In this document: one piece after another, positions 1-64,000 of the stretch
How positions within the stretch are numbered: position 1 is the stretch's first letter
Layout: the number at the start of each line of letters is the position of its first letter
Assembly: GCA_026018925.1 (NCBI GenBank)
Contig: JAKSZU010000137.1
Coordinates: 462,333-526,332, forward strand
Length of the DNA: 64,000 nucleotides
Direction of reading: 5' to 3'
Origin: Tupaia tana
Taxonomy: Eukaryota > Chordata > Mammalia > Scandentia > Tupaiidae
Program-made: the position numbers and the translations under genes
The notes under the pieces: generated by a model
The model's input: the letters and a program-made list of their open reading frames with translations, nothing else
Database searches by the model: none
What the model was told of the DNA's origin: nothing

Positions 1-2439
1 GGGTCACCTCTGACCCCCACCTCACTTCCAGACCCCCAGGCCCCAGACTCCACCTTCTAGACTATCCAGGACGGCCAGAAGGCACTAGGCTCTCCTGCAA
101 GCCTCTGGCCGTCAAGGGACACTGAGGGAGGGTCACCTCTGAACCCCACCTCACTTCCAGACCCCCAGGCCCCAGACTCCACCTTCTAGGTAGGTAGCCA
201 GGATTTCCTTGAGGCGGTTTTTTTTTCTCTCTTGAAACCTCTGCATTCCCTTGTTAACACCTAGCTCTCCTTCTCCCCCCAGACAGTCCAGGACTGCCAG
301 AAGGCAATAGGCTCTCCTGCAAGCCTCTGGCTGGCAAGGGACACTGAGGGAGGGTCAACTCTGACCCCCACCTCACTTCCCGACCCCCAGGCCCCAGACT
401 CCACATTCTAGGTAGGTAGCCAGGATTTCATTGATGCGGTTTTTTTTTTTCTCTCTTGAAACCCATGCATTCCCTTGTTAACACCTAGCGCTCCTTCTTC
501 CCCCAGAATGTCCAGGACAGCCAGAAGGCAATAGGCTCTCCTGCAAGCCTCTGGCCGGCAAGGGACACTGAGGGAGGGTCACCTCTGACCCCCACCTCAC
601 TTCCAGCACTCCAGGCCCCAGACTCCACCTTCTAAACTATCCAGGACTGCCAGAAGGCAATAGGCTCTCCTGCAAGCCTCTGGCCGGCAAGGGACTCTGA
701 AGGAGGGTCACCTCTGACCCCCACCTCACTTCCAGACCCCCAGGCCCCAGACTCCACCTTCTAGACTATCCATGACTGCCAGAAGGCAATAGGCTCTCCT
801 GCAAGCCTCTGGCCAGCAAGGGACACTGAGCGAGGGTCACCTCTGACCCCCACCTCACTTCCCGACCCCCAGGCCCCAGACTCCACCTTCTAGGTAGGTA
901 GCCAAGATTTCCTTGAGGCGGATTTCCTTTTTTTTTTTTTTCTCTCTTGAAACCCCTGCATTCCCTTGTTAACACCTAGCTCTCCTTCTCCCCCGAGACT
1001 GTCCAGGACTGCCAGAAGGCAATAGGCTCTCCTGCAAGCCTCTGGCCGGCAAGGGACACTGAGGGAGGGTCACCTCTGACCCCCACCTCACTTCCTGTCC
1101 CCCCAGGCCCCAGACTCCACCTTCTAGACTATCCAGGACTGCCAGAAGGCAATAAGCTCTCCTGCAAGCCTCTGGCCTGCAAGGGACACTGAGGAAGGGT
1201 CACCTCTGACCCCCACCTCACTTCCAGAACCCCAGGCCCCAGACTCCACCTTCTAGACTATCCAGGACTGCCAGAAGAAAATAGGCTCTCCTGCAAGCCT
1301 ATGGCCGGCAAGGGACACTGAGGGAGGGTCACCTCTGACCCCCACCTCACTTCCAGACCCCCAGGCCCCAGACTCCACCTTCTAGGTAGGTATCCAGGAT
1401 TTCCTTGAGGCGTTTTTTTTTTCTCTCTTGAAACCCCTGCATTCCCTTGTTAACACCTAGCTCTCCTTCTCCCCCAAGACTGTCCACGACGGCCAGAAGG
1501 CAATAGGCTCTCCTGCAAGCCTCTGGCCGGCAAGGGACACTGAGGGAGGGTCACCTCTGACCCCCACCTCACTTCCAGACCACCAGGCCCCAGACTCCAC
1601 CTTCTAGACTATCCAGGACTGCCAGAAGGCAATAGGCTCTCCTGCAAGCCTCTGGCCGGCAAGGGACCCAGAGGGAGGGTCACCTCTGACCCCCACCTCA
1701 CTTCCAGACCCCCAGGCCCCAGACTCCACCTTCTAGACTATCCAGGACTGCCAGAAGGCAATAGGCTCTCCTGCAAGCCTTTGGCCAGCAAGGGACACTG
1801 AGGGAGGGTCACCTCTGACCCCCACCTCACTTCCAGAACCCCAGGCCCCAGACTCCACCTTCTAGACTATCCAGGACTGCCAGAAGGCAATAGGCTCTCC
1901 TACAAGCCTCTGGCCGGCAAGGGACACTGAGGGAGGGTCACCTCTGACCCCCACCCCACTTCCCGACCCCCAGGCACCAGATTCCACCTTCTAGGTAGGT
2001 AGCCAGGATTTCCTTGAGGCGTTTTTTTTTTCTCTCTTGAAACCACTGCATTCCCTTGTTAACACCTAGCTCTCCATCTCTCCCCAGACTGTCCAGGACT
2101 GCCAGAAGGCAATAGGCTCTCCTGCAAGCCTCTGGCCGGCAAGGGACACTGAGGGAGGGTCACCTCTGACCCCCACCTCACTTCCAGACCCCCAGGCCCC
2201 AGACTCCAATTTCTAGGTAGGTAGCCAGGATATCCTTGAGGCGGTTTTTTTTTTCTCTCTTGAAACCCCTGCATTCCCTTGTTAACACCTAGCTCTCCTT
2301 CTCCCCCCAGACAGTCCAGGACTGCCAGAAGGCAATAGGCTCTCCTGCAAGCCTCTGGCCGGCAAGGGACACTGAGGGAGGGTCACCTCTGACCCCCACC
2401 TCACTTCCCGAACCCCAGGCCCCAGACTCCACATTCTAG

Positions 2440-5400
2440 GTAGGTAGCCAGGATTTCCTTGATGCGGTTTTTTTTTTCTCTCTTGAAACCCATGCATTCC
2501 CTTGTTAACACCTAGCTCTCCTTCTCCCCCCAGACTGTCCAGGACTGCCAGAAGGCAATAGGTTCTCCTGCAAGCCTCTGGCCGGCAAGGGACACTGAGG
2601 GAGTGTCACCTCTGACCCCCACCTCACTTCCAGCCCTCCAGGCCCCAGACTCCACCTTCTAATCTATCCAGGACTGCCAGAAGGCAATAGGCTCTCCGGC
2701 AAGCCTCTGGCCGGCAAGTGACACTGAGGGAGGGTCACCTCTGACCCCCACCTCACTTCCAGACCCCCAGGCCCCAGACTCCACCTTCTAGACTATCCAG
2801 GACTGCCAGAAGGCAATAGGCTCTCCTGCAAGCCTCTGGCCAGCAAGGGACAGTGAGGGAGGGTCACCTCTGACCCCCACCTCACTTCCAGACCCCCAGG
2901 CCCCAGACTCCACCTTCTAGACTATCCAGGACGGCCAGAAGGCACTAGGCTCTCCTGCAAGCCTCTGGCCGGCAAGGGACACTGAGGGAGGGTCACCTCT
3001 GACCCCCACCTCACTTCCAGACCCCCAGGCCCCAGACTCCACCTTCTAGGTAGGTAGCCAGGATTTCCTTGAGGCGGTTTTTTTTTTCTCTCTTGAAACC
3101 TCTGCATTCCCTTGTTAACACCTAGCTCTCCTTCTCCCCCCAGACAGTCCAGGACTGCCAGAAGGCAATAGGCTCTCCTGCAAGCCTCTGGCTGGCAAGG
3201 GACACTGAGGGAGGGTCAACTCTGACCCCCACCTCACTTCCCGACCCCCAGGCCCCAGACTCCACATTCTAGGTAGGTAGCCAGGATTTCATTGATGCGG
3301 TTTTTTTTTTCTCTCTTGAAACCCATGCATTCCCTTGTAAACACCTAGCGCTCCTTCTTCCCCCAGACTGTCCAGGACAGCCAGAAGGCAATAGGCTCTC
3401 CTGCAAGCCTCTGGCCGGCAAGGGACACTGAGGGAGTGTCACCTCTGACCCCCACCTCACTTCCAGCCCTCCAGGCCCCAGACTCCACCTTCTAAACTAT
3501 CCAGGACTGCCAGAAGGCAATAGGCTCTCCTGCAAGCCTCTGGCCGGCAAGGGACACTGAAGGAGGGTCACCTCTGACCCCCACCTCACTTCCAGACCCC
3601 CAGGCCCCAGACTCCACCTTCTAGACTATCCATGACTGCAAGAAGGCAATAGGCTCTCCTGCAAGCCTCTGGCCAGCAAGGGACACTGAGCGAGGGTCAC
3701 CTCTGACCCCCACCTCAGTTCCAGACCCCCAGGCCCCAGACTCCACCTTCTAGGTAGGTAGCCAGGATTTCATTGAGGTGGTATTTTTTTCACTCTTGAA
3801 ACCCCTGCATTCCCTTGTTAACACCTAGCTCTCCTTCTCCCCCCAGACTGTCCAGGACTGCCAGAAGGCAATAGGCTCTCCTGCAAGCCTCTGGCCGGCA
3901 AGAGACACTGAGGGAGGGTCACCTCTGACCCCCACCTCACTTCCCGAACCCCAGGCCCCAGACTCCACATTCTAGGTAGGTAGCCAGGATTTCCTTGATA
4001 CGGTTTTTTTTTCTCTCTTGAAACCCATGCATTCCCTTGTTAACACCTAGCTCTCCTTCTCCCCCCAGACTGTCCAGGACTGCCAGAAGGCAATAGGTTC
4101 TCCTGCAAGCCTATGGCCGGCAAGGGACACTGAGGGAGTGTCACCTCTGACCCCCACCTCACTTCCAGCCCTCCAGGCCCCAGACTCCACCTTCTAAACT
4201 ATCCAGGACTGCCAGAAGGCAATAGGCTCTCCGGCAAGCCTCTGGCCGGCAAGGGACACTGAGGGAGGGTCACCTCTGACCCCCACCTCACTTCCAGACG
4301 CCCAGGCCCCAGACTCCACCTTCTAGACTATCCAGGACTGCCAGAAGGCAATAGGCTCTCCTGCAAGCCTCTGGCCAGCAAGGGACACTGAGGGAGGGTC
4401 ACCTCTGACCCCCACCTCACTTCCAGACCCCCAGGCCCCAGACTCCACCTTCTAGAATATCCAGGACGGCCAGAAGGCACTAGGCTCTCCTGCAAGCCTC
4501 TGGCCGGCAAGGGACACTGAGGGAGGGTCACCTCTGACCCCCACCTCACTTCCAGACCCCCAGGCTCCAGACTCCACCTTCTAGGTAGGTAGCCAGGATT
4601 TCCTTGAGGCGGTTTTTTTATCTCTCTTGAAACCTCTGCATTCCCTTGTTAACACCTAGCTCTCCTTCTCCCCCCAGACAGTCCAGGACTGCCAGAAGGC
4701 AATAGGCTCTCCTGCAAGCCTCTGGCTGGCAAGGGACACTGAGGGAGGGTCAACTCTGACCCCCACCTCACTTCCCGACCCCCAGGCCCCAGACTCCACA
4801 TTCTAGGTAGGTAGCCAGGATTTCATTGATGCGGTTTTTTTTTTCTCTCTTGAAACCCATGCATTCCCTTGTTAACACCTAGCGCTCCTTCTTCCCCCAG
4901 ACTGTCCAGGACAGCCAGAAGGCAATAGGCTCTCCTGCAAGCCTCTGGCCGGCAAGGGACACTGAGGGAGTGTCACCTCTGACCCCCACCTCACTTCCAG
5001 CCCTCCAGGACCCAGACTCCACCTTCTAAACTATCCAGGACTGCCAGAAGGCAATAGGCTCTCCTGCAAGCCTCTGGCCGGCAAGGGACACTGAAGGAGG
5101 GTCACCTCTGACCCCCACCTCACTTCCAGACCCCCAGGCCCCAGACTCCACCTTCTAGACTATCCATGACTGCCAGAAGGCAATAGGCTCTCCTGCAAGC
5201 CTCTGGCCAGCAAGGGACACTGAGCGAGGGTCACCTCTGACCCCCACCTCAGTTCCAGACCCCCAGGCCCCAGACTCCACCTTCTAGGTAGGTAGCCAGG
5301 ATTTCCTTGAGGTGGTATTTTTTTCACTCTTGAAACCCCTGCATTCCCTTGTTAACACCTAGCTCTCCTTCTCCCCCCAGACTGTTCAGGACTTCCAGAA

Positions 5401-5509
5401 GGCAATAGGCTCTCCTGCAAGCCTCTGGCCGGCAAGGGACACTGAGGGAGGGTCACCTCTGACCCCCACCTCACTTCCAGACCCCCAGGCCCCAGACTCC
5501 ACCTTCTAG
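2440..5509 (+). repeat. 1.53-kb direct duplication near the left end
   Basis: Positions 2440-3975 and 3976-5509 are direct copies offset by about 1,534-1,536 bp. They share rare markers: GGTTCTCCTGC (about 2562 and 4094), ACGGCCAGAAGGCACTAGG (about 2929 and 4465), CTAGCGCTCC (about 3347 and 4880), CCTCAGTTCCAG, and a T-run variant ending TTTTTTCACTC (about 3780 and 5315). The start of the window (about 1-893) is another copy of part of this unit, offset 2,860 bp from 2,860-3,753. Part of it recurs again near 9.4-10.0 kb. The run-length code is 4,1,3,1 followed by 4,1,3,2. Confidence 0.85.
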
Positions 5510-5638
5510 ACTATCCAGGACTGCCAGAAGGCAATAGGCTCTCCTGCAAGCCTCTGGCCAGCAAGGGACACTGAGTGAGGGTCACCTCTGACCCCCACCT
5601 CACTTCCAGACCCCCAGGCCCCAGACTCCACCTTCTAG
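5510..5638 (+). repeat. Reference copy of the 129-bp (exon-like) module
   Basis: A typical copy whose neighbour on the left is another 129-bp module. Landmarks in order are ACTATCCAGGACTGCCAGAA, CAATAGGCTCTCCTGCAAG, a CCGGC or CCAGC variant site, GGGACACTGAGG, GGGTCACCTCTGACCCCCAC, CACTTCCAGACCCCCAGG and CCACCTTCTAG. The length is 43 x 3, so direct fusion of modules keeps a reading frame. In that frame the only stop is the TAG of the terminal TTCTAG, which closes almost every copy, so it is not a credible coding exon. Copies after an intron-like module usually begin ACTGTCC or ACAGTCC, whereas copies after another 129-bp module begin ACTATCC. Confidence 0.95.
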
Positions 5639-5731
5639 GTAGGTAGCCAGGATTTCCTTGAGGCGGTTTTTTTTTCTCTCTTGAAACCCCTGCATTCCCT
5701 TGTTAACACCTAGCTCTCCTTCTCCCCCCAG
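5639..5731 (+). repeat. Reference copy of the 93-bp intron-like module
   Basis: This copy starts GTAGGTAGCCAGG and continues with a run of T, then CTCTCTTGAAACCCCTGC, CTTGTTAACACCTAG and a pyrimidine tract, ending CCCCCCAG. It sits between TTCTAG on the left and ACTGTCC on the right. The borders and interior fit a short U2-type intron: the donor matches five of six positions of GTRAGT, TTAAC fits the branch consensus yUnAy about 25 nt before the end, and an uninterrupted pyrimidine tract precedes CAG. The AG shared at both borders means the insertion point can slide by two bases, so the GT-AG alignment is one of three possible. No transcript is visible here, so splicing is inference. Confidence 0.85.
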
Positions 5732-8100
5732 ACTGTCCAGGACTGCCAGAAGGCAATAGGCTCTCCTGCAAGCCTCTGGCCCGCAAGGGACACTGAGGGA
5801 GGGTCATCTCTGACCCCCACCTCACTTCCAGACCCCCAGGCCCCAGACTCCACCTTCTAGACTATCCAGGACTGCCAGAAGGCAATAGGCTCTCCTGCAA
5901 GCCTCTGGCCAGCAAGGGACACTGAGCGAGGGTCACCTCTGACCCCCACCTCACTTCCAGACCCCCAGGCCCCAGACTCCACCTTCTAGGTAGGTAGCCA
6001 GGATTTCCTTCAGGCGGTTTTTTTTTTTTCTCTCTTGAAACCCCTGCATTCCCTTGTTAACACCTAGCTCTCCTTCTCCCCCCAGACTGTCCAGGACGGC
6101 CAGAAGGCAATAGGATCTCCTGCAAGACTCTGGCCGGCAAGGGACACTGAGGGAGGGTCACCTCTGACCCCCACCTCACTTCCAGACCCCCAGGCCCCAG
6201 ACTCCACCTTCTAGGTAGGTAGCCAAGATTTCCTTGAGGCGGTTTTTTTTTTTTCTCTCTTGAAACCCCTGCATTCCCTTGTTAACACCTAGCTCTCCTT
6301 CTCCCCCGAGACTGTCCAGGACTGCCAGAAGGCAATAGGCTCTCCTGCAAGCCTCTGGCCGGCAAGGAACACTGAGGGAGGGTCACCTCTGACCCCCACC
6401 TCACTTCCTGTCCCCCAGGCCCCAGACTCCACCTTCTAGACTATCCAGGACTGCCAGAAGGCAATAAGCTCTCCTGCAAGCCTCTGGCCGGCAAGGGACA
6501 CTGAGGGAGGGTCACCTCTGACCCCCACCTCACTTCCAGACCCCCAGGCGCCAGACTCCACCTTCTCACTATCCAGGACTGCCAGAAGACAATAGGCTCT
6601 CCTGCAAGCCTATGGCCGGCAAGGGACACTGAGGGAGGGTCACCTCTGACCCCCACCTCACTTCCAGACCCCCAGGCCCCAGACTCCACCTTCTAGGTAG
6701 GTAGCCAGGATTTCCTTGAGGCGTTTTTTTTTTCTCTCTTGAAACCCCTGCATTCCCTTGTTAACACCTAGCTCTCCTTCTCCCCCAAGACTGTCCAGGA
6801 CGGCCAGAAGGCAATAGGCTCTCCTGCAAGCCTCTGGCCGGCAAGGGACACTGAGGGAGGGTCACCTCTGACCCCCACCTCACTTCCAGACAACCAGACC
6901 CCTGACTCCACCTTCTAGACTATCCAGGACTGCCAGAAGGCAATAGGCTCTCCTGCAAGCCTCTGGCCGGCAAGGGACCCAGAGGGAGGGTCACCTCTGA
7001 CCCCCACCTCACTTCCAGACCCCCAGGCCCCAGACTCCACCTTCTAGACTATCCAGGACTGCCAGAAGGCAATAGGCTCTCCTGCAAGCCTTTGGCCAGC
7101 AAGGGACACTGAGGGAGGGTCACCTCTGACCCCCACCTCACTTCCAGAACCCCAGGCCCCAGACTCCACCTTCTAGACTATCCAGGACTGCCAGAAGGCA
7201 ATAGGCTCTCCTGCAAGCCTCTGGCCGGCAAGGGACACTGAGGGAGGGTCACCTCTGACCTCCACCGCACTTCCCGACCCCCAGGCACCAGACTCCACCT
7301 TCTAGGTAGGTAGCCAGGATTTCCTTGAGGCGTTTTTTTTTTCTCTCTTGAAACCCCTGCATTCCCTTGTTAACACCTAGCTCTCCTTCTCTCCCCAGAC
7401 TGTCCAGGACTGCCAGAAGGCAATAGGCTCTCCTGAAAGCCTCTGGCCGGCAAGGGACACTGAGGGAGGGTCACCTCTGACCCCCACCTCACTTCCAGAC
7501 CCCCAGGCCCCAGACTCCACCTTCTAGGTAGGTAGCCAGGATATCCTTGAGGCGGTTTTTTTTTCTCTCTTGAAACCCCTGCATTCCCTTGTTAACACCT
7601 AGCTCTCCTTCTCCCCCCAGACAGTCCAGGACTGCCAGAAGGCAATAGGCTCTCCTGCAAGCCTCTGGCCGGCAAGGGACACTGAGGGAGGGTCACCTCT
7701 GACCCCCACCTCACTTCCCGAACCCCAGGCCCCAGACTCCACATTCTAGGTAGGTAGCCAGGATTTCCTTGATGCGGTTTTTTTTTCTCTCTTGAAACCC
7801 ATGCATTCCCTTGTTAACACCTAGCTCTCCTTCTCCCCCCAGACTGTCCAGGACTGCCAGAAGGCAATAGGTTCTCCTGCAAGCCTCTGGCCGGCAAGGG
7901 ACACTGAGGGAGTGTCACCTCTGACCCCCACCTCACTTCCAGCCCTCCAGGCCCCAGACTCCACCTTCTAAACTATCCTGGACTGCCAGAAGGCAATAGG
8001 CTCTCCGGCAAGCCTCTGGCCGGCAAGGGACACTGAGGGAGGGTCACCTCTGACCCCCACCTCACTTCCAGACCCCCAGGCCCCAGACTCCACCTTCTAG
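5639..8100 (+). repeat. Copy 1 of a ~2.4-kb block repeated 4,867 bp downstream
   Basis: Six successive intron-like modules (5639, 5990, 6215, 6697, 7306, 7528) recur at 10506, 10857, 11080, 11563, 12172 and 12395, with offsets of 4,865-4,867 bp and the same run code 2,1,3,4,1,1. Shared private variants include GGATCTCCTGCAAGACTC (about 6113 and 10980) and TCCTGAAAGCCTC (about 7431 and 12298). The right limit is approximate, because the copies diverge inside the run that follows 7750. Confidence 0.85.
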
Positions 8101-10505
8101 ACTATCCAGGACTGCCAGAAGGCAATAGGCTCTCCTGCAAGCCTCTGGCCGGCAAGGGACCCAGAGGGAGGGTCACCTCTGACCCCCACCTCACTTCCAG
8201 AACCCCAGGCCCCAGACTCCACCTTCTAGACTATCCAGGACTGCCAGAAGGCAATAGGCTCTCCTGCAAGCCTTTGGCCAGCAAGGGACACTGAGGGAGG
8301 GTCACCTCTGACCCCCACCTCACTTCCAGAACCCCAGGCCCCAGACTCCACCTTCTAGACTATCCAGGACTGCCAGAAGGCAATAGGCTCTCCTACAAGC
8401 CTCTGGCCGGCAAGGGACACTGAGGGAGGGTCACCTCTGACCCCCACCCCACTTCCCGACCCCCAGGCACCAGACTCCACCTTCTAGGTAGGTAGCCAGG
8501 ATTTCCTTGAGGCGTTTTTTTTTTTTCTCTCTTGAAACCACTGCATTCCCTTGTTAACACCTAGCTCTCCTTCTCTCCCCAGACTGTCCAGGACTGCCAG
8601 AAGGCAATAGGCTCTCCTGCAAGCCTCTGGCCGGCAAGGGACACTGAGGGAGGGTCACCTCTGACCCCCACCTCACTTCCAGACCCCCAGGCCCCAGACT
8701 CCACCTTCTAGGTAGGTAGCCAGGATATCCTTGAGGCGGTTTTTTTTTCTCTCTTGAAAACCCTGCATTCCCTTGTTAACACCTAGCTCTCCTTCTCCCC
8801 CCAGACAGTCCAGGACTGCCAGAAGGCAATAGGCTCTCCTGCAAGCCTCTGGCCGGCAAGGGACACTGAGGGAGGGTCACCTCTGACCCCCACCTCACTT
8901 CCCGAACCCCAGGCCCTAGACTCCACATTCTAGGTAGGTAGCCAGGATTTCCTTGATGCGGTTTTTTTTTTCTCTCTTGAAACCCATGCATTCCCTTGTT
9001 AACACCTAGCTCTCCTTCTCCCCCCAGACTGTCCAGGACTGCCAGAAGGCAATAGGTTCTCCTGCAAGCCTCAGGCCGGCAAGGGACACTGAGGGAGTGT
9101 CACCTCTGACCCCCACCTCACTTCCAGCCCTCCAGGCCCCAGACTCCACCTTCTAAACTATCCAGGACTGCCAGAAGGCAATAGGCTCTCCGGCAAGCCT
9201 CTGGCCGGCAAGGGACACTGAGGGAGGGTCACCTCTGACCCCCACCTCACTTCCAGACCCCCAGGCCCCAGACTCCACCTTCTAGACTATCCAGGACTGC
9301 CAGAAGGCAATAGGCTCTCCTGCAAGCCTCTGGCCAGCAAGGGACACTGAGGGAGGGTCACCTCTGACCCCCACCTCACTTCCAGACCCCCAGGCCCCAG
9401 ACTCCACCTTCTAGACTATCCAGGACGGCCAGAAGGCACTAGGCTCTCCTGCAAGCCTCTGGCCGGCAAGGGACACTGAGGGAGGGTCACCTCTGACCCC
9501 CACCTCACTTCCAGACCCCCAGGCCCCAGACTCCACCTTCTAGGTAGGTAGCCAGGATTTCATTGATGCGGTTTTTTTTTTTCTCTCTTGAAACCCATGC
9601 ATTCCCTTGTTAACACCTAGCGCTCCTTCTTCCCCCAGACTGTCCAGGACAGCCAGAAGGCAATAGGCTCTCCTGCAAGCCTCTGGCCGGCAAGGGACAC
9701 TGAGGGAGTGTCACCTCTGACCCAGACCTCACTTCCAGTACTCCAGGCCCCAGACTCCACCTTCTAAACTATCCAGGACTGCCAGAAGGCAATAGGCTCT
9801 CCTGCAAGCCTCTGGCCGGCAAGGGACTCTGAAGGAGGGTCACCTCTGACCCCCACCTCACTTCCAGACCCCCAGGCCCCAGACTCCACCTTCTAGACTA
9901 TCCATGACTGCCAGAAGGCAATAGGCTCTCCTGCAAGCCTCTGGCCAGCAAGGGACACTGAGCGAGGGTCACCTCTGACCCCCACCTCAGTTCCAGACCC
10001 CCAGGCCCTAGACTCCACCTTCTAGGTAGGTAGCCAGGATTTCCTTGAGGTGGTTTTTTTTTCACTCTTGAAACCCCTGCATTCCCTTGTTAACACCTAG
10101 CTCTCCTTCTCCCCCCAGACTGTCCAGGACTGCCAGAAGGCAATAGGCTCTCCTGCAAGCCTCTGGTCGGCAAGGGACACTGAGGGAGGATCACCTCTGA
10201 CCCCCACCTCACTTCCAGACCCCCGGGCCCCAGACTCCTCCTTCTAGACTATCCAGGACTGCCAGAAGGCAATAGGCTCTCCTGCAAGCCTCTGGCCAGC
10301 AAGGGACACTGAGGGAGGGTCACATCTTACCCCCACCTCACTTCCAGACCCCCAGTCCCCAGACTCCACCTTCTAGACTATCCAGGACTGCAGGAAGGCA
10401 ATAGGCTCTCCTGCAAGCCTCTGGCCGGTAAGGGACACTGAGGGAGGGTCACCTCTGACCCCCACCTCACTTCCCGACCCCCAGGACCCAGACTCCACCT
10501 TCTAG

Positions 10506-12970
10506 TTAGGTAGCCAGGATTTCCTTGAGGCGGTTTTTTTTTCTCTCTTGAAACCCCTGCATTCCCTTGTTAACACCTAGCTCTCCTTCTCCCCCCAGAC
10601 TGTCCAGGACTGCCAGAAGGCAATAGGCTCTCCTGCAAGCCTCTGGCCGGCAAGGGACACTGAGGGAGGGTCATCTCTGACCCCCACCTCACTTCCAGAC
10701 CCCCAGGCCCCAGACTCCACCTTCTAGACTATCCAGGACTGCCAGAAGGCAATAGGCTCTCCTGCAAGCCTCTGGCCAGCAAGGGACACCGAGCGAGGGT
10801 CACCTCTGACCCCCACCTCACTTCCAGACCCCCAGGCCCCAGACTCCACCTTCTAGGTAGGTAGCCAGGATTTCCTTCAGGCGGTTTTTTTTTTCTCTCT
10901 TGAAACCCCTGCATTCCCTTGTTAACACCTAGCTCTCCTTCTCCCCCCAGACTGTCCAGGACGGCCAGAAGGCAATAGGATCTCCTGCAAGACTCTGGCC
11001 GGCAAGGGACACTGAGGGAGGGTCACCTCTGACCCCCACCTCACTTCCAGACCCCCAGGCCCCAGACTCCACCTTCTAGGTAGGTAGCCAAGATTTCCTT
11101 GAGGCGGTTTTTTTTTTTTCTCTCTTGAAACCCCTGCATTCCCTTGTTAACACCTAGCTCTCCTTCTCCCCCGAGACTGTCCAGGACTGCCAGAAGGCAA
11201 TAGGCTCTCCTGCAAGCCTCTGGCCGGCAAGGAACACTGAGGGAGGGGCACCTCTGACCCCCACCTCACTTCCTGTCCCCCAGGCCCCAGACTCCACCTT
11301 CTAGACTATCCAGGACTGCCAGAAGGCAATAAGCTCTCCTGCAAGCCTCTGGCCGGCAAGGGACACTGAGGGAGGGTCACCTCTGACCCCCACCTCACTT
11401 CCAGAACCCCAGGCCCCAGACTCCACCTTCTAGACTATCCAGGACTGCCAGAAGACAATAGGCTCTCCTGCAAGCCTATGGCCGGCAAGGGACACTGAGG
11501 GAGGGTCACCTCTGACCCCCACCTCACTTCCAGACCCCCAGGCCCCAGACTCCACCTTCTAGGTAGGTAGCCAGGATTTCCTTGAGGCGTTTTTTTTTTC
11601 TCTCTTGAAACCCCTGCATTCCCTTGTTAACACCTAGCTCTCCTTCTCCCCCAAGACTGTCCAGGACGGCCAGAAGGCAATAGGCTCTCCTGCAAGCCTC
11701 TGGCCGGCAAGGGACACTGAGGGAGGGTCACCTCTGACCCCCACCTCACTTCCAGACCACCAGACCCCTGACTCCACCTTCTAGACTATCCAGGACTGCC
11801 AGAAGGCAATAGGCTCTCCTGCAAGCCTCTGGCCGGCAAGGGACCCAGAGGGAGGGTCACCTCTGACCCCCACCTCACTTCCAGACCCCCAGGCCCCAGA
11901 CTCCACCTTCTAGACTATCCAGGACTGCCAGAAGGCAATAGGCTCTCCTGCAAGCCTTTGGCCAGCAAGGGACACTGAGGGAGGGTCACCTCTGACCCCC
12001 ACCTCACTTCCAGAACCCCAGGCCCCAGACTCCACCTTCTAGACTATCCAGGACTGCCAGAAGGCAATAGGCTCTCCTGCAAGCCTCTGGCCGGCAAGGG
12101 ACACTGAGGGAGGGTCACCTCTGACCCCCACCGCACTTCCCGACCCCCAGGCACCAGACTCCACCTTCTAGGTAGGTAGCCAGGATTTCCTTGAGGCGTT
12201 TTTTTTTTTCTCTCTTGAAACCCCTGCATTCCCTTGTTAACACCTAGCTCTCCTTCTCTCCCCAGACTGTCCAGGACTGCCAGAAGGCAATAGGCTCTCC
12301 TGAAAGCCTCTGGCCGGCAAGGGACACTGAGGGAGGGTCACCTCTGACCCCCACCTCACTTCCAGACCCCCAGGCCCCAGACTCCACCTTCTAGGTAGGT
12401 AGCCAGGATATCCTTGAGGCGGTTTTTTTTTCTCTCTTGAAACCCCTGCATTCCCTTGTTAACACCTAGCTCTCCTTCTCCCCCCAGACAGTCCAGGACT
12501 GCCAGAAGGCAATAGGCTCTCCTGCAAGCCTCTGGCCAGCAAGGGACACTGAGGGAGGGTCACCTCTGACCCCCACCTCACTTCCCGAACCCCAGGCCCC
12601 AGACTCCACATTCTAGGTAGGTAGCCAGGATTTCCTTGATGCGGTTTTTTTTTCTCTCTTGAAACCCATGCATTCCCTTGTTAACACCTAGCTCTCCTTC
12701 TCCCCCCAGACTGTCCAGGACTGCCAGAAGGCAATAGGTTCTCCTGCAAGCCTCTGGCCGGCAAGGGACACTGAGGGAGTGTCACCTCTGACCCCCACCT
12801 CACTTCCAGCCCTCCAGGCCCCAGACTCCACCTTCTAAACTATCCAGGACTGCCAGAAGGCAATAGGCTCTCCGGCAAGCCTCTGGCCGGCAAGGGACAC
12901 TGAGGGAGGGTCACCTCTGACCCCCACCTCACTTCCAGACCCCCAGGCCCCAGACTCCACCTTCTAGACT
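10506..12970 (+). repeat. Copy 2 of the ~2.4-kb block
   Basis: This is the downstream partner of the block at about 5.64-8.10 kb. Its first intron-like module (10506) has the altered donor GTTAGG where the partner at 5639 has GTAGGT. A related but more diverged copy of the same 2,1,3,4 order begins at 16050, and again at 23634. Confidence 0.8.
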
Positions 12971-15900
12971 ATCCAGGACTGCCAGAAGGCAATAGGCTCT
13001 CCTGCAAGCCTCTGGCCAGCAAGGCACACTGAGGGAGGGTCACCTCTGACCCCCACCTCACTTCCAGACCCCCAGGCCCCAGACTCCACCTTCTAGACTA
13101 TCCAGGACTGCCAGAAGGCACTAGGCTCTCCTGCAAGCCTCTGGCCGGCAAGGGACACTGAGGGAGGGTCACCTCTGACCCCCACCTCACTTCCAGACCC
13201 CCAGGCCCCAGACTCCACCTTCTAGGTAGGTAGCCAGGATTTCCTTGAGGCGGTTTTTTTTTCTCTCTTGAAACCCCTGCATTCCCTTGTTAACACCTAG
13301 CTCTCCTTCTCCCCCCAGACAGTCCAGGACTGCCAGAAGGCAATAGGCTCTCCTGCAAGCCTCTGGCTTTCAAGGGACACTGAGGGAGGGTCACCTCTGA
13401 CCCCCACCTCACTTCCAGACACCCAGGCCCCAGACTCCACCTTCTAGGTAGGTAGCCAGGATTTCCTTGATGCGGTTTTTTTTTTCTCTCTTGAAACCCA
13501 TGCATTCCCTTGTTAACACCTAGCTCTCCTTCTTCCCCCAGACTGTCCAGGACTGCCAGAAGGCAATAGGCACTCCTGCAAGCCTCTGGCCGGCAAGGGA
13601 CACTGAGGGAGTGTCACCTCTGACCCCCACCTCACTTCCAGCCCTCCAGGCCCCAGACTCCACCTTCGAAACATTCCAGGACTGCCAGAAGGCAATAGGC
13701 TCTCCTGCAAGCCTCTGGCCGGCAAGGGACACTGAAGGAGGGTCACCTCTGACCCCCACCTCACTTCCAGACGCCCAGGCCCCAGACTCCACCTTCTAGA
13801 CTATCCATGACTGCCAGAAGGGAATAGGCTCTCCTGCAAGCCTCTGGCCAGCAAGGGACACTGAGCGATGGTCACCTCTGACCCCCAGGCCCCAGACTCC
13901 ACCTTCTAGGTAGGTAGCCAGGATTTCCTTGAGGTGGTTTTTTTTTCACTCTTGAAACCCCTGCATTCCCTTGTTAACACCTAGCTCTCCTTCTCCCCCC
14001 ATACTGTCCAGGACTGCCAGAAGGCAATAGGCTCTCCTGCAAGCCTCTGGCCGGCAAGGGACACTGAGGGAGGGTCACCTCTGACCCCCACCTCACTTCC
14101 AGACCCCCAGGCCCCAGACTCCACCTTCTAGACTATCCAGGACTGCCAGAAGGCAATAGGCTCTCCTGCAAGCCTCTGGCCAGCAAGGGACACTGAGCGA
14201 GGGTCACCTCTGACCCCCACCTCACTTCCAGACCCCCAGGCCCCAGACTCCACCTTCTAGGTAGGTAGCCAGGATTTCCTTGAGGCGGTTTTTTTTTCTC
14301 TCTTGAAACCCCTGCATTCCCTTGTTAACACCTAGCTCTCCTTCTCCCCCCAGACTGTCCAGGACTGCCAGAAGGCAATAGGCTCTCCTGCAAGTCTCTG
14401 GCCGGCAAGGGACACTGAGGGAGGGTCACCTCTGACCCCCACCTCACTTCCAGACACCCAGGCCCCAGACTCCACCTTCTAGGTAGGTAGCCAGGATTTC
14501 CTTGATGCGGTTTTTTTTTCTCTCTTGAAACCCCTGCATTCCCTTGTTAACACCGAGCTCTCCTTCTCCCCCCAGACTGTCCAGGACGGCCAGAAGGCAA
14601 TAGGCTCTCCTGCAAGCCTCTGGCCGGCAAGGGACACTGAGGGAGGGTCACCTCTGACCCCCACCTCACTTCCAGACCCCAAGGCCCCAGACTCCACCTT
14701 CGAGACTATCCAGGACTGCCAGAAGGCAATAGGCTCTCCTGCAAGCCTCTGGCCGGCAAGGGACACTGAGGGAGGGTCACCTCTCACCCCCTCCTCACTT
14801 CCAGAACCCCAGGCCCCAGACTCCACCTTCTAGACTATCCAGGACTGCAGGAAGGCAATAGGCTCTCCTGCAAGCCTCTGGCCAGCAAGGGACACTGAGG
14901 GAGGGTCACCTCTGACCCCCACCTCACTTCCAGACCCCCAGGCTCCAGACTCCACCTTCTAGACTATCCAGGACTGCCAGAAGGCAATAGGCTCTCCTGC
15001 AAGCCTCTGGCCGGCAAGGGACACTGAGGGAGGGTCACCTCTGACCCCCACCTCACTTCCAGACCCCCAGGCCCCAGACTCCACCATCTAGACTATCCAG
15101 GACTGCCAGAAGGCAATAGGCTCTCCTGCAAGCCTCTGGCCGGTAAGGGACACTGAGGGAGGGTCACCTCTGACCACCACCTCACTTCCCGACCTCCAGG
15201 CCCCAGACTCCACCTTCTAGGTAGGTAGCCAGGATTTCCTTGAGGCGGTTTTTTTTTCTCTCTTGAAACCCCTGCATTCCCTTGTTAACACCTAGCTCTC
15301 CTTCTCCCCCCAGACTGTCCAGGACTGCCAGAAGGCAATAGGCTCTCCTGCAAGCCTCTGGCCAGCAAGGGACACTGAGCGAGGGTCACTTCTGACCCCC
15401 ACCTCACTTCCAGACCCCCAGGCCCCAGACTCCACCTTCTAGGTAGGTAGCCAGGATTTCCTTGAGGTGGTTTTTTTTTCTCTCTTGAAACCCCTGCATT
15501 CCCTTGTTAACATCTAGCTCTCCTTCTCCCCCCAGACTGTCCAGGACTGCCAGAAGGCAATAGGCTCTCCTGCAAGCCTCTGGCCGGCAAGGGACACTGA
15601 GGGAGGGTCACCTCTGACCCCCACCTCACTTCCAGACCCCCAGGCCCCAGACTCCAACTTCTAGACTATCCAGGACTGCCAGAAGGCAATAGGATGTCCT
15701 GCAAGCCTCTGGCCGGCAAGGGACACTGAGGGAAGGTCACCTCTGACCCCCACCTCACTTCCAGACCCCCGGGCCCCAGACTCCACCTTCTAGACTATCC
15801 AGGACTGCCAGAAGGCAATAGGCTCTCCTGCAAGCCTCTGGCCAGCAAGGGACACTGAGGGAGGGTCACCTCTGACCCCCACCTCACTTCCAGACCCCCA

Positions 15901-18900
15901 GGCCCCCGACTCCACCTTTAGACTATCCAGGACTGCCAGAAGGCAATAGGCTCTCCTGCAGCCTCTGGCCGGTAAGGGACACTGAGGGAGGGTCACCTCT
16001 GACCCCCACCTCACTTCCCTACCCCCAGGACCCAGACTCCACCTTCTAGGTAGGTAGCCAGGATTTCCTTGAGGCGGTTTTTTTTTTCTCTCTTGAAACC
16101 CCTGCATTCCCTTGTTAACACCTAGCTCTCCTTCTCCCCCCAGACTGTCCAGGACTGCCAGAAGGCAATAGGCTCTCCTGCAAGCCTCTGGCCGGCAAGG
16201 GACACTGAGGGAGGGTCACCTCTGACCCCCACCTCACTTCCAGATCCCCAGGCCCCAGACTCCACCTTCTAGACTATCCAGGACTGCCAGAAGGCAATAG
16301 GCTCTCCTGCAAGCCTCTGGCCATCAAGGGACACTGAGCGAGGGTCACCTCTGACCTCCACCTCACTTCCAGACCCCCAGGCCCCAGACTCCACCTTCTA
16401 GGTAGGTAGCCAGGATTTCCTTCAGGCGGTTTTTTTTTTTTCTCTCTTGAAACCCCTGCATTCCCTTGTTAACACCTAGCTCTCCTTCTCCCCCCAGACT
16501 GTCCAGGACGGCCAGAAGGCAATAGGCTCTCCTGCAAGACTCTGGCCGGCAAGGGACACTGAGGGAGGGTCACCTCTGACCCCCACCTCACTTCCAGACC
16601 CCCAGGCCCCAGACTCCACCTTCTAGGTAGGTAGCCAAGATTTCCTTGAGGCGGTTTTTTTTTTTTCTCTCTTGAAACCCCTGCATTCCCTTGTTAACAC
16701 CTAGCTCTCCTTCTCCCCCGAGACTGTCCAGGACTGCCAGAAGGCAATAGGCTCTCCTGCAAGCCTCTGGCCGGCAAGGAACACTGAGGGAGGGTCACCT
16801 CTGACCCCCACCTCACTTCCTGTCCCCCAGGCCCCAGACTCCACCTTCTAGACTATCCAGGACTGCCAGAAGGCAATAAGCTCTCCTGCAAGCCTCTGGC
16901 CGGCAAGGGACACTGAGGGAGGGTCACCTCTGACCCCAACCACACTTCCAGACCCCCAGACCCCAGACTCCACCTTCTAGACTATCCAGGACTGCCAGAA
17001 GGCAATAGGCTCTCCTGCAAGCCTATGGCCGGCAAGGGACACTGAGGGAGGGTCACCTCTGACCCCCACCTCACTTCCAGACCCCCAGGCCCCAGACTCC
17101 ACCTTCTAGGTAGGAAGCCAGGATTTCCTTGAGGCGTTTTTTTTTTTCTCTCTTGAAACCCCTGCATTCCCTTGTTAACACCTAGCTCTCCTTCTCTCCC
17201 CAGACTGTCCAGGACTGCCAGAAGGCAATAGGCTCTCCTGCAAGCCTCTGGCCGGCAAGGGACACTGAGGGAGGGACACCTCTGACCCCCACCTCACTTC
17301 CAGACCCCGAGGCCCCAGACTCCACCTTCTAGACTATCCAGGACTGCCATAAGGCAAAAGTCTCTCTTGCAAGCTTCTGGCCGGCAAGGGACACTGAGGG
17401 AGGGTCACCTCTCACCCCCTCCTCACTTCCAGAACCCCAGGCCCCAGACTACACCTTCTAGACTATCCAGGACTGCCAGAAGGCAATAGGCTCTCCTGCA
17501 AGCCTCTGGCCAGCAAGGGACACTGAGGGAGGGTCACCTCTGACCCCCACCTCACTTCCAGAACCCCAGGCCCCAGACTCCACCTTCTAGACTATCCAGG
17601 ACTGCCAGAAGGCAATAGGCTCTCCTGCAAGCCTCTGGCCGGCAAGGGACACTGAGGGAGGGTCACCTCTGACCCCCACCTCACTTCCAGCACTCCAGGC
17701 CCCAGACTCCACCTTCTAGGTAGGTAGCCAGGATATCCTTGAGGCGGTTTTTTTTTCTCTCTTGAAACCCCTGCATTCCCTTGTTAACACCTAGCTCTCC
17801 TTCTCCCCCCAGACAGTCCAGGACTGCCAGAAGGCAATAGGCTCTCCTGCAAGCCTCTGGCCGGCAAGGGACACTGAGGGAGGGTCACCTCTGACCCCCA
17901 CCTCACTTCCCGACCCCCAGGCCCCAGACTCCACATTCTAGGTAGGTAGCCAGGATTTCCTTGATGCGGTTTTTTTTTCTCTCTTGAAACCCATGCATTC
18001 CCTTGTTAACACCTAGCTCTCCTTCTCCCCCCAGACTGTCCAGGACTGCCAGAAGGCAATAGGTTCTCCTGCAAGCCTCTGGCCGGCAAGGGACACTGAG
18101 GGAGTGTCACCTCTGACCCCCACCTCACGTCCAGCCCTCCAGGCCCCAGACTCCACCTTCTAAACTATCCAGGACTGCCAGAAGGCAATAGGCTCTCCGG
18201 CAAGCCTCTGGCCGGCAAGGGACACTGAGGGAGGGTCACCTCTGACCCCCACCTCACTTCCAGACCCCCAGGCCCCAGACTCCACCTTCTAGACTATCCA
18301 GGACTGCCAGAAGGCAATAGGCTCTCCTGCAAGCCTCTGGCCAGCAAGGGACACTGAGGGAGGGTCACCTCTGACCCCCACCTCACTTCCAGACCCCCAG
18401 GCCCCAGACTCCACCTTCTAGACTATCCAGGACTGCCAGAAGGCACTAGGCTCTCCTGCAAGCCTCTGGCCGGTAAGGGACACTGAGGGAGGGTCACCTC
18501 TGACCACCACCTCACTTCCCGACCCCCAGGCCCCAGACTCCACCTTCTAGGTATGTAGCCAGGATTTCCTTGAGGCGGTTTTTTTTTTCTCTCTTGAAAC
18601 CCATGCATTCCCTTGTTAACACCTAGCTCTCCTTCTCTCCCCAGACTGTCCAGGACTGCCAGAAGGCAATAGGCTCTAATGCAAGCCTCTGGCCGGCAAG
18701 GGACACTGAGGGAGCGTCACCTCTGACCCCCACCTCACTTCCAGACCCCCAGGCCCCAGACTCCACATTCTAGATTATCCAGGACTGCCAGAAGGCAATA
18801 GGCTCTCCTGCAAGCCTCTGGCCGCCAAGGGACACTGAGGGAGGGTCACCTCTGACCCCCACCTCACTTCCAGACCCCCAGGCCCCAGACTCCACCTTCT

Positions 18901-20270
18901 AGACTATCCAGGATTGCCAGAAGGAAATAGGATCTCCTGCAAGCCTCTGGCCGGCAAGGGACACTGAGGGAGGGTCACCTCTGACCCCCACCTCACTTTC
19001 AGACCCCCAGGCCCCAGACTCCACCTTCTAGGTAGGTAGCCAGGATATCCTTGAGGCGGTTTTTTTTTTCTCTCTTGAAACCCCTGCATTCCCTTGTTAA
19101 CACCTAGCTCTCCTTCTCCCCCCAGACAGTCCAGGACTGCCAGAAGGCAATAGGCTCTCCTGCAAGCCTCTGGCCAGCAAGGGACACTGAGGGAGGGTCA
19201 CCTCTGACCCCCACCTCACTTCCCGACCCCCAGGCCCCAGACTCCACATTCTAGGTAGGTAGCCAGGATTTCATTGATGCGGTTTTTTTTTTCTCTCTTG
19301 AAACCCATGCATTCCCTTGTTAACACCTAGCTCTCCTTCTTCCCCCAGACTGTCCAGGACTGCCAGAAGGCAATAGGCTCTCCTGCAAGCCTCTGGCCGG
19401 CAAGGGACACTGAGGGAGTGTCACCTCTGACCCCCACCTCACTTCCAGCCCTCCAGGCCCCAGACTCCACCTTCTAAACTATCCAGGACTGCCAGAAGGC
19501 AATAGGCTCTCCTGCAAGCCTCTGGCCGGCAAGGGACACTGAGGGAGGGTCACCTCTGACCCCCACCTCGCTTCCAGACCCCCAGGCCCCAGACTCCACC
19601 TTCTAGACTATCCATGACTGCCAGAAGGCAATAGGCTCTCCTGCAAGCCTCTGGCCAGCAAGGGACACTGAGCGAGTGTCACCTCTGACCCCCACCTCAC
19701 TTCCAGACCCCCAGGCCCCAGACTCCACCTTCTAGGTAGGTAGCCAGGATTTCCTTGAGGTGGTTTTTTTTTTTAACTCTTAAAACCCCTGCATTCCCTT
19801 GTTAACACCTAGCTCTCCTTCTCCCCCCAGACTGTCCAGGACTGCCAGAAGGCAATAGGCTCTCCTGCAAGCCTCTGGCCGGCAAGGGACACTGAGGGAG
19901 GGTCACCTCTGTCCCCCACCTCACTTCCAGACCCCCAGGCCCCAGACTCCACCTTCTAGACTATCCAGGACTGCCAGAAGGCAATAGGCTCTCCTGCAAG
20001 CCTCTGGCCGGCAAGGGACACTGAGGGAGGGTCACCTCTGACCCCCACCTCACTTCCAGACCCCCAGGCCCCAGACTCCACCTTCTAGGTAGGTAGCCAG
20101 GATTTCCTTGAGGCAGTTTTTTTTTCTCTCTTGAAACCCCTGCATTCCCTTGTTAACACCTAGCTCTCCTTCTCCCCCCAGACTGTCCAGGACTGCCAGA
20201 AGGCAATAGGCTCTCCTGCAAGTCTCTGGCCGGCAAGGGACACTGAGGGAGGGTCACCTCTGACCCCCAC
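11860..20270 (+). repeat. Copy A of a tandem segmental duplication (~8.4 kb)
   Basis: This segment is repeated immediately downstream (about 20.27-27.75 kb). Offsets step from 8,397 bp (modules 12172 and 20569) to 7,566 bp (13226 and 20791), then 7,585 bp, then about 7,487 bp, so the copies differ by block-sized indels. Shared markers include a read-through TTCGAG (about 14700 and 22285), the paired small deletions near 15917 and 15958, the AAAGTCTCTCTTGC variant (about 17357 and 25548), and donor GTATGT (18551 and 26039). Both limits are approximate because the modules are nearly identical. Confidence 0.85.
13800..13909 (+). repeat. 129-bp module shortened to 110 bp
   Basis: This copy lacks 19 bp between two GACCCCCA motifs, reading CTCTGACCCCCAGGCC where normal copies have a second GACCCCCA 19 bases further on. 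The equivalent copy in the duplicated segment (about 21366-21494) is full length. The loss therefore happened after the 8-kb duplication, and slippage between the short direct repeats is the simplest route. Confidence 0.9.
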
Positions 20271-23200
20271 CTCACTTCCAGACCCCCAGGCCCCAGACTC
20301 CACCTTCTAGACTATCCAGGACTGCCAGAAGGCAATAGGCTCTCCTGCAAGCCTTTGGCCAGCAAGGGACACTGAGGGAGGGTCACCTCTGACCCCCACC
20401 TCACTTCCAGAACCCCAGGCCCCAGACTCCACCTTCTAGACTATCCAGGACTGCCAGAAGGCAATAGGCTCTCCTGCAAGCCTCTGGCCGGCAAGGGACA
20501 CTGAGGGAGGGTCACCTCTGACCCCCACCGCACTTCCCGACCCCCAGGCACCAGACTCCACCTTCTAGGTAGGTAGCCAGGATTTCCTTGAGGCGTTTTT
20601 TTTTTCTCTCTTGAAACCCCTGCATTCCCTTGTTAACACCTAGCTCTCCTTCTCTCCCCAGACTGTCCAGGACTGCTAGAAGGCAATAGGCTCTCCTGAA
20701 AGCCTCTGGCCGGCAAGGGACACTGAGGGAGGGTCACCTCTGACCCCCACCTCACTTCCAGACCCCCAGGCCCCAGACTCCACCTTCTAGGTAGGTAGCC
20801 AGGATTTCCTTGAGGCGGTTTTTTTTTTCTCTCTTGAAACCCCTGCATTCCCTTGTTAACACCTAGCTCTCCTTCTCCCCCCAGACAGTCCAGGACTGCC
20901 AGAAGGCAATAGGCTCTCCTGCAAGCCTCTGGCTGGCAAGGGACACTGAGGGAGGGTCACCTCTGACCCCCACCTCACTTCCAGACACCCAGGCCCCAGA
21001 CTCCACCTTCTAGGTAGGTAGCCAGGATTTCCTTGATGCGGTTTTTTTTTTCTCTCTTGAAACCCATGCATTCCCTTGTTAACACCTAGCTCTCCTTCTT
21101 CCCCCAGACTGTCCAGGACTGCCAGAAGGCAATAGGCACTCCTGCAAGCCTCTGGCCGGCAAGGGACACTGAGGGAGTGTCACCTCTGACCCCCACCTCA
21201 CTTCCAGCCCTCCAGGCCCCAGACTCCACCTTCTAAACATTCCAGGACTGCCAGAAGGCAATAGGCTCTCCTGCAAGCCTCTGGCCGGCAAGGGACACTG
21301 AAGGAGGGTCACCTCTGACCCCCACCTCACTTCCAGACCCCCAGGCCCCAGACTCCACCTTCTAGACTATCCATGACTGCCAGAAGGGAATAGGCTCTCC
21401 TGCAAGCCTCTGGCCAGCAAGGGACACTGAGCGATGGTCACCTCTGACCCCCACCTCACTTCCAGACCCCCAGGCCCCAGACTCCACCTTCTAGGTAGGT
21501 AGCCAGGATTTCCTTGAGGTGGTTTTTTTTTCACTCTTGAAACCCCTGCATTCCCTTGTTAACACCTAGCTCTCCTTCTCCCCCCAGACTGTCCAGGACT
21601 GCCAGAAGGCAATAGGCTCTCCTGCAAGCCTCTGGCCGGCAAGGGACACTGAGGGAGGGTCACCTCTGACCCCCACCTCACTTCCAGACCCCCAGGCCCC
21701 AGACTCCACCTTCTAGACTATCCAGGACTGCCAGAAGGCAATAGGCTCTCCTGCAAGCCTCTGGCCAGCAAGGGACACTGAGCGAGGGTCACCTCTGACC
21801 CCCACCTCACTTCCAGACCCCCAGGCCCCAGACTCCACCTTCTAGGTAGGTAGCCAGGATTTCCTTGAGGCGGTTTTTTTTTCTCTCTTGAAACCCCTGC
21901 ATTCCCTTGTTAACACCTAGCTCTCCTTCTCCCCCCAGACTGTTCAGGACTGCCAGAAGGCAATAGGCTCTCCTGCAAGTCTCTGGCCGGCAAGGGACAC
22001 TGAGGGAGGGTCACCTCTGACCCCCACCTCACTTCCAGACACCCAGGCCCCAGACTCCACCTTCTAGGTAGGTAGCCAGGATTTCCTTGATGCGGTTTTT
22101 TTTTCTCTCTTGAAACCCCTGCATTCCCTTGTTAACACCGAGCTCTCCTTCTCCCCCCAGACTGTCCAGGACGGCCAGAAGGCAATAGGCTCTCCTGCAA
22201 GCCTCTGGCCGGCAAGGGACACTGAGGGAGGGTCACCTCTGACCCCCACCTCACTTCCAGACCCCAAGGCCCCAGACTCCACCTTCGAGACTATCCAGGA
22301 CTGCCAGAAGGCAATAGGCTCTCCTGCAAGCCTCTGGCCGGCAAGGGACACTGAGGGAGGGTCACCTCTCACCCCCTCCTCACTTCCAGAACCCCAGGCC
22401 CCAGACTCCACCTTCTAGACTATCCAGGACTGCAGGAAGGCAATAGGCTCTCCTGCAAGCCTCTGGCCAGCAAGGGACACTGAGGGAGGGTCACCTCTGA
22501 CCCCCACCTCACTTCCAGACCCCCAGGCCCCAGACTCCACCTTCTAGACTATCCAGGACTGCCAGAAGGCAATAGGCTCTCCTGCAAGCCTCTGGCCGGC
22601 AAGGGACACTGAGGGAGCGTCACCTCTGACCCCCACCTCACTTCCAGACCCCCAGGCCTCAGACTCCACCTTCTAGACTATCCAGGACTGCCAGAAGGCA
22701 ATAGGCTCTCCTGCAAGCCTCTGGCCGGTAAGGGACACTGAGGGAGGGTCACCTCTGACCCCCACCTCACTTCCCGACCTCCAGGCCCCAGACTCCACCT
22801 TCTAGGTAGGTAGCCAGGATTTCCTTGAGGCGGTTTTTTTTCTCTCTTGAAACCCCTGCATTCCCTTGTTAACACCTAGCTCTCCTTCTCCCCCCAGACT
22901 GTCCAGGACTGCCAGAAGGCAATAGGCTCTCCTGCAAGCCTCTGGCCAGCAAGGGACACTGAGCGAGGGTCACTTCTGACCCCCACCTCACTTCCAGACC
23001 CCCAGGCCCCAGACTCCACCTTCTAGGTAGGTAGCCAGGATTTCCTTGAGGTGGTTTTTTTTTCTCTCTTGAAACCCCTGCATTCCCTTGTTAACACCTA
23101 GCTCTCCTTCTCCCCCCAGACTGTCCAGGACTGCCAGAAGGCAATAGGCTCTCCTGCAAGCCTCTGGCCGGCAAGGGACACTGAGGGAGGGTCACCTCTG

Positions 23201-26200
23201 ACCCCCACCTCACTTCCAGACCCCCAGGCCCCAGACTCCAACTTCTAGACTATCCAGGACTGCCAGAAGGCAATAGGCTGTCCTGCAAGCCTCTGGCCGA
23301 CAAGGGACACTGAGGGAAGGTCACCTCTGACCCCCACCTCACTTCCAGACCCCCGGGCCCCAGACTCCACCTTCTAGACTATCCAGGACTGCCAGAAGGC
23401 AATAGGCTCTCCTGCAAGCCTCTGGCCAGCAAGGGACACTGAGGGAGGGTCACCTCTGACCCCCACCTCACTTCCAGACCCCCAGGCCCCCGACTCCACC
23501 TTTAGACTATCCAGGACTGCCAGAAGGCAATAGGCTCTCCTGCAGCCTCTGGCCGGTAAGGGACACTGAGGGAGGGTCACCTCTGACCCCCACCTCACTT
23601 CCCGACCCCCAGGACCCAGACTCCACCTTCTAGGTAGGTAGCCAGGATTTCCTTGAGGCGGTTTTTTTTTCTCTCTTGAAACCCCTGCATTCCCTTGTTA
23701 ACACCTAGCTCTCCTTCTCCCCCCAGACTGTCCAGGACTGCCAGAAGGCAATAGGCTCTCCTGCAAGCCTCTGGCCGGCAAGGGACACTGAGGGAGGGTC
23801 ACCTCTGACCCCCACCTCACTTCCAGACGCCCAGGCCCCAGACTCCACCTTCTAGACTATCCAGGACTGCCAGAAGGCAATAGGCTCTCCTGCAAGCCTC
23901 TGGCCATCAAGGGACACTGAGCGAGGGTCACCTCTGACCTCCACCTCACTTCCAGACCCCCAGGCCCCAGACTCCACCTTCTAGGTAGGTAGCCAGGATT
24001 TCCTTCAGGCGGTTTTTTTTTTTCTCTCTTGAAACCCCTGCATTCCCTTGTTAACACCTAGCTCTCCTTCTCCCCCCAGACTGTCCAGGACGGCCAGAAG
24101 GCAATAGGCTCTCCTGCAAGACTCTGGCCGGCAAGGGACACTGAGGGAGGGTCACCTCTGACCCCCACCTCACTTCCAGACCCCCAGGCCCCAGACTCCA
24201 CCTTCTAGGTAGGTAGTCAAGATTTCCTTGAGGCGGTTTTTTTTTTTTTCTCTCTTGAAACCCCTGCATTCCCTTGTTAACACCTAGCTCTCCTTCTCCC
24301 CCGAGACTGTCCAGGACTGCCAGAAGGCAATAGGCTCTCCTGCAAGCCTCTGGCCGGCAAGGAACACTGAGGGAGGGTCACCTCTGACCCCCACCTCACT
24401 TCCTGTCCCCCAGGCCCCAGACTCCACCTTCTAGACTATCCAGGACTGCCAGAAGGCAATAAGCTCTCCTGCAAGCCTCTGGCCGGCAAGGGACACTGAG
24501 GGAGGGTCACCTCTGACCCCAACCTCACTTCCAGACCCCCAGACCCCAGACTCCACCTTCTAGACTATCCAGGACTGCCAGAAGGCAATAGGCTCTCCTG
24601 CAAGCCTATGGCCGGCAAGGGACACTGAGGGAGGGTCACCTCTGACCCCCACCTCACTTCCAGACCCCCAGGCCCCAGACTCCACCTTCTAGGTAGGTAG
24701 CCAGGATTTCCTTGAGGCGTTTTTTTTTTTCTCTCTTGAAACCCCTGCATTCCCTTGTTAACACCTAGCTCTCCTTCTCCCCCAAGACTGTCCAGGACGG
24801 CCAGAAGGCAATAGGCTCTCCTGCAAGCCTCTGGCCGGCAAGGGACACTGAGGGAGGGTCACCTCTGACCCCCACCTCACTTCCAGACCACCAGACCCCA
24901 GACTCCACCTTCTAGACTATCCAGGACTGCCAGAAGGCAATAGGCTCTCCTGCAAGCCTCTGGCCGGCAAGGGACACAGAGGGAGGGTCACCTCTGACCC
25001 CCACCTCACTTCCAGACCCCCAGGCCCCAACTCCACCTTCTAGACTATCCAGGACTGCCAGAAGGCAATAGGCTCTCCTGCAAGCCTTTGGCCAGCAAGG
25101 GACACTGCGGAGGGTCACCTCTGACCCCCACCTCACTTCCAGAACCCCAGGCCCCAGACTCCACCTTCTAGACTATCCAGGACTGCCAGAAGGCAATAGG
25201 CTCTCCTGCAAGCCTCTGGCCGGCAAGGGACACTGAGGGAGGGTCACCTCTGACCCCCACCCCACTTCCCGACACCCAGGAACCAGACTCCACCTTCTAG
25301 GTAGGTAGCCAGGATTTCCTTGAGGCGGTTTTTTTTTCTCTCTTGAAACCCCTGCATTCCCTTGTTAACACCTAGCTCTCCTTCTCTCCCCAGACTGTCC
25401 AGGACTGCCAGAAGGCAATAGGCTCTCCTGCAAGCCTCTGGCCGGCAAGGGACACTGAGGGAGGGTCACCTCTGACCCCCACCTCACTTCCAGACCCCGA
25501 GGCCCCAGACTCAACCTTCTAGACTATCCAGGACTGCCATAAGGCAAAAGTCTCTCTTGCAAGCTTCTGGCCGGCAAGGGACACTGAGGGAGGGTCACCT
25601 CTCACCCCCTCCTCACTTCCAGAACCCCAGGCCCCAGACTACACCTTCTAGACTATCCAGGACTGCCAGAAGGAAATAGGCTCTCCTGCAAGCCTCTGGC
25701 CAGCAAGGGACACTGAGGGAGGGTCACCTCTGACCCCCACCTCACTTCCAGAACCCCAGGCCCCAGACTCCACCTTCTAGACTATCCAGGACTGCCAGAA
25801 GGCAATAGGCTCTCCTGCAAGCCTCTGGCCGGCAAGGGACACTGAGGGAGGGTCACCTCTGACCCCCACCTCACTTCCAGACCCCCGGGCCCCAGACTCC
25901 ACCGTCTAGACTATCCAGGACTGCCAGAAGGCACTAGGCTCTCCTGCAAGCCTCTGGCCGGTAAGGGACACAGAGGGAGGGTCACCTCTGACCACCACCT
26001 CACTTCCCGACCCCCAGGCCCCAGACTCCACCTTCTAGGTATGTAGCCAGGATTTCCTTGAGGCGGTTTTTTTTTTCTCTCTTGAAACCCCTGCATTCCC
26101 TTGTTAACACCTAGCTCTCCTTCTCTCCCCAGACTGTCCAGGACTGCCAGAAGGCAATAGGCTCTAATGCAAGCCTCTGGCCGGCAAGGGACACTGAGGG

Positions 26201-27750
26201 AGCGTCACCTCTGACCCCCACCTCACTTCCAGACCCCCAGGCCCCAGACTCCACATTCTAGATTATCCAGGACTGCCAGAAGGCAATAGGCTCTCCTGCA
26301 AGCCTCTGGCCGCCTAGGGACACTGAGGGAGGGTCACCTCTGACCCCCACCTCACTTCCAGACCCCCAGGCCCCAGACTCCACCTTCTAGACTATCCAGG
26401 ACTGCCAGAAGGCAATAGGATCTCCTGCAAGCCTCTGGCCGGCAAGGGACACTGAGGGAGGGTCACCTCTGACCCCCACCTCACTTCCAGACCCCCAGGC
26501 CCCAGACTCCACCTTCTAGGTAGGTAGCCAGGATATCCTTGAGGCGGTTTTTTTTTCTCTCTTGAAACCCCTGCATTCCCTTGTTAACACCTAGCTCTCC
26601 TTCTCCCCCCAGACAGTCCAGGACTGCCAGAAGGCAATAGGCTCTCCTGCAAGCCTCTGGCCGGCAAGGGACACTGAGGGAGGGTCACCTCTGACCCCCA
26701 CCTCACTTCCCGACCCCCAGGCCCCAGACTCCACATTCTAGGTAGGTAGCCAGGATATCCTTGAGGCGGTTTTTTTTTCTCTCTTGAAACCCCTGCATTC
26801 CCTTGTTAACACCTAGCTCTCCTTCTTCCCAAAGACTGTCCAGGACTGCCAGAAGGCAATAGGCTCTCCTGCAAGCCTCTGGCCGGCAAGGGACACTGAG
26901 GGAGTGTCACCTCTGACCCCCACCTCACTTCCAGCCCTCCAGGACCCAGACTCCACCTTCTAAACTATCCAGGACTGCCAGAAGGCAATAGGCTCTCCTG
27001 CAAGCCTCTGGCCGGCAAGGGACACTGAGGGAGGGTCACCTCTGACCCCCACCTTGCTTCCAGACCCCCAGGCCCCAGACTCCACCTTCTAGACTATCCA
27101 TGACTGCCAGAAGGCAATAGGCTCTCCTGCAAGCCTCTGGCCAGCAAGGGACACTGAGCGAGGGTCACCTCTGACCCCCACCTCACTTCCAGACCCCCAG
27201 GCCCCAGACTCCACCTTCTAGGTAGGTAGCCAGGATTTCCTTGAGGTGGTTTTTTTTTCACTCTTAAAACCCCTGCATTCCCTTGTTAACACCTAGCTCT
27301 CCTTCTCCCCCCAGACTGTCCAGGACTGCAAGAAGGCAATAGGCTCTCCTGCAAGCCTCTGGCCGGCAAGGGACACTGAGGGAGGGTCACCTCTGTCCCC
27401 CACCTCACTTCCAGACCCCCAGGCCCCAGACTCCACCTTCTAGACTATCCAGGACTGCCAGAAGGCAATAGGCTCTCCTGCAAGCCTCTGGCCGGCAAGG
27501 GACACTGAGGGAGGGTCACCTCTGACCCCCACCTCACTTCCAGACCCCCAGGCCCCAGACTCCACCTTCTAGGTAGGTAGCCAGGATTTCCTTGAGGCGG
27601 TTTTTTTTTCTCTCTTGAAACCCCTGCATTCCCTTGTTAACACCTAGCTCTCCTTCTCCCCCCAGACTGTCCAGGACTGCCAGAAGGCAATAGGCTCTCC
27701 TGCAAGTCTCTGGCCGGCAAGGGACACTGAGGGAGGGTCACCTCTGACCC
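20270..27750 (+). repeat. Copy B of the tandem segmental duplication (~7.5 kb)
   Basis: This is the direct downstream partner of copy A. Relative to A it lacks one block of five 129-bp modules and two intron-like modules (831 bp; A positions about 12.40-13.22 kb). In the 24.7-26.0 kb interval it keeps four modules that A has lost and lacks four 129-bp and two intron-like modules that A has. The changeover from A to B probably falls inside the 129-bp module at 20182-20310, whose left half matches the TGCAAGTCTC subtype and whose right half does not. Confidence 0.8.
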
Positions 27751-30700
27751 CCACCTCACTTCCAGACACCCAGGCCCCAGACTCCACCTTCTAGGTAGGT
27801 AGCCTGGATTTCCTTGATGCGGTTTTTTTTTCTATCTTGAAACCCCTGCATTCCCTTGTTAACACCGATCTCTCCTTCTCCCCCCAGACTGTCCAGGATG
27901 GCCAGAAGGCAATAGGCTCTCCTGCAAGCCTCTGGCCGGCAAGGGACACTGAGGGAGGGTCACCTCTAACCCCCACCTCACTTCCAGACCCCAAGGCCCC
28001 AGATTCCACCTTCTAGACTATCCAGGACTGCCAGAAGGCAATAGGCTCTCCTGCAAGCCTCTGGCCGGCAAGGGACACTGAGGGAGGGTCACCTCTCACC
28101 CCCTCCTCACTTCCAGAACCTCAGGCCCCAGACTCCACCTTCTAGACTATCCAGGACTGCAGGAAGGCAATAGGCTCTCCTGCAAGCCTCTGGCCAGCAA
28201 GGGACACTGAGGGAGGGTCACCTCTGACCCCCACCTCACTTCCAGACCCCCAGGCCCCAGACTCCAACTTCTAGACTATCCAGGACTGCCAGAAGGCAAT
28301 AGGCTCTCCTGCAAGCCTCTGGCCGGCAAGGGACACTGAGGGAGGGTCACCTCTGACCCCCACCTCACTTCCAGACCCCCAGGCCCAAGACTCCACCTTC
28401 TAGGTAGGTAGCCAGGATATTCTTGAGGCGGTTTTTTTTTCTCTCTTGAAACCCCTGCATTCCCTTGTTAACACCTAGCTCTCCTTCTCCCCCCAGACAG
28501 TCCAGGACTGCCAGAAGGCAATAGGCTCTCCTGCAAGCCTCTGGCCGGCAAGGGACACTGAGGGAGGGTCACCTCTGACCCCCACCTCACTTCCCGACCC
28601 CCAGGCCCCAGACTCCACATTCTAGGTAGGTAGCCAGGATTTCCTTGATGCGGTTTTTTTTTTCTCTCTTGAAACCCATGCATTCCCTTGTTAACACCTA
28701 GCTCTCCTTCTCCCCCCAGACTGTCCAGGACTGCCAGAAGGCAATAGGCTCTCCTGCAAGCCTCTGGCCGGCAAGGGACACTGAGGGAGTGTCACCTCTG
28801 ACCCCCACCTCACTTCCAGCCCTCCAGGCCCCAGACTCCACCTTCTAAACTATGCAGGACTGCCAGAAGGCAATAGGCTCTCCTGCAAGCTTCTGGCCAG
28901 CAAGGGACACTGAGGGAGGGTCACTCTGACCCCCACCTCACTTCCAGACGCCCAGGCCCAGACTCCACCTTCTAGACTATCCAGGACTGCCAGAAGGCAA
29001 TAGGCTCTCCTGCAAGCCTCTGGCCAGCAAGGGACACTGAGGGAGGGTCACCTCTGACCCCCACCTCACTTCCAGACCCCCAGGCCCCAGACTCCACCTT
29101 CTAGACTATCCAGGACTGCCAGAAGGCTATAGGCTCTCCTGCAAGCCTCTGGCCGGCAAGGGACACTGATGGAGGGTCACCTCTGACCCCCACCTCACTT
29201 CCCGTCCCCAGGCCCCAGACTCCACCTTGTAGGTAGGTAGCCAGGATTTCCTTGAGGCGGTTTTTTTTTCAATCTTGAAACCCCTGCATTCCCTTGTTAA
29301 CACCTAGCTCTCCTTCTCCCCCCAGACTGTCCAAGACTGCCAGAAGGCAATAGGCTCTCCTGCAAGCCTCCGGCCGGCAAGGGACACTGAGGGAGGGTCA
29401 CCTCTGACCCCCACCTCACTTCCAGACCCCCGGACCCCAGACTCCACCTTCTAGACTATCCAGGACTGCCAGAAGGCAATAGGCTCTCCTGCAAGCCTCT
29501 GGCCAGCAAGGGACACTGAGGGAGGGTCACCTCTGACACCCACCTCACTTCCAGACCCCCAGGCCCCAGACTCCACCTTCTAGACTATCCAGGACTGCCA
29601 GATGGCAATAGGCTCCCCTGCAAGCCTCTGGCCGGTAAGGGACACTGAGGGAGGGTCACCTCTGACGCCCACCTCACTTCCCGACCCCCAGGACCCAGAC
29701 TCCACCTTCTAGGTAGGTAGCCAGGATTTCCTTGAGGCGGTTTTTTTTTCTCTCTTGAAACCCCTGCATTCCCTTGTTAACACCTAGCTCTCCTTCTCCC
29801 CCCAGACTGTCCAGGACTGCCAGAAGGCAATAGGCTCTCCTGCAAGCCTCTGGCCGGCAAGGGACACTGAGGGAGGGTCACCTCTGACCCCCACCTCACT
29901 TCCAGACCCCCAGGCCCCAGACTCCACCTTCTAGACTATCCAGGACTGCCAGAAGGCAATAGGCTCTCCTGCAAGCCTCTGGCCAGCAAGGGACACTGAG
30001 CGAGGGTCACCTCTGACCCCCACCTCACTTCCAGACCCCCAGGCCCCAGACTCCACCTTCTAGGTAGTTAGCCAGGATTTCCTTCAGGCGGTTTTTCTTT
30101 TTCTCTTGAAACCCCTGCATTCCCTTGTTAACACCTAGCTCTCCTTCTCCCCCCAGACTGTCCAGGACGGCCAGAAGGCAATAGGCTCTCCTGCAAGCCT
30201 CTGGCCGGCAAGGAACACTGAGGGAAGGTCACCTCTGACCCCCACCTCACTTCCTGTCCCGCAGGCCCCAGACTCCACCTTGTAGACTATCCAGGACTGC
30301 CAGAAGGCAATAAGCTCTCCTGCAAGCCTCTGGCCGGCAAGGGACACTGAGGGAGGGTCGCCTCTGACCACCACCTCACTTCCAGACCCCCAGGCCCCAG
30401 ACTCCACCTTCTAGGTAGGTAGCCAGGATTTCCTTGAGGCGTTTTTTTTTTCTCTCTTGAAACCCCTGCATTCCCTTGTTAACACCTAGCTCTCCTTCTC
30501 CCCCAAGACTGTCCAGGACGGCCAGAAGGCAATATGCTCTCCTGCAAGCCTCTGGCCGGCAAGGGACACTGAGGGAGGGTCACCTCTGACCCCCACCTCA
30601 CTTCCAGACCACCAGACCCCAGACTCCACCTTCTAGACTATCCATGACTGCCAGAAGGCAATAGGCTCTCCTGCAAGCCTCTGGCCGGCAAGGGACACAG

Positions 30701-31633
30701 AGGGAGGGTCACCTCTGACCCCCACCTCACTTCCAGACCCCCAGGCCCCAGACTCCACCTTCTAGACTATCCAGGACTGCCAGAAGGCAATAGGCTCTCC
30801 TGCAAGCCTTTGGCCAGCAAGGGACACTGAGGGAGGGTCACCTCTGACCCCCACCTCACTTCCAGAACCCCAGGCCCCAGACTCCACCTTCTAGACTATC
30901 CAGGACTGCAAGAAGGCAATAGGCTCTCCTGCAAGCCTCTGGCCGGCAAGGGACACTGAGGGAGGGTCACCTCTGACCGCCACCCCACTTCCCGACCCCC
31001 AGGCACCAGACTCCACCTTCTAGGTAGGTAGCCAGGATTTCCTTGAGGCGGTTTTTTTTTTCTCTCTTGAAACCCCTGCATTCCCTTGTTAACACCTAGC
31101 TCTCCTTCTCTCCCCAGACTGTCCAGGACTGCCAGAAGGCAATAGGCTCTCCTGCAAGCCTCTGGCCGGCAAGGGACACTGAGGGAGGGTCACCTCTGAC
31201 CCCCACCTCACTTCCAGACCCCGAGGCCCCAGACTCCAACTTCTAGACTATCCAGGACTGCCATAAGGCAAAAGTCTCTCCTGCAAGCTTCTGGCCGGCA
31301 AGGGACACTGAGGGAGGGTAACCTCTCACCCCCTCCTCACTTCCAGAACCCCAGGCCCCAGACTACACCTTCTAGACTATCCAGGACTGCCAGAAGGCAA
31401 TAGGCTCTCCTGCAAGCCTCTGGCCAGCAAGGGACACTGAGAGAGGGTCACCTCTGACCCCCACCTCACTTCCAGACCCCCAGGCCCCAGACTCCACCTT
31501 CTAGACTATCCAGGACTGCCAGAAGGCAATAGGCTCTCCTGCAAGCCTCTGGCCGGCAAGGGACACTGAGGGAGGGTCACCTCTGACCCCCACCTCACTT
31601 CCAGAACCCCAGGCCCCAGACTCCACCTTCTAG

Positions 31634-34600
31634 GTAGGTAGCCAGGATATCCTTGAGGCGTTTTTTTTTTCTGTCTTGAAACCCCTGCATTCCCTTGTTA
31701 ACACCTAGCTCTCCTTCTCCCCCCAGACAGTCCAGGACTGCCAGAAGGCAATAGGCTCTCCTGCAAGCCTCTGGCCGGCAAGGGACACTGAGGGAGGGTC
31801 ACCTCTGACCCCCACCTCACTTCCCGACCCCCAGGCCCCAGACTCCACATTCTAGGTAGGTAGCCAGGATTTCCTTGATGCGGTTTTTTTTTTCTCTCTT
31901 GAAACCCATGCATTCCCTTGTTAACACCTAGCTCTCCTTCTCCCCCCAGACTGTCCAGGACTGCCAGAAGGCAATAGGTTCTCCTGCAAGCCTCTGGCCG
32001 GCAAGGGACACTGAGGGAGTGTCACCTCTGACCCCCACCTCACTTCCAGCCCTCCAGGCCCCAGACTCCACCTTCTAAACTATCCGGGACTGCCAGAAGG
32101 CAATAGGCTCTCCGGCAAGCCTCTGGCCGGCAAGGGACACTGAGGGAGGGTCACCTCTGACCCCCACCTCACTTCCAGACCCCCAGGCCCCAGACTCCAC
32201 CTTCTAGACTATCCAGGACTGCCAGAAGGCAATAGGCTCTCCTGCAAGCCTCTGGCCAGCAAGGGACACTGAGGGAGGGTCACCTCTGACCCCCACCTCA
32301 CTTCCAGACCCCCAGGCCCCAGACTCCACCTTCTAGACTATCCAGGACTGCCAGAAGGCACTAGGCTCTCCTGCAAGCCTCTGGCCGGTAAGGGACACTG
32401 AGGGAGGGTCACCTCTGACCACCACCTCACTTCCCGACCCCCAGGCCCCAGACTCCCCCTTCTAGGTAGGTAGCCAGGATTTCCTTGAGGCGGTTTTTTT
32501 TTCTCTCTTGAAACCCCTGCATTCCCTTGTTAGCACCTAGCTCTCCTTCTCCCCCCAGACTGTCCAGGACTGCCAGAAGGCAATAGGCTCTCCTGCAAGT
32601 CTCTGGCCGGCAAGGGACACTGAGGGAGGGTCACCTCTGACCCCCACCTCACTTCCAGACACCCAGGCCCCAGACTCCACCTTCTAGGTAGGTAGCCAGG
32701 ATTTCCTTGATGCGGTTTTTTTTTCTCTCTTGAAACCCCTGCATTCCCTTGTTAACACCGAGCTCTCCTTCTCCCCCCAGACTGTCCAGGACGGCCAGAA
32801 GGCAATAGGCTCTCCTGCAAGCCTCTGGCCGGCAAGGGACACTGTGGGAGGGTCACCTCTGACCCCCACCTCACTTCCAGACCCCAAGGCCCCAGACTCC
32901 ACCTTCTAGACTATCCAGGACTGCCAGAAGGCAATAGGCTCTCCTGCAAGCCTCTGGCCGGCAAGGGACACTGAGGGAGGGTCACCTCTCACCCCCTCCT
33001 CACTTCCAGAACCCCAGGCCCCAGACTCCACCTTCTAGACTATCCAGGACTGCAGGAAGGCAATAGGGTCTCCTGCAAGCCTCTGGCCAGCAAGGGACAC
33101 TGAGGGGGGGTCACCTCTGACCCCCACCTCACTTCCAGACCCCCAGGCCCCAGACTCCACCTTCTAGACTATCCAGGACTGCCAGAAGGCAATAGGCTCC
33201 CTGCAAGCCTCTGGCCGGCAAGGGACACTGAGGGAGGGTCACCTCTGACCCCCACCTCACTTCCAGACCCCCAGGCCCCAGACTCCACCTTCTAGGTAGG
33301 TAGCCAGGATATTCTTGAGGCGGTTTTTTTTTCTCTCTTGAAACCCCTGCATTCCCTTGTTAACACCTAGCTCTCCTTCTCCCCCCAAACAGTCCAGGAC
33401 TGCCAGAAGGCAATAGGCTCTCCTGCAAGCCTCTGGCCGGCAAGGGACACTGAGGGAGGGTCACCTCTGACCCCCACCTCACTTCCCGACCCCCAGGCCC
33501 CAGACTCCACATTCTAGGTAGGTAGCCAGGATTTCCTTGATGCGGTTTTTTTTTCTCTCTTGAACCCCATGCATTCCCTTGTTAACACCTAGCTCTCCTT
33601 CTCCCCCCAGACTGTCCAGGACTGCCAGAAGGCAATAGGCTCTCCTGCAAGCCTCTGGCCAGCAAGGGACACTGAGGGAGTGTCACCTCTGACCCCCACC
33701 TCACTTCCAGCTCTCCAGGCCCCAGACTCCACCTTCTAAACTATCCAGGACTGCCAGAAGGCAATAGGCTCTCCTGCAAGCCTCTGGCCGGCAAGGGACA
33801 CTGAGGGAGGGTCACCTCTGACCCCCACCTCACTTCCAGACCCCCAGGCCCCAGACTCCACCTTCTAGACTATCCAGGACTGCCAGAAGGCAATAGGCTC
33901 TCCTGCAAGCCTCTGGCCAGCAAGGGACACTGAGGGAGGGTCACCTCTGACCCCCACCTCACTTCCAGACCCCCAGGCCCCAGACTCCACCTTCTAGACT
34001 ATCCAGGACTGCCAGAAGGCAATAGGCTCTCCTGCAAGCCTCTGGCCGGTAAGGGACACTGAGGGAGGGTCACCTCTGACCCCCACCTCACTTCCCGACC
34101 TCCAGGCCCCAGACTCCACCTTCTAGGTAGGTAGCCAGGATTTCCTTGAGGCGGTTTTTTTTTCTCTCTTGAAACCCCTGCATTCCCTTGTTAACACCTA
34201 GCTCTCCTTCTCCCCCCAGACTGTCCAGGACTGCCAGAAGGCAATAGGCTCTCCTGCAAGCCTCTGGCCAGCAAGGGACACTGAGCGAGGGTCACTTCTG
34301 ACCCCCACCTCACTTCCAGACCCCCAGGCCCCAGACTCCACCTTCTAGGTAGGAAGCCAGGATTTCCTTGAGGTGGTTTTTTTTTTCTCTCTTGAAACCC
34401 CTGCATTCCCTTGTTAACACCTAGCTCTCCTTCTCCCCCCAGACTGTCCAGGACTGCCAGAAGGCAATAGGCTCTCCTGCAAGCCTCTGGCCGGCAAGGG
34501 ACACTGAGGGAGCGTCACCTCTGACCCCCACCTCACTTCCATTCCCCCAGGCCCCAGACTCCAACTTCTAGACTATCCAGGACTGCCAGAAGGCAATAGG

Positions 34601-34959
34601 CTCTCCTGCAAGCCTCTGGCCGGCAAGGGACACTGAGGGAGGGTCACCTCTGACCCCCACCTCACTTCCAGACCCCCGGGCCCCAGACTCCACCTTCTAG
34701 ACTATCCAGGACTGCCAGAAGGCAATAGGCTCTCCTGCAAGCCTCTGGCCAGCAAGGGACACTGAGGGAGGGTCACCTCTGACCCCCACCACACTTCCAG
34801 ACCCCCAGGCCCCAGACTCCACCTTCTAGACTATCCAGGACTGCCAGAAGGCAATAGGCTCTCCTGCAAGCCTCTGGCCGGTAAGGGACACTGAGGGAGG
34901 GTCACCTCTGACCCCCACCTCACTTCCCGACCCCCAGGACCCCAGACTCCACCTTCTAG
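31634..34959 (+). repeat. 831-bp composite period (run code 1,4 repeated)
   Basis: Intron-like modules at 31634, 32466, 33296, 34127 and 34960 are spaced 830-833 bp apart, and each interval is one single module followed by a run of four. Contents alternate: 31634-32465 and 33296-34126 share the ACAGTCC start, the GATGCGG intron subtype and the TCTCCAGG/CCCTCCAGG variant, so the true higher-order period here is about 1,662 bp. The same 1,4 order recurs through much of the array, for example at 38611-40272 and 48881-50321. Confidence 0.75.
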
Positions 34960-37900
34960 GTAGGTAGCCAGGATTTCCTTGAGGCGGTTTTTTTTTTCTC
35001 TCTTGAAACCCCTGCATTCCCTTGTTAACACCTAGCTCTCCTTCTCCCCCCAGACTGTCCAGGACTGCCAGAAGGCAATAGGCTCTCCTGCAAGCCTCTG
35101 GCCGGCAAGGGACACTGAGGGAGGGTCACCTCTGACCCCCACCTCACTTCCAGACCCCCAGGCCCCAGACTCCACCTTCTAGACTATCCAGGACTGCCAG
35201 AAAGCAATAGGCTCTCCTGCAAGCCTCTGGCCAGCAAGGGACACTGAGCGAGGGTCACCTCTGACCCCCACCTCACTTCCAGACCCCCAGGCCCCAGACT
35301 CCACCTTCTAGGTAGGTAGCCAGGATTTCCTTCAGGCTTTTTTTTTTTCTCTCCTGAAACCCCTGCATTCCCTTGTTAACACCTAGCTCTCCTTCTCCCC
35401 CCAGACTGTCCAGGACGGCCAGAAGGCAATAGGCTCTCCTGCAAGACTCTGGCCGGCAAGGGACACTGAGGGAGGGTCACCTCTGACCCCCACCTCACTT
35501 CCAGACCCCCAGGCCACAGACTCCACCTTCTAGGTAGGTAGCCAAAATTTCCTTGAGGCGGTTTTTTTTTTTTTTTCTCTCTTGAAACCCCTGCATTCCC
35601 TTGTTAACACCTAGCTCTCCTTCTCCCCCGAGACTGTCCAGGACTGCCAGAAGGCAATAGGCTCTCCTGCAAGCCTCTGGCCGGCAAGGAACACTGAGGG
35701 AGGGTCACCTCTGACCCCCCACCTCACTTCCTGTCCCCCAGGCCCCAGACTCCACCTTCTAGACTATCCAGGACTGCCAGAAGGCAATAAGCTCTCCTGC
35801 AAGCCTCTGGCCGGCAAGGGACACTGAGGGAGGGTCACCTCTGACCCCCACCTCACTTCCAGACCCCCAGGCCCCAGACTCCACCTTCTAGACTATCCAG
35901 GACTGCCAGAAGGCAATAGGCTCTCCTGCAAGCCTATGGCCGGCAAGGGACACTGAGGGAGGGTCACCTCTGACCCCCACCTCAGTTCCAGACCCCCAGG
36001 CCCCAGTCTCCACCTTCTAGGTAGGTAGCCAGGATTTCCTTGAGGCTTTTTTTTTTTCTCTCTTGAAACCCCTGCATTCCCTTGTTAACACCTAGCTCTC
36101 CTTCTCTCCCCAGACTGTCCAGGACTGCCAGAAGGCAATAGGCTCTCCTGCAAGCCTCTGGCCGGCAAGGGACACTGAGGGAGGGTCACCTCTGACCCCC
36201 ACCTCACTTCCAGACCCCGAGGCCCCAGACTCCACCTTCTAGACTATCCAGGACTGCCATAAGGCAAAAGTCTCTCCTGCAAGCCTCTGGCCGGCAAGGG
36301 ACACTGAGCGAGGGTCACCTCTGACCCCCACCTCACTTCCAGACCCCCAGGCCCCAGACTCCACCTTCTAGGTAGGTAGCCAGGATTTCCTTCAGGCGGT
36401 TTTTTTTTCTCTCTTGAAACCCCTGCATTCCCTTGTTAACACCTAGCTCTCCTTCTCCCCCCAGACTGTCCAGGACGGCCAGAAGGCAATAGGCTCTCCT
36501 GCAAGACTCTGGCCGGCAAGGGACACTGAGGGAGGGTCACCTCTGACCCCCACCTCACTTCCAGACCCCCAGGCCCCAGACTCCACCTTCTAGGTAGGTA
36601 GCCAAAATTTCCTTGAGGCGGTTTTTTTTTTTCTCTCTTGAAACCCCTGCATTCCCTTGTTAACACCTAGCTCTCCTTCTCCCCCCAGACTGTCCAGGAC
36701 TGCCAGAAGGCAATAGGTTCTCCTGCAAGCCTCTGGCCGGCAAGGGACACTGAGGGAGTGTCACCTCTGACCCCCACCTCACTTCCAGCCCTCCAGGCCC
36801 CAGACTCCACCTTCTAAACTATCCAGGACTGCCAGAAGGCAATAGGCTCTCCGGCAAGCCTCTGGCCGGCAAGGGACACTGAGGGAGGGTCACCTCTGAC
36901 CCCCACCTCACTTCCAGACCCCCAGGCCCCAGACTCCACCTTCTAGACTATCCAGGACTGCCAGAAGGCAATAGGCTCTCCTGCAAGCCTCTGGCCAGCA
37001 AGGGACACTGAGGGAGGGTCACCTCTGACCCCCACCTCACTTCCAGACCCCCAGGCCCCAGACTCCACCTTCTAGACTATCCAGGACTGCCAGAAGGCAC
37101 TAGGCTCTCCTGCAAGCCTCTGGCCGGTAAGGGACACTGAGGGAGGGTCACCTCTGACCACCACCTCACTTCCCAACCCCCAGGCCCCAGACTCCACGTT
37201 CTAGGTAGGTAGCCAGGATTTCCTTGAGGCGGTTTTTTTTTTCTCTCTTGAAACCCCTGCATTCCCTTGTTAACACCTAGCTCTCCTTCTCTCCCCAGAC
37301 TGTCCAGGACTGCCAGAAGGCAATAGGCTCTAATGCAAGCCTCTGGCCGGCAAGGGACACTGAGGGAGCGTCACCTCTGACCCCCACCTCACTTCCAGAC
37401 CCCCAGGTCCCAGACTCCACATTCTAGACTATCCAGGACTGCCAGAAGGCAATAGGCTCTCCTGCAAGCCTCTGGCCGCCAAGGGACACTGAGGGAGGGT
37501 CACCTCTGACCCCCACCTCACTTCCAGACCCCCAGGCCCCAGACTCCACCTTCTAGACTATCCAGGACTGCCAGAAGGCAATAGGATCTCCTGCAAGCCT
37601 CTGGCCGGCAAGGGACACTGAGGGAGGGTCACCTCTGACCCCCACCTCACTTCCAGACCCCCAGGCCCCAGACTCCACCTTCTAGGTAGGTAGCCAGGAT
37701 ATCCTTGAGGCGGTTTTTTTTTCTCTCTTGAAACCCCTGCATTCCCTTGTTAACACCTAGCTCTCCTTCTCCCCCCAGACAGTCCAGGACTGCCAGAAGG
37801 CAATAGGCTCTCCTGCAAGCCTCTGGCCGGCAAGGGACACTGAGGGAGGGTCACCTCTGACCCCCACCTCACTTCCCGACCCCCAGGCCCCAGACTCCAC

Positions 37901-40900
37901 ATTCTAGGTAGGTAGCCAGGATTTCATTGATGCGGTTTTTTTTTTCTCTCTTGAAACCCATGCATTCCCTTGTTAACACCTAGCTCTCCTTCTTCCCCCA
38001 GACTGTCCAGGACTGCCAGAAGGCAATAGGCTCTCCTGCAAGCCTCTGGCCGGCAGGGGACACTGAGGGAGTGTCACCTCTGACCCCCACCTCACTTCCA
38101 GCCCTCCAGGCCCCAGACTCCACCTTCTAAACTATCCAGGACTGCCAGAAGGCAATAGGCTCTCCTGCAAGCCTCTGGCCGGCAAGGGACACTGAGGGAG
38201 GGTCACCTCTGACCCCCACCTCACCTCCAGACCCCCAGGCCCCAGACTCCACCTTCTAGGTAGGTAGCCAGGATTTCCTTGAGGTGGTTTTTTTTTCACT
38301 CTTGAAACCCCTGCATTCCCTTGTTAACACCTAGCTCTCCTTCTCCCCGCAGACTATCCAGGACTGCCAGAAGGCAATAGGCTCTCCTGCAAGCCTCTGG
38401 CCGGCAAGGGACACTGAGGGAGGGTCACCTCTGACCCCCACCTCACTTCCAGACCCCCAGGCCCCAGACTCCACCTTCTAGACTATCCAGGACTGCCAGA
38501 AGGCAATAGGCTCTCCTGCAAGCCTCTGGCCAGCAAGGGACACTGAGCGAGGGTCACCTCTGACCCCCACCTCACTTCCAGACCCCCAGGCCCCAGACTC
38601 CACCTTCTAGGTAGGTAGCCAGCATTTCCTTGAGGCGGTTTTTTTTTCTCTCTTGAAACCCCTGCATTCCCTTGTTAACACCTAGCTCTCCTTCTCCCCC
38701 CAGACTGTCCAGGACTGCCAGAAGGCAATAGGCTCTCCTGCAAGTCTCTGGCCGGCAAGGGACACTGAGGGAGGGTCACCTCTGACCCCCACCTCACTTC
38801 CAGACACCCAGGCCCCAGACTCCACCTTCTAGGTAGGTAGCCAGGATTTCCTTGATGCGGTTTTTTTTTTCTATCTTGAAACCCCTGCATTCCCTTGTTA
38901 ACACCGAGCTCTCCTTCTCCCCCCAGACTGTCCAGGACGGCCAGAAGGCAATAGGCTCTCCTGCAAGCCTCTGGCCGGCAAGGGACACTGAGGGAGGGTC
39001 ACCTCTGACCCCCACCTCACTTCCAGACCCCAAGGCCCCAGACTCCACCTTCTAGACTATCCAGGACTGCCAGAAGGCAATAGGCTCTCCTGTAAGCCTC
39101 TGGCCGGCAAGGGACACTGAGGGAGGGTCACCTCTCACCCCCTCCTCACTTCCAGAACCCCAGGCCCCAGACTCCACCTTCTAGACTATCCAGGACTGCA
39201 GGAAGGCAATAGGCTCTCCTGCAAGCCTCTGGCCAGCAAGGGACACTGAGGGAGTGTCACCTCTGACCCCCACCTCACTTCCAGACCCCCAGGCCACAGA
39301 CTCCACCTTCTAGACTATCCAGGACTGCCAGAAGGCAATAGGCTCTCCTGCAAGCCTCTGGCCGGCAAGGGACACTGAGGGAGGTCACCACTGACCCCCA
39401 CCTCACTTCCAGACCCCCAGGCCCCAGACTCCACCTTCTAGGTAGGTAGCCAGGATATTCTTGAGGCGGTTTTTTTTTCTCTCTTGAAACCCCTGCATTC
39501 CCTTGTTAACACCTAGCTCTCCTTCTCCCCCCAGACAGTCCAGGACTGCCAGAAGGCAATAGGCTCTCCTGCAAGCCTCTGGCCGGCAAGGGACACTGAG
39601 GGAGGGTCACCTCTGACCCCCACCTCACTTCCCGACCCCCAGGCCCCAGACTCCACATTCTAGGAAGGTAGCCAGGATTTCCTTGATGCGGTTTTTTTTT
39701 CTCTCTTGAAACCCATGCATTCCCTTGTTAACACCTAGCTCTCCTTCTCCCCCCAGACTGTCCAGGACTGCCAGAAGGCAATAGGCTCTCCTGCAAGCCT
39801 CTGCCGGCAAGGGGACACTGAGGGAGTGTCACCTCTGACCCCCACCTCACTTCCAGCCCTCCAGGCCCCAGACTCCACCTTCTAAACTATCCAGGACTGC
39901 CAGAAGGCAATAGGCTCTCCTGCAAGCCTCTGGCCGGCAAGGGACACTGAGGGAGGGTCACCTCTGACCCCCACCTCACTTCCAGACCCCCAGGCCCCAG
40001 ACTCCACCTTCTAGACTATCCAGGACTGCCAGAAGGCAATAGGCTCTCCTGCAAGCCTCTGGCCAGCAAGGGACACTGAGGGAGGGTCACCTCTGACCCC
40101 CACCTCACTTCCAGACCCCCAGGCCCCAGACTCCAACTTCTAGACTATCCAGGACTGCCAGAAGGCTATAGGCTCTCCTGCAAGCCTCTGGCCGGCAAGG
40201 GACACTGATGGAGGGTCACCTTTGACCCCCACCTCACTTCCCGTCCCCAGGCCCCAGACTCCACCTTGTAGGTAGGTAGCCAGGATTTCCTTGAGGCGGT
40301 TTTTTTTTCAATCTTGAAACCCCTGCAATCCCTTGTTAACACCTAGCTTTCCTTCTCCCCCCAGACTGTCCAGGACTGCCAGAAGGCAATAGGCTCTCCT
40401 GCAAGCCTCCGGCCGGCAAGGGACACTGAGGGAGGGTCAGCTCTGACCCCCACCTCACTTCCAGACCCCCAGGCCCCAGACTCCACCTTCTAGATAGGTA
40501 GCCAGGATTTCCTTGAGGCGGTTTTTTTTTCTCTCTTGAAACCCCTGCATTCCCTTGTTAACACCTAGCTCTCCTTCTCCCCCCAGACTGTCCAGGACTG
40601 CCAGAAGGCAATAGGCTCCCCTGTAAGCCTCTGGCCAGCAAGGGACACAGAAGTAGGGTCACTTCTGACCCCCACCTCACTTCCAGACCTCCAGGCCCCA
40701 GACTCCACCTTCTAGACTATCCAGGACTGCCAGTAGGCTATAGGCTCTCCTGCAAGCCTCTGGCCGGCAAAGGACACTGAGGGAGGGTCACCTCTGACCC
40801 CCACCTCACTTCCAGACCCCCAGGCCCCAGACTCCACCTTCTAGGTAGGTAGCCAGGATTTCCTTGAGGCGGTTTTTTTTTCTCTCTTGAAACCCCTGCA

Positions 40901-43900
40901 TTCCCTTGTTAACACCTAGCTCTCCTTCTCCCCCCAGACTGTCCAGGACTGCCAGAAGGCAATAGGCTCTCCTGTAAGCCTCTGGCCAGCAAGGGGACAC
41001 TGGGGGAGGGTCACCTCTGACGCCCCACCTCACATCCAGACAGCCAGGCCCCAGACTCCACCTTCTAGGTAGGTAGCCAGGATTTCCTTGAGGCGGTTTT
41101 TTTTTTATCTCTTGAATCCCCTGCATTCCCTTGTTAACACCTAGCTCTCCTTCTCCCCCCAGACTGTCCAGGACTGCCAGAAGGCAATAGGCTCTCCTGC
41201 AAGCCTCTGGCCGGCAAGGGACACTGAGGGAGGATCACCTCTGAGCCCCACCTCACTTCCAGACCCCCAGGCCCCAGACTCCACCTTCTAGACTATCCAG
41301 GACTGCCAGAAGGCAATAGGCTCTCCTGCAAGCCTCTGGCCGGCAAGGGACACTGAGGGAGGGTCACCTCTGACCCCCACCTCACTTCCAGAACCCCAGG
41401 CCCCAGACTCCACCTTCTATACTATCCAGGACTGCCAGAAGGCAATAGGCTCTCCTGCAAGCCTCTGGCCAGCAAGGGACACTGAGGGAGGGTCACCTCT
41501 GACCCCTACCTCACTTCCAGACCCCCAGGCCCCAGACTCCACCTTCTAGACTATCCAGGACTGCCAGAAGGCAATAGGCTCTCCTGCAAGCCTCTGGCCG
41601 GCAAGGGACACTGAGGGAGGGTCACGTCTGACCCCCACCTCACTTCCCGACCCCCAGGCCCCAGACTCCACCTCCTAGGTAGGTAGCCAGGATTTCCTTG
41701 AGGCGGTTTTTATTTCTCTCTTGAAACCCCTGCATTCCCTTGTTAACACCTAGCTCTCCTTCTCCCCCCATACTGTCCAGGACTGCCAGAAGGCAATAGG
41801 CTCTCCTGCAAGCCTCTGGCCGGCAAGGGACATTGGGGGAGGGTCACCTCTGACACCCACCTCACTTACAGACCCTCAGGCCCCAGACTCCCACCTTCTA
41901 GGTAGGTAGCCAGGATTTCCTTGAGGCGGTTTTTTTTTCTCTCTTGACACCCCTGCATTCCCTTGTTAACACCTAGCTCTCCTTCTCCCCCCACACTGTC
42001 CAGGACTGCCAGAAGGCAATAGGCTATCCTGCAAGCCTCTGGCCGGCAAGGGACACTGAGGAAGGATCACCTCTGACCCCCACCTCACTTCCAGACCCCC
42101 AGGCCCCAGACTCCACCTTCTAGACTATCCAGGACTGTCAGAAGGCAATAGGCTCTCCTGCAAGCCTCTAGCCGGCAAGGGACACTGAGGGAGGGTCACC
42201 TCTGACCCCCACCTGATTTCCAGACCCCCAGGCCCCAGACTCCACCTTCTATACTATCCAGGACTGCCAGAAGGCAATAGGCTCTCCTGCAAGCCTCTGG
42301 CCAGCAAGGGACACTGAGGGAGGGTCACCTCTGACCCCCACCTCAGTTCCAGACCCCCAGGACCCAGACTCCACCTTCTAGACTATCCAGGACTTCCAGA
42401 AGGCAATAGGCTCTCCTGCAAGCCTCTGGCCGTCAAGGGACACTGAGGGAGGGTCACCTCTGACCCCCACCTCACTTCCAGACCCCCAGGCCCCAGACTC
42501 CACCTTCTAGGTAGGTAGCCAGGATTTCCTTGAGGCTTTTTTTTTTTCTCTCCTGAAACCCCTGCATTCCCTTGTTAACACCTAGCTCTCCTTCTCCACC
42601 CATACTGTCCAGGACTGCCAGAAGGCAATAGGCTCTCCTGCAAACCTCTGGCCGGCAAGGGACACTGAGGGAGCGTCACCTCTGACCCCCACCTCACTTC
42701 CAGACCCCCAGGCCCCAGACTCCACCTTCTAGACTATCCAGGACTGCCAGAAGGCAATAGGCTCTCCTGCAAGCCTCTGGCCAGCAAGGGACACTGAGGG
42801 AGGGTCACCTCTGACCCCCCACCTCACTTCCAGACCCCCAGGCCCCAGACTCCACCTTCTAGACTGTCCAGGACTGCCAGAAGGCAATAGGCTCTCCTGC
42901 AAGCCTCTGGCCGGCAAGGGACACTGAGGGAGGGTCACCTCTGACCCCCAACTCACTTCCCGTCCCCAGGCCCCAGACTCCACCTTGTAGGTAGGTAGCC
43001 AGGATTTCCTTGAGGCCCTTTTTTTTTCAATGTTGAAACCCCTGCATTCCCTTGTTAACACCTAGCTCTCCTTCTCCCCCCAGACTGTCCAGGACTGCCA
43101 GAAGGCAATAGGCTCTCCTGCAAGCCTCTGGCCGGCAAGGGACACTGAGGGAGGGTCACCTCTGACCCCCACCTCACTTCCAGACCCCCAGGCCCCAGAC
43201 TCCACCTTCTAGGTAGGTAGCCAGGATTTCCTTGAGGCGGTTTTTTTTTTTCTCTCTTGAAACCCCTGCATTCCCTTGTTAACACCTAGCTCTCCTTCTC
43301 ACCCCAGACTGTCCAGGACTGCCAGAAGGCAATAGGCTCTCCTGCAAGCCTCTGGCCAGCAAGGGACACTGAGGAAGTGTCACCTCTGACCCCCACCTCA
43401 CTTCCACACCCCCAGGCCCCTGACTCCACCTTCTAGACTATCCAGGACTGCCAGAAGGCAATAGGCTCTCCTGCAAGCCTCTGGCCGGCAAGGGACACTG
43501 AGGGAGGGTCACCTCTGACCCCACCTCACTTCCCGACCCCCAGGCCCCAGACTCCACCTTCTAGGTAGGTAGCCAGGATTTCCTTGAGGCGGTTTTTTTT
43601 TTCTCTCTTGAAACCCCTGCATTCTCTTGTTAACACCTAGCTCTCCTTCTCCCCCCACACTGTCCAGGACTACTAGAAGGCAATAGGCTCTCCTGCAAGT
43701 CTCTGGCCGGCAAGGGACAATGAGGAAGGATCACCTCTGACCCCCACCTCACTTCCAGACCCCCAGGCCCCAGACTCCACCTTCTAGACTATCCAGGACT
43801 GCCAGAAGGCAATAGGCTCTCCTGCAAGCCTCTGGCCGGCAAGGGACACTGAGGGAGGGTCACCTCTGACCCCCACCTCACTTCCAGACCCCCAGGCCCC

Positions 43901-45540
43901 AGACTCCACCTTCTATACTATCCAGGACTGCCAGAAGTCAATAGGCTCTCCTTTAAGCCTCTGGCCAGCAAGGGACACTGAGGGAGTGTCACCTCTGACC
44001 CCCACCTCACTTCCAGACCCCCAGGCCCCAGACTCCACCTTCTAGACTATCCAGGACTTCCAGAAGGCAATAGGCTCTCCTGCAAGCCTCTGGCCGTCAA
44101 GGGACACTGAGGGAGGGTCACCTCTGACCCCCACCTCACTTCCCGACCCCCAGGTCCCAGACTCCACCTTCTAGGTAGGTAGCCAGGATTTCCTTGAGTC
44201 GGTTTTTTTTTCTCTCTTGAAACCCCTGCATTCCCTTGTTAACACCTAGCTCTCCTTCTCCCCCCAGACTGTCCAGGAGTGCCAAAAGGCAATAGGCTCT
44301 CCTGGAAGCCTCTGGCCGGCAAGGGACACTGAGGGAGGGTCACCTCTGACCCCCACCTCACTGCCAGACCCCCAGGCCCCAGACTCCACCTTCTAGGTAG
44401 GTAGCCAGGATTTCCTTGAGGCTTTTTTTTTCTCTCCTGAAACCCGTGCATTCCCTTGTTAACACCTAGCTCTCCTTCTCCCCCCATACTGTCCAGGACT
44501 GCCAGAAAGCAATAGGCTCTCCTGCAAACCTCTGGCCGGCAAGGGACACTGAGGGAGGGTCACCTCTGACCCCCACCTCACTTCCAGACCCCCAGGCCCC
44601 AGACTCCACCTTCTAGACTATCCAGGACTGCCAGAAGGCAATAGGCTCTCCTGCAAGCCTCTGGCCGGCAAGGGACACTGAGGGAGGGTCACCTCTGACC
44701 CCCACCTCACTTCCAGACCCCCAGGCCCCAGACTCCACCTTCTAGACTATCCAGGACTGCCAGAAGGCAATAGGCTCTCCTGCAAGCCTCTGGCCAGCAA
44801 GGGACACTGAGGGAGGGTCACCTCTGACCCCCACCTCACTTCCAGACCCCCAGGCCCCAGACTCCACCTTCTAGACTATCCAGGACTGCCAGAAGGCAAT
44901 AGGCTCTCCTGCAAGCCTCTGGCCGTCAAGGGACACTGAGGGAGGGTCACCTCTGACCCCCACCTCACTTCCCGTCCCCAGGCCCAAGACTCCACCTTGT
45001 AGGTAGGTAGCCAGGATTTCCTTGAGGCGGTTTTTTTTTCAATCTTGAAACCCCTGCATTCCCTTGTTAACACCTAGCTCTCCTTCTCCCCCCAGACTGT
45101 CCAGGACTGCCAGAAGGCAATAGGCTCTCCTGCAAGCCTCTGGCTGGCAAGGGACACTGAGGGAGGGTCACCTCTGACCCCCACCTCACTTCCAGACCCC
45201 CAGGCCCCAGACTCCACCTTCTAGGTAGGTAACCATGATTTCCTTGAGTCGGTTTTTTTTTCTCTCTTGAAACCCCTGCATTCCCTTGTTAACACCTAGC
45301 TCTCCTTCTCCCCCCACACTGTCCAGGACTGCCAGAAGGCAATAGGCTCTCCTGCAAGCCTCTGGCCGGCAAGGGACACTGGGGGAGGGTCACCTCTGAC
45401 CCCCACCTCACTTCCAGACCCTCAGGCCCCAGACTCCACCTTCTAGGTAGGTAGCCAGGATTTCCTTGAGGCGGTTTTTTTTTTTCTCTCTTGAAACCCC
45501 TGCATTCCCTTGTTAACACCTAGCTCTCCTTCTCCCCCCA
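34570..45540 (+). repeat. Copy 1 of the ~10.97-kb tandem duplication
   Basis: The run code from 34960 (2,1,3,2,1,4,3,1,2,2,1,4,1,4,1,2,1,4,1,4,3,1,2,4,1,4,1,1) is repeated from 45928 with only the 2,2,1 trio missing. Shared private markers include a 15-T run (about 35562 and 46532), donor ATAGGT (40494 and 50543), T-run TCAATCTTG variants, and ACTACTAGAAGG (about 43668 and 53708). The right end coincides exactly with the end of an intron-like module. Confidence 0.92.
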
Positions 45541-48500
45541 GACTATCCAGGACTGCCAGAAGGCAATAGGCTCTCCTGCAAGCCTCTGGCCGGCAAGGGA
45601 CACTGAGGGAGGGTCACCTCTGACCCCCACCTCACTTCCAGACCCCCGGGCCCCAGACTCCACCTTCTAGACTATCCAGGACTGCCAGAAGGCAATAGGC
45701 TCTCCTGCAAGCCTCTGGCCAGCAAGGGACACTGAGGGAGGGTCACCTCTGACCCCCACCACACTTCCAGACCCCCAGGCCCCAGACTCCACCTTCTAGA
45801 CTATCCAGGACTGCCAGAAGGCAATAGGCTCTCCTGCAAGCCTCTGGCCGGTAAGGGACACTGAGGGAGGGTCACCTCTGACCCCCACCTCACTTCCCGA
45901 CCCCCGGACCCAGACTCCACCTTCTAGGTAGGTAGCCAGGATTTCCTTGAGGCGGTTTTTTTTTTCTCTCTTGAAACCCCTGCATTCCCTTGTTAACACC
46001 TAGCTCTCCTTCTCCCCCCAGACTGTCCAGGACTGCCAGAAGGCAATAGGCTCTCCTGCAAGCCTCTGGCCGGCAAGGGACACTGAGGGAGGGTCACCTC
46101 TGACCCCCACCTCACTTCCAGACCCCCAGGCCCCAGACTCCACCTTCTAGACTATCCAGGACTGCCAGAAAGCAATAGGCTCTCCTGCAAGCCTCTGGCC
46201 AGCAAGGGACACTGAGCGAGGGTCACCTCTGACCCCCACCTCACTTCCAGACCCCCAGGCCCCAGACTCCACCTTCTAGGTAGGTAGCCAGGATTTCCTT
46301 CAGGCGGTTTTTTTTTTTCTCTCCTGAAACCCCTGCATTCCCTTGTTAACACCTAGCTCTCCTTCTCCCCCCAGACTGTCCAGGACGGCCAGAAGGCAAT
46401 AGGCTCTCCTGCAAGACTCTGGCCGGCAAGGGACACTGAGGGAGGGTCACCTCTGACCCCCACCTCACTTCCAGACCCCCAGGCCACAGACTCCACCTTC
46501 TAGGTAGGTAGCCAAAATTTCCTTGAGGCGGTTTTTTTTTTTTTTTCTCTCTTGAAACCCCTGCATTCCCTTGTTAACACCTAGCTCTCCTTCTCCCCCG
46601 AGACTGTCCAGGACTGCCAGAAGGCAATAGGCTCTCCTGCAAGCCTCTGGCCGGCAAGGAACACTGAGGGAGGGTCACCTCTGACCCCCACCTCACTTCC
46701 TGTCCCCCAGGCCCCAGACTCCACCTTCTAGACTATCCAGGACTGCCAGAAGGCAATAAGCTCTCCTGCAAGCCTCTGGCCGGCAAGGGACACTGAGGGA
46801 GGGTCACCTCTGACCCCCACCTCACTTCCAGACCCCCAGGCCCCAGACTCCACCTTCTAGACTATCCAGGACTGCCAGAAGGCAATAGGCTCTCCTGCAA
46901 GCCTATGGCCGGCAAGGGACACTGAGGGAGGGTCACCTCTGACCCCCACCTCAGTTCCAGACCCCCAGGCCCCAGTCTCCACCTTCTAGGTAGGTAGCCA
47001 GGATTTCCTTGAGGCTTTTTTTTTTTCTCTCTTGAAACCCCTGCATTCCCTTGTTAACACCTAGCTCTCCTTCTCTCCCCAGACTGTCCAGGACTGCCAG
47101 AAGGCAATAGGCTCTCCTGCAAGCCTCTGGCCGGCAAGGGACACTGAGGGAGGGTCACCTCTGACCCCCACCTCACTTCCAGACACCGAGGCCCCAGACT
47201 CCACCTTCTAGACTATCCAGGACTGCCATAAGGCAAAAGTCTCTCCTGCAAGCCTCTGGCCGGCAAGGGACACTGAGCGAGGGTCACCTCTGACCCCCAC
47301 CTCACTTCCAGACCCCCAGGCCCCAGACTCCACCTTCTAGGTAGGTAGCCAGGATTTCCTTCAGGCGGTTTTTTTTTTTCTCTCTTGAAACCCCTGCATT
47401 CCCTTGTTAACACCTAGCTCTCCTTCTCCCCCCAGACTGTCCAGGACGGCCAGAAGGCAATAGGCTCTCCTGCAAGACTCTGGCCGGCAAGGGACACTGA
47501 GGGAGGGTCACCTCTGACCCCCACCTCACTTCCAGACCCCCAGGCCCCAGACTCCACCTTCTAGGTAGGTAGCCAAAATTTCCTTGAGGCGGTTTTTTTT
47601 TTTTCTCTCTTGAAACCCCTGCATTCCCTTGTTAACACCTAGCTCTCCTTCTCCCCCCAGACTGTCCAGGACTGCCAGAAGGCAATAGGTTCTCCTGCAA
47701 GCCTCTGGCCGGCAAGGGACACTGAGGGAGTGTCACCTCTGACCCCCACCTCACTTCCAGCCCTCCAGGCCCCAGACTCCACCTTCTAAACTATCCAGGA
47801 CTGCCAGAAGGCAATAGGCTCTCCGGCAAGCCTCTGGCCGGCAAGGGACACTGAGGGAGGGTCACCTCTGACCCCCACCTCACTTCCAGACCCCCAGGCC
47901 CCAGACTCCACCTTCTAGACTATCCAGGACTGCCAGAAGGCAATAGGCTCTCCTGCAAGCCTCTGGCCAGCAAGGGACACTGAGGGAGGGTCACCTCTGA
48001 CCCCCACCTCACTTCCAGACCCCCAGGCCCCAGACTCCACCTTCTAGACTATCCAGGACTGCCAGAAGGCACTAGGCTCTCCTGCAAGCCTCTGGCCGGT
48101 AAGGGACACTGAGGGAGGGTCACCTCTGACCACCACCTCACTTCCCAACCCCCAGGCCCCAGACTCCACGTTCTAGGTAGGTAGCCAGGATTTCCTTGAG
48201 GCGGTTTTTTTTTTTCTCTCTTGAAACCCCTGCATTCCCTTGTTAACACCTAGCTCTCCTTCTCTCCCCAGACTGTCCAGGACTGCCAGAAGGCAATAGG
48301 CTCTAATGCAAGCCTCTGGCCGGCAAGGGACACTGAGGGAGCGTCACCTCTGACCCCCACCTCACTTCCAGACCCCCAGGTCCCAGACTCCACATTCTAG
48401 ACTATCCAGGACTGCCAGAAGGCAATAGGCTCTCCTGCAAGCCTCTGGCCGCCAAGGGACACTGAGGGAGGGTCACCTCTGACCCCCACCTCACTTCCAG

Positions 48501-51500
48501 ACCCCCAGGCCCCAGACTCCACCTTCTAGACTATCCAGGACTGCCAGAAGGCAATAGGATCTCCTGCAAGCCTCTGGCCGGCAAGGGACACTGAGGGAGG
48601 GTCACCTCTGACCCCCACCTCACTTCCAGACCCCCAGGCCCCAGACTCCACCTTCTAGGTAGGTAGCCAGGATATCCTTGAGGCGGTTTTTTTTTCTCTC
48701 TTGAAACCCCTGCATTCCCTTGTTAACACCTAGCTCTCCTTCTCCCCCCAGACAGTCCAGGACTGCCAGAAGGCAATAGGCTCTCCTGCAAGCCTCTGGC
48801 CGGCAAGGGACACTGAGGGAGGGTCACCTCTGACCCCCACCTCACTTCCCGACCCCCAGGCCCCAGACTCCACATTCTAGGTAGGTAGCCAGGATTTCAT
48901 TGATGCGGTTTTTTTTTTCTCTCTTGAAACCCCTGCATTCCCTTGTTAACACCGAGCTCTCCTTCTCCCCCCAGACTGTCCAGGACGGCCAGAAGGCAAT
49001 AGGCTCTCCTGCAAGCCTCTGGCCGGCAAGGGACACTGAGGGAGGGTCACCTCTGACCCCCACCTCACTTCCAGACCCCAAGGCCCCAGACTCCACCTTC
49101 TAGACTATCCAGGACTGCCAGAAGGCAATAGGCTCTCCTGTAAGCCTCTGGCCGGCAAGGGACACTGAGGGAGGGTCACCTCTCACCCCCTCCTCACTTC
49201 CAGAACCCCAGGCCCCAGACTCCACCTTCTAGACTATCCAGGACTGCAGGAAGGCAATAGGCTCTCCTGCAAGCCTCTGGCCAGCAAGGGACACTGAGGG
49301 AGTGTCACCTCTGACCCCCACCTCACTTCCAGACCCCCAGGCCACAGACTCCACCTTCTAGACTATCCAGGACTGCCAGAAGGCAATAGGCTCTCCTGCA
49401 AGCCTCTGGCCGGCAAGGGACACTGAGGGAGGGTCACCACTGACCCCCACCTCACTTCCAGACCCCCAGGCCCCAGACTCCACCTTCTAGGTAGGTAGCC
49501 AGGATATTCTTGAGGCGGTTTTTTTTTCTCTCTTGAAACCCCTGCATTCCCTTGTTAACACCTAGCTCTCCTTCTCCCCCCAGACAGTCCAGGACTGCCA
49601 GAAGGCAATAGGCTCTCCTGCAAGCCTCTGGCCGGCAAGGGACACTGAGGGAGGGTCACCTCTGACCCCCACCTCACTTCCCGACCCCCAGGCCCCAGAC
49701 TCCACATTCTAGGTAGGTAGCCAGGATTTCCTTGATGCGGTTTTTTTTTCTCTCTTGAAACCCATGCATTCCCTTGTTAACACCTAGCTCTCCTTCTCCC
49801 CCCAGACTGTCCAGGACTGCCAGAAGGCAATAGGCTCTCCTGCAAGCCTCTGGCCGGCAAGGGACACTGAGGGAGTGTCACCTCTGACCCCCACCTCACT
49901 TCCAGCCCTCCAGGCCCCAGACTCCACCTTCTAAACTATCCAGGACTGCCAGAAGGCAATAGGCTCTCCTGCAAGCCTCTGGCCGGCAAGGGACACTGAG
50001 GGAGGGTCACCTCTGACCCCCACCTCACTTCCAGACCCCCAGGCCCCAGACTCCACCTTCTAGACTATCCAGGACTGCCAGAAGGCAATAGGCTCTCCTG
50101 CAAGCCTCTGGCCAGCAAGGGACACTGAGGGAGGGTCACCTCTGACCCCCACCTCACTTCCAGACCCCCAGGCCCCAGACTCCAACTTCTAGACTATCCA
50201 GGACTGCCAGAAGGCTATAGGCTCTCCTGCAAGCCTCTGGCCGGCAAGGGACACTGATGGAGGGTCACCTTTGACCCCCACCTCACTTCCCGTCCCCAGG
50301 CCCCAGACTCCACCTTGTAGGTAGGTAGCCAGGATTTCCTTGAGGCGGTTTTTTTTTCAATCTTGAAACCCCTGCAATCCCTTGTTAATACCTAGCTTTC
50401 CTTCTCCCCCCAGACTGTCCAGGACTGCCAGAAGGCAATAGGCTCTCCTGCAAGCCTCCGGCCGGCAAGGGACACTGAGGGAGGGTCAGCTCTGACCCCC
50501 ACCTCACTTCCAGACCCCCAGGCCCCAGACTCCACCTTCTAGATAGGTAGCCAGGATTTCCTTGAGGCGGTTTTTTTTTCTCTCTTGAAACCCCTGCATT
50601 CCCTTGTTAACACCTAGCTCTCCTTCTCCCCCCAGACTGTCCAGGACTGCCAGAAGGCAATAGGCTCCCCTGTAAGCCTCTGGCCAGCAAGGGACACAGA
50701 AGTAGGGTCACTTCTGACCCCCACCTCACTTCCAGACCTCCAGGCCCCAGACTCCACCTTCTAGACTATCCAGGACTGCCAGTAGGCTATAGGCTCTCCT
50801 GCAAGCCTCTGGCCGGCAAAGGACACTGAGGGAGGGTCACCTCTGACCCCCACCTCACTTCCAGACCCCCAGGCCCCAGACTCCACCTTCTAGGTAGGTA
50901 GCCAGGATTTCCTTGAGGCGGTTTTTTTTCTCTCTTGAAACCCCTGCATTCCCTTGTTAACACCTAGCTCTCCTTCTCCCCCCAGACTGTCCAGGACTGC
51001 CAGAAGGCAATAGGCTCTCCTGTAAGCCTCTGGCCAGCAAGGGACACTGGGGGAGGGTCACCTCTGACGCCCACCTCACATCCAGACAGCCAGGCCCCAG
51101 ACTCCACCTTCTAGGTAGGTAGCCAGGATTTCCTTGAGGCGGTTTTTTTTTATCTCTTGAATCCCCTGCATTCCCTTGTTAACACCTAGCTCTCCTTCTC
51201 CCCCCAGACTGTCCAGGACTGCCAGAAGGCAATAGGCTCTCCTGCAAGCCTCTGGCCGGCAAGGGACACTGAGGGAGGATCACCTCTGAGCCCCACCTCA
51301 CTTCCAGACCCCCAGGCCCCAGACTCCACCTTCTAGACTATCCAGGACTGCCAGAAGGCAATAGGCTCTCCTGCAAGCCTCTGGCCGGCAAGGGACACTG
51401 AGGGAGGGTCACCTCTGACCCCCACCTCACTTCCAGAACCCCAGGCCCCAGACTCCACCTTCTATACTATCCAGGACTGCCAGAAGGCAATAGGCTCTCC

Positions 51501-54500
51501 TGCAAGCCTCTGGCCAGCAAGGGACACTGAGGGAGGGTCACCTCTGACCCCCACCTCACTTCCAGACCCCCAGGCCCCAGACTCCACCTTCTAGACTATC
51601 CAGGACTGCCAGAAGGCAATAGGCTCTCCTGCAAGCCTCTGGCCGGCAAGGGACACTGAGGGAGGGTCACGTCTGACCCCCACCTCACTTCCCGACCCCC
51701 AGGCCCCAGACTCCACCTCCTAGGTAGGTAGCCAGGATTTCCTTGAGGCGGTTTTTATTTCTCTCTTGAAACCCCTGCATTCCCTTGTTAACACCTAGCT
51801 CTCCTTCTCCCCCCATACTGTCCAGGACTGCCAGAAGGCAATAGGCTCTCCTGCAAGCCTCTGGCCGGCAAGGGACATTGGGGGAGGGTCACCTCTGACA
51901 CCCACCTCACTTACAGACCCTCAGGCCCCAGACTCCACCTTCTAGGTAGGTAGCCAGGATTTCCTTGAGGCGGTTTTTTTTTCTCTCTTGACACCCCTGC
52001 ATTCCCTTGTTAACACCTAGCTCTCCTTCTCCCCCCACACTGTCCAGGACTGCCAGAAGGCAATAGGCTATCCTGCAAGACTCTGGCCGGCAAGGGACAC
52101 TGAGGAAGGATCACCTCTGACCCCCACCTCACTTCCAGACCCCCAGGCCCCAGACTCCACCTTCTAGACTATCCAGGACTGTCAGAAGGCAATAGGCTCT
52201 CCTGCAAGCCTCTAGCCGGCAAGGGACACTGAGGGAGGGTCACCTCTGACCCCCACCTGATTTCCAGACCCCCAGGCCCCAGACTCCACCTTCTATACTA
52301 TCCAGGACTGCCAGAAGGCAATAGGCTCTCCTGCAAGCCTCTGGCCAGCAAGGGACACTGAGGGAGGGTCACCTCTGACCCCCACCTCAGTTCCAGACCC
52401 CCAGGACCCAGACTCCACCTTCTAGACTATCCAGGACTTCCAGAAGGCAATAGGCTCTCCTGCAAGCCTCTGGCCGTCAAGGGACACTGAGGGAGGGTCA
52501 CCTCTGACCCCCACCTCACTTCCAGACCCCCAGGCCCCAGACTCCACCTTCTAGGTAGGTAGCCAGGATTTCCTTGAGGCTTTTTTTTTTTCTCTCCTGA
52601 AACCCCTGCATTCCCTTGTTAACACCTAGCTCTCCTTCTCCACCCATACTGTCCAGGACTGCCAGAAGGCAATAGGCTCTCCTGCAAACCTCTGGCCGGC
52701 AAGGGACACTGAGGGAGCGTCACCTCTGACCCCCACCTCACTTCCAGACCCCCAGGCCCCAGACTCCACCTTCTAGACTATCCAGGACTGCCAGAAGGCA
52801 ATAGGCTCTCCTGCAAGCCTCTGGCCAGCAAGGGACACTGAGGGAGGGTCACCTCTGACCCCCACCTCACTTCCAGACCCCCAGGCCCCAGACTCCACCT
52901 TCTAGACTGTCCAGGACTGCCAGAAGGCAATAGGCTCTCCTGCAAGCCTCTGGCCGGCAAGGGACACTGAGGGAGGGTCACCTCTGACCCCCAACTCACT
53001 TCCCGTCCCCAGGCCCCAGACTCCACCTTGTAGGTAGGTAGCCAGGATTTCCTTGAGGCCCTTTTTTTTTCAATGTTGAAACCCCTGCATTCCCTTGTTA
53101 ACACCTAGCTCTCCTTCTCCCCCCAGACTGTCCAGGACTGCCAGAAGGCAATAGGCTCTCCTGCAAGCCTCTGGCCGGCAAGGGACACTGAGGGAGGGTC
53201 ACCTCTGACCCCCACCTCACTTCCAGACCCCCAGGCCCCAGACTCCACCTTCTAGGTAGGTAGCCAGGATTTCCTTGAGGCGGTTTTTTTTTCTCTCTTG
53301 AAACCCCTGCATTCCCTTGTTAACACCTAGCTCTCCTTCTCACCCCAGACTGTCCAGGACTGCCAGAAGGCAATAGGCTCTCCTGCAAGCCTCTGGCCAG
53401 CAAGGGACACTGAGGAAGTGTCACCTCTGACCCCCACCTCACTTCCACACCCCCAGGCCCCTGACTCCACCTTCTAGACTATCCAGGACTGCCAGAAGGC
53501 AATAGGCTCTCCTGCAAGCCTCTGGCCGGCAAGGGACACTGAGGGAGGGTCACCTCTGACCCCACCTCACTTCCCGACCCCCAGGCCCCAGACTCCACCT
53601 TCTAGGTAGGTAGCCAGGATTTCCTTGAGGCGGTTTTTTTTTCTCTCTTGAAACCCCTGCATTCTCTTGTTAACACCTAGCTCTCCTTCTCCCCCCACAC
53701 TGTCCAGGACTACTAGAAGGCAATAGGCTCTCCTGCAAGTCTCTGGCCGGCAAGGGACAATGAGGAAGGATCACCTCTGACCCCCACCTCACTTCCAGAC
53801 CCCCAGGCCCCAGACTCCACCTTCTAGACTATCCAGGACTGCCAGAAGGCAATAGGCTCTCCTGCAAGCCTCTGGCCGGCAAGGGACACTGAGGGAGGGT
53901 CACCTCTGACCCCCACCTCACTTCCAGACCCCCAGGCCCCAGACTCCACCTTCTATACTATCCAGGACTGCCAGAAGTCAATAGGCTCTCCTTTAAGCCT
54001 CTGGCCAGCAAGGGACACTGAGGGAGTGTCACCTCTGACCCCCACCTCACTTCCAGACCCCCAGGCCCCAGACTCCACCTTCTAGACTATCCAGGACTTC
54101 CAGAAGGCAATAGGCTCTCCTGCAAGCCTCTGGCCGTCAAGGGACACTGAGGGAGGGTCACCTCTGACCCCCACCTCACTTCCCGACCCCCAGGTCCCAG
54201 ACTCCACCTTCTAGGTAGGTAGCCAGGATTTCCTTGAGTCGGTTTTTTTTTCTCTCTTGAAACCCCTGCATTCCCTTGTTAACACCTAGCTCTCCTTCTC
54301 CCCCCAGACTGTCCAGGAGTGCCAAAAGGCAATAGGCTCTCCTGGAAGCCTCTGGCCGGCAAGGGACACTGAGGGAGGGTCACCTCTGACCCCCACCTCA
54401 CTGCCAGACCCCCAGGCCCCAGACTCCACCTTCTAGGTAGGTAGCCAGGATTTCCTTGAGGCTTTTTTTTTCTCTCCTGAAACCCGTGCATTCCCTTGTT

Positions 54501-55580
54501 AACACCTAGCTCTCCTTCTCCCCCCATACTGTCCAGGACTGCCAGAAAGCAATAGGCTCTCCTGCAAACCTCTGGCCGGCAAGGGACACTGAGGGAGGGT
54601 CACCTCTGACCCCCACCTCACTTCCAGACCCCCAGGCCCCAGACTCCACCTTCTAGACTATCCAGGACTGCCAGAAGGCAATAGGCTCTCCTGCAAGCCT
54701 CTGGCCGGCAAGGGACACTGAGGGAGGGTCACCTCTGACCCCCACCTCACTTCCAGACCCCCAGGCCCCAGACTCCACCTTCTAGACTATCCAGGACTGC
54801 CAGAAGGCAATAGGCTCTCCTGCAAGCCTCTGGCCATCAAGGGACACTGAGGGAGGGTCACCTCTGACCCCCACCTCACTTCCAGACCCCCAGGCCCCAG
54901 ACTCCACCTTCTAGACTATCCAGGACTGCCAGAAGGCAATAGGCTCTCCTGCAAGCCTCTGGCCGTCAAGGGACACTGAGGGAGGGTCACCTCTGACCCC
55001 CACCTCACTTCCCGTCCCCAGGCCCAAGACTCCACCTTGTAGGTAGGTAGCCAGGATTTCCTTGAGGCGGTTTTTTTTTCAATCTTGAAACCCCTGCATT
55101 CCCTTGTTAACACCTAGCTCTCCTTCTCCCCCCAGACTGTCCAGGACTGCCAGAAGGCAATAGGCTCTCCTGCAAGCCTCTGGCTGGCAAGGGACACTGA
55201 GGGAGGGTCACCTCTGACCCCCACCTCACTTCCAGACCCCCAGGCCCCAGACTCCACCTTCTAGGTAGGTAACCATGATTTCCTTGAGTCGGTTTTTTTT
55301 TCTCTCTTGAAACCCCTGCATTCCCTTGTTAACACCTAGCTCTCCTTCTCCCCCCACACTGTCCAGGACTGCCAGAAGGCAATAGGCTCTCCTGCAAGCC
55401 TCTGGCCGGCAAGGGACACTGGGGGAGGGTCACCTCTGACCCCCACCTCACTTCCAGACCCTCAGGCCCCCAGACTCCACCTTCTAGGTAGGTAGCCAGG
55501 ATTTCCTTGAGGCGGTTTTTTTTTTCTCTCTTGAAACCCCTGCATTCCCTTGTTAACACCTAGCTCTCCTTCTCCCCCCA
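45541..55580 (+). repeat. Copy 2 of the tandem duplication (~10.04 kb)
   Basis: Offset from copy 1 is about 10,970-10,973 bp up to about 48.9 kb and about 10,040-10,048 bp beyond it. The step is a 925-bp deletion whose breakpoint lies in the T-run of the module at 48881. Bases before the T-run match 37908 and bases after it match 38833. The first module, at 45541, begins ACTATCC although it follows an intron-like module; it matches 34570 and marks the recombination joint. Confidence 0.92.
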
Positions 55581-55581
55581 G

Positions 55582-56283
55582 ACTGTCCAGGACTGCCAGA
55601 AGGCAATAGGCTCTCCTGCAAGCCTCTGGCCAGCAAGGGACACTGAGGGAGGGTCACCTCTGACCCCCACCTCACTTCCAGACCCCCAGGCCCCAGACTC
55701 CACCTTCTAGACTATCCAGGACTGCCAGAAGGCAATAGGCTCTCCTGCAATCCTCTGGCCGGCAAGGGACACTGAGGGAGGGTCACCTCTGACCCCCACC
55801 TCACTTCCCGACCCCCAGGCCCCAGACTCCACCTCCTAGGTACGTAGCCAGGATTTCCTTGATGCGGTTTTTTTTTCTCTCTTGAAACCCCTGCATTCCC
55901 TTGTTAACACCTAGCTCTCCTTCTCCCCCCAGACTGTCCAGGACTGCCAGAAGGCAATAGGCTCTCCTGCAAGCCTCTGGCCAGCAAGGGACACTGAGGG
56001 AGGGTCACCTCTGACCCCCACCTCACTTCCAGACCCCCAGGCCCCAGACTCCACCTTCTAGACTATCCAGGACTGCCAGAAGGCAATAGGCTCTCCTGCA
56101 ATCCTCTGGCCGGCAAGGGACACTGAGGGAGGGTCACCTCTGACCCCCACCTCACTTCCCGACCCCCAGGCCCCAGACTCCACCTCCTAGGTACGTAGCC
56201 AGGATTTCCTTGATGCGGTTTTTTTTTCTCTCTTGAAACCCCTGCATTCCCTTGTTAACACCTAGCTCTCCTTCTCCCCCCAT
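55582..56283 (+). repeat. Recent 351-bp tandem duplication at the right end of the array
   Basis: Positions 55582-55932 and 55933-56283 are nearly identical 351-bp units, each two 129-bp modules plus one intron-like module. Both carry the rare TGCAATCCTCTGG, CCACCTCCTAG and donor GTACGT variants. The most obvious difference is the last base: AG at 55931-55932 and AT at 56282-56283. Three more modules of ordinary type follow before the array ends. Confidence 0.9.
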
Positions 56284-56727
56284 ACTGTCCAGGACTGCCA
56301 GAAGGCAATAGGCTCTCCTGCAAGCCTCTGGCCGGCAAGGGACACTGGGGGAGGGTCACCTCTGACCCCCACCTCACTTCCAGACCCCCAGGCCCCAGAC
56401 TCCACCTTCTAGGTAGGTAGCCAGGATTTCCTTGAGGCGGTTTTTTTTTCTCTCTTGAAACCCCTGCATTCCCTTGTTAACACCTAGCTCTCCTTCTCCC
56501 CCCAGACTGTCCAGGACTGCCAGAATGCAATAGGCTCTCCTGCAAGCCTCTGGCCCGCAAGGGACACTGGGGGAGGGTCACCTCTGACCACCACCTCACT
56601 TCCAGACCCCCAGGCCCCAGACTCCACCTTCTAGGTAGGTAGCCAGGATTTCCTTGAGGCGGTTTTTTTTTCTCTCTTGAAACCCCTGCATTCCCTTGTT
56701 AACACCTAGCTCTCCTTCTCCCCCCAG

Positions 56728-56776
56728 ACTGTCCAGGACTGCCAGAAGGCAATAGGCTCTCCTGCAAGCCTCTGGC
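56728..56776 (+). repeat. Truncated last 129-bp module at the array/L1 joint
   Basis: This module follows the last intron-like module (56635-56727). It matches the consensus for 49 bases through CCTCTGGC and then switches without a gap to the L1 leader (GAAATCGCACGCC). No A-tail, duplicated target or other linker is visible at the joint. Confidence 0.9.
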
Positions 56777-57152
56777 GAAATCGCACGCCGCCCTAATGCG
56801 CGGCGCACAACTTTTCCTTTATTTTTCTGTGTTGTCTTTCCTTTAGTTGCATATTGTCCTCTCCTCCTTATTTTTTAACGTGCCAGACAGACTAGACAGG
56901 TCCAGAATCATATATCTGAAATTTCCTAGGAAGTTAAGTGTCTCTGGGATCCTCCCTAGTACTGATCCCCTTTGAAAAAGGAGATACTGCTTGTTAGACC
57001 CTTCTGTAGAGTTCCGCTCCTGAAAACACATTGGTAAAAACAACAGAAGAGAGACTTCAACAAACAGCTATTCCCATCAAAAAGGAAAGACTCTTACTTC
57101 TCGTGGGACAAAAGTTCTCCCAAGAGGTCTTTAAAAGGGAAGTAATCTTCCA
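56777..57152 (+). promoter_or_regulatory. L1 5' leader (tether-like), CpG-rich start
   Basis: Non-repeated DNA between the array and the ORF1 start. The first 30 bases hold seven CG dinucleotides (56776-56805), unlike the rest of the leader, and could form a short GC hairpin (stem about 56786-56791 with 56800-56805). Next comes a T-rich segment ending CTTTAG at 56846 that looks like a 3' splice site, then AT-rich DNA with no long ORF in the sense strand. In monomer-type L1s such as mouse this interval is called the tether. Its role as part of the L1 5'UTR is inferred from position and orientation; no promoter element was recognised with certainty. Confidence 0.65.
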
Positions 57153-58112
57153 ATGGCTAAAAGTAGAAAAAGAGCCCCAGGTCTGAATAAACAAGAAAAT
57201 ATGTCTCCAACAAAGGAAAATGCCCCTCCATGTCTCGTAAATATGGAGGACGTTACCAAAATGACAGACACAGAATTTCGAACATTCATGGTGACCAAAT
57301 TCTGTGAATTGGAAAAAAAAAGAGACAACGAACTACAGGAAATTAGGAAGTCCTTCCAGGATATGAAAGAAGAAATGGATACTCTGAGAAAGAATCAGGT
57401 GGAACTATTAGAGATAAAGTCTATAATACAAGAAATCAAAAACTCTCTGGAAAGTATTAAGAGCCGATTAGACCATGCTGAAGATCGAATCTCTGATGTA
57501 GAAGATAAAACCTCTGATCTAGAAAAAAACTACAAAAAGATCGAGAAAATAACTAAAAAACATGAGGATAATATACGAGAAATACTAGACTCTATTAGAC
57601 GCCCAAACATCAGAATAATCGGCATCCCAGAAGGTGAAGAAACTAATAGCGGAATGGAAAATCTATTCCATGACATCTTGGAAGAAAATTTCCCAAGCCT
57701 AGAGAGGCACCGAACCATCCGGACCCAAGAAATACAAAGGACCCCAAATAGAATCAACCCCAGAAGATCTTCCCCAAGGCACATCTTAGCCAGGCTGTCT
57801 AACATCAGAGAAAAAGACATGATACTAAAACTGGCAAGAGAGAAACGAGAAGTAACTTACAAAGGCCATCCCATAAGACTAACACCAGACCTTTCATCAG
57901 AAACAATGCAAGCAAGAAAAGAATGGGAAGACATACTGAAAGTGTTAAGAGAGAAACAATTTCAGCCAAGACTATTATACCCTGCAAGATTATCCTTCAT
58001 TTGGGAAAAAAAGCTTAAAATCTTCTCAGACAAACAAAACCTGAAAGAATTTGCCAACACCAGACCAGCTCTTCAAGAAATCCTGAAGAAAGTACTGTTC
58101 CAGGAAAACTAA
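57153..58112 (+). CDS. L1 ORF1p, RNA-binding chaperone, intact frame
   Basis: This frame encodes 319 residues, slightly shorter than the 338 of human ORF1p. The family protein forms coiled-coil trimers, binds L1 RNA in cytoplasmic particles and acts as a nucleic-acid chaperone. Visible layout: a basic N-terminus (residues 1-12), a heptad-rich coiled coil from about 40 to 147 (for example LEIKSIIQEIKNSLESIKSR from 86), an RRM beginning RRPNIRIIGIPEGEE at 149-163, the conserved QEIQRTPNRINPRRSSPRH at 192-210, and a C-terminal domain with YKGHPIRLTPDLSSE at 236-250. The ATG at 57153 is chosen because it gives the basic start usual in the family, and the element's second copy aligns to it. No internal stop or frame change is present. 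ORF2 begins 44 bp downstream. Whether it is expressed cannot be seen. Confidence 0.93.
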   Translation: MAKSRKRAPGLNKQENMSPTKENAPPCLVNMEDVTKMTDTEFRTFMVTKFCELEKKRDNELQEIRKSFQDMKEEMDTLRKNQVELLEIKSIIQEIKNSLESIKSRLDHAEDRISDVEDKTSDLEKNYKKIEKITKKHEDNIREILDSIRRPNIRIIGIPEGEETNSGMENLFHDILEENFPSLERHRTIRTQEIQRTPNRINPRRSSPRHILARLSNIREKDMILKLAREKREVTYKGHPIRLTPDLSSETMQARKEWEDILKVLREKQFQPRLLYPARLSFIWEKKLKIFSDKQNLKEFANTRPALQEILKKVLFQEN

Positions 58113-58156
58113 AGATGCAACAGCCAGAAACAAAGAAATAACAGGCAATTAAGACA

Positions 58157-58855
58157 ATGGCTAACTTAAATGTCGGTACAGATCCTGTAACATCGATAAT
58201 AACATTGAATGTTAATGGGTTAAATTCTCCAATCAAGAGACACAGACTGGCTGAATGGATAAAAAAACAGAAACCCTCTATCTGTTGCCTACAAGAAACC
58301 CACCTCATGGAAAAAGACATACATAGACTGAAAGTGAAGGGTTGGAAAAAGGTTTTCCATGCAGTTGGGAACCAAAAAAGAGCTGGAGTTGCGATACTAA
58401 TTTCTGACAAAATAGGCTTTAAAACAAAAAGTGTCCGAAGAGACAAAGAAGGGCACTACATCATAGTAAAAGGCTCTATAGATCGAGAAGATATAACGCT
58501 TATTAATATCTATGCTCCTAACACAGGAGCACCCAAATATGTGAAGGAAAGATTGTTAGATCTGAAAGGGGAGATAGACTGCAACACACTAATTGTTGGA
58601 GATCTCAACACCGCATTATCCCCTCTGGACAGATCATCTAGGCAAAAAATAGGTAGAGAGATCAAGGATCTAAATGATACCATAAACCAATTGGACTTAA
58701 CAGACATCTATAGAACTTTCCACCCAAAAACCACAAGATATAGTTTTTTCTCACCCCGACATGGAACTTTCTCGAAGATTGACCACATCATAGGACACAA
58801 AGCAAGCCTCTGCAGATTCAGAGGCATAGAAACTATTTTCCAGCATCTTCTCTGA
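58157..58855 (+). pseudogene. L1 ORF2p endonuclease part, cut off by a frame change
   Basis: The ORF2 start gives an APE-type endonuclease, which in active L1 nicks the genomic target. Catalytic-site residues are at the expected places: N18 in ITLNVNGLN, E47 in LQETHL, D149 and N151 in VGDLNT, and D209 in SKIDHI, each shifted by +4 from human numbering. The frame ends after 232 codons at TGA 58853-58855, because one extra base (net) lies between 58830 and 58850. The SDH motif with the last catalytic histidine is encoded just after the shift in the next frame (58851 on). The start follows ORF1 with a 44-bp spacer. Confidence 0.93.
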
Positions 58856-60980
58856 CCATGATGGAATTAAACTCGAGTTTAATTTCAAGAGAAATCCTCA
58901 AAAATACCTAAAAACATGGAAACTAAATAACCTACTCCTGAATGACTCCACTATTACCCAAGAAATAAAGTCCGAAATCAAAAGATTCATGGAAGCCAAT
59001 GACAATGAAGATACAAGTTTCAATAATCTTTGGGACACTGCCAAAGCAGTCATAAGAGGGAAGTTCATAGCAATTAGTGCACATAAGAGGAAGACAGAGA
59101 AAAGGCTAATGGATCACCTAACATCAAGCCTTAGAGAATTGGAAAAGCAACAGCAAAAAAATCCAAAAAATTACAGGAGAAAGGAAATAATAAAGATCCG
59201 AGCAGAAATAAATGAAATAGAAAATAAACGTACTATACAGAAAGTAAGTGAAAGCAAAAGCTGGTTCTTTGAAAGGATAAACAAAATTGATACCCCACTA
59301 GCGAGACTTATTAAGAAGAAGAGAGAAAGGAACCAGGTGAATCAAATCTGCAATGAGGCTGGTAACATAACAACAGACATAGTAGAAATTCAAAACATCA
59401 TTAGAGGATACTTTGAACATCTATATGCTAAGAAACAAGATAATCTGGATGAGATGGACAAATTCCTGGACAAATATAATCTACCAAGAATGAGCCAGGA
59501 AGAAATAGAAAGTCTGAATAGGCCCATAACAAGCCAGGAAATTGAATCACTAATAAGTAACCTCCCAACAAAGAAAAGCCCTGGCCCCGATGGATTCACT
59601 TCTGAATTCTACAAAACTTTCAAAGAAGAGTTAACTCCCATTCTGCTCAAATTATTTCTAAAGATCCAAAAGGGTGAATCTCTCCCTAATTCATTCTATG
59701 AAGCCTCTGTCACCCTCATCCTCAAAACAGATAAGGACAGGACAAGGAAGGAAAACTATAGACCAATATTTCTGATGAACATAGACTCAAAGATTCTCAA
59801 CAAGATACTAGCAAATCGTATTCAACAACTTATACAGAAGATCATACACCATGATCAGGTAGGCTTTATTCCAGGAATGCAAGGTTGGTTCAACATACAC
59901 AAAACCATAAACATAATACACCATATTAATAGGAAGAAAGACAAAAACCATATGGTCATATCGATTGACGCAGAAAAAGCATTTGATAAGATACAACATC
60001 CCTTCATGATCAAGACTCTTAGCAAAATTGGCATAGAAGGGCCATTTCTCAATACAATAAAAGCCATCTATGAAAAACCCATAGCGAACATCATCCTGAA
60101 TGGAGAAAAGCTGAAAGCTTTCCCACTAAACACAGGAACAAGACAAGGATGCCCACTTTCTCCTCTCCTTTTCAACATAGTTCTGGAAGTCCTCGCCAAT
60201 GCAATCAGAAAAGAGGAAAAAATAAAGGGCATTCGAATAGGAAAAGAAGAGGTGAAACTCTCTCTATTTGCAGATGACATGATTGTATACATAGAAGACC
60301 CAATGGTCTCCATGGAAAAACTACTGGAAGTAATACATGAATTCATTAAAGTTGCAGGATATAAAATCAATATACAGAAATCGATAGCATTTCTGTATAC
60401 GAACAACAGGCAGACTGAGATAGAACTGAAAAAACTTATTCCGTTTACCATAGCCACTAAAAGTATAAGATATTTAGGAATAAATCTAACCAAAGAAGTT
60501 AAAGACCTCCACAAGGAAAACTATGAGAAGGTAAAAAAAGAAATTGAAAATGACACAAAAAAATGGAAGGACATCCCATGTTCATGGATTGGAAGAGTTA
60601 ATATAATCAAAATGGCAATTCTACCCAAATTAATCTACCTATTTAATGCAATGCCAATCAAAGTACCAGACACATTCTTCACAGATCTAGAAAAGACAAT
60701 CTTAAAATTTGTCTGGAATCATAAAAGACCCCGTATTGCCAAAGCACTTCTACACAAGAAGAATGGAGTGGGTGGCATCTCAATCCCCGATCCAAAAATG
60801 TATTACAAAGCTGTGGTAATAAAGACAGCATGGTATTGGCACAGAAACAGACATGTGGACCAATGGAACAGAATAGAGTCCCCAGAAATAAGTGCCCAAA
60901 CATACAGTCAACTGATCTTTGACAAGGGGTACCAGTCAATCCAGTGGGAAAATGAAAGCCTCTTCAGCAAGTGGTGCTGA
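58830..60980 (+). pseudogene. L1 ORF2p reverse-transcriptase part, ends at an in-frame TGA
   Basis: This is the continuation of ORF2 in the third frame, from the SDHDG motif at 58851 to TGA at 60978-60980. Recognisable landmarks are [36 protein letters not shown] (position 5 of the usual NYRPISL is F here), [33 protein letters not shown] with the first catalytic aspartate, [16 protein letters not shown], and the catalytic [11 protein letters not shown] at about 60261-60293. All catalytic aspartates are kept. The stop falls inside the conserved NKWCWENW-type motif: here KWC is followed by TGA in place of the usual tryptophan codon, consistent with a single TGG-to-TGA change. Confidence 0.93.
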
Positions 60981-62016
60981 AGAAACTGGACTTCCACTTG
61001 CAGAAAGATGAATCTGAACCCCTACCTCTCTCCTTTGACAAGAATCAAGTCAAGGTGGATCAAGGATCTAAATCTAAGACCTCAAACTATAAAGCTGCTC
61101 CTGGAGAATGCTGGGGAAACTCTGGGAGACATTGGTGTAGGGAAAGACTTCCTAAAGAAGACACTCAAAGCAGAGTCCATCGTCCACAAAATAGACAAGT
61201 GGGATTCCATCAGAATAAGAAGTTTCTGCACGGCCAAAGACACAGTAGTTAGTGTGAATCGACAGCCCTCAGAATGGGAAAATATTTTTGTAAATGTTGC
61301 ATCAGATAAGGGACTGATAACCAGAATACACAAGGAACTAAAAAAGGTGTTTGGAAAAAAGATGATCAACCCTATTAAAAGATGGGAGAAGGAGATGAAG
61401 AAAACACTCTCTAAAGATGACATACGAATGGCCAAAAGGCATATGAAAAAATGTTCAACCTCCCTCATCGTAAGGGAAATGCAGATAAAAACAACAATGA
61501 GGTACCACCTAACCCCAGTCAGATTGTCTAATATTAAAAAAAACAAAAAATGATAAGTGTTGGCGGGGGTGTGGTGAAAGGGGAACTCTTTTACACTGCT
61601 GGTGGGAATGTAGATTGGTCCAACCACTGTGGAGAATAATTTGGAGATTCCTCAAAAATCTACAGATAGATCTGCCATATGATCCAGAGATCCCACTCCT
61701 CGGTATCTACCCAAAGGACAGAAGAATTCTTCATTGGAAAAGTGCGTGCACATCGATGTTTATTGCGGCACTATTCACAATTGCTAAGTCATGGAACCAA
61801 CCCAGATGTCCCCGTATGGAGGAATGGATTGAAAAACTGTGGCACATATACTCTATGGAATACTACTCAGCCCTAAAAACCAACAGAGCCCTGGCTTTTG
61901 ACAGAAAGTGGAAGAATATGGAAGATGTACTGCTGAGTGAGGCAAGCCAGACTATGAAGGAGAGACATTGTATGTCCCCACTTAACATATACCGTTTGTC
62001 TGCATTCTATGTCTGA
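60981..62016 (+). pseudogene. L1 ORF2p C-terminal part with a second frame change
   Basis: Sequence after the TGA remains L1-like in the same frame up to 61553 (for example [50 protein letters not shown]). It then shifts by one base in an A-rich run at about 61535-61551. The third segment, in frame from 61552, carries the cysteine-rich C-terminal motif (CWRGCGERGTLLHCWWEC, CX3C...HX4C) at about 61558-61611, then LVQPLW, PEIPLLGIYP, MFIAALFTIAKSWNQP and WHIYSMEYYSALK. The final stop is TGA at 62014-62016. With two frame changes and a nonsense codon, no complete ORF2p can be made. Confidence 0.92.
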
Positions 62017-62257
62017 AACTGATTGACTAACAGTTGAACAAACACAAGAGATGGGTGTGAATGTCAGATGAGGTGTATGTGGAGGAGTGTGGCCCAACGA
62101 AATACATTTAGAGAAGGGATACAGAGGTAGAGCATTGACTGGATGGGGAGGTGTGGTGTTATCTGTTGAAGATATTTCGATCAACGGGTCTGGGGAGAAA
62201 TGTTCACATATCGAAATGGTCTCATTGTAAACCAAACAATATGATTGAAAGTATATA
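62017..62257 (+). other. L1 3' untranslated region
   Basis: Non-coding DNA from the ORF2 stop to the A-rich tail. It contains G-rich patches such as GGTGTATGTGGAGGAGTGTGG (about 62071-62091) and GGATGGGGAGGTGTGGTG (about 62141-62158), in keeping with the G-rich 3'UTR segments of mammalian L1. It has no resemblance to the 3' end of the element that follows, so the two belong to different subfamilies. Confidence 0.8.
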
Positions 62258-62302
62258 CAAAAATAAATAAATAAAAAAATAAATAAATTAAAAAAAAAAA
62301 AA
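62258..62302 (+). repeat. A-rich tail of the L1 with (AAAT)n structure
   Basis: About 45 bases made of AAAATAAATAAATA units followed by a pure A-run, ending at G 62303. AATAAA hexamers usable as polyadenylation signals are embedded in it. This is the 3' end of the reverse-transcribed RNA. Immediately after it comes sequence reading into another ORF1. Confidence 0.92.
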
Positions 62303-62331
62303 GAATTTGAAAGAAACACGCCATTCATCAG

Positions 62332-63333
62332 ATGACAAGAAATCACCGTCGGATCACAAGAAATATGGGAAAACGAGAAAATACCTCTCCTCCAATGGAA
62401 AAGAGTAACTCTCCTTCATCCACAAGCAGTTCGGTGAAAGTCATGGAAATGTCTGATAAGGAATTTAGAGCATTCGTAATGTCGAAGCTAACAGAGATGG
62501 AAGAAAAGAGAGATAATGAACTGCTAAAGAGAAAGGAGAAAGAAGTTGCCGAGTTCCAGGAGATGAGGAAATTCTTGCAAGATCTAAAAGAGGAATTACA
62601 CACTTTACAAAAGACTCAAACGGAACTGCTAGAGATCAAGTCTATAATAAAAGAAGTCAAAATCTCCCTTGAAAGTATTAAAAGCAGACTAGATCATTCA
62701 GAAAATAGAATCTCAGATGTAGAAGAGAAAATGGCTGGCTTAGAAAAGTCCACCACGGAGACTGAGAAAATGGCTCAAAAATTTGAGAATGATATGCGAG
62801 AAGTACTGGATACCATCAAACGTCCAAATATCCGGATAATTGGCATTCCAGAAGGTGAAGAGACCCATAAGGGCATTGATAATCTATTCCATGAAATCCT
62901 GCAAGAAAACTTTCCAAACCTAGAGAGGCATTCGAAGATCCAGTCCCAGGAAATACAAAGGACCCCAAATAGAATCAACCCAAGAAGATCTTCTCCAAGA
63001 CACATTATAGCCAGGTTGACCAAAACCACAGACAAAGATAAGATACTAAGATTGGCAAGAGAGAAACATCAAGTTACCTACAAAGGACATCCCATCAGGC
63101 TAACAGCAGATCTCTCATCGGAAACAATGCGAGCGAGGAGAGAATGGGAAAATATATTCAAAGTGTTATGAGAGAAGCAATTTCAGCCAAGAATACTGTA
63201 CCCGGCAAGATTATCTTTCAGGTGGGAAGAAAAGACAAGAACATTCTCAGATAAACAAAACCTGAAAGAATTTACCAGCACCAGACCAGATCTCCAAGAA
63301 GTTCTCAAGGGTGTGCTGTATCAAGAAAATTAA
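62332..63333 (+). pseudogene. ORF1 of the HAL1-like element, one premature stop
   Basis: 334 codons including the final TAA, with an in-frame TGA at 63169-63171 (codon 280) where the first L1 has AGA. The open part encodes 279 residues. The start at 62332 is preferred because the following basic stretch and ENTSPP align with the N-terminus of the neighbouring ORF1. The coiled coil (about residues 45-160) is longer than in the first L1 by about 14 residues around KRKEKEVAEFQEMRKF. The RRM starts KRPNIRIIGIPEGEE at about 163, and INPRRSSPRHIIARL and YKGHPIRLTADLSSE follow. The stop removes about 54 C-terminal residues of the RNA-binding domain; that region is still recognisable to 63333. The protein family is RNA-binding; this copy is probably inactive. 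Confidence 0.9.
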
Positions 63334-63366
63334 ACACAGACACACGGAAATAAGAGTCCAAAAACT

Positions 63367-63420
63367 ATGAAAGTGGCCAACTTAATCAGAGGGACAAGTC
63401 TGAATTTGAATATTATATCC
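63367..63420 (+). pseudogene. Vestige of an ORF2 start
   Basis: Thirty-three bases after the ORF1 stop, the text ATGAAAGTGGCCAACTTAA reads VANLIRGTSLNLNIIS in one frame, weakly matching the first ~18 residues of the neighbouring ORF2 (ANLNVGTDPVTSIITLN). Similarity stops there and no endonuclease motif follows. It suggests that the element descends from an L1 that lost ORF2 shortly after its start codon. The match is short and could be partly chance. Confidence 0.45.
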
Positions 63421-63873
63421 CAGAATTTAATCAGGAAAATTGAACCAGAACAGAAGATAAAAGTACATGAGACTGATAGGTTCATGCAGCTTCCATTTGA
63501 ACAGAATCCTAACTTGTTTCCTGGCTTTAAGCAAAGTTCCTTGGCATTTCTTTGAGTTAAGTTATAACTGGTTTTCTTAGTAGTAATGAGTGAACTCACC
63601 ATTGAAAGTAGTTAGATTATGTAGGAAATTGTGTGATCAATGCAACGTGGGTGGGAAGGGAATGAAGGACAATTGTAGACACCGGAGGTGGTGTGAGAGG
63701 AGGGTGGGAAGGGACAGAGGGTCAGAAAGAGGGGTGGAAGTAATTCTAGGAACTAGTAATGGAAAATTTTTTTGTAATGTTCATGATTGTATCACTATGC
63801 AGTGTGTACTGGATGGGAGATTGCATTTTGTATGCTGTGATGAAGCTTAGGGAAGGAATGTAAATTGAGTTAC
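63421..63873 (+). other. 3' region of the HAL1-like element with purine-rich block
   Basis: No coding potential is recognised. Positions about 63646-63740 form a G-rich, purine-rich block (GTGGGAAGGGAATGAAGG, GAGGTGGTGTGAGAGGAGGG and similar), like the polypurine tract in the 3'UTR of many L1s. AT-richer DNA follows up to the A-run. It does not resemble the 3'UTR of the first L1. Confidence 0.65.
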
Positions 63874-63898
63874 AAAAAAAAAAGTTTCAGAAAAAAAA
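63874..63898 (+). repeat. Oligo-A tail of the HAL1-like element
   Basis: Ten A residues, the heptamer GTTTCAG, then eight more A residues leading into TATATAT. This is taken as the element's degraded 3' tail. The interruption may be a mutation or part of the flanking target. Confidence 0.65.
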
Positions 63899-64000
63899 TA
63901 TATATCTATTCAATGACTGCAGTAGGATATGTAGCCCCAGCTAGGTGCTACTTTATAGGATGCGTAAAGTAAGACTTGTGTTCATGGAAATGGGGGTATC
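63899..64000. other. Non-repetitive flank, nothing recognised
   Basis: About 100 bases of mixed-composition DNA without an ORF, tandem repeat or transposon signature that I can identify. It is presumably the genomic flank beyond the second element. Confidence 0.5.

Follow-up and report, generated by a model that had tools for sequence, protein, structure and literature searches.

Tandem promoter monomers are a feature of the mouse L1 retrotransposon families A, Tf and Gf, in which they are joined through a tether to the first open reading frame, ORF1 (PMC9022269, PMC6454616, PMC2176070). The longest mouse promoters hold 28 monomers in one report (PMC2176070) and 50 in another, which ascribes the 50-monomer promoter to unequal crossing-over (PMC6454616), and cryptic splice sites have been described in one Tf element together with 22 possibly spliced copies (PMC9022269). 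In human L1, splicing within the 5′-UTR produces the elements known as SpIREs, whose promoter activity is reduced (PMC5860796, PMC13174262). Satellites derived from L1 have also been reported, including the common cetacean satellite, and the L1 parts given as their sources are the 3′-UTR or ORF2 (PMC9659126). All these statements, and the comparisons made below, refer to the parts of the cited papers covered here.

A locus in Tupaia tana resembles each of these systems in part. It shares with mouse L1 a variable number of monomers and insertion 5′ ends that cluster within the monomer, and differs in the build of its monomers, each of which includes an apparent intron, whereas mouse monomers are not described as exon plus intron in the covered parts of PMC9022269, PMC6454616 and PMC2176070. 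With SpIREs it has in common an L1 RNA apparently spliced before retrotransposition, a GT-AG deletion and the loss of promoter parts (PMC5860796). SpIREs, however, use one common donor in a non-monomeric 5′-UTR (PMC5860796), whereas here a donor and an acceptor lie in every tandem monomer, elements lose several introns each and the mark is found in most of the full arrays that were parsed. As in L1-derived satellites, part of an L1 has turned into a long tandem array (PMC9659126), but here that part is the 5′-UTR array, still attached to its L1 and with the duplications of the insertion in place. Neither an L1 with an intron in every monomer nor a satellite derived from an L1 5′-UTR was found among literature titles and abstract openings, in which few subscription papers were covered.

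The account that we consider very probable as a whole is that of an L1 5′-UTR array of exon-intron monomers, shaped by splicing, reverse transcription, one insertion and growth at the DNA level. Each long monomer would pair an exon of 129 nt with an intron of ~92-94 nt, and the intron DNA would occupy the position expected of the core promoter of the following monomer. L1 RNA started upstream in the array would be spliced, the cap-side introns being removed first and the last one kept, and reverse transcription would then give copies with 129-bp intronless monomers at their 5′ end and long monomers beside the leader. In contig C239, one such copy would have inserted into a young element of the HAL1-like kind, and the interior of the copy would later have grown as DNA, with unequal exchange the most likely process, to ~281 kb of mixed short and long monomers.

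Structure of the locus

The window, by which we mean the whole stretch of 64,000 nucleotides that was analysed, corresponds to C239:462333-526332, its last base being the end of the contig (526332); the genome examined comprises 2.95 Gb in 1198 contigs. All the features described in this section lie on the + strand. The part of the monomer array that falls in the window occupies positions 1-56776, as delimited by unit parsing and TRF, and contains 336 unit starts, with 191 units of ~129 bp, 142 of ~222 bp and 2 odd ones. Units differ from their own consensus by a mean of 2.6% (short) and 2.5% (long), and from one another, pairwise, by 4.6% and 4.4%. A typical short unit of 129 bp (55582-55710) is intronless, and its exon end, TTCTAG, abuts the next exon directly. 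Where the array stops, the exon of the final complete long unit (56506-56634) is followed by the last intron, 93 nt long (56635-56727; GTAGGT...CCCCCCAG) and presumed to be core-promoter DNA, and then by a partial last exon of 49 bp (56728-56776), which meets the leader at CTCTGGC/GAAATCGC (a slash marks a joint throughout).

The leader, or tether, measures 376 bp (56777-57152), is CpG-rich at its start and opens into the L1 ORF1 (57153-58112), an open frame of 319 aa with the Pfam domains Transposase_22 and Tnp_22_dsRBD above cut-off. ORF2 of this copy is disrupted, being split into separate frames that comprise an endonuclease fragment (58157-58855; Exo_endo_phos above cut-off), a reverse-transcriptase fragment (58989-60980; RVT_1 above cut-off) and a remainder in broken frames that leads into the 3′ end and an A-rich tail (60981-62300). 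With an RNA-binding domain in ORF1 and the endonuclease and reverse-transcriptase domains of an ORF2 that is broken here, the element is a LINE-1 by its Pfam content. The 3′ copy of a target-site duplication, AAGAATTTGAAAGA, delimited by flank comparison (62301-62314), separates the tail from the 3′ part of the element into which the L1 was inserted (62315-63870), recognised from its frames and genome matches and carrying an ORF1 frame at 62332-63171. We call this target HAL1-like for its presumed likeness to HAL1 (half-L1).

The original prediction, made from the letters of the window, had read this layout well: the array ends in mid-monomer, 49 bp into a unit, runs in the same orientation as the leader and ORF1, and does not resume after the L1 tail. 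The HAL1-like ORF1 comes next there, and no monomers appear up to the end of the window. It had also called the 376-bp leader unique, which is true of the window, where the leader occurs once, but not of the genome, where a search returned 1843 first-look candidates. Absent from it was the observation that the 93-94 bp by which the two unit sizes differ has exact GT...AG ends.

Monomers as part of the L1

What precedes the leader in other copies bears directly on the prediction that the 223- and 129-bp units are the 5′-UTR monomers of this L1. Forty of the leader candidates were scored, all of which align across the full 376 bp at 97-100%, and in all 40, the window included, the leader is preceded by the same monomer at the identical mid-monomer joint, none having an unrelated sequence there, so that the repeat is recognised as the 5′-UTR monomer of this L1. 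Ten copies of an older subfamily, chosen from a separate set of 40 scored hits, bear diverged forms of the same monomer.

The monomers also lie inside the retrotransposed unit, because the target-site duplications of dispersed copies sit outside them. When the sequence before the array was compared with that after the tail in 16 dispersed copies, a duplication enclosing both the monomers and the L1 was clear in 10 (L010, L012, L014, L016, L017, L020, L021, L024, L026 and L027), that of L020 having one mismatch and that of L026 being judged by eye. Two further duplications, both A-rich, were ambiguous (L015 and L028), and none was found in the fetched sequence of four copies (L013, whose tail lies outside the piece, L019, L022 and L025). 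The dispersed insertions hold between 0.27 and 3.9 kb of monomers within clear duplications (L016 to L024). That the monomers belong to the L1 is therefore near certain, as had been proposed, and the element has the arrangement known from mouse, in which tandem monomers belong to the retrotransposed unit and are tethered to ORF1.

A single insertion expanded in place

The array continues far beyond the window, which holds only its final 56.8 kb, and extends on C239 from 238378 to 519108, or ~280.7 kb. This extent rests on spaced probes and one boundary read, with the intervals between probes unread: all nine probes between 239000 and 450000 are monomeric, all probes below 238200 are non-monomeric, and the start, read within 237600-239000, is ...CTTCAAGAATCTGAAAGA/GAACTATCCAGGACTG, so placed that the first bases of the array lie within a few bases of the common insertion start of this L1 family. 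If the unit density of the window is assumed throughout, the 280.7 kb would contain an estimated ~1,660 units, as against the 50 monomers of the longest mouse promoter (PMC6454616).

The flanks of this structure belong together. The 5′ copy of the duplication, AAGAATCTGAAAGA, adjoins the array start at C239 238362-238375, and the sequence after the L1 tail, from window position 62301, reads AAGAATTTGAAAGAAACACG; the result is a 14-bp target-site duplication with 13 of 14 positions matching, accompanied by the A-rich tail. When the two flanks are joined, they give an empty site of 234 bp that contains neither array nor L1, and 40 of 40 scored places match it over its full length at 99% with no net gap. 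This empty site corresponds to the 5′ part of the HAL1-like element, whose 3′ part lies at window positions 62315-63870, ~280 kb downstream on C239. Because a flanking duplication and an array-free empty site were both found, it is near certain that a single L1 insertion lies behind the array and the L1.

The reverse history would have the satellite come first, with an L1 inserted in or next to it and later L1 copies gaining monomers. The very great length of the array would suit such an origin, as would the presence of arrays in contigs C6 and C8, neither of which features in the 40 leader places that were scored. It is ruled out, and left with almost no probability, by a duplication whose two copies lie beyond the array start and beyond the L1 tail, respectively, and by an empty site free of array; the monomers enclosed by clear duplications in dispersed insertions, the diverged monomers of the ten older copies and the finding of an unrelated 5′-UTR before none of the 40 scored leaders also stand against it.

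The expansion of the inserted 5′-UTR in place is strongly supported, with unequal exchange as the most likely process, and the expansion to at least 56 kb that had been predicted from the window is borne out by an array that spans ~280.7 kb from one insertion. The array has the properties of a satellite, namely a long tandem organization, higher-order patterns of short and long units and amplification at the DNA level. A satellite has here been caught being born from a transposon, with the source element, the duplications and the empty site all legible, and ~281 kb of array can be traced to one insertion. Over its first 0.6 kb the array consists of short units only, and its final three complete units are long; since this short-then-long order matches that of ordinary copies, the ends of the C239 array may be relics of the copy that was inserted.

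Contig C107 has the same L1 and HAL1-like flank as the window (loci L009 and L104 compared with window positions 51299-62284), and is either the other haplotype or a duplicate of the window locus. Between the two L1 bodies 6 of 5507 sites differ, with 2 additional gap columns, whereas the adjoining 5.4 kb of array contains ~100 differing sites and unit-sized gaps, and the window L1 has accumulated 7 private substitutions in 1374 bp (0.5%). Change in the array is thus more than 10 times as fast as in the adjacent L1. Its units are ~4.5% apart pairwise, more than would be expected from the 0.5% of private substitutions in the L1, which means either that mutation and exchange in the array are fast or that the inserted copy was already varied.

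Abundance and other arrays

Exact genome-wide counts of the L1 monomer gave at least 18,758 short joints and at least 14,999 long joints, both being lower bounds because the same patterns catch only 115 of the 191 short and 56 of the 142 long units in the window. Such copies amount to thousands of natural records of apparent L1 RNA splicing. Contig C693 is monomeric at base 1 and at 20000, 30000 and 40000, up to a leader at 55287, the contig starting inside the array, and an array of 7.8 kb is present in C54. The long arrays that stand on L1 leaders in C693 (to 55286) and near the end of C575 (L011 and L018) have exon states (ACCATCCGGG) unlike those of C239, which makes repeated origins of long arrays probable. 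Three further contigs begin in an array, which consists of the L1 monomer at a near-regular spacing of ~350 bp (short plus long) in C8, has mixed spacing in C6, and consists of the HAL1-like monomer at a repeated spacing of ~436 bp (short plus long) in C22.

Short units as probably spliced long units

The long unit consists of the 129-nt exon and an extra ~92-94 bp, bounded as TTCTAG/GTAGGTAGCC ... TTGTTAAC ... CTCTCCTTCTCCCCCCAG/AC. The extra segment resembles a small intron, with a donor AG/GTAGGT, a branch-like TTAAC, a pyrimidine tract and a terminal CAG, and its deletion at the GT and the AG yields the 129-bp unit exactly. The intron is mostly 92-93 nt long in young full arrays and 95-113 nt long in older copies, which still give exact 129-bp units with the same exon joint. 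The last intron of one copy, L028, ends in GAG.

In dispersed copies the exons of the short units equal those of the long units of the same element, and this holds across several exon states (ACCATCCGGG..GCGCTCC, ACTATCCAGG..TCTCC, ACCATCCGGG..TCTCC and ACCATCCAGG). The consensus exons of short and long units differ by a mean of 0.33 bases within 21 elements and by 1.46 between elements, with no difference at all in 17 of the 21 and differences of 3 bases in L021, 2 in L049 and 1 each in L017 and L011; none of 20000 shuffles gave a within-element difference as low as that observed. In L049, one exon variant is scattered through the short units and recurs in the long unit. This identity within elements rules out that the dispersed copies contain a separate 129-bp lineage of ancient origin. 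As in SpIREs, the loss is exact from GT to AG, and the lost segment is retained in sister units and sister copies. The sequences thus give strong support to the view that the short units were made by RNA splicing before reverse transcription, the segment presumably being removed by the spliceosome.

A change of DNA could in principle have had the same outcome, with an old deletion giving the 129-bp unit (or an old insertion the 223-bp unit) and DNA exchange spreading and homogenising it without splicing. The ends of the removed piece carry a 2-bp AG repeat, with which the GT-AG ends overlap, so that at any one event a deletion could produce the same ends. The C239 array itself fits this reading to some extent, as its short and long joints mostly differ in the bases of the next exon: TAG is nearly always joined to TAGACTATCC (156 vs 2) and CAG to CAGACTGTCC (93 vs 2), and short and long units there therefore behave as two DNA lineages. 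In the giant array, unlike in the dispersed copies, short and long units have indeed parted at the DNA level. Within most dispersed elements, however, the exons of short and long units are identical across several exon states, and the length of the intron varies by subfamily at a constant exon joint, so that an old deletion or insertion appears highly unlikely as the source of the short units.

Order of the introns and retention of the last one

If the short units arose by splicing, the succession of short (S) and long (L) units along an element records which introns were lost and which were kept. Such strings were scored by hand in 25 full dispersed arrays, in which a piece at the 5′ edge was never counted as an intron. 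Twenty-two of the arrays are mixed, and 21 of these have the order S...SL...L from 5′ to 3′, the exception being L060; the chance of obtaining this order in those 21 by order shuffling is about 10^-35. Introns other than the last were lost in 90 of 162 cases, while the last intron was kept in 25 of 25 full arrays, and exactly one intron was kept in 12 of the 22 mixed arrays. The seven older copies in which the 5′ end was reached all consist of a run of short units plus one long unit.

These counts depend on a few decisions in the parse. One 258-bp gap in L027 was taken as two short units and two 442-bp gaps in L023 as one unit each. For L021 we supplied one exon that the parser had overlooked, and also one partial unit. 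The 5′ edge of L023 is a whole intron preceded by four exon bases; counting it would make L023 a second exception to the order. L022 was left out of the order counts, which with it become 23 mixed arrays, 22 of them ordered, and 91 of 163 introns lost; its first unit is rearranged, with the start of the intron kept, an exon end replacing the intron end and a short-type joint after it. The second leader of L014, excluded from every count, lies on the - strand (leader 22-376) and has another exon point joined at CTTCCAGAC/GCGCGG, with 21 leader bases missing. Outside the order test also stand L009, L011 and L018, which are long and cut, and L049, L052, L055, L056 and L058, which reach the edge of the fetched sequence. 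Long units lie 5′ of short ones in L052, L058, L117 and L118, four arrays truncated by the end of the fetched sequence, and in L060, and in the long arrays L009, L011, L018 and C239 short and long units are mixed throughout.

The last intron is unspliced in all 50 copies in which it was seen whole. These comprise the 25 full arrays, L049, L052, L055, L056, L058, L009, L011 and L018, the loci L127-L131, which were examined at the last intron and joint only, the second leader of L012, the ten older copies and the window; L059, which has 74 bp of monomer with only the end of the last intron, falls outside both the 25 and the 50. The last intron would be kept perhaps because the exon downstream of it, at ~6 kb, is poorly defined, and the arrays thereby speak to the retention of a final intron ahead of a very long exon.

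The S...SL...L order is not a simple prediction of splicing, and needs either cap-first splicing or a ratchet. Because the monomers are near-identical exon-intron units, the pattern of kept and lost introns would read out the order of germ-line splicing along one RNA. The same order could alternatively be built up by a ratchet across many cycles, or by slippage additions at the 5′ end of RNA that had already been spliced. A more radical alternative dispenses with splicing and has the reverse transcriptase stutter at the 5′ end of the RNA, adding 129-bp units singly. It would account for the 5′ position of the short units, and mouse monomer arrays have been proposed to extend by the insertion of monomers upstream (PMC6454616), but each re-priming would have to rely on 2 matching nucleotides at precisely the same AG, and the interspersed variant shared by the short and long exons of L049 is what intron loss in place predicts. 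Pure stuttering is set aside as very improbable, yet units may well be added in this way following a first splicing event.

Insertion starts and the presumed promoter

Full-length L1 insertions mark the 5′ end of the RNA from which they were copied. Among 26 young full arrays, all but L026 have a start that could be located. It falls within -14 to -2 of the first A of the exon in 11 of these 25, the other 14 starts being scattered. Seven of the 11 clustered starts lie exactly at AG/AC, although in two of these (L019 and L021) monomer-like bases precede the AG/AC and the insertion may begin slightly upstream. The older arrays with a visible start, in which duplications were unchecked, begin at or a few bases before AGAC in seven of seven cases.

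As insertions cluster at the AG of the intron and their ends reflect that of the RNA, the probable start of transcription is the 3′ end of the intron, CCCCAG/AC, in which case the DNA of the intron would be the core-promoter region of the next unit. We infer that the monomers have promoter activity and that the promoter in the DNA is, probably, the intron in the RNA. Splicing would then delete the promoter region of the next unit, and copies that retain one intron would keep one promoter. The survival of an element whose promoter lies inside its own intron thus becomes testable.

A HAL1-like family with another monomer

The same logic recurs, with another monomer, in the family into which the L1 was inserted. 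A second satellite occupies C239 from base 1 to ~205 kb (205000) with a unit of ~313 bp (pieces L063-L080 and L100). Read on the opposite strand, it consists of exon plus intron, TGTG/GTAGGGAG ... CTTCTGCTCCTTTCTCCCAG/GCAGGAG, and its unit is the exon-plus-intron 5′-UTR monomer of the HAL1-like family. This family looks very young and numerous: the 3′ part gave 3158 first-look candidates, and 40 of 40 scored places, which include C239 itself and C107, match at 99-100% over 1554-1555 bp. Its likeness to HAL1 lies in an L1-type ORF1 and in the fact that no ORF2 was seen within the ~1.6 kb examined, and it differs in being young and in having its own 5′-UTR of intronless monomers. The copy in the window has an ORF1 frame that stops prematurely, at 63171.

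The intron is gone from the four dispersed HAL1-like copies that were read upstream (L132-L135). These copies were chosen from the matches to the empty site, and since the query held the joint GCTAGTGTG/CTATCACTAC, that joint is present in them by selection; the monomer-to-monomer joint TGTG/GCAGGAG, which lies outside the query, occurs once in L134 and four times in L135. Its exact genome-wide count is 13,490, in satellites and dispersed copies together. The leader of the family has an acceptor of its own, seen unspliced as ...CACCAG/CTATCACTACAG behind a pyrimidine-rich stretch in L136-L138. The corresponding pattern AG/CTATCACTACAGAACGGCAATCCG, the acceptor AG followed by the leader, has 133 occurrences, which may include copies that merely start at that AG, and the donor exon is joined to the same leader base, GTGTG/CTATCACTACAGAACGG, in 87 occurrences, the element in C239 among them. 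With one donor and two acceptors in a different monomer, plain deletion is very unlikely. An old deletion or insertion in the L1 monomer would leave unexplained why the HAL1-like family repeats the pattern in other sequence and at two different acceptors, and stuttering would leave unexplained why its joints between monomer and leader use an AG that ends a pyrimidine-rich stretch in unspliced copies.

Splicing being the preferred reading in both families, a common scheme can be put forward tentatively, as a possibility against which we lean slightly. The L1 and the HAL1-like element, though built of different monomers, would both use a tandem unit made of start site, exon and intron, in which the intron of each monomer in the RNA would be the promoter of the following monomer in the DNA. 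Splicing would erase promoters from the cap inward in each cycle; the last intron of the L1 would be shielded, leaving one promoter alive, and lineages would be maintained by RNA that is only partly spliced or by arrays that have expanded. If this were true, giant arrays could serve both as reservoirs of promoters and as the source from which new satellites grow. One of the four dispersed HAL1-like copies, L133, also contains a tRNA-like SINE.
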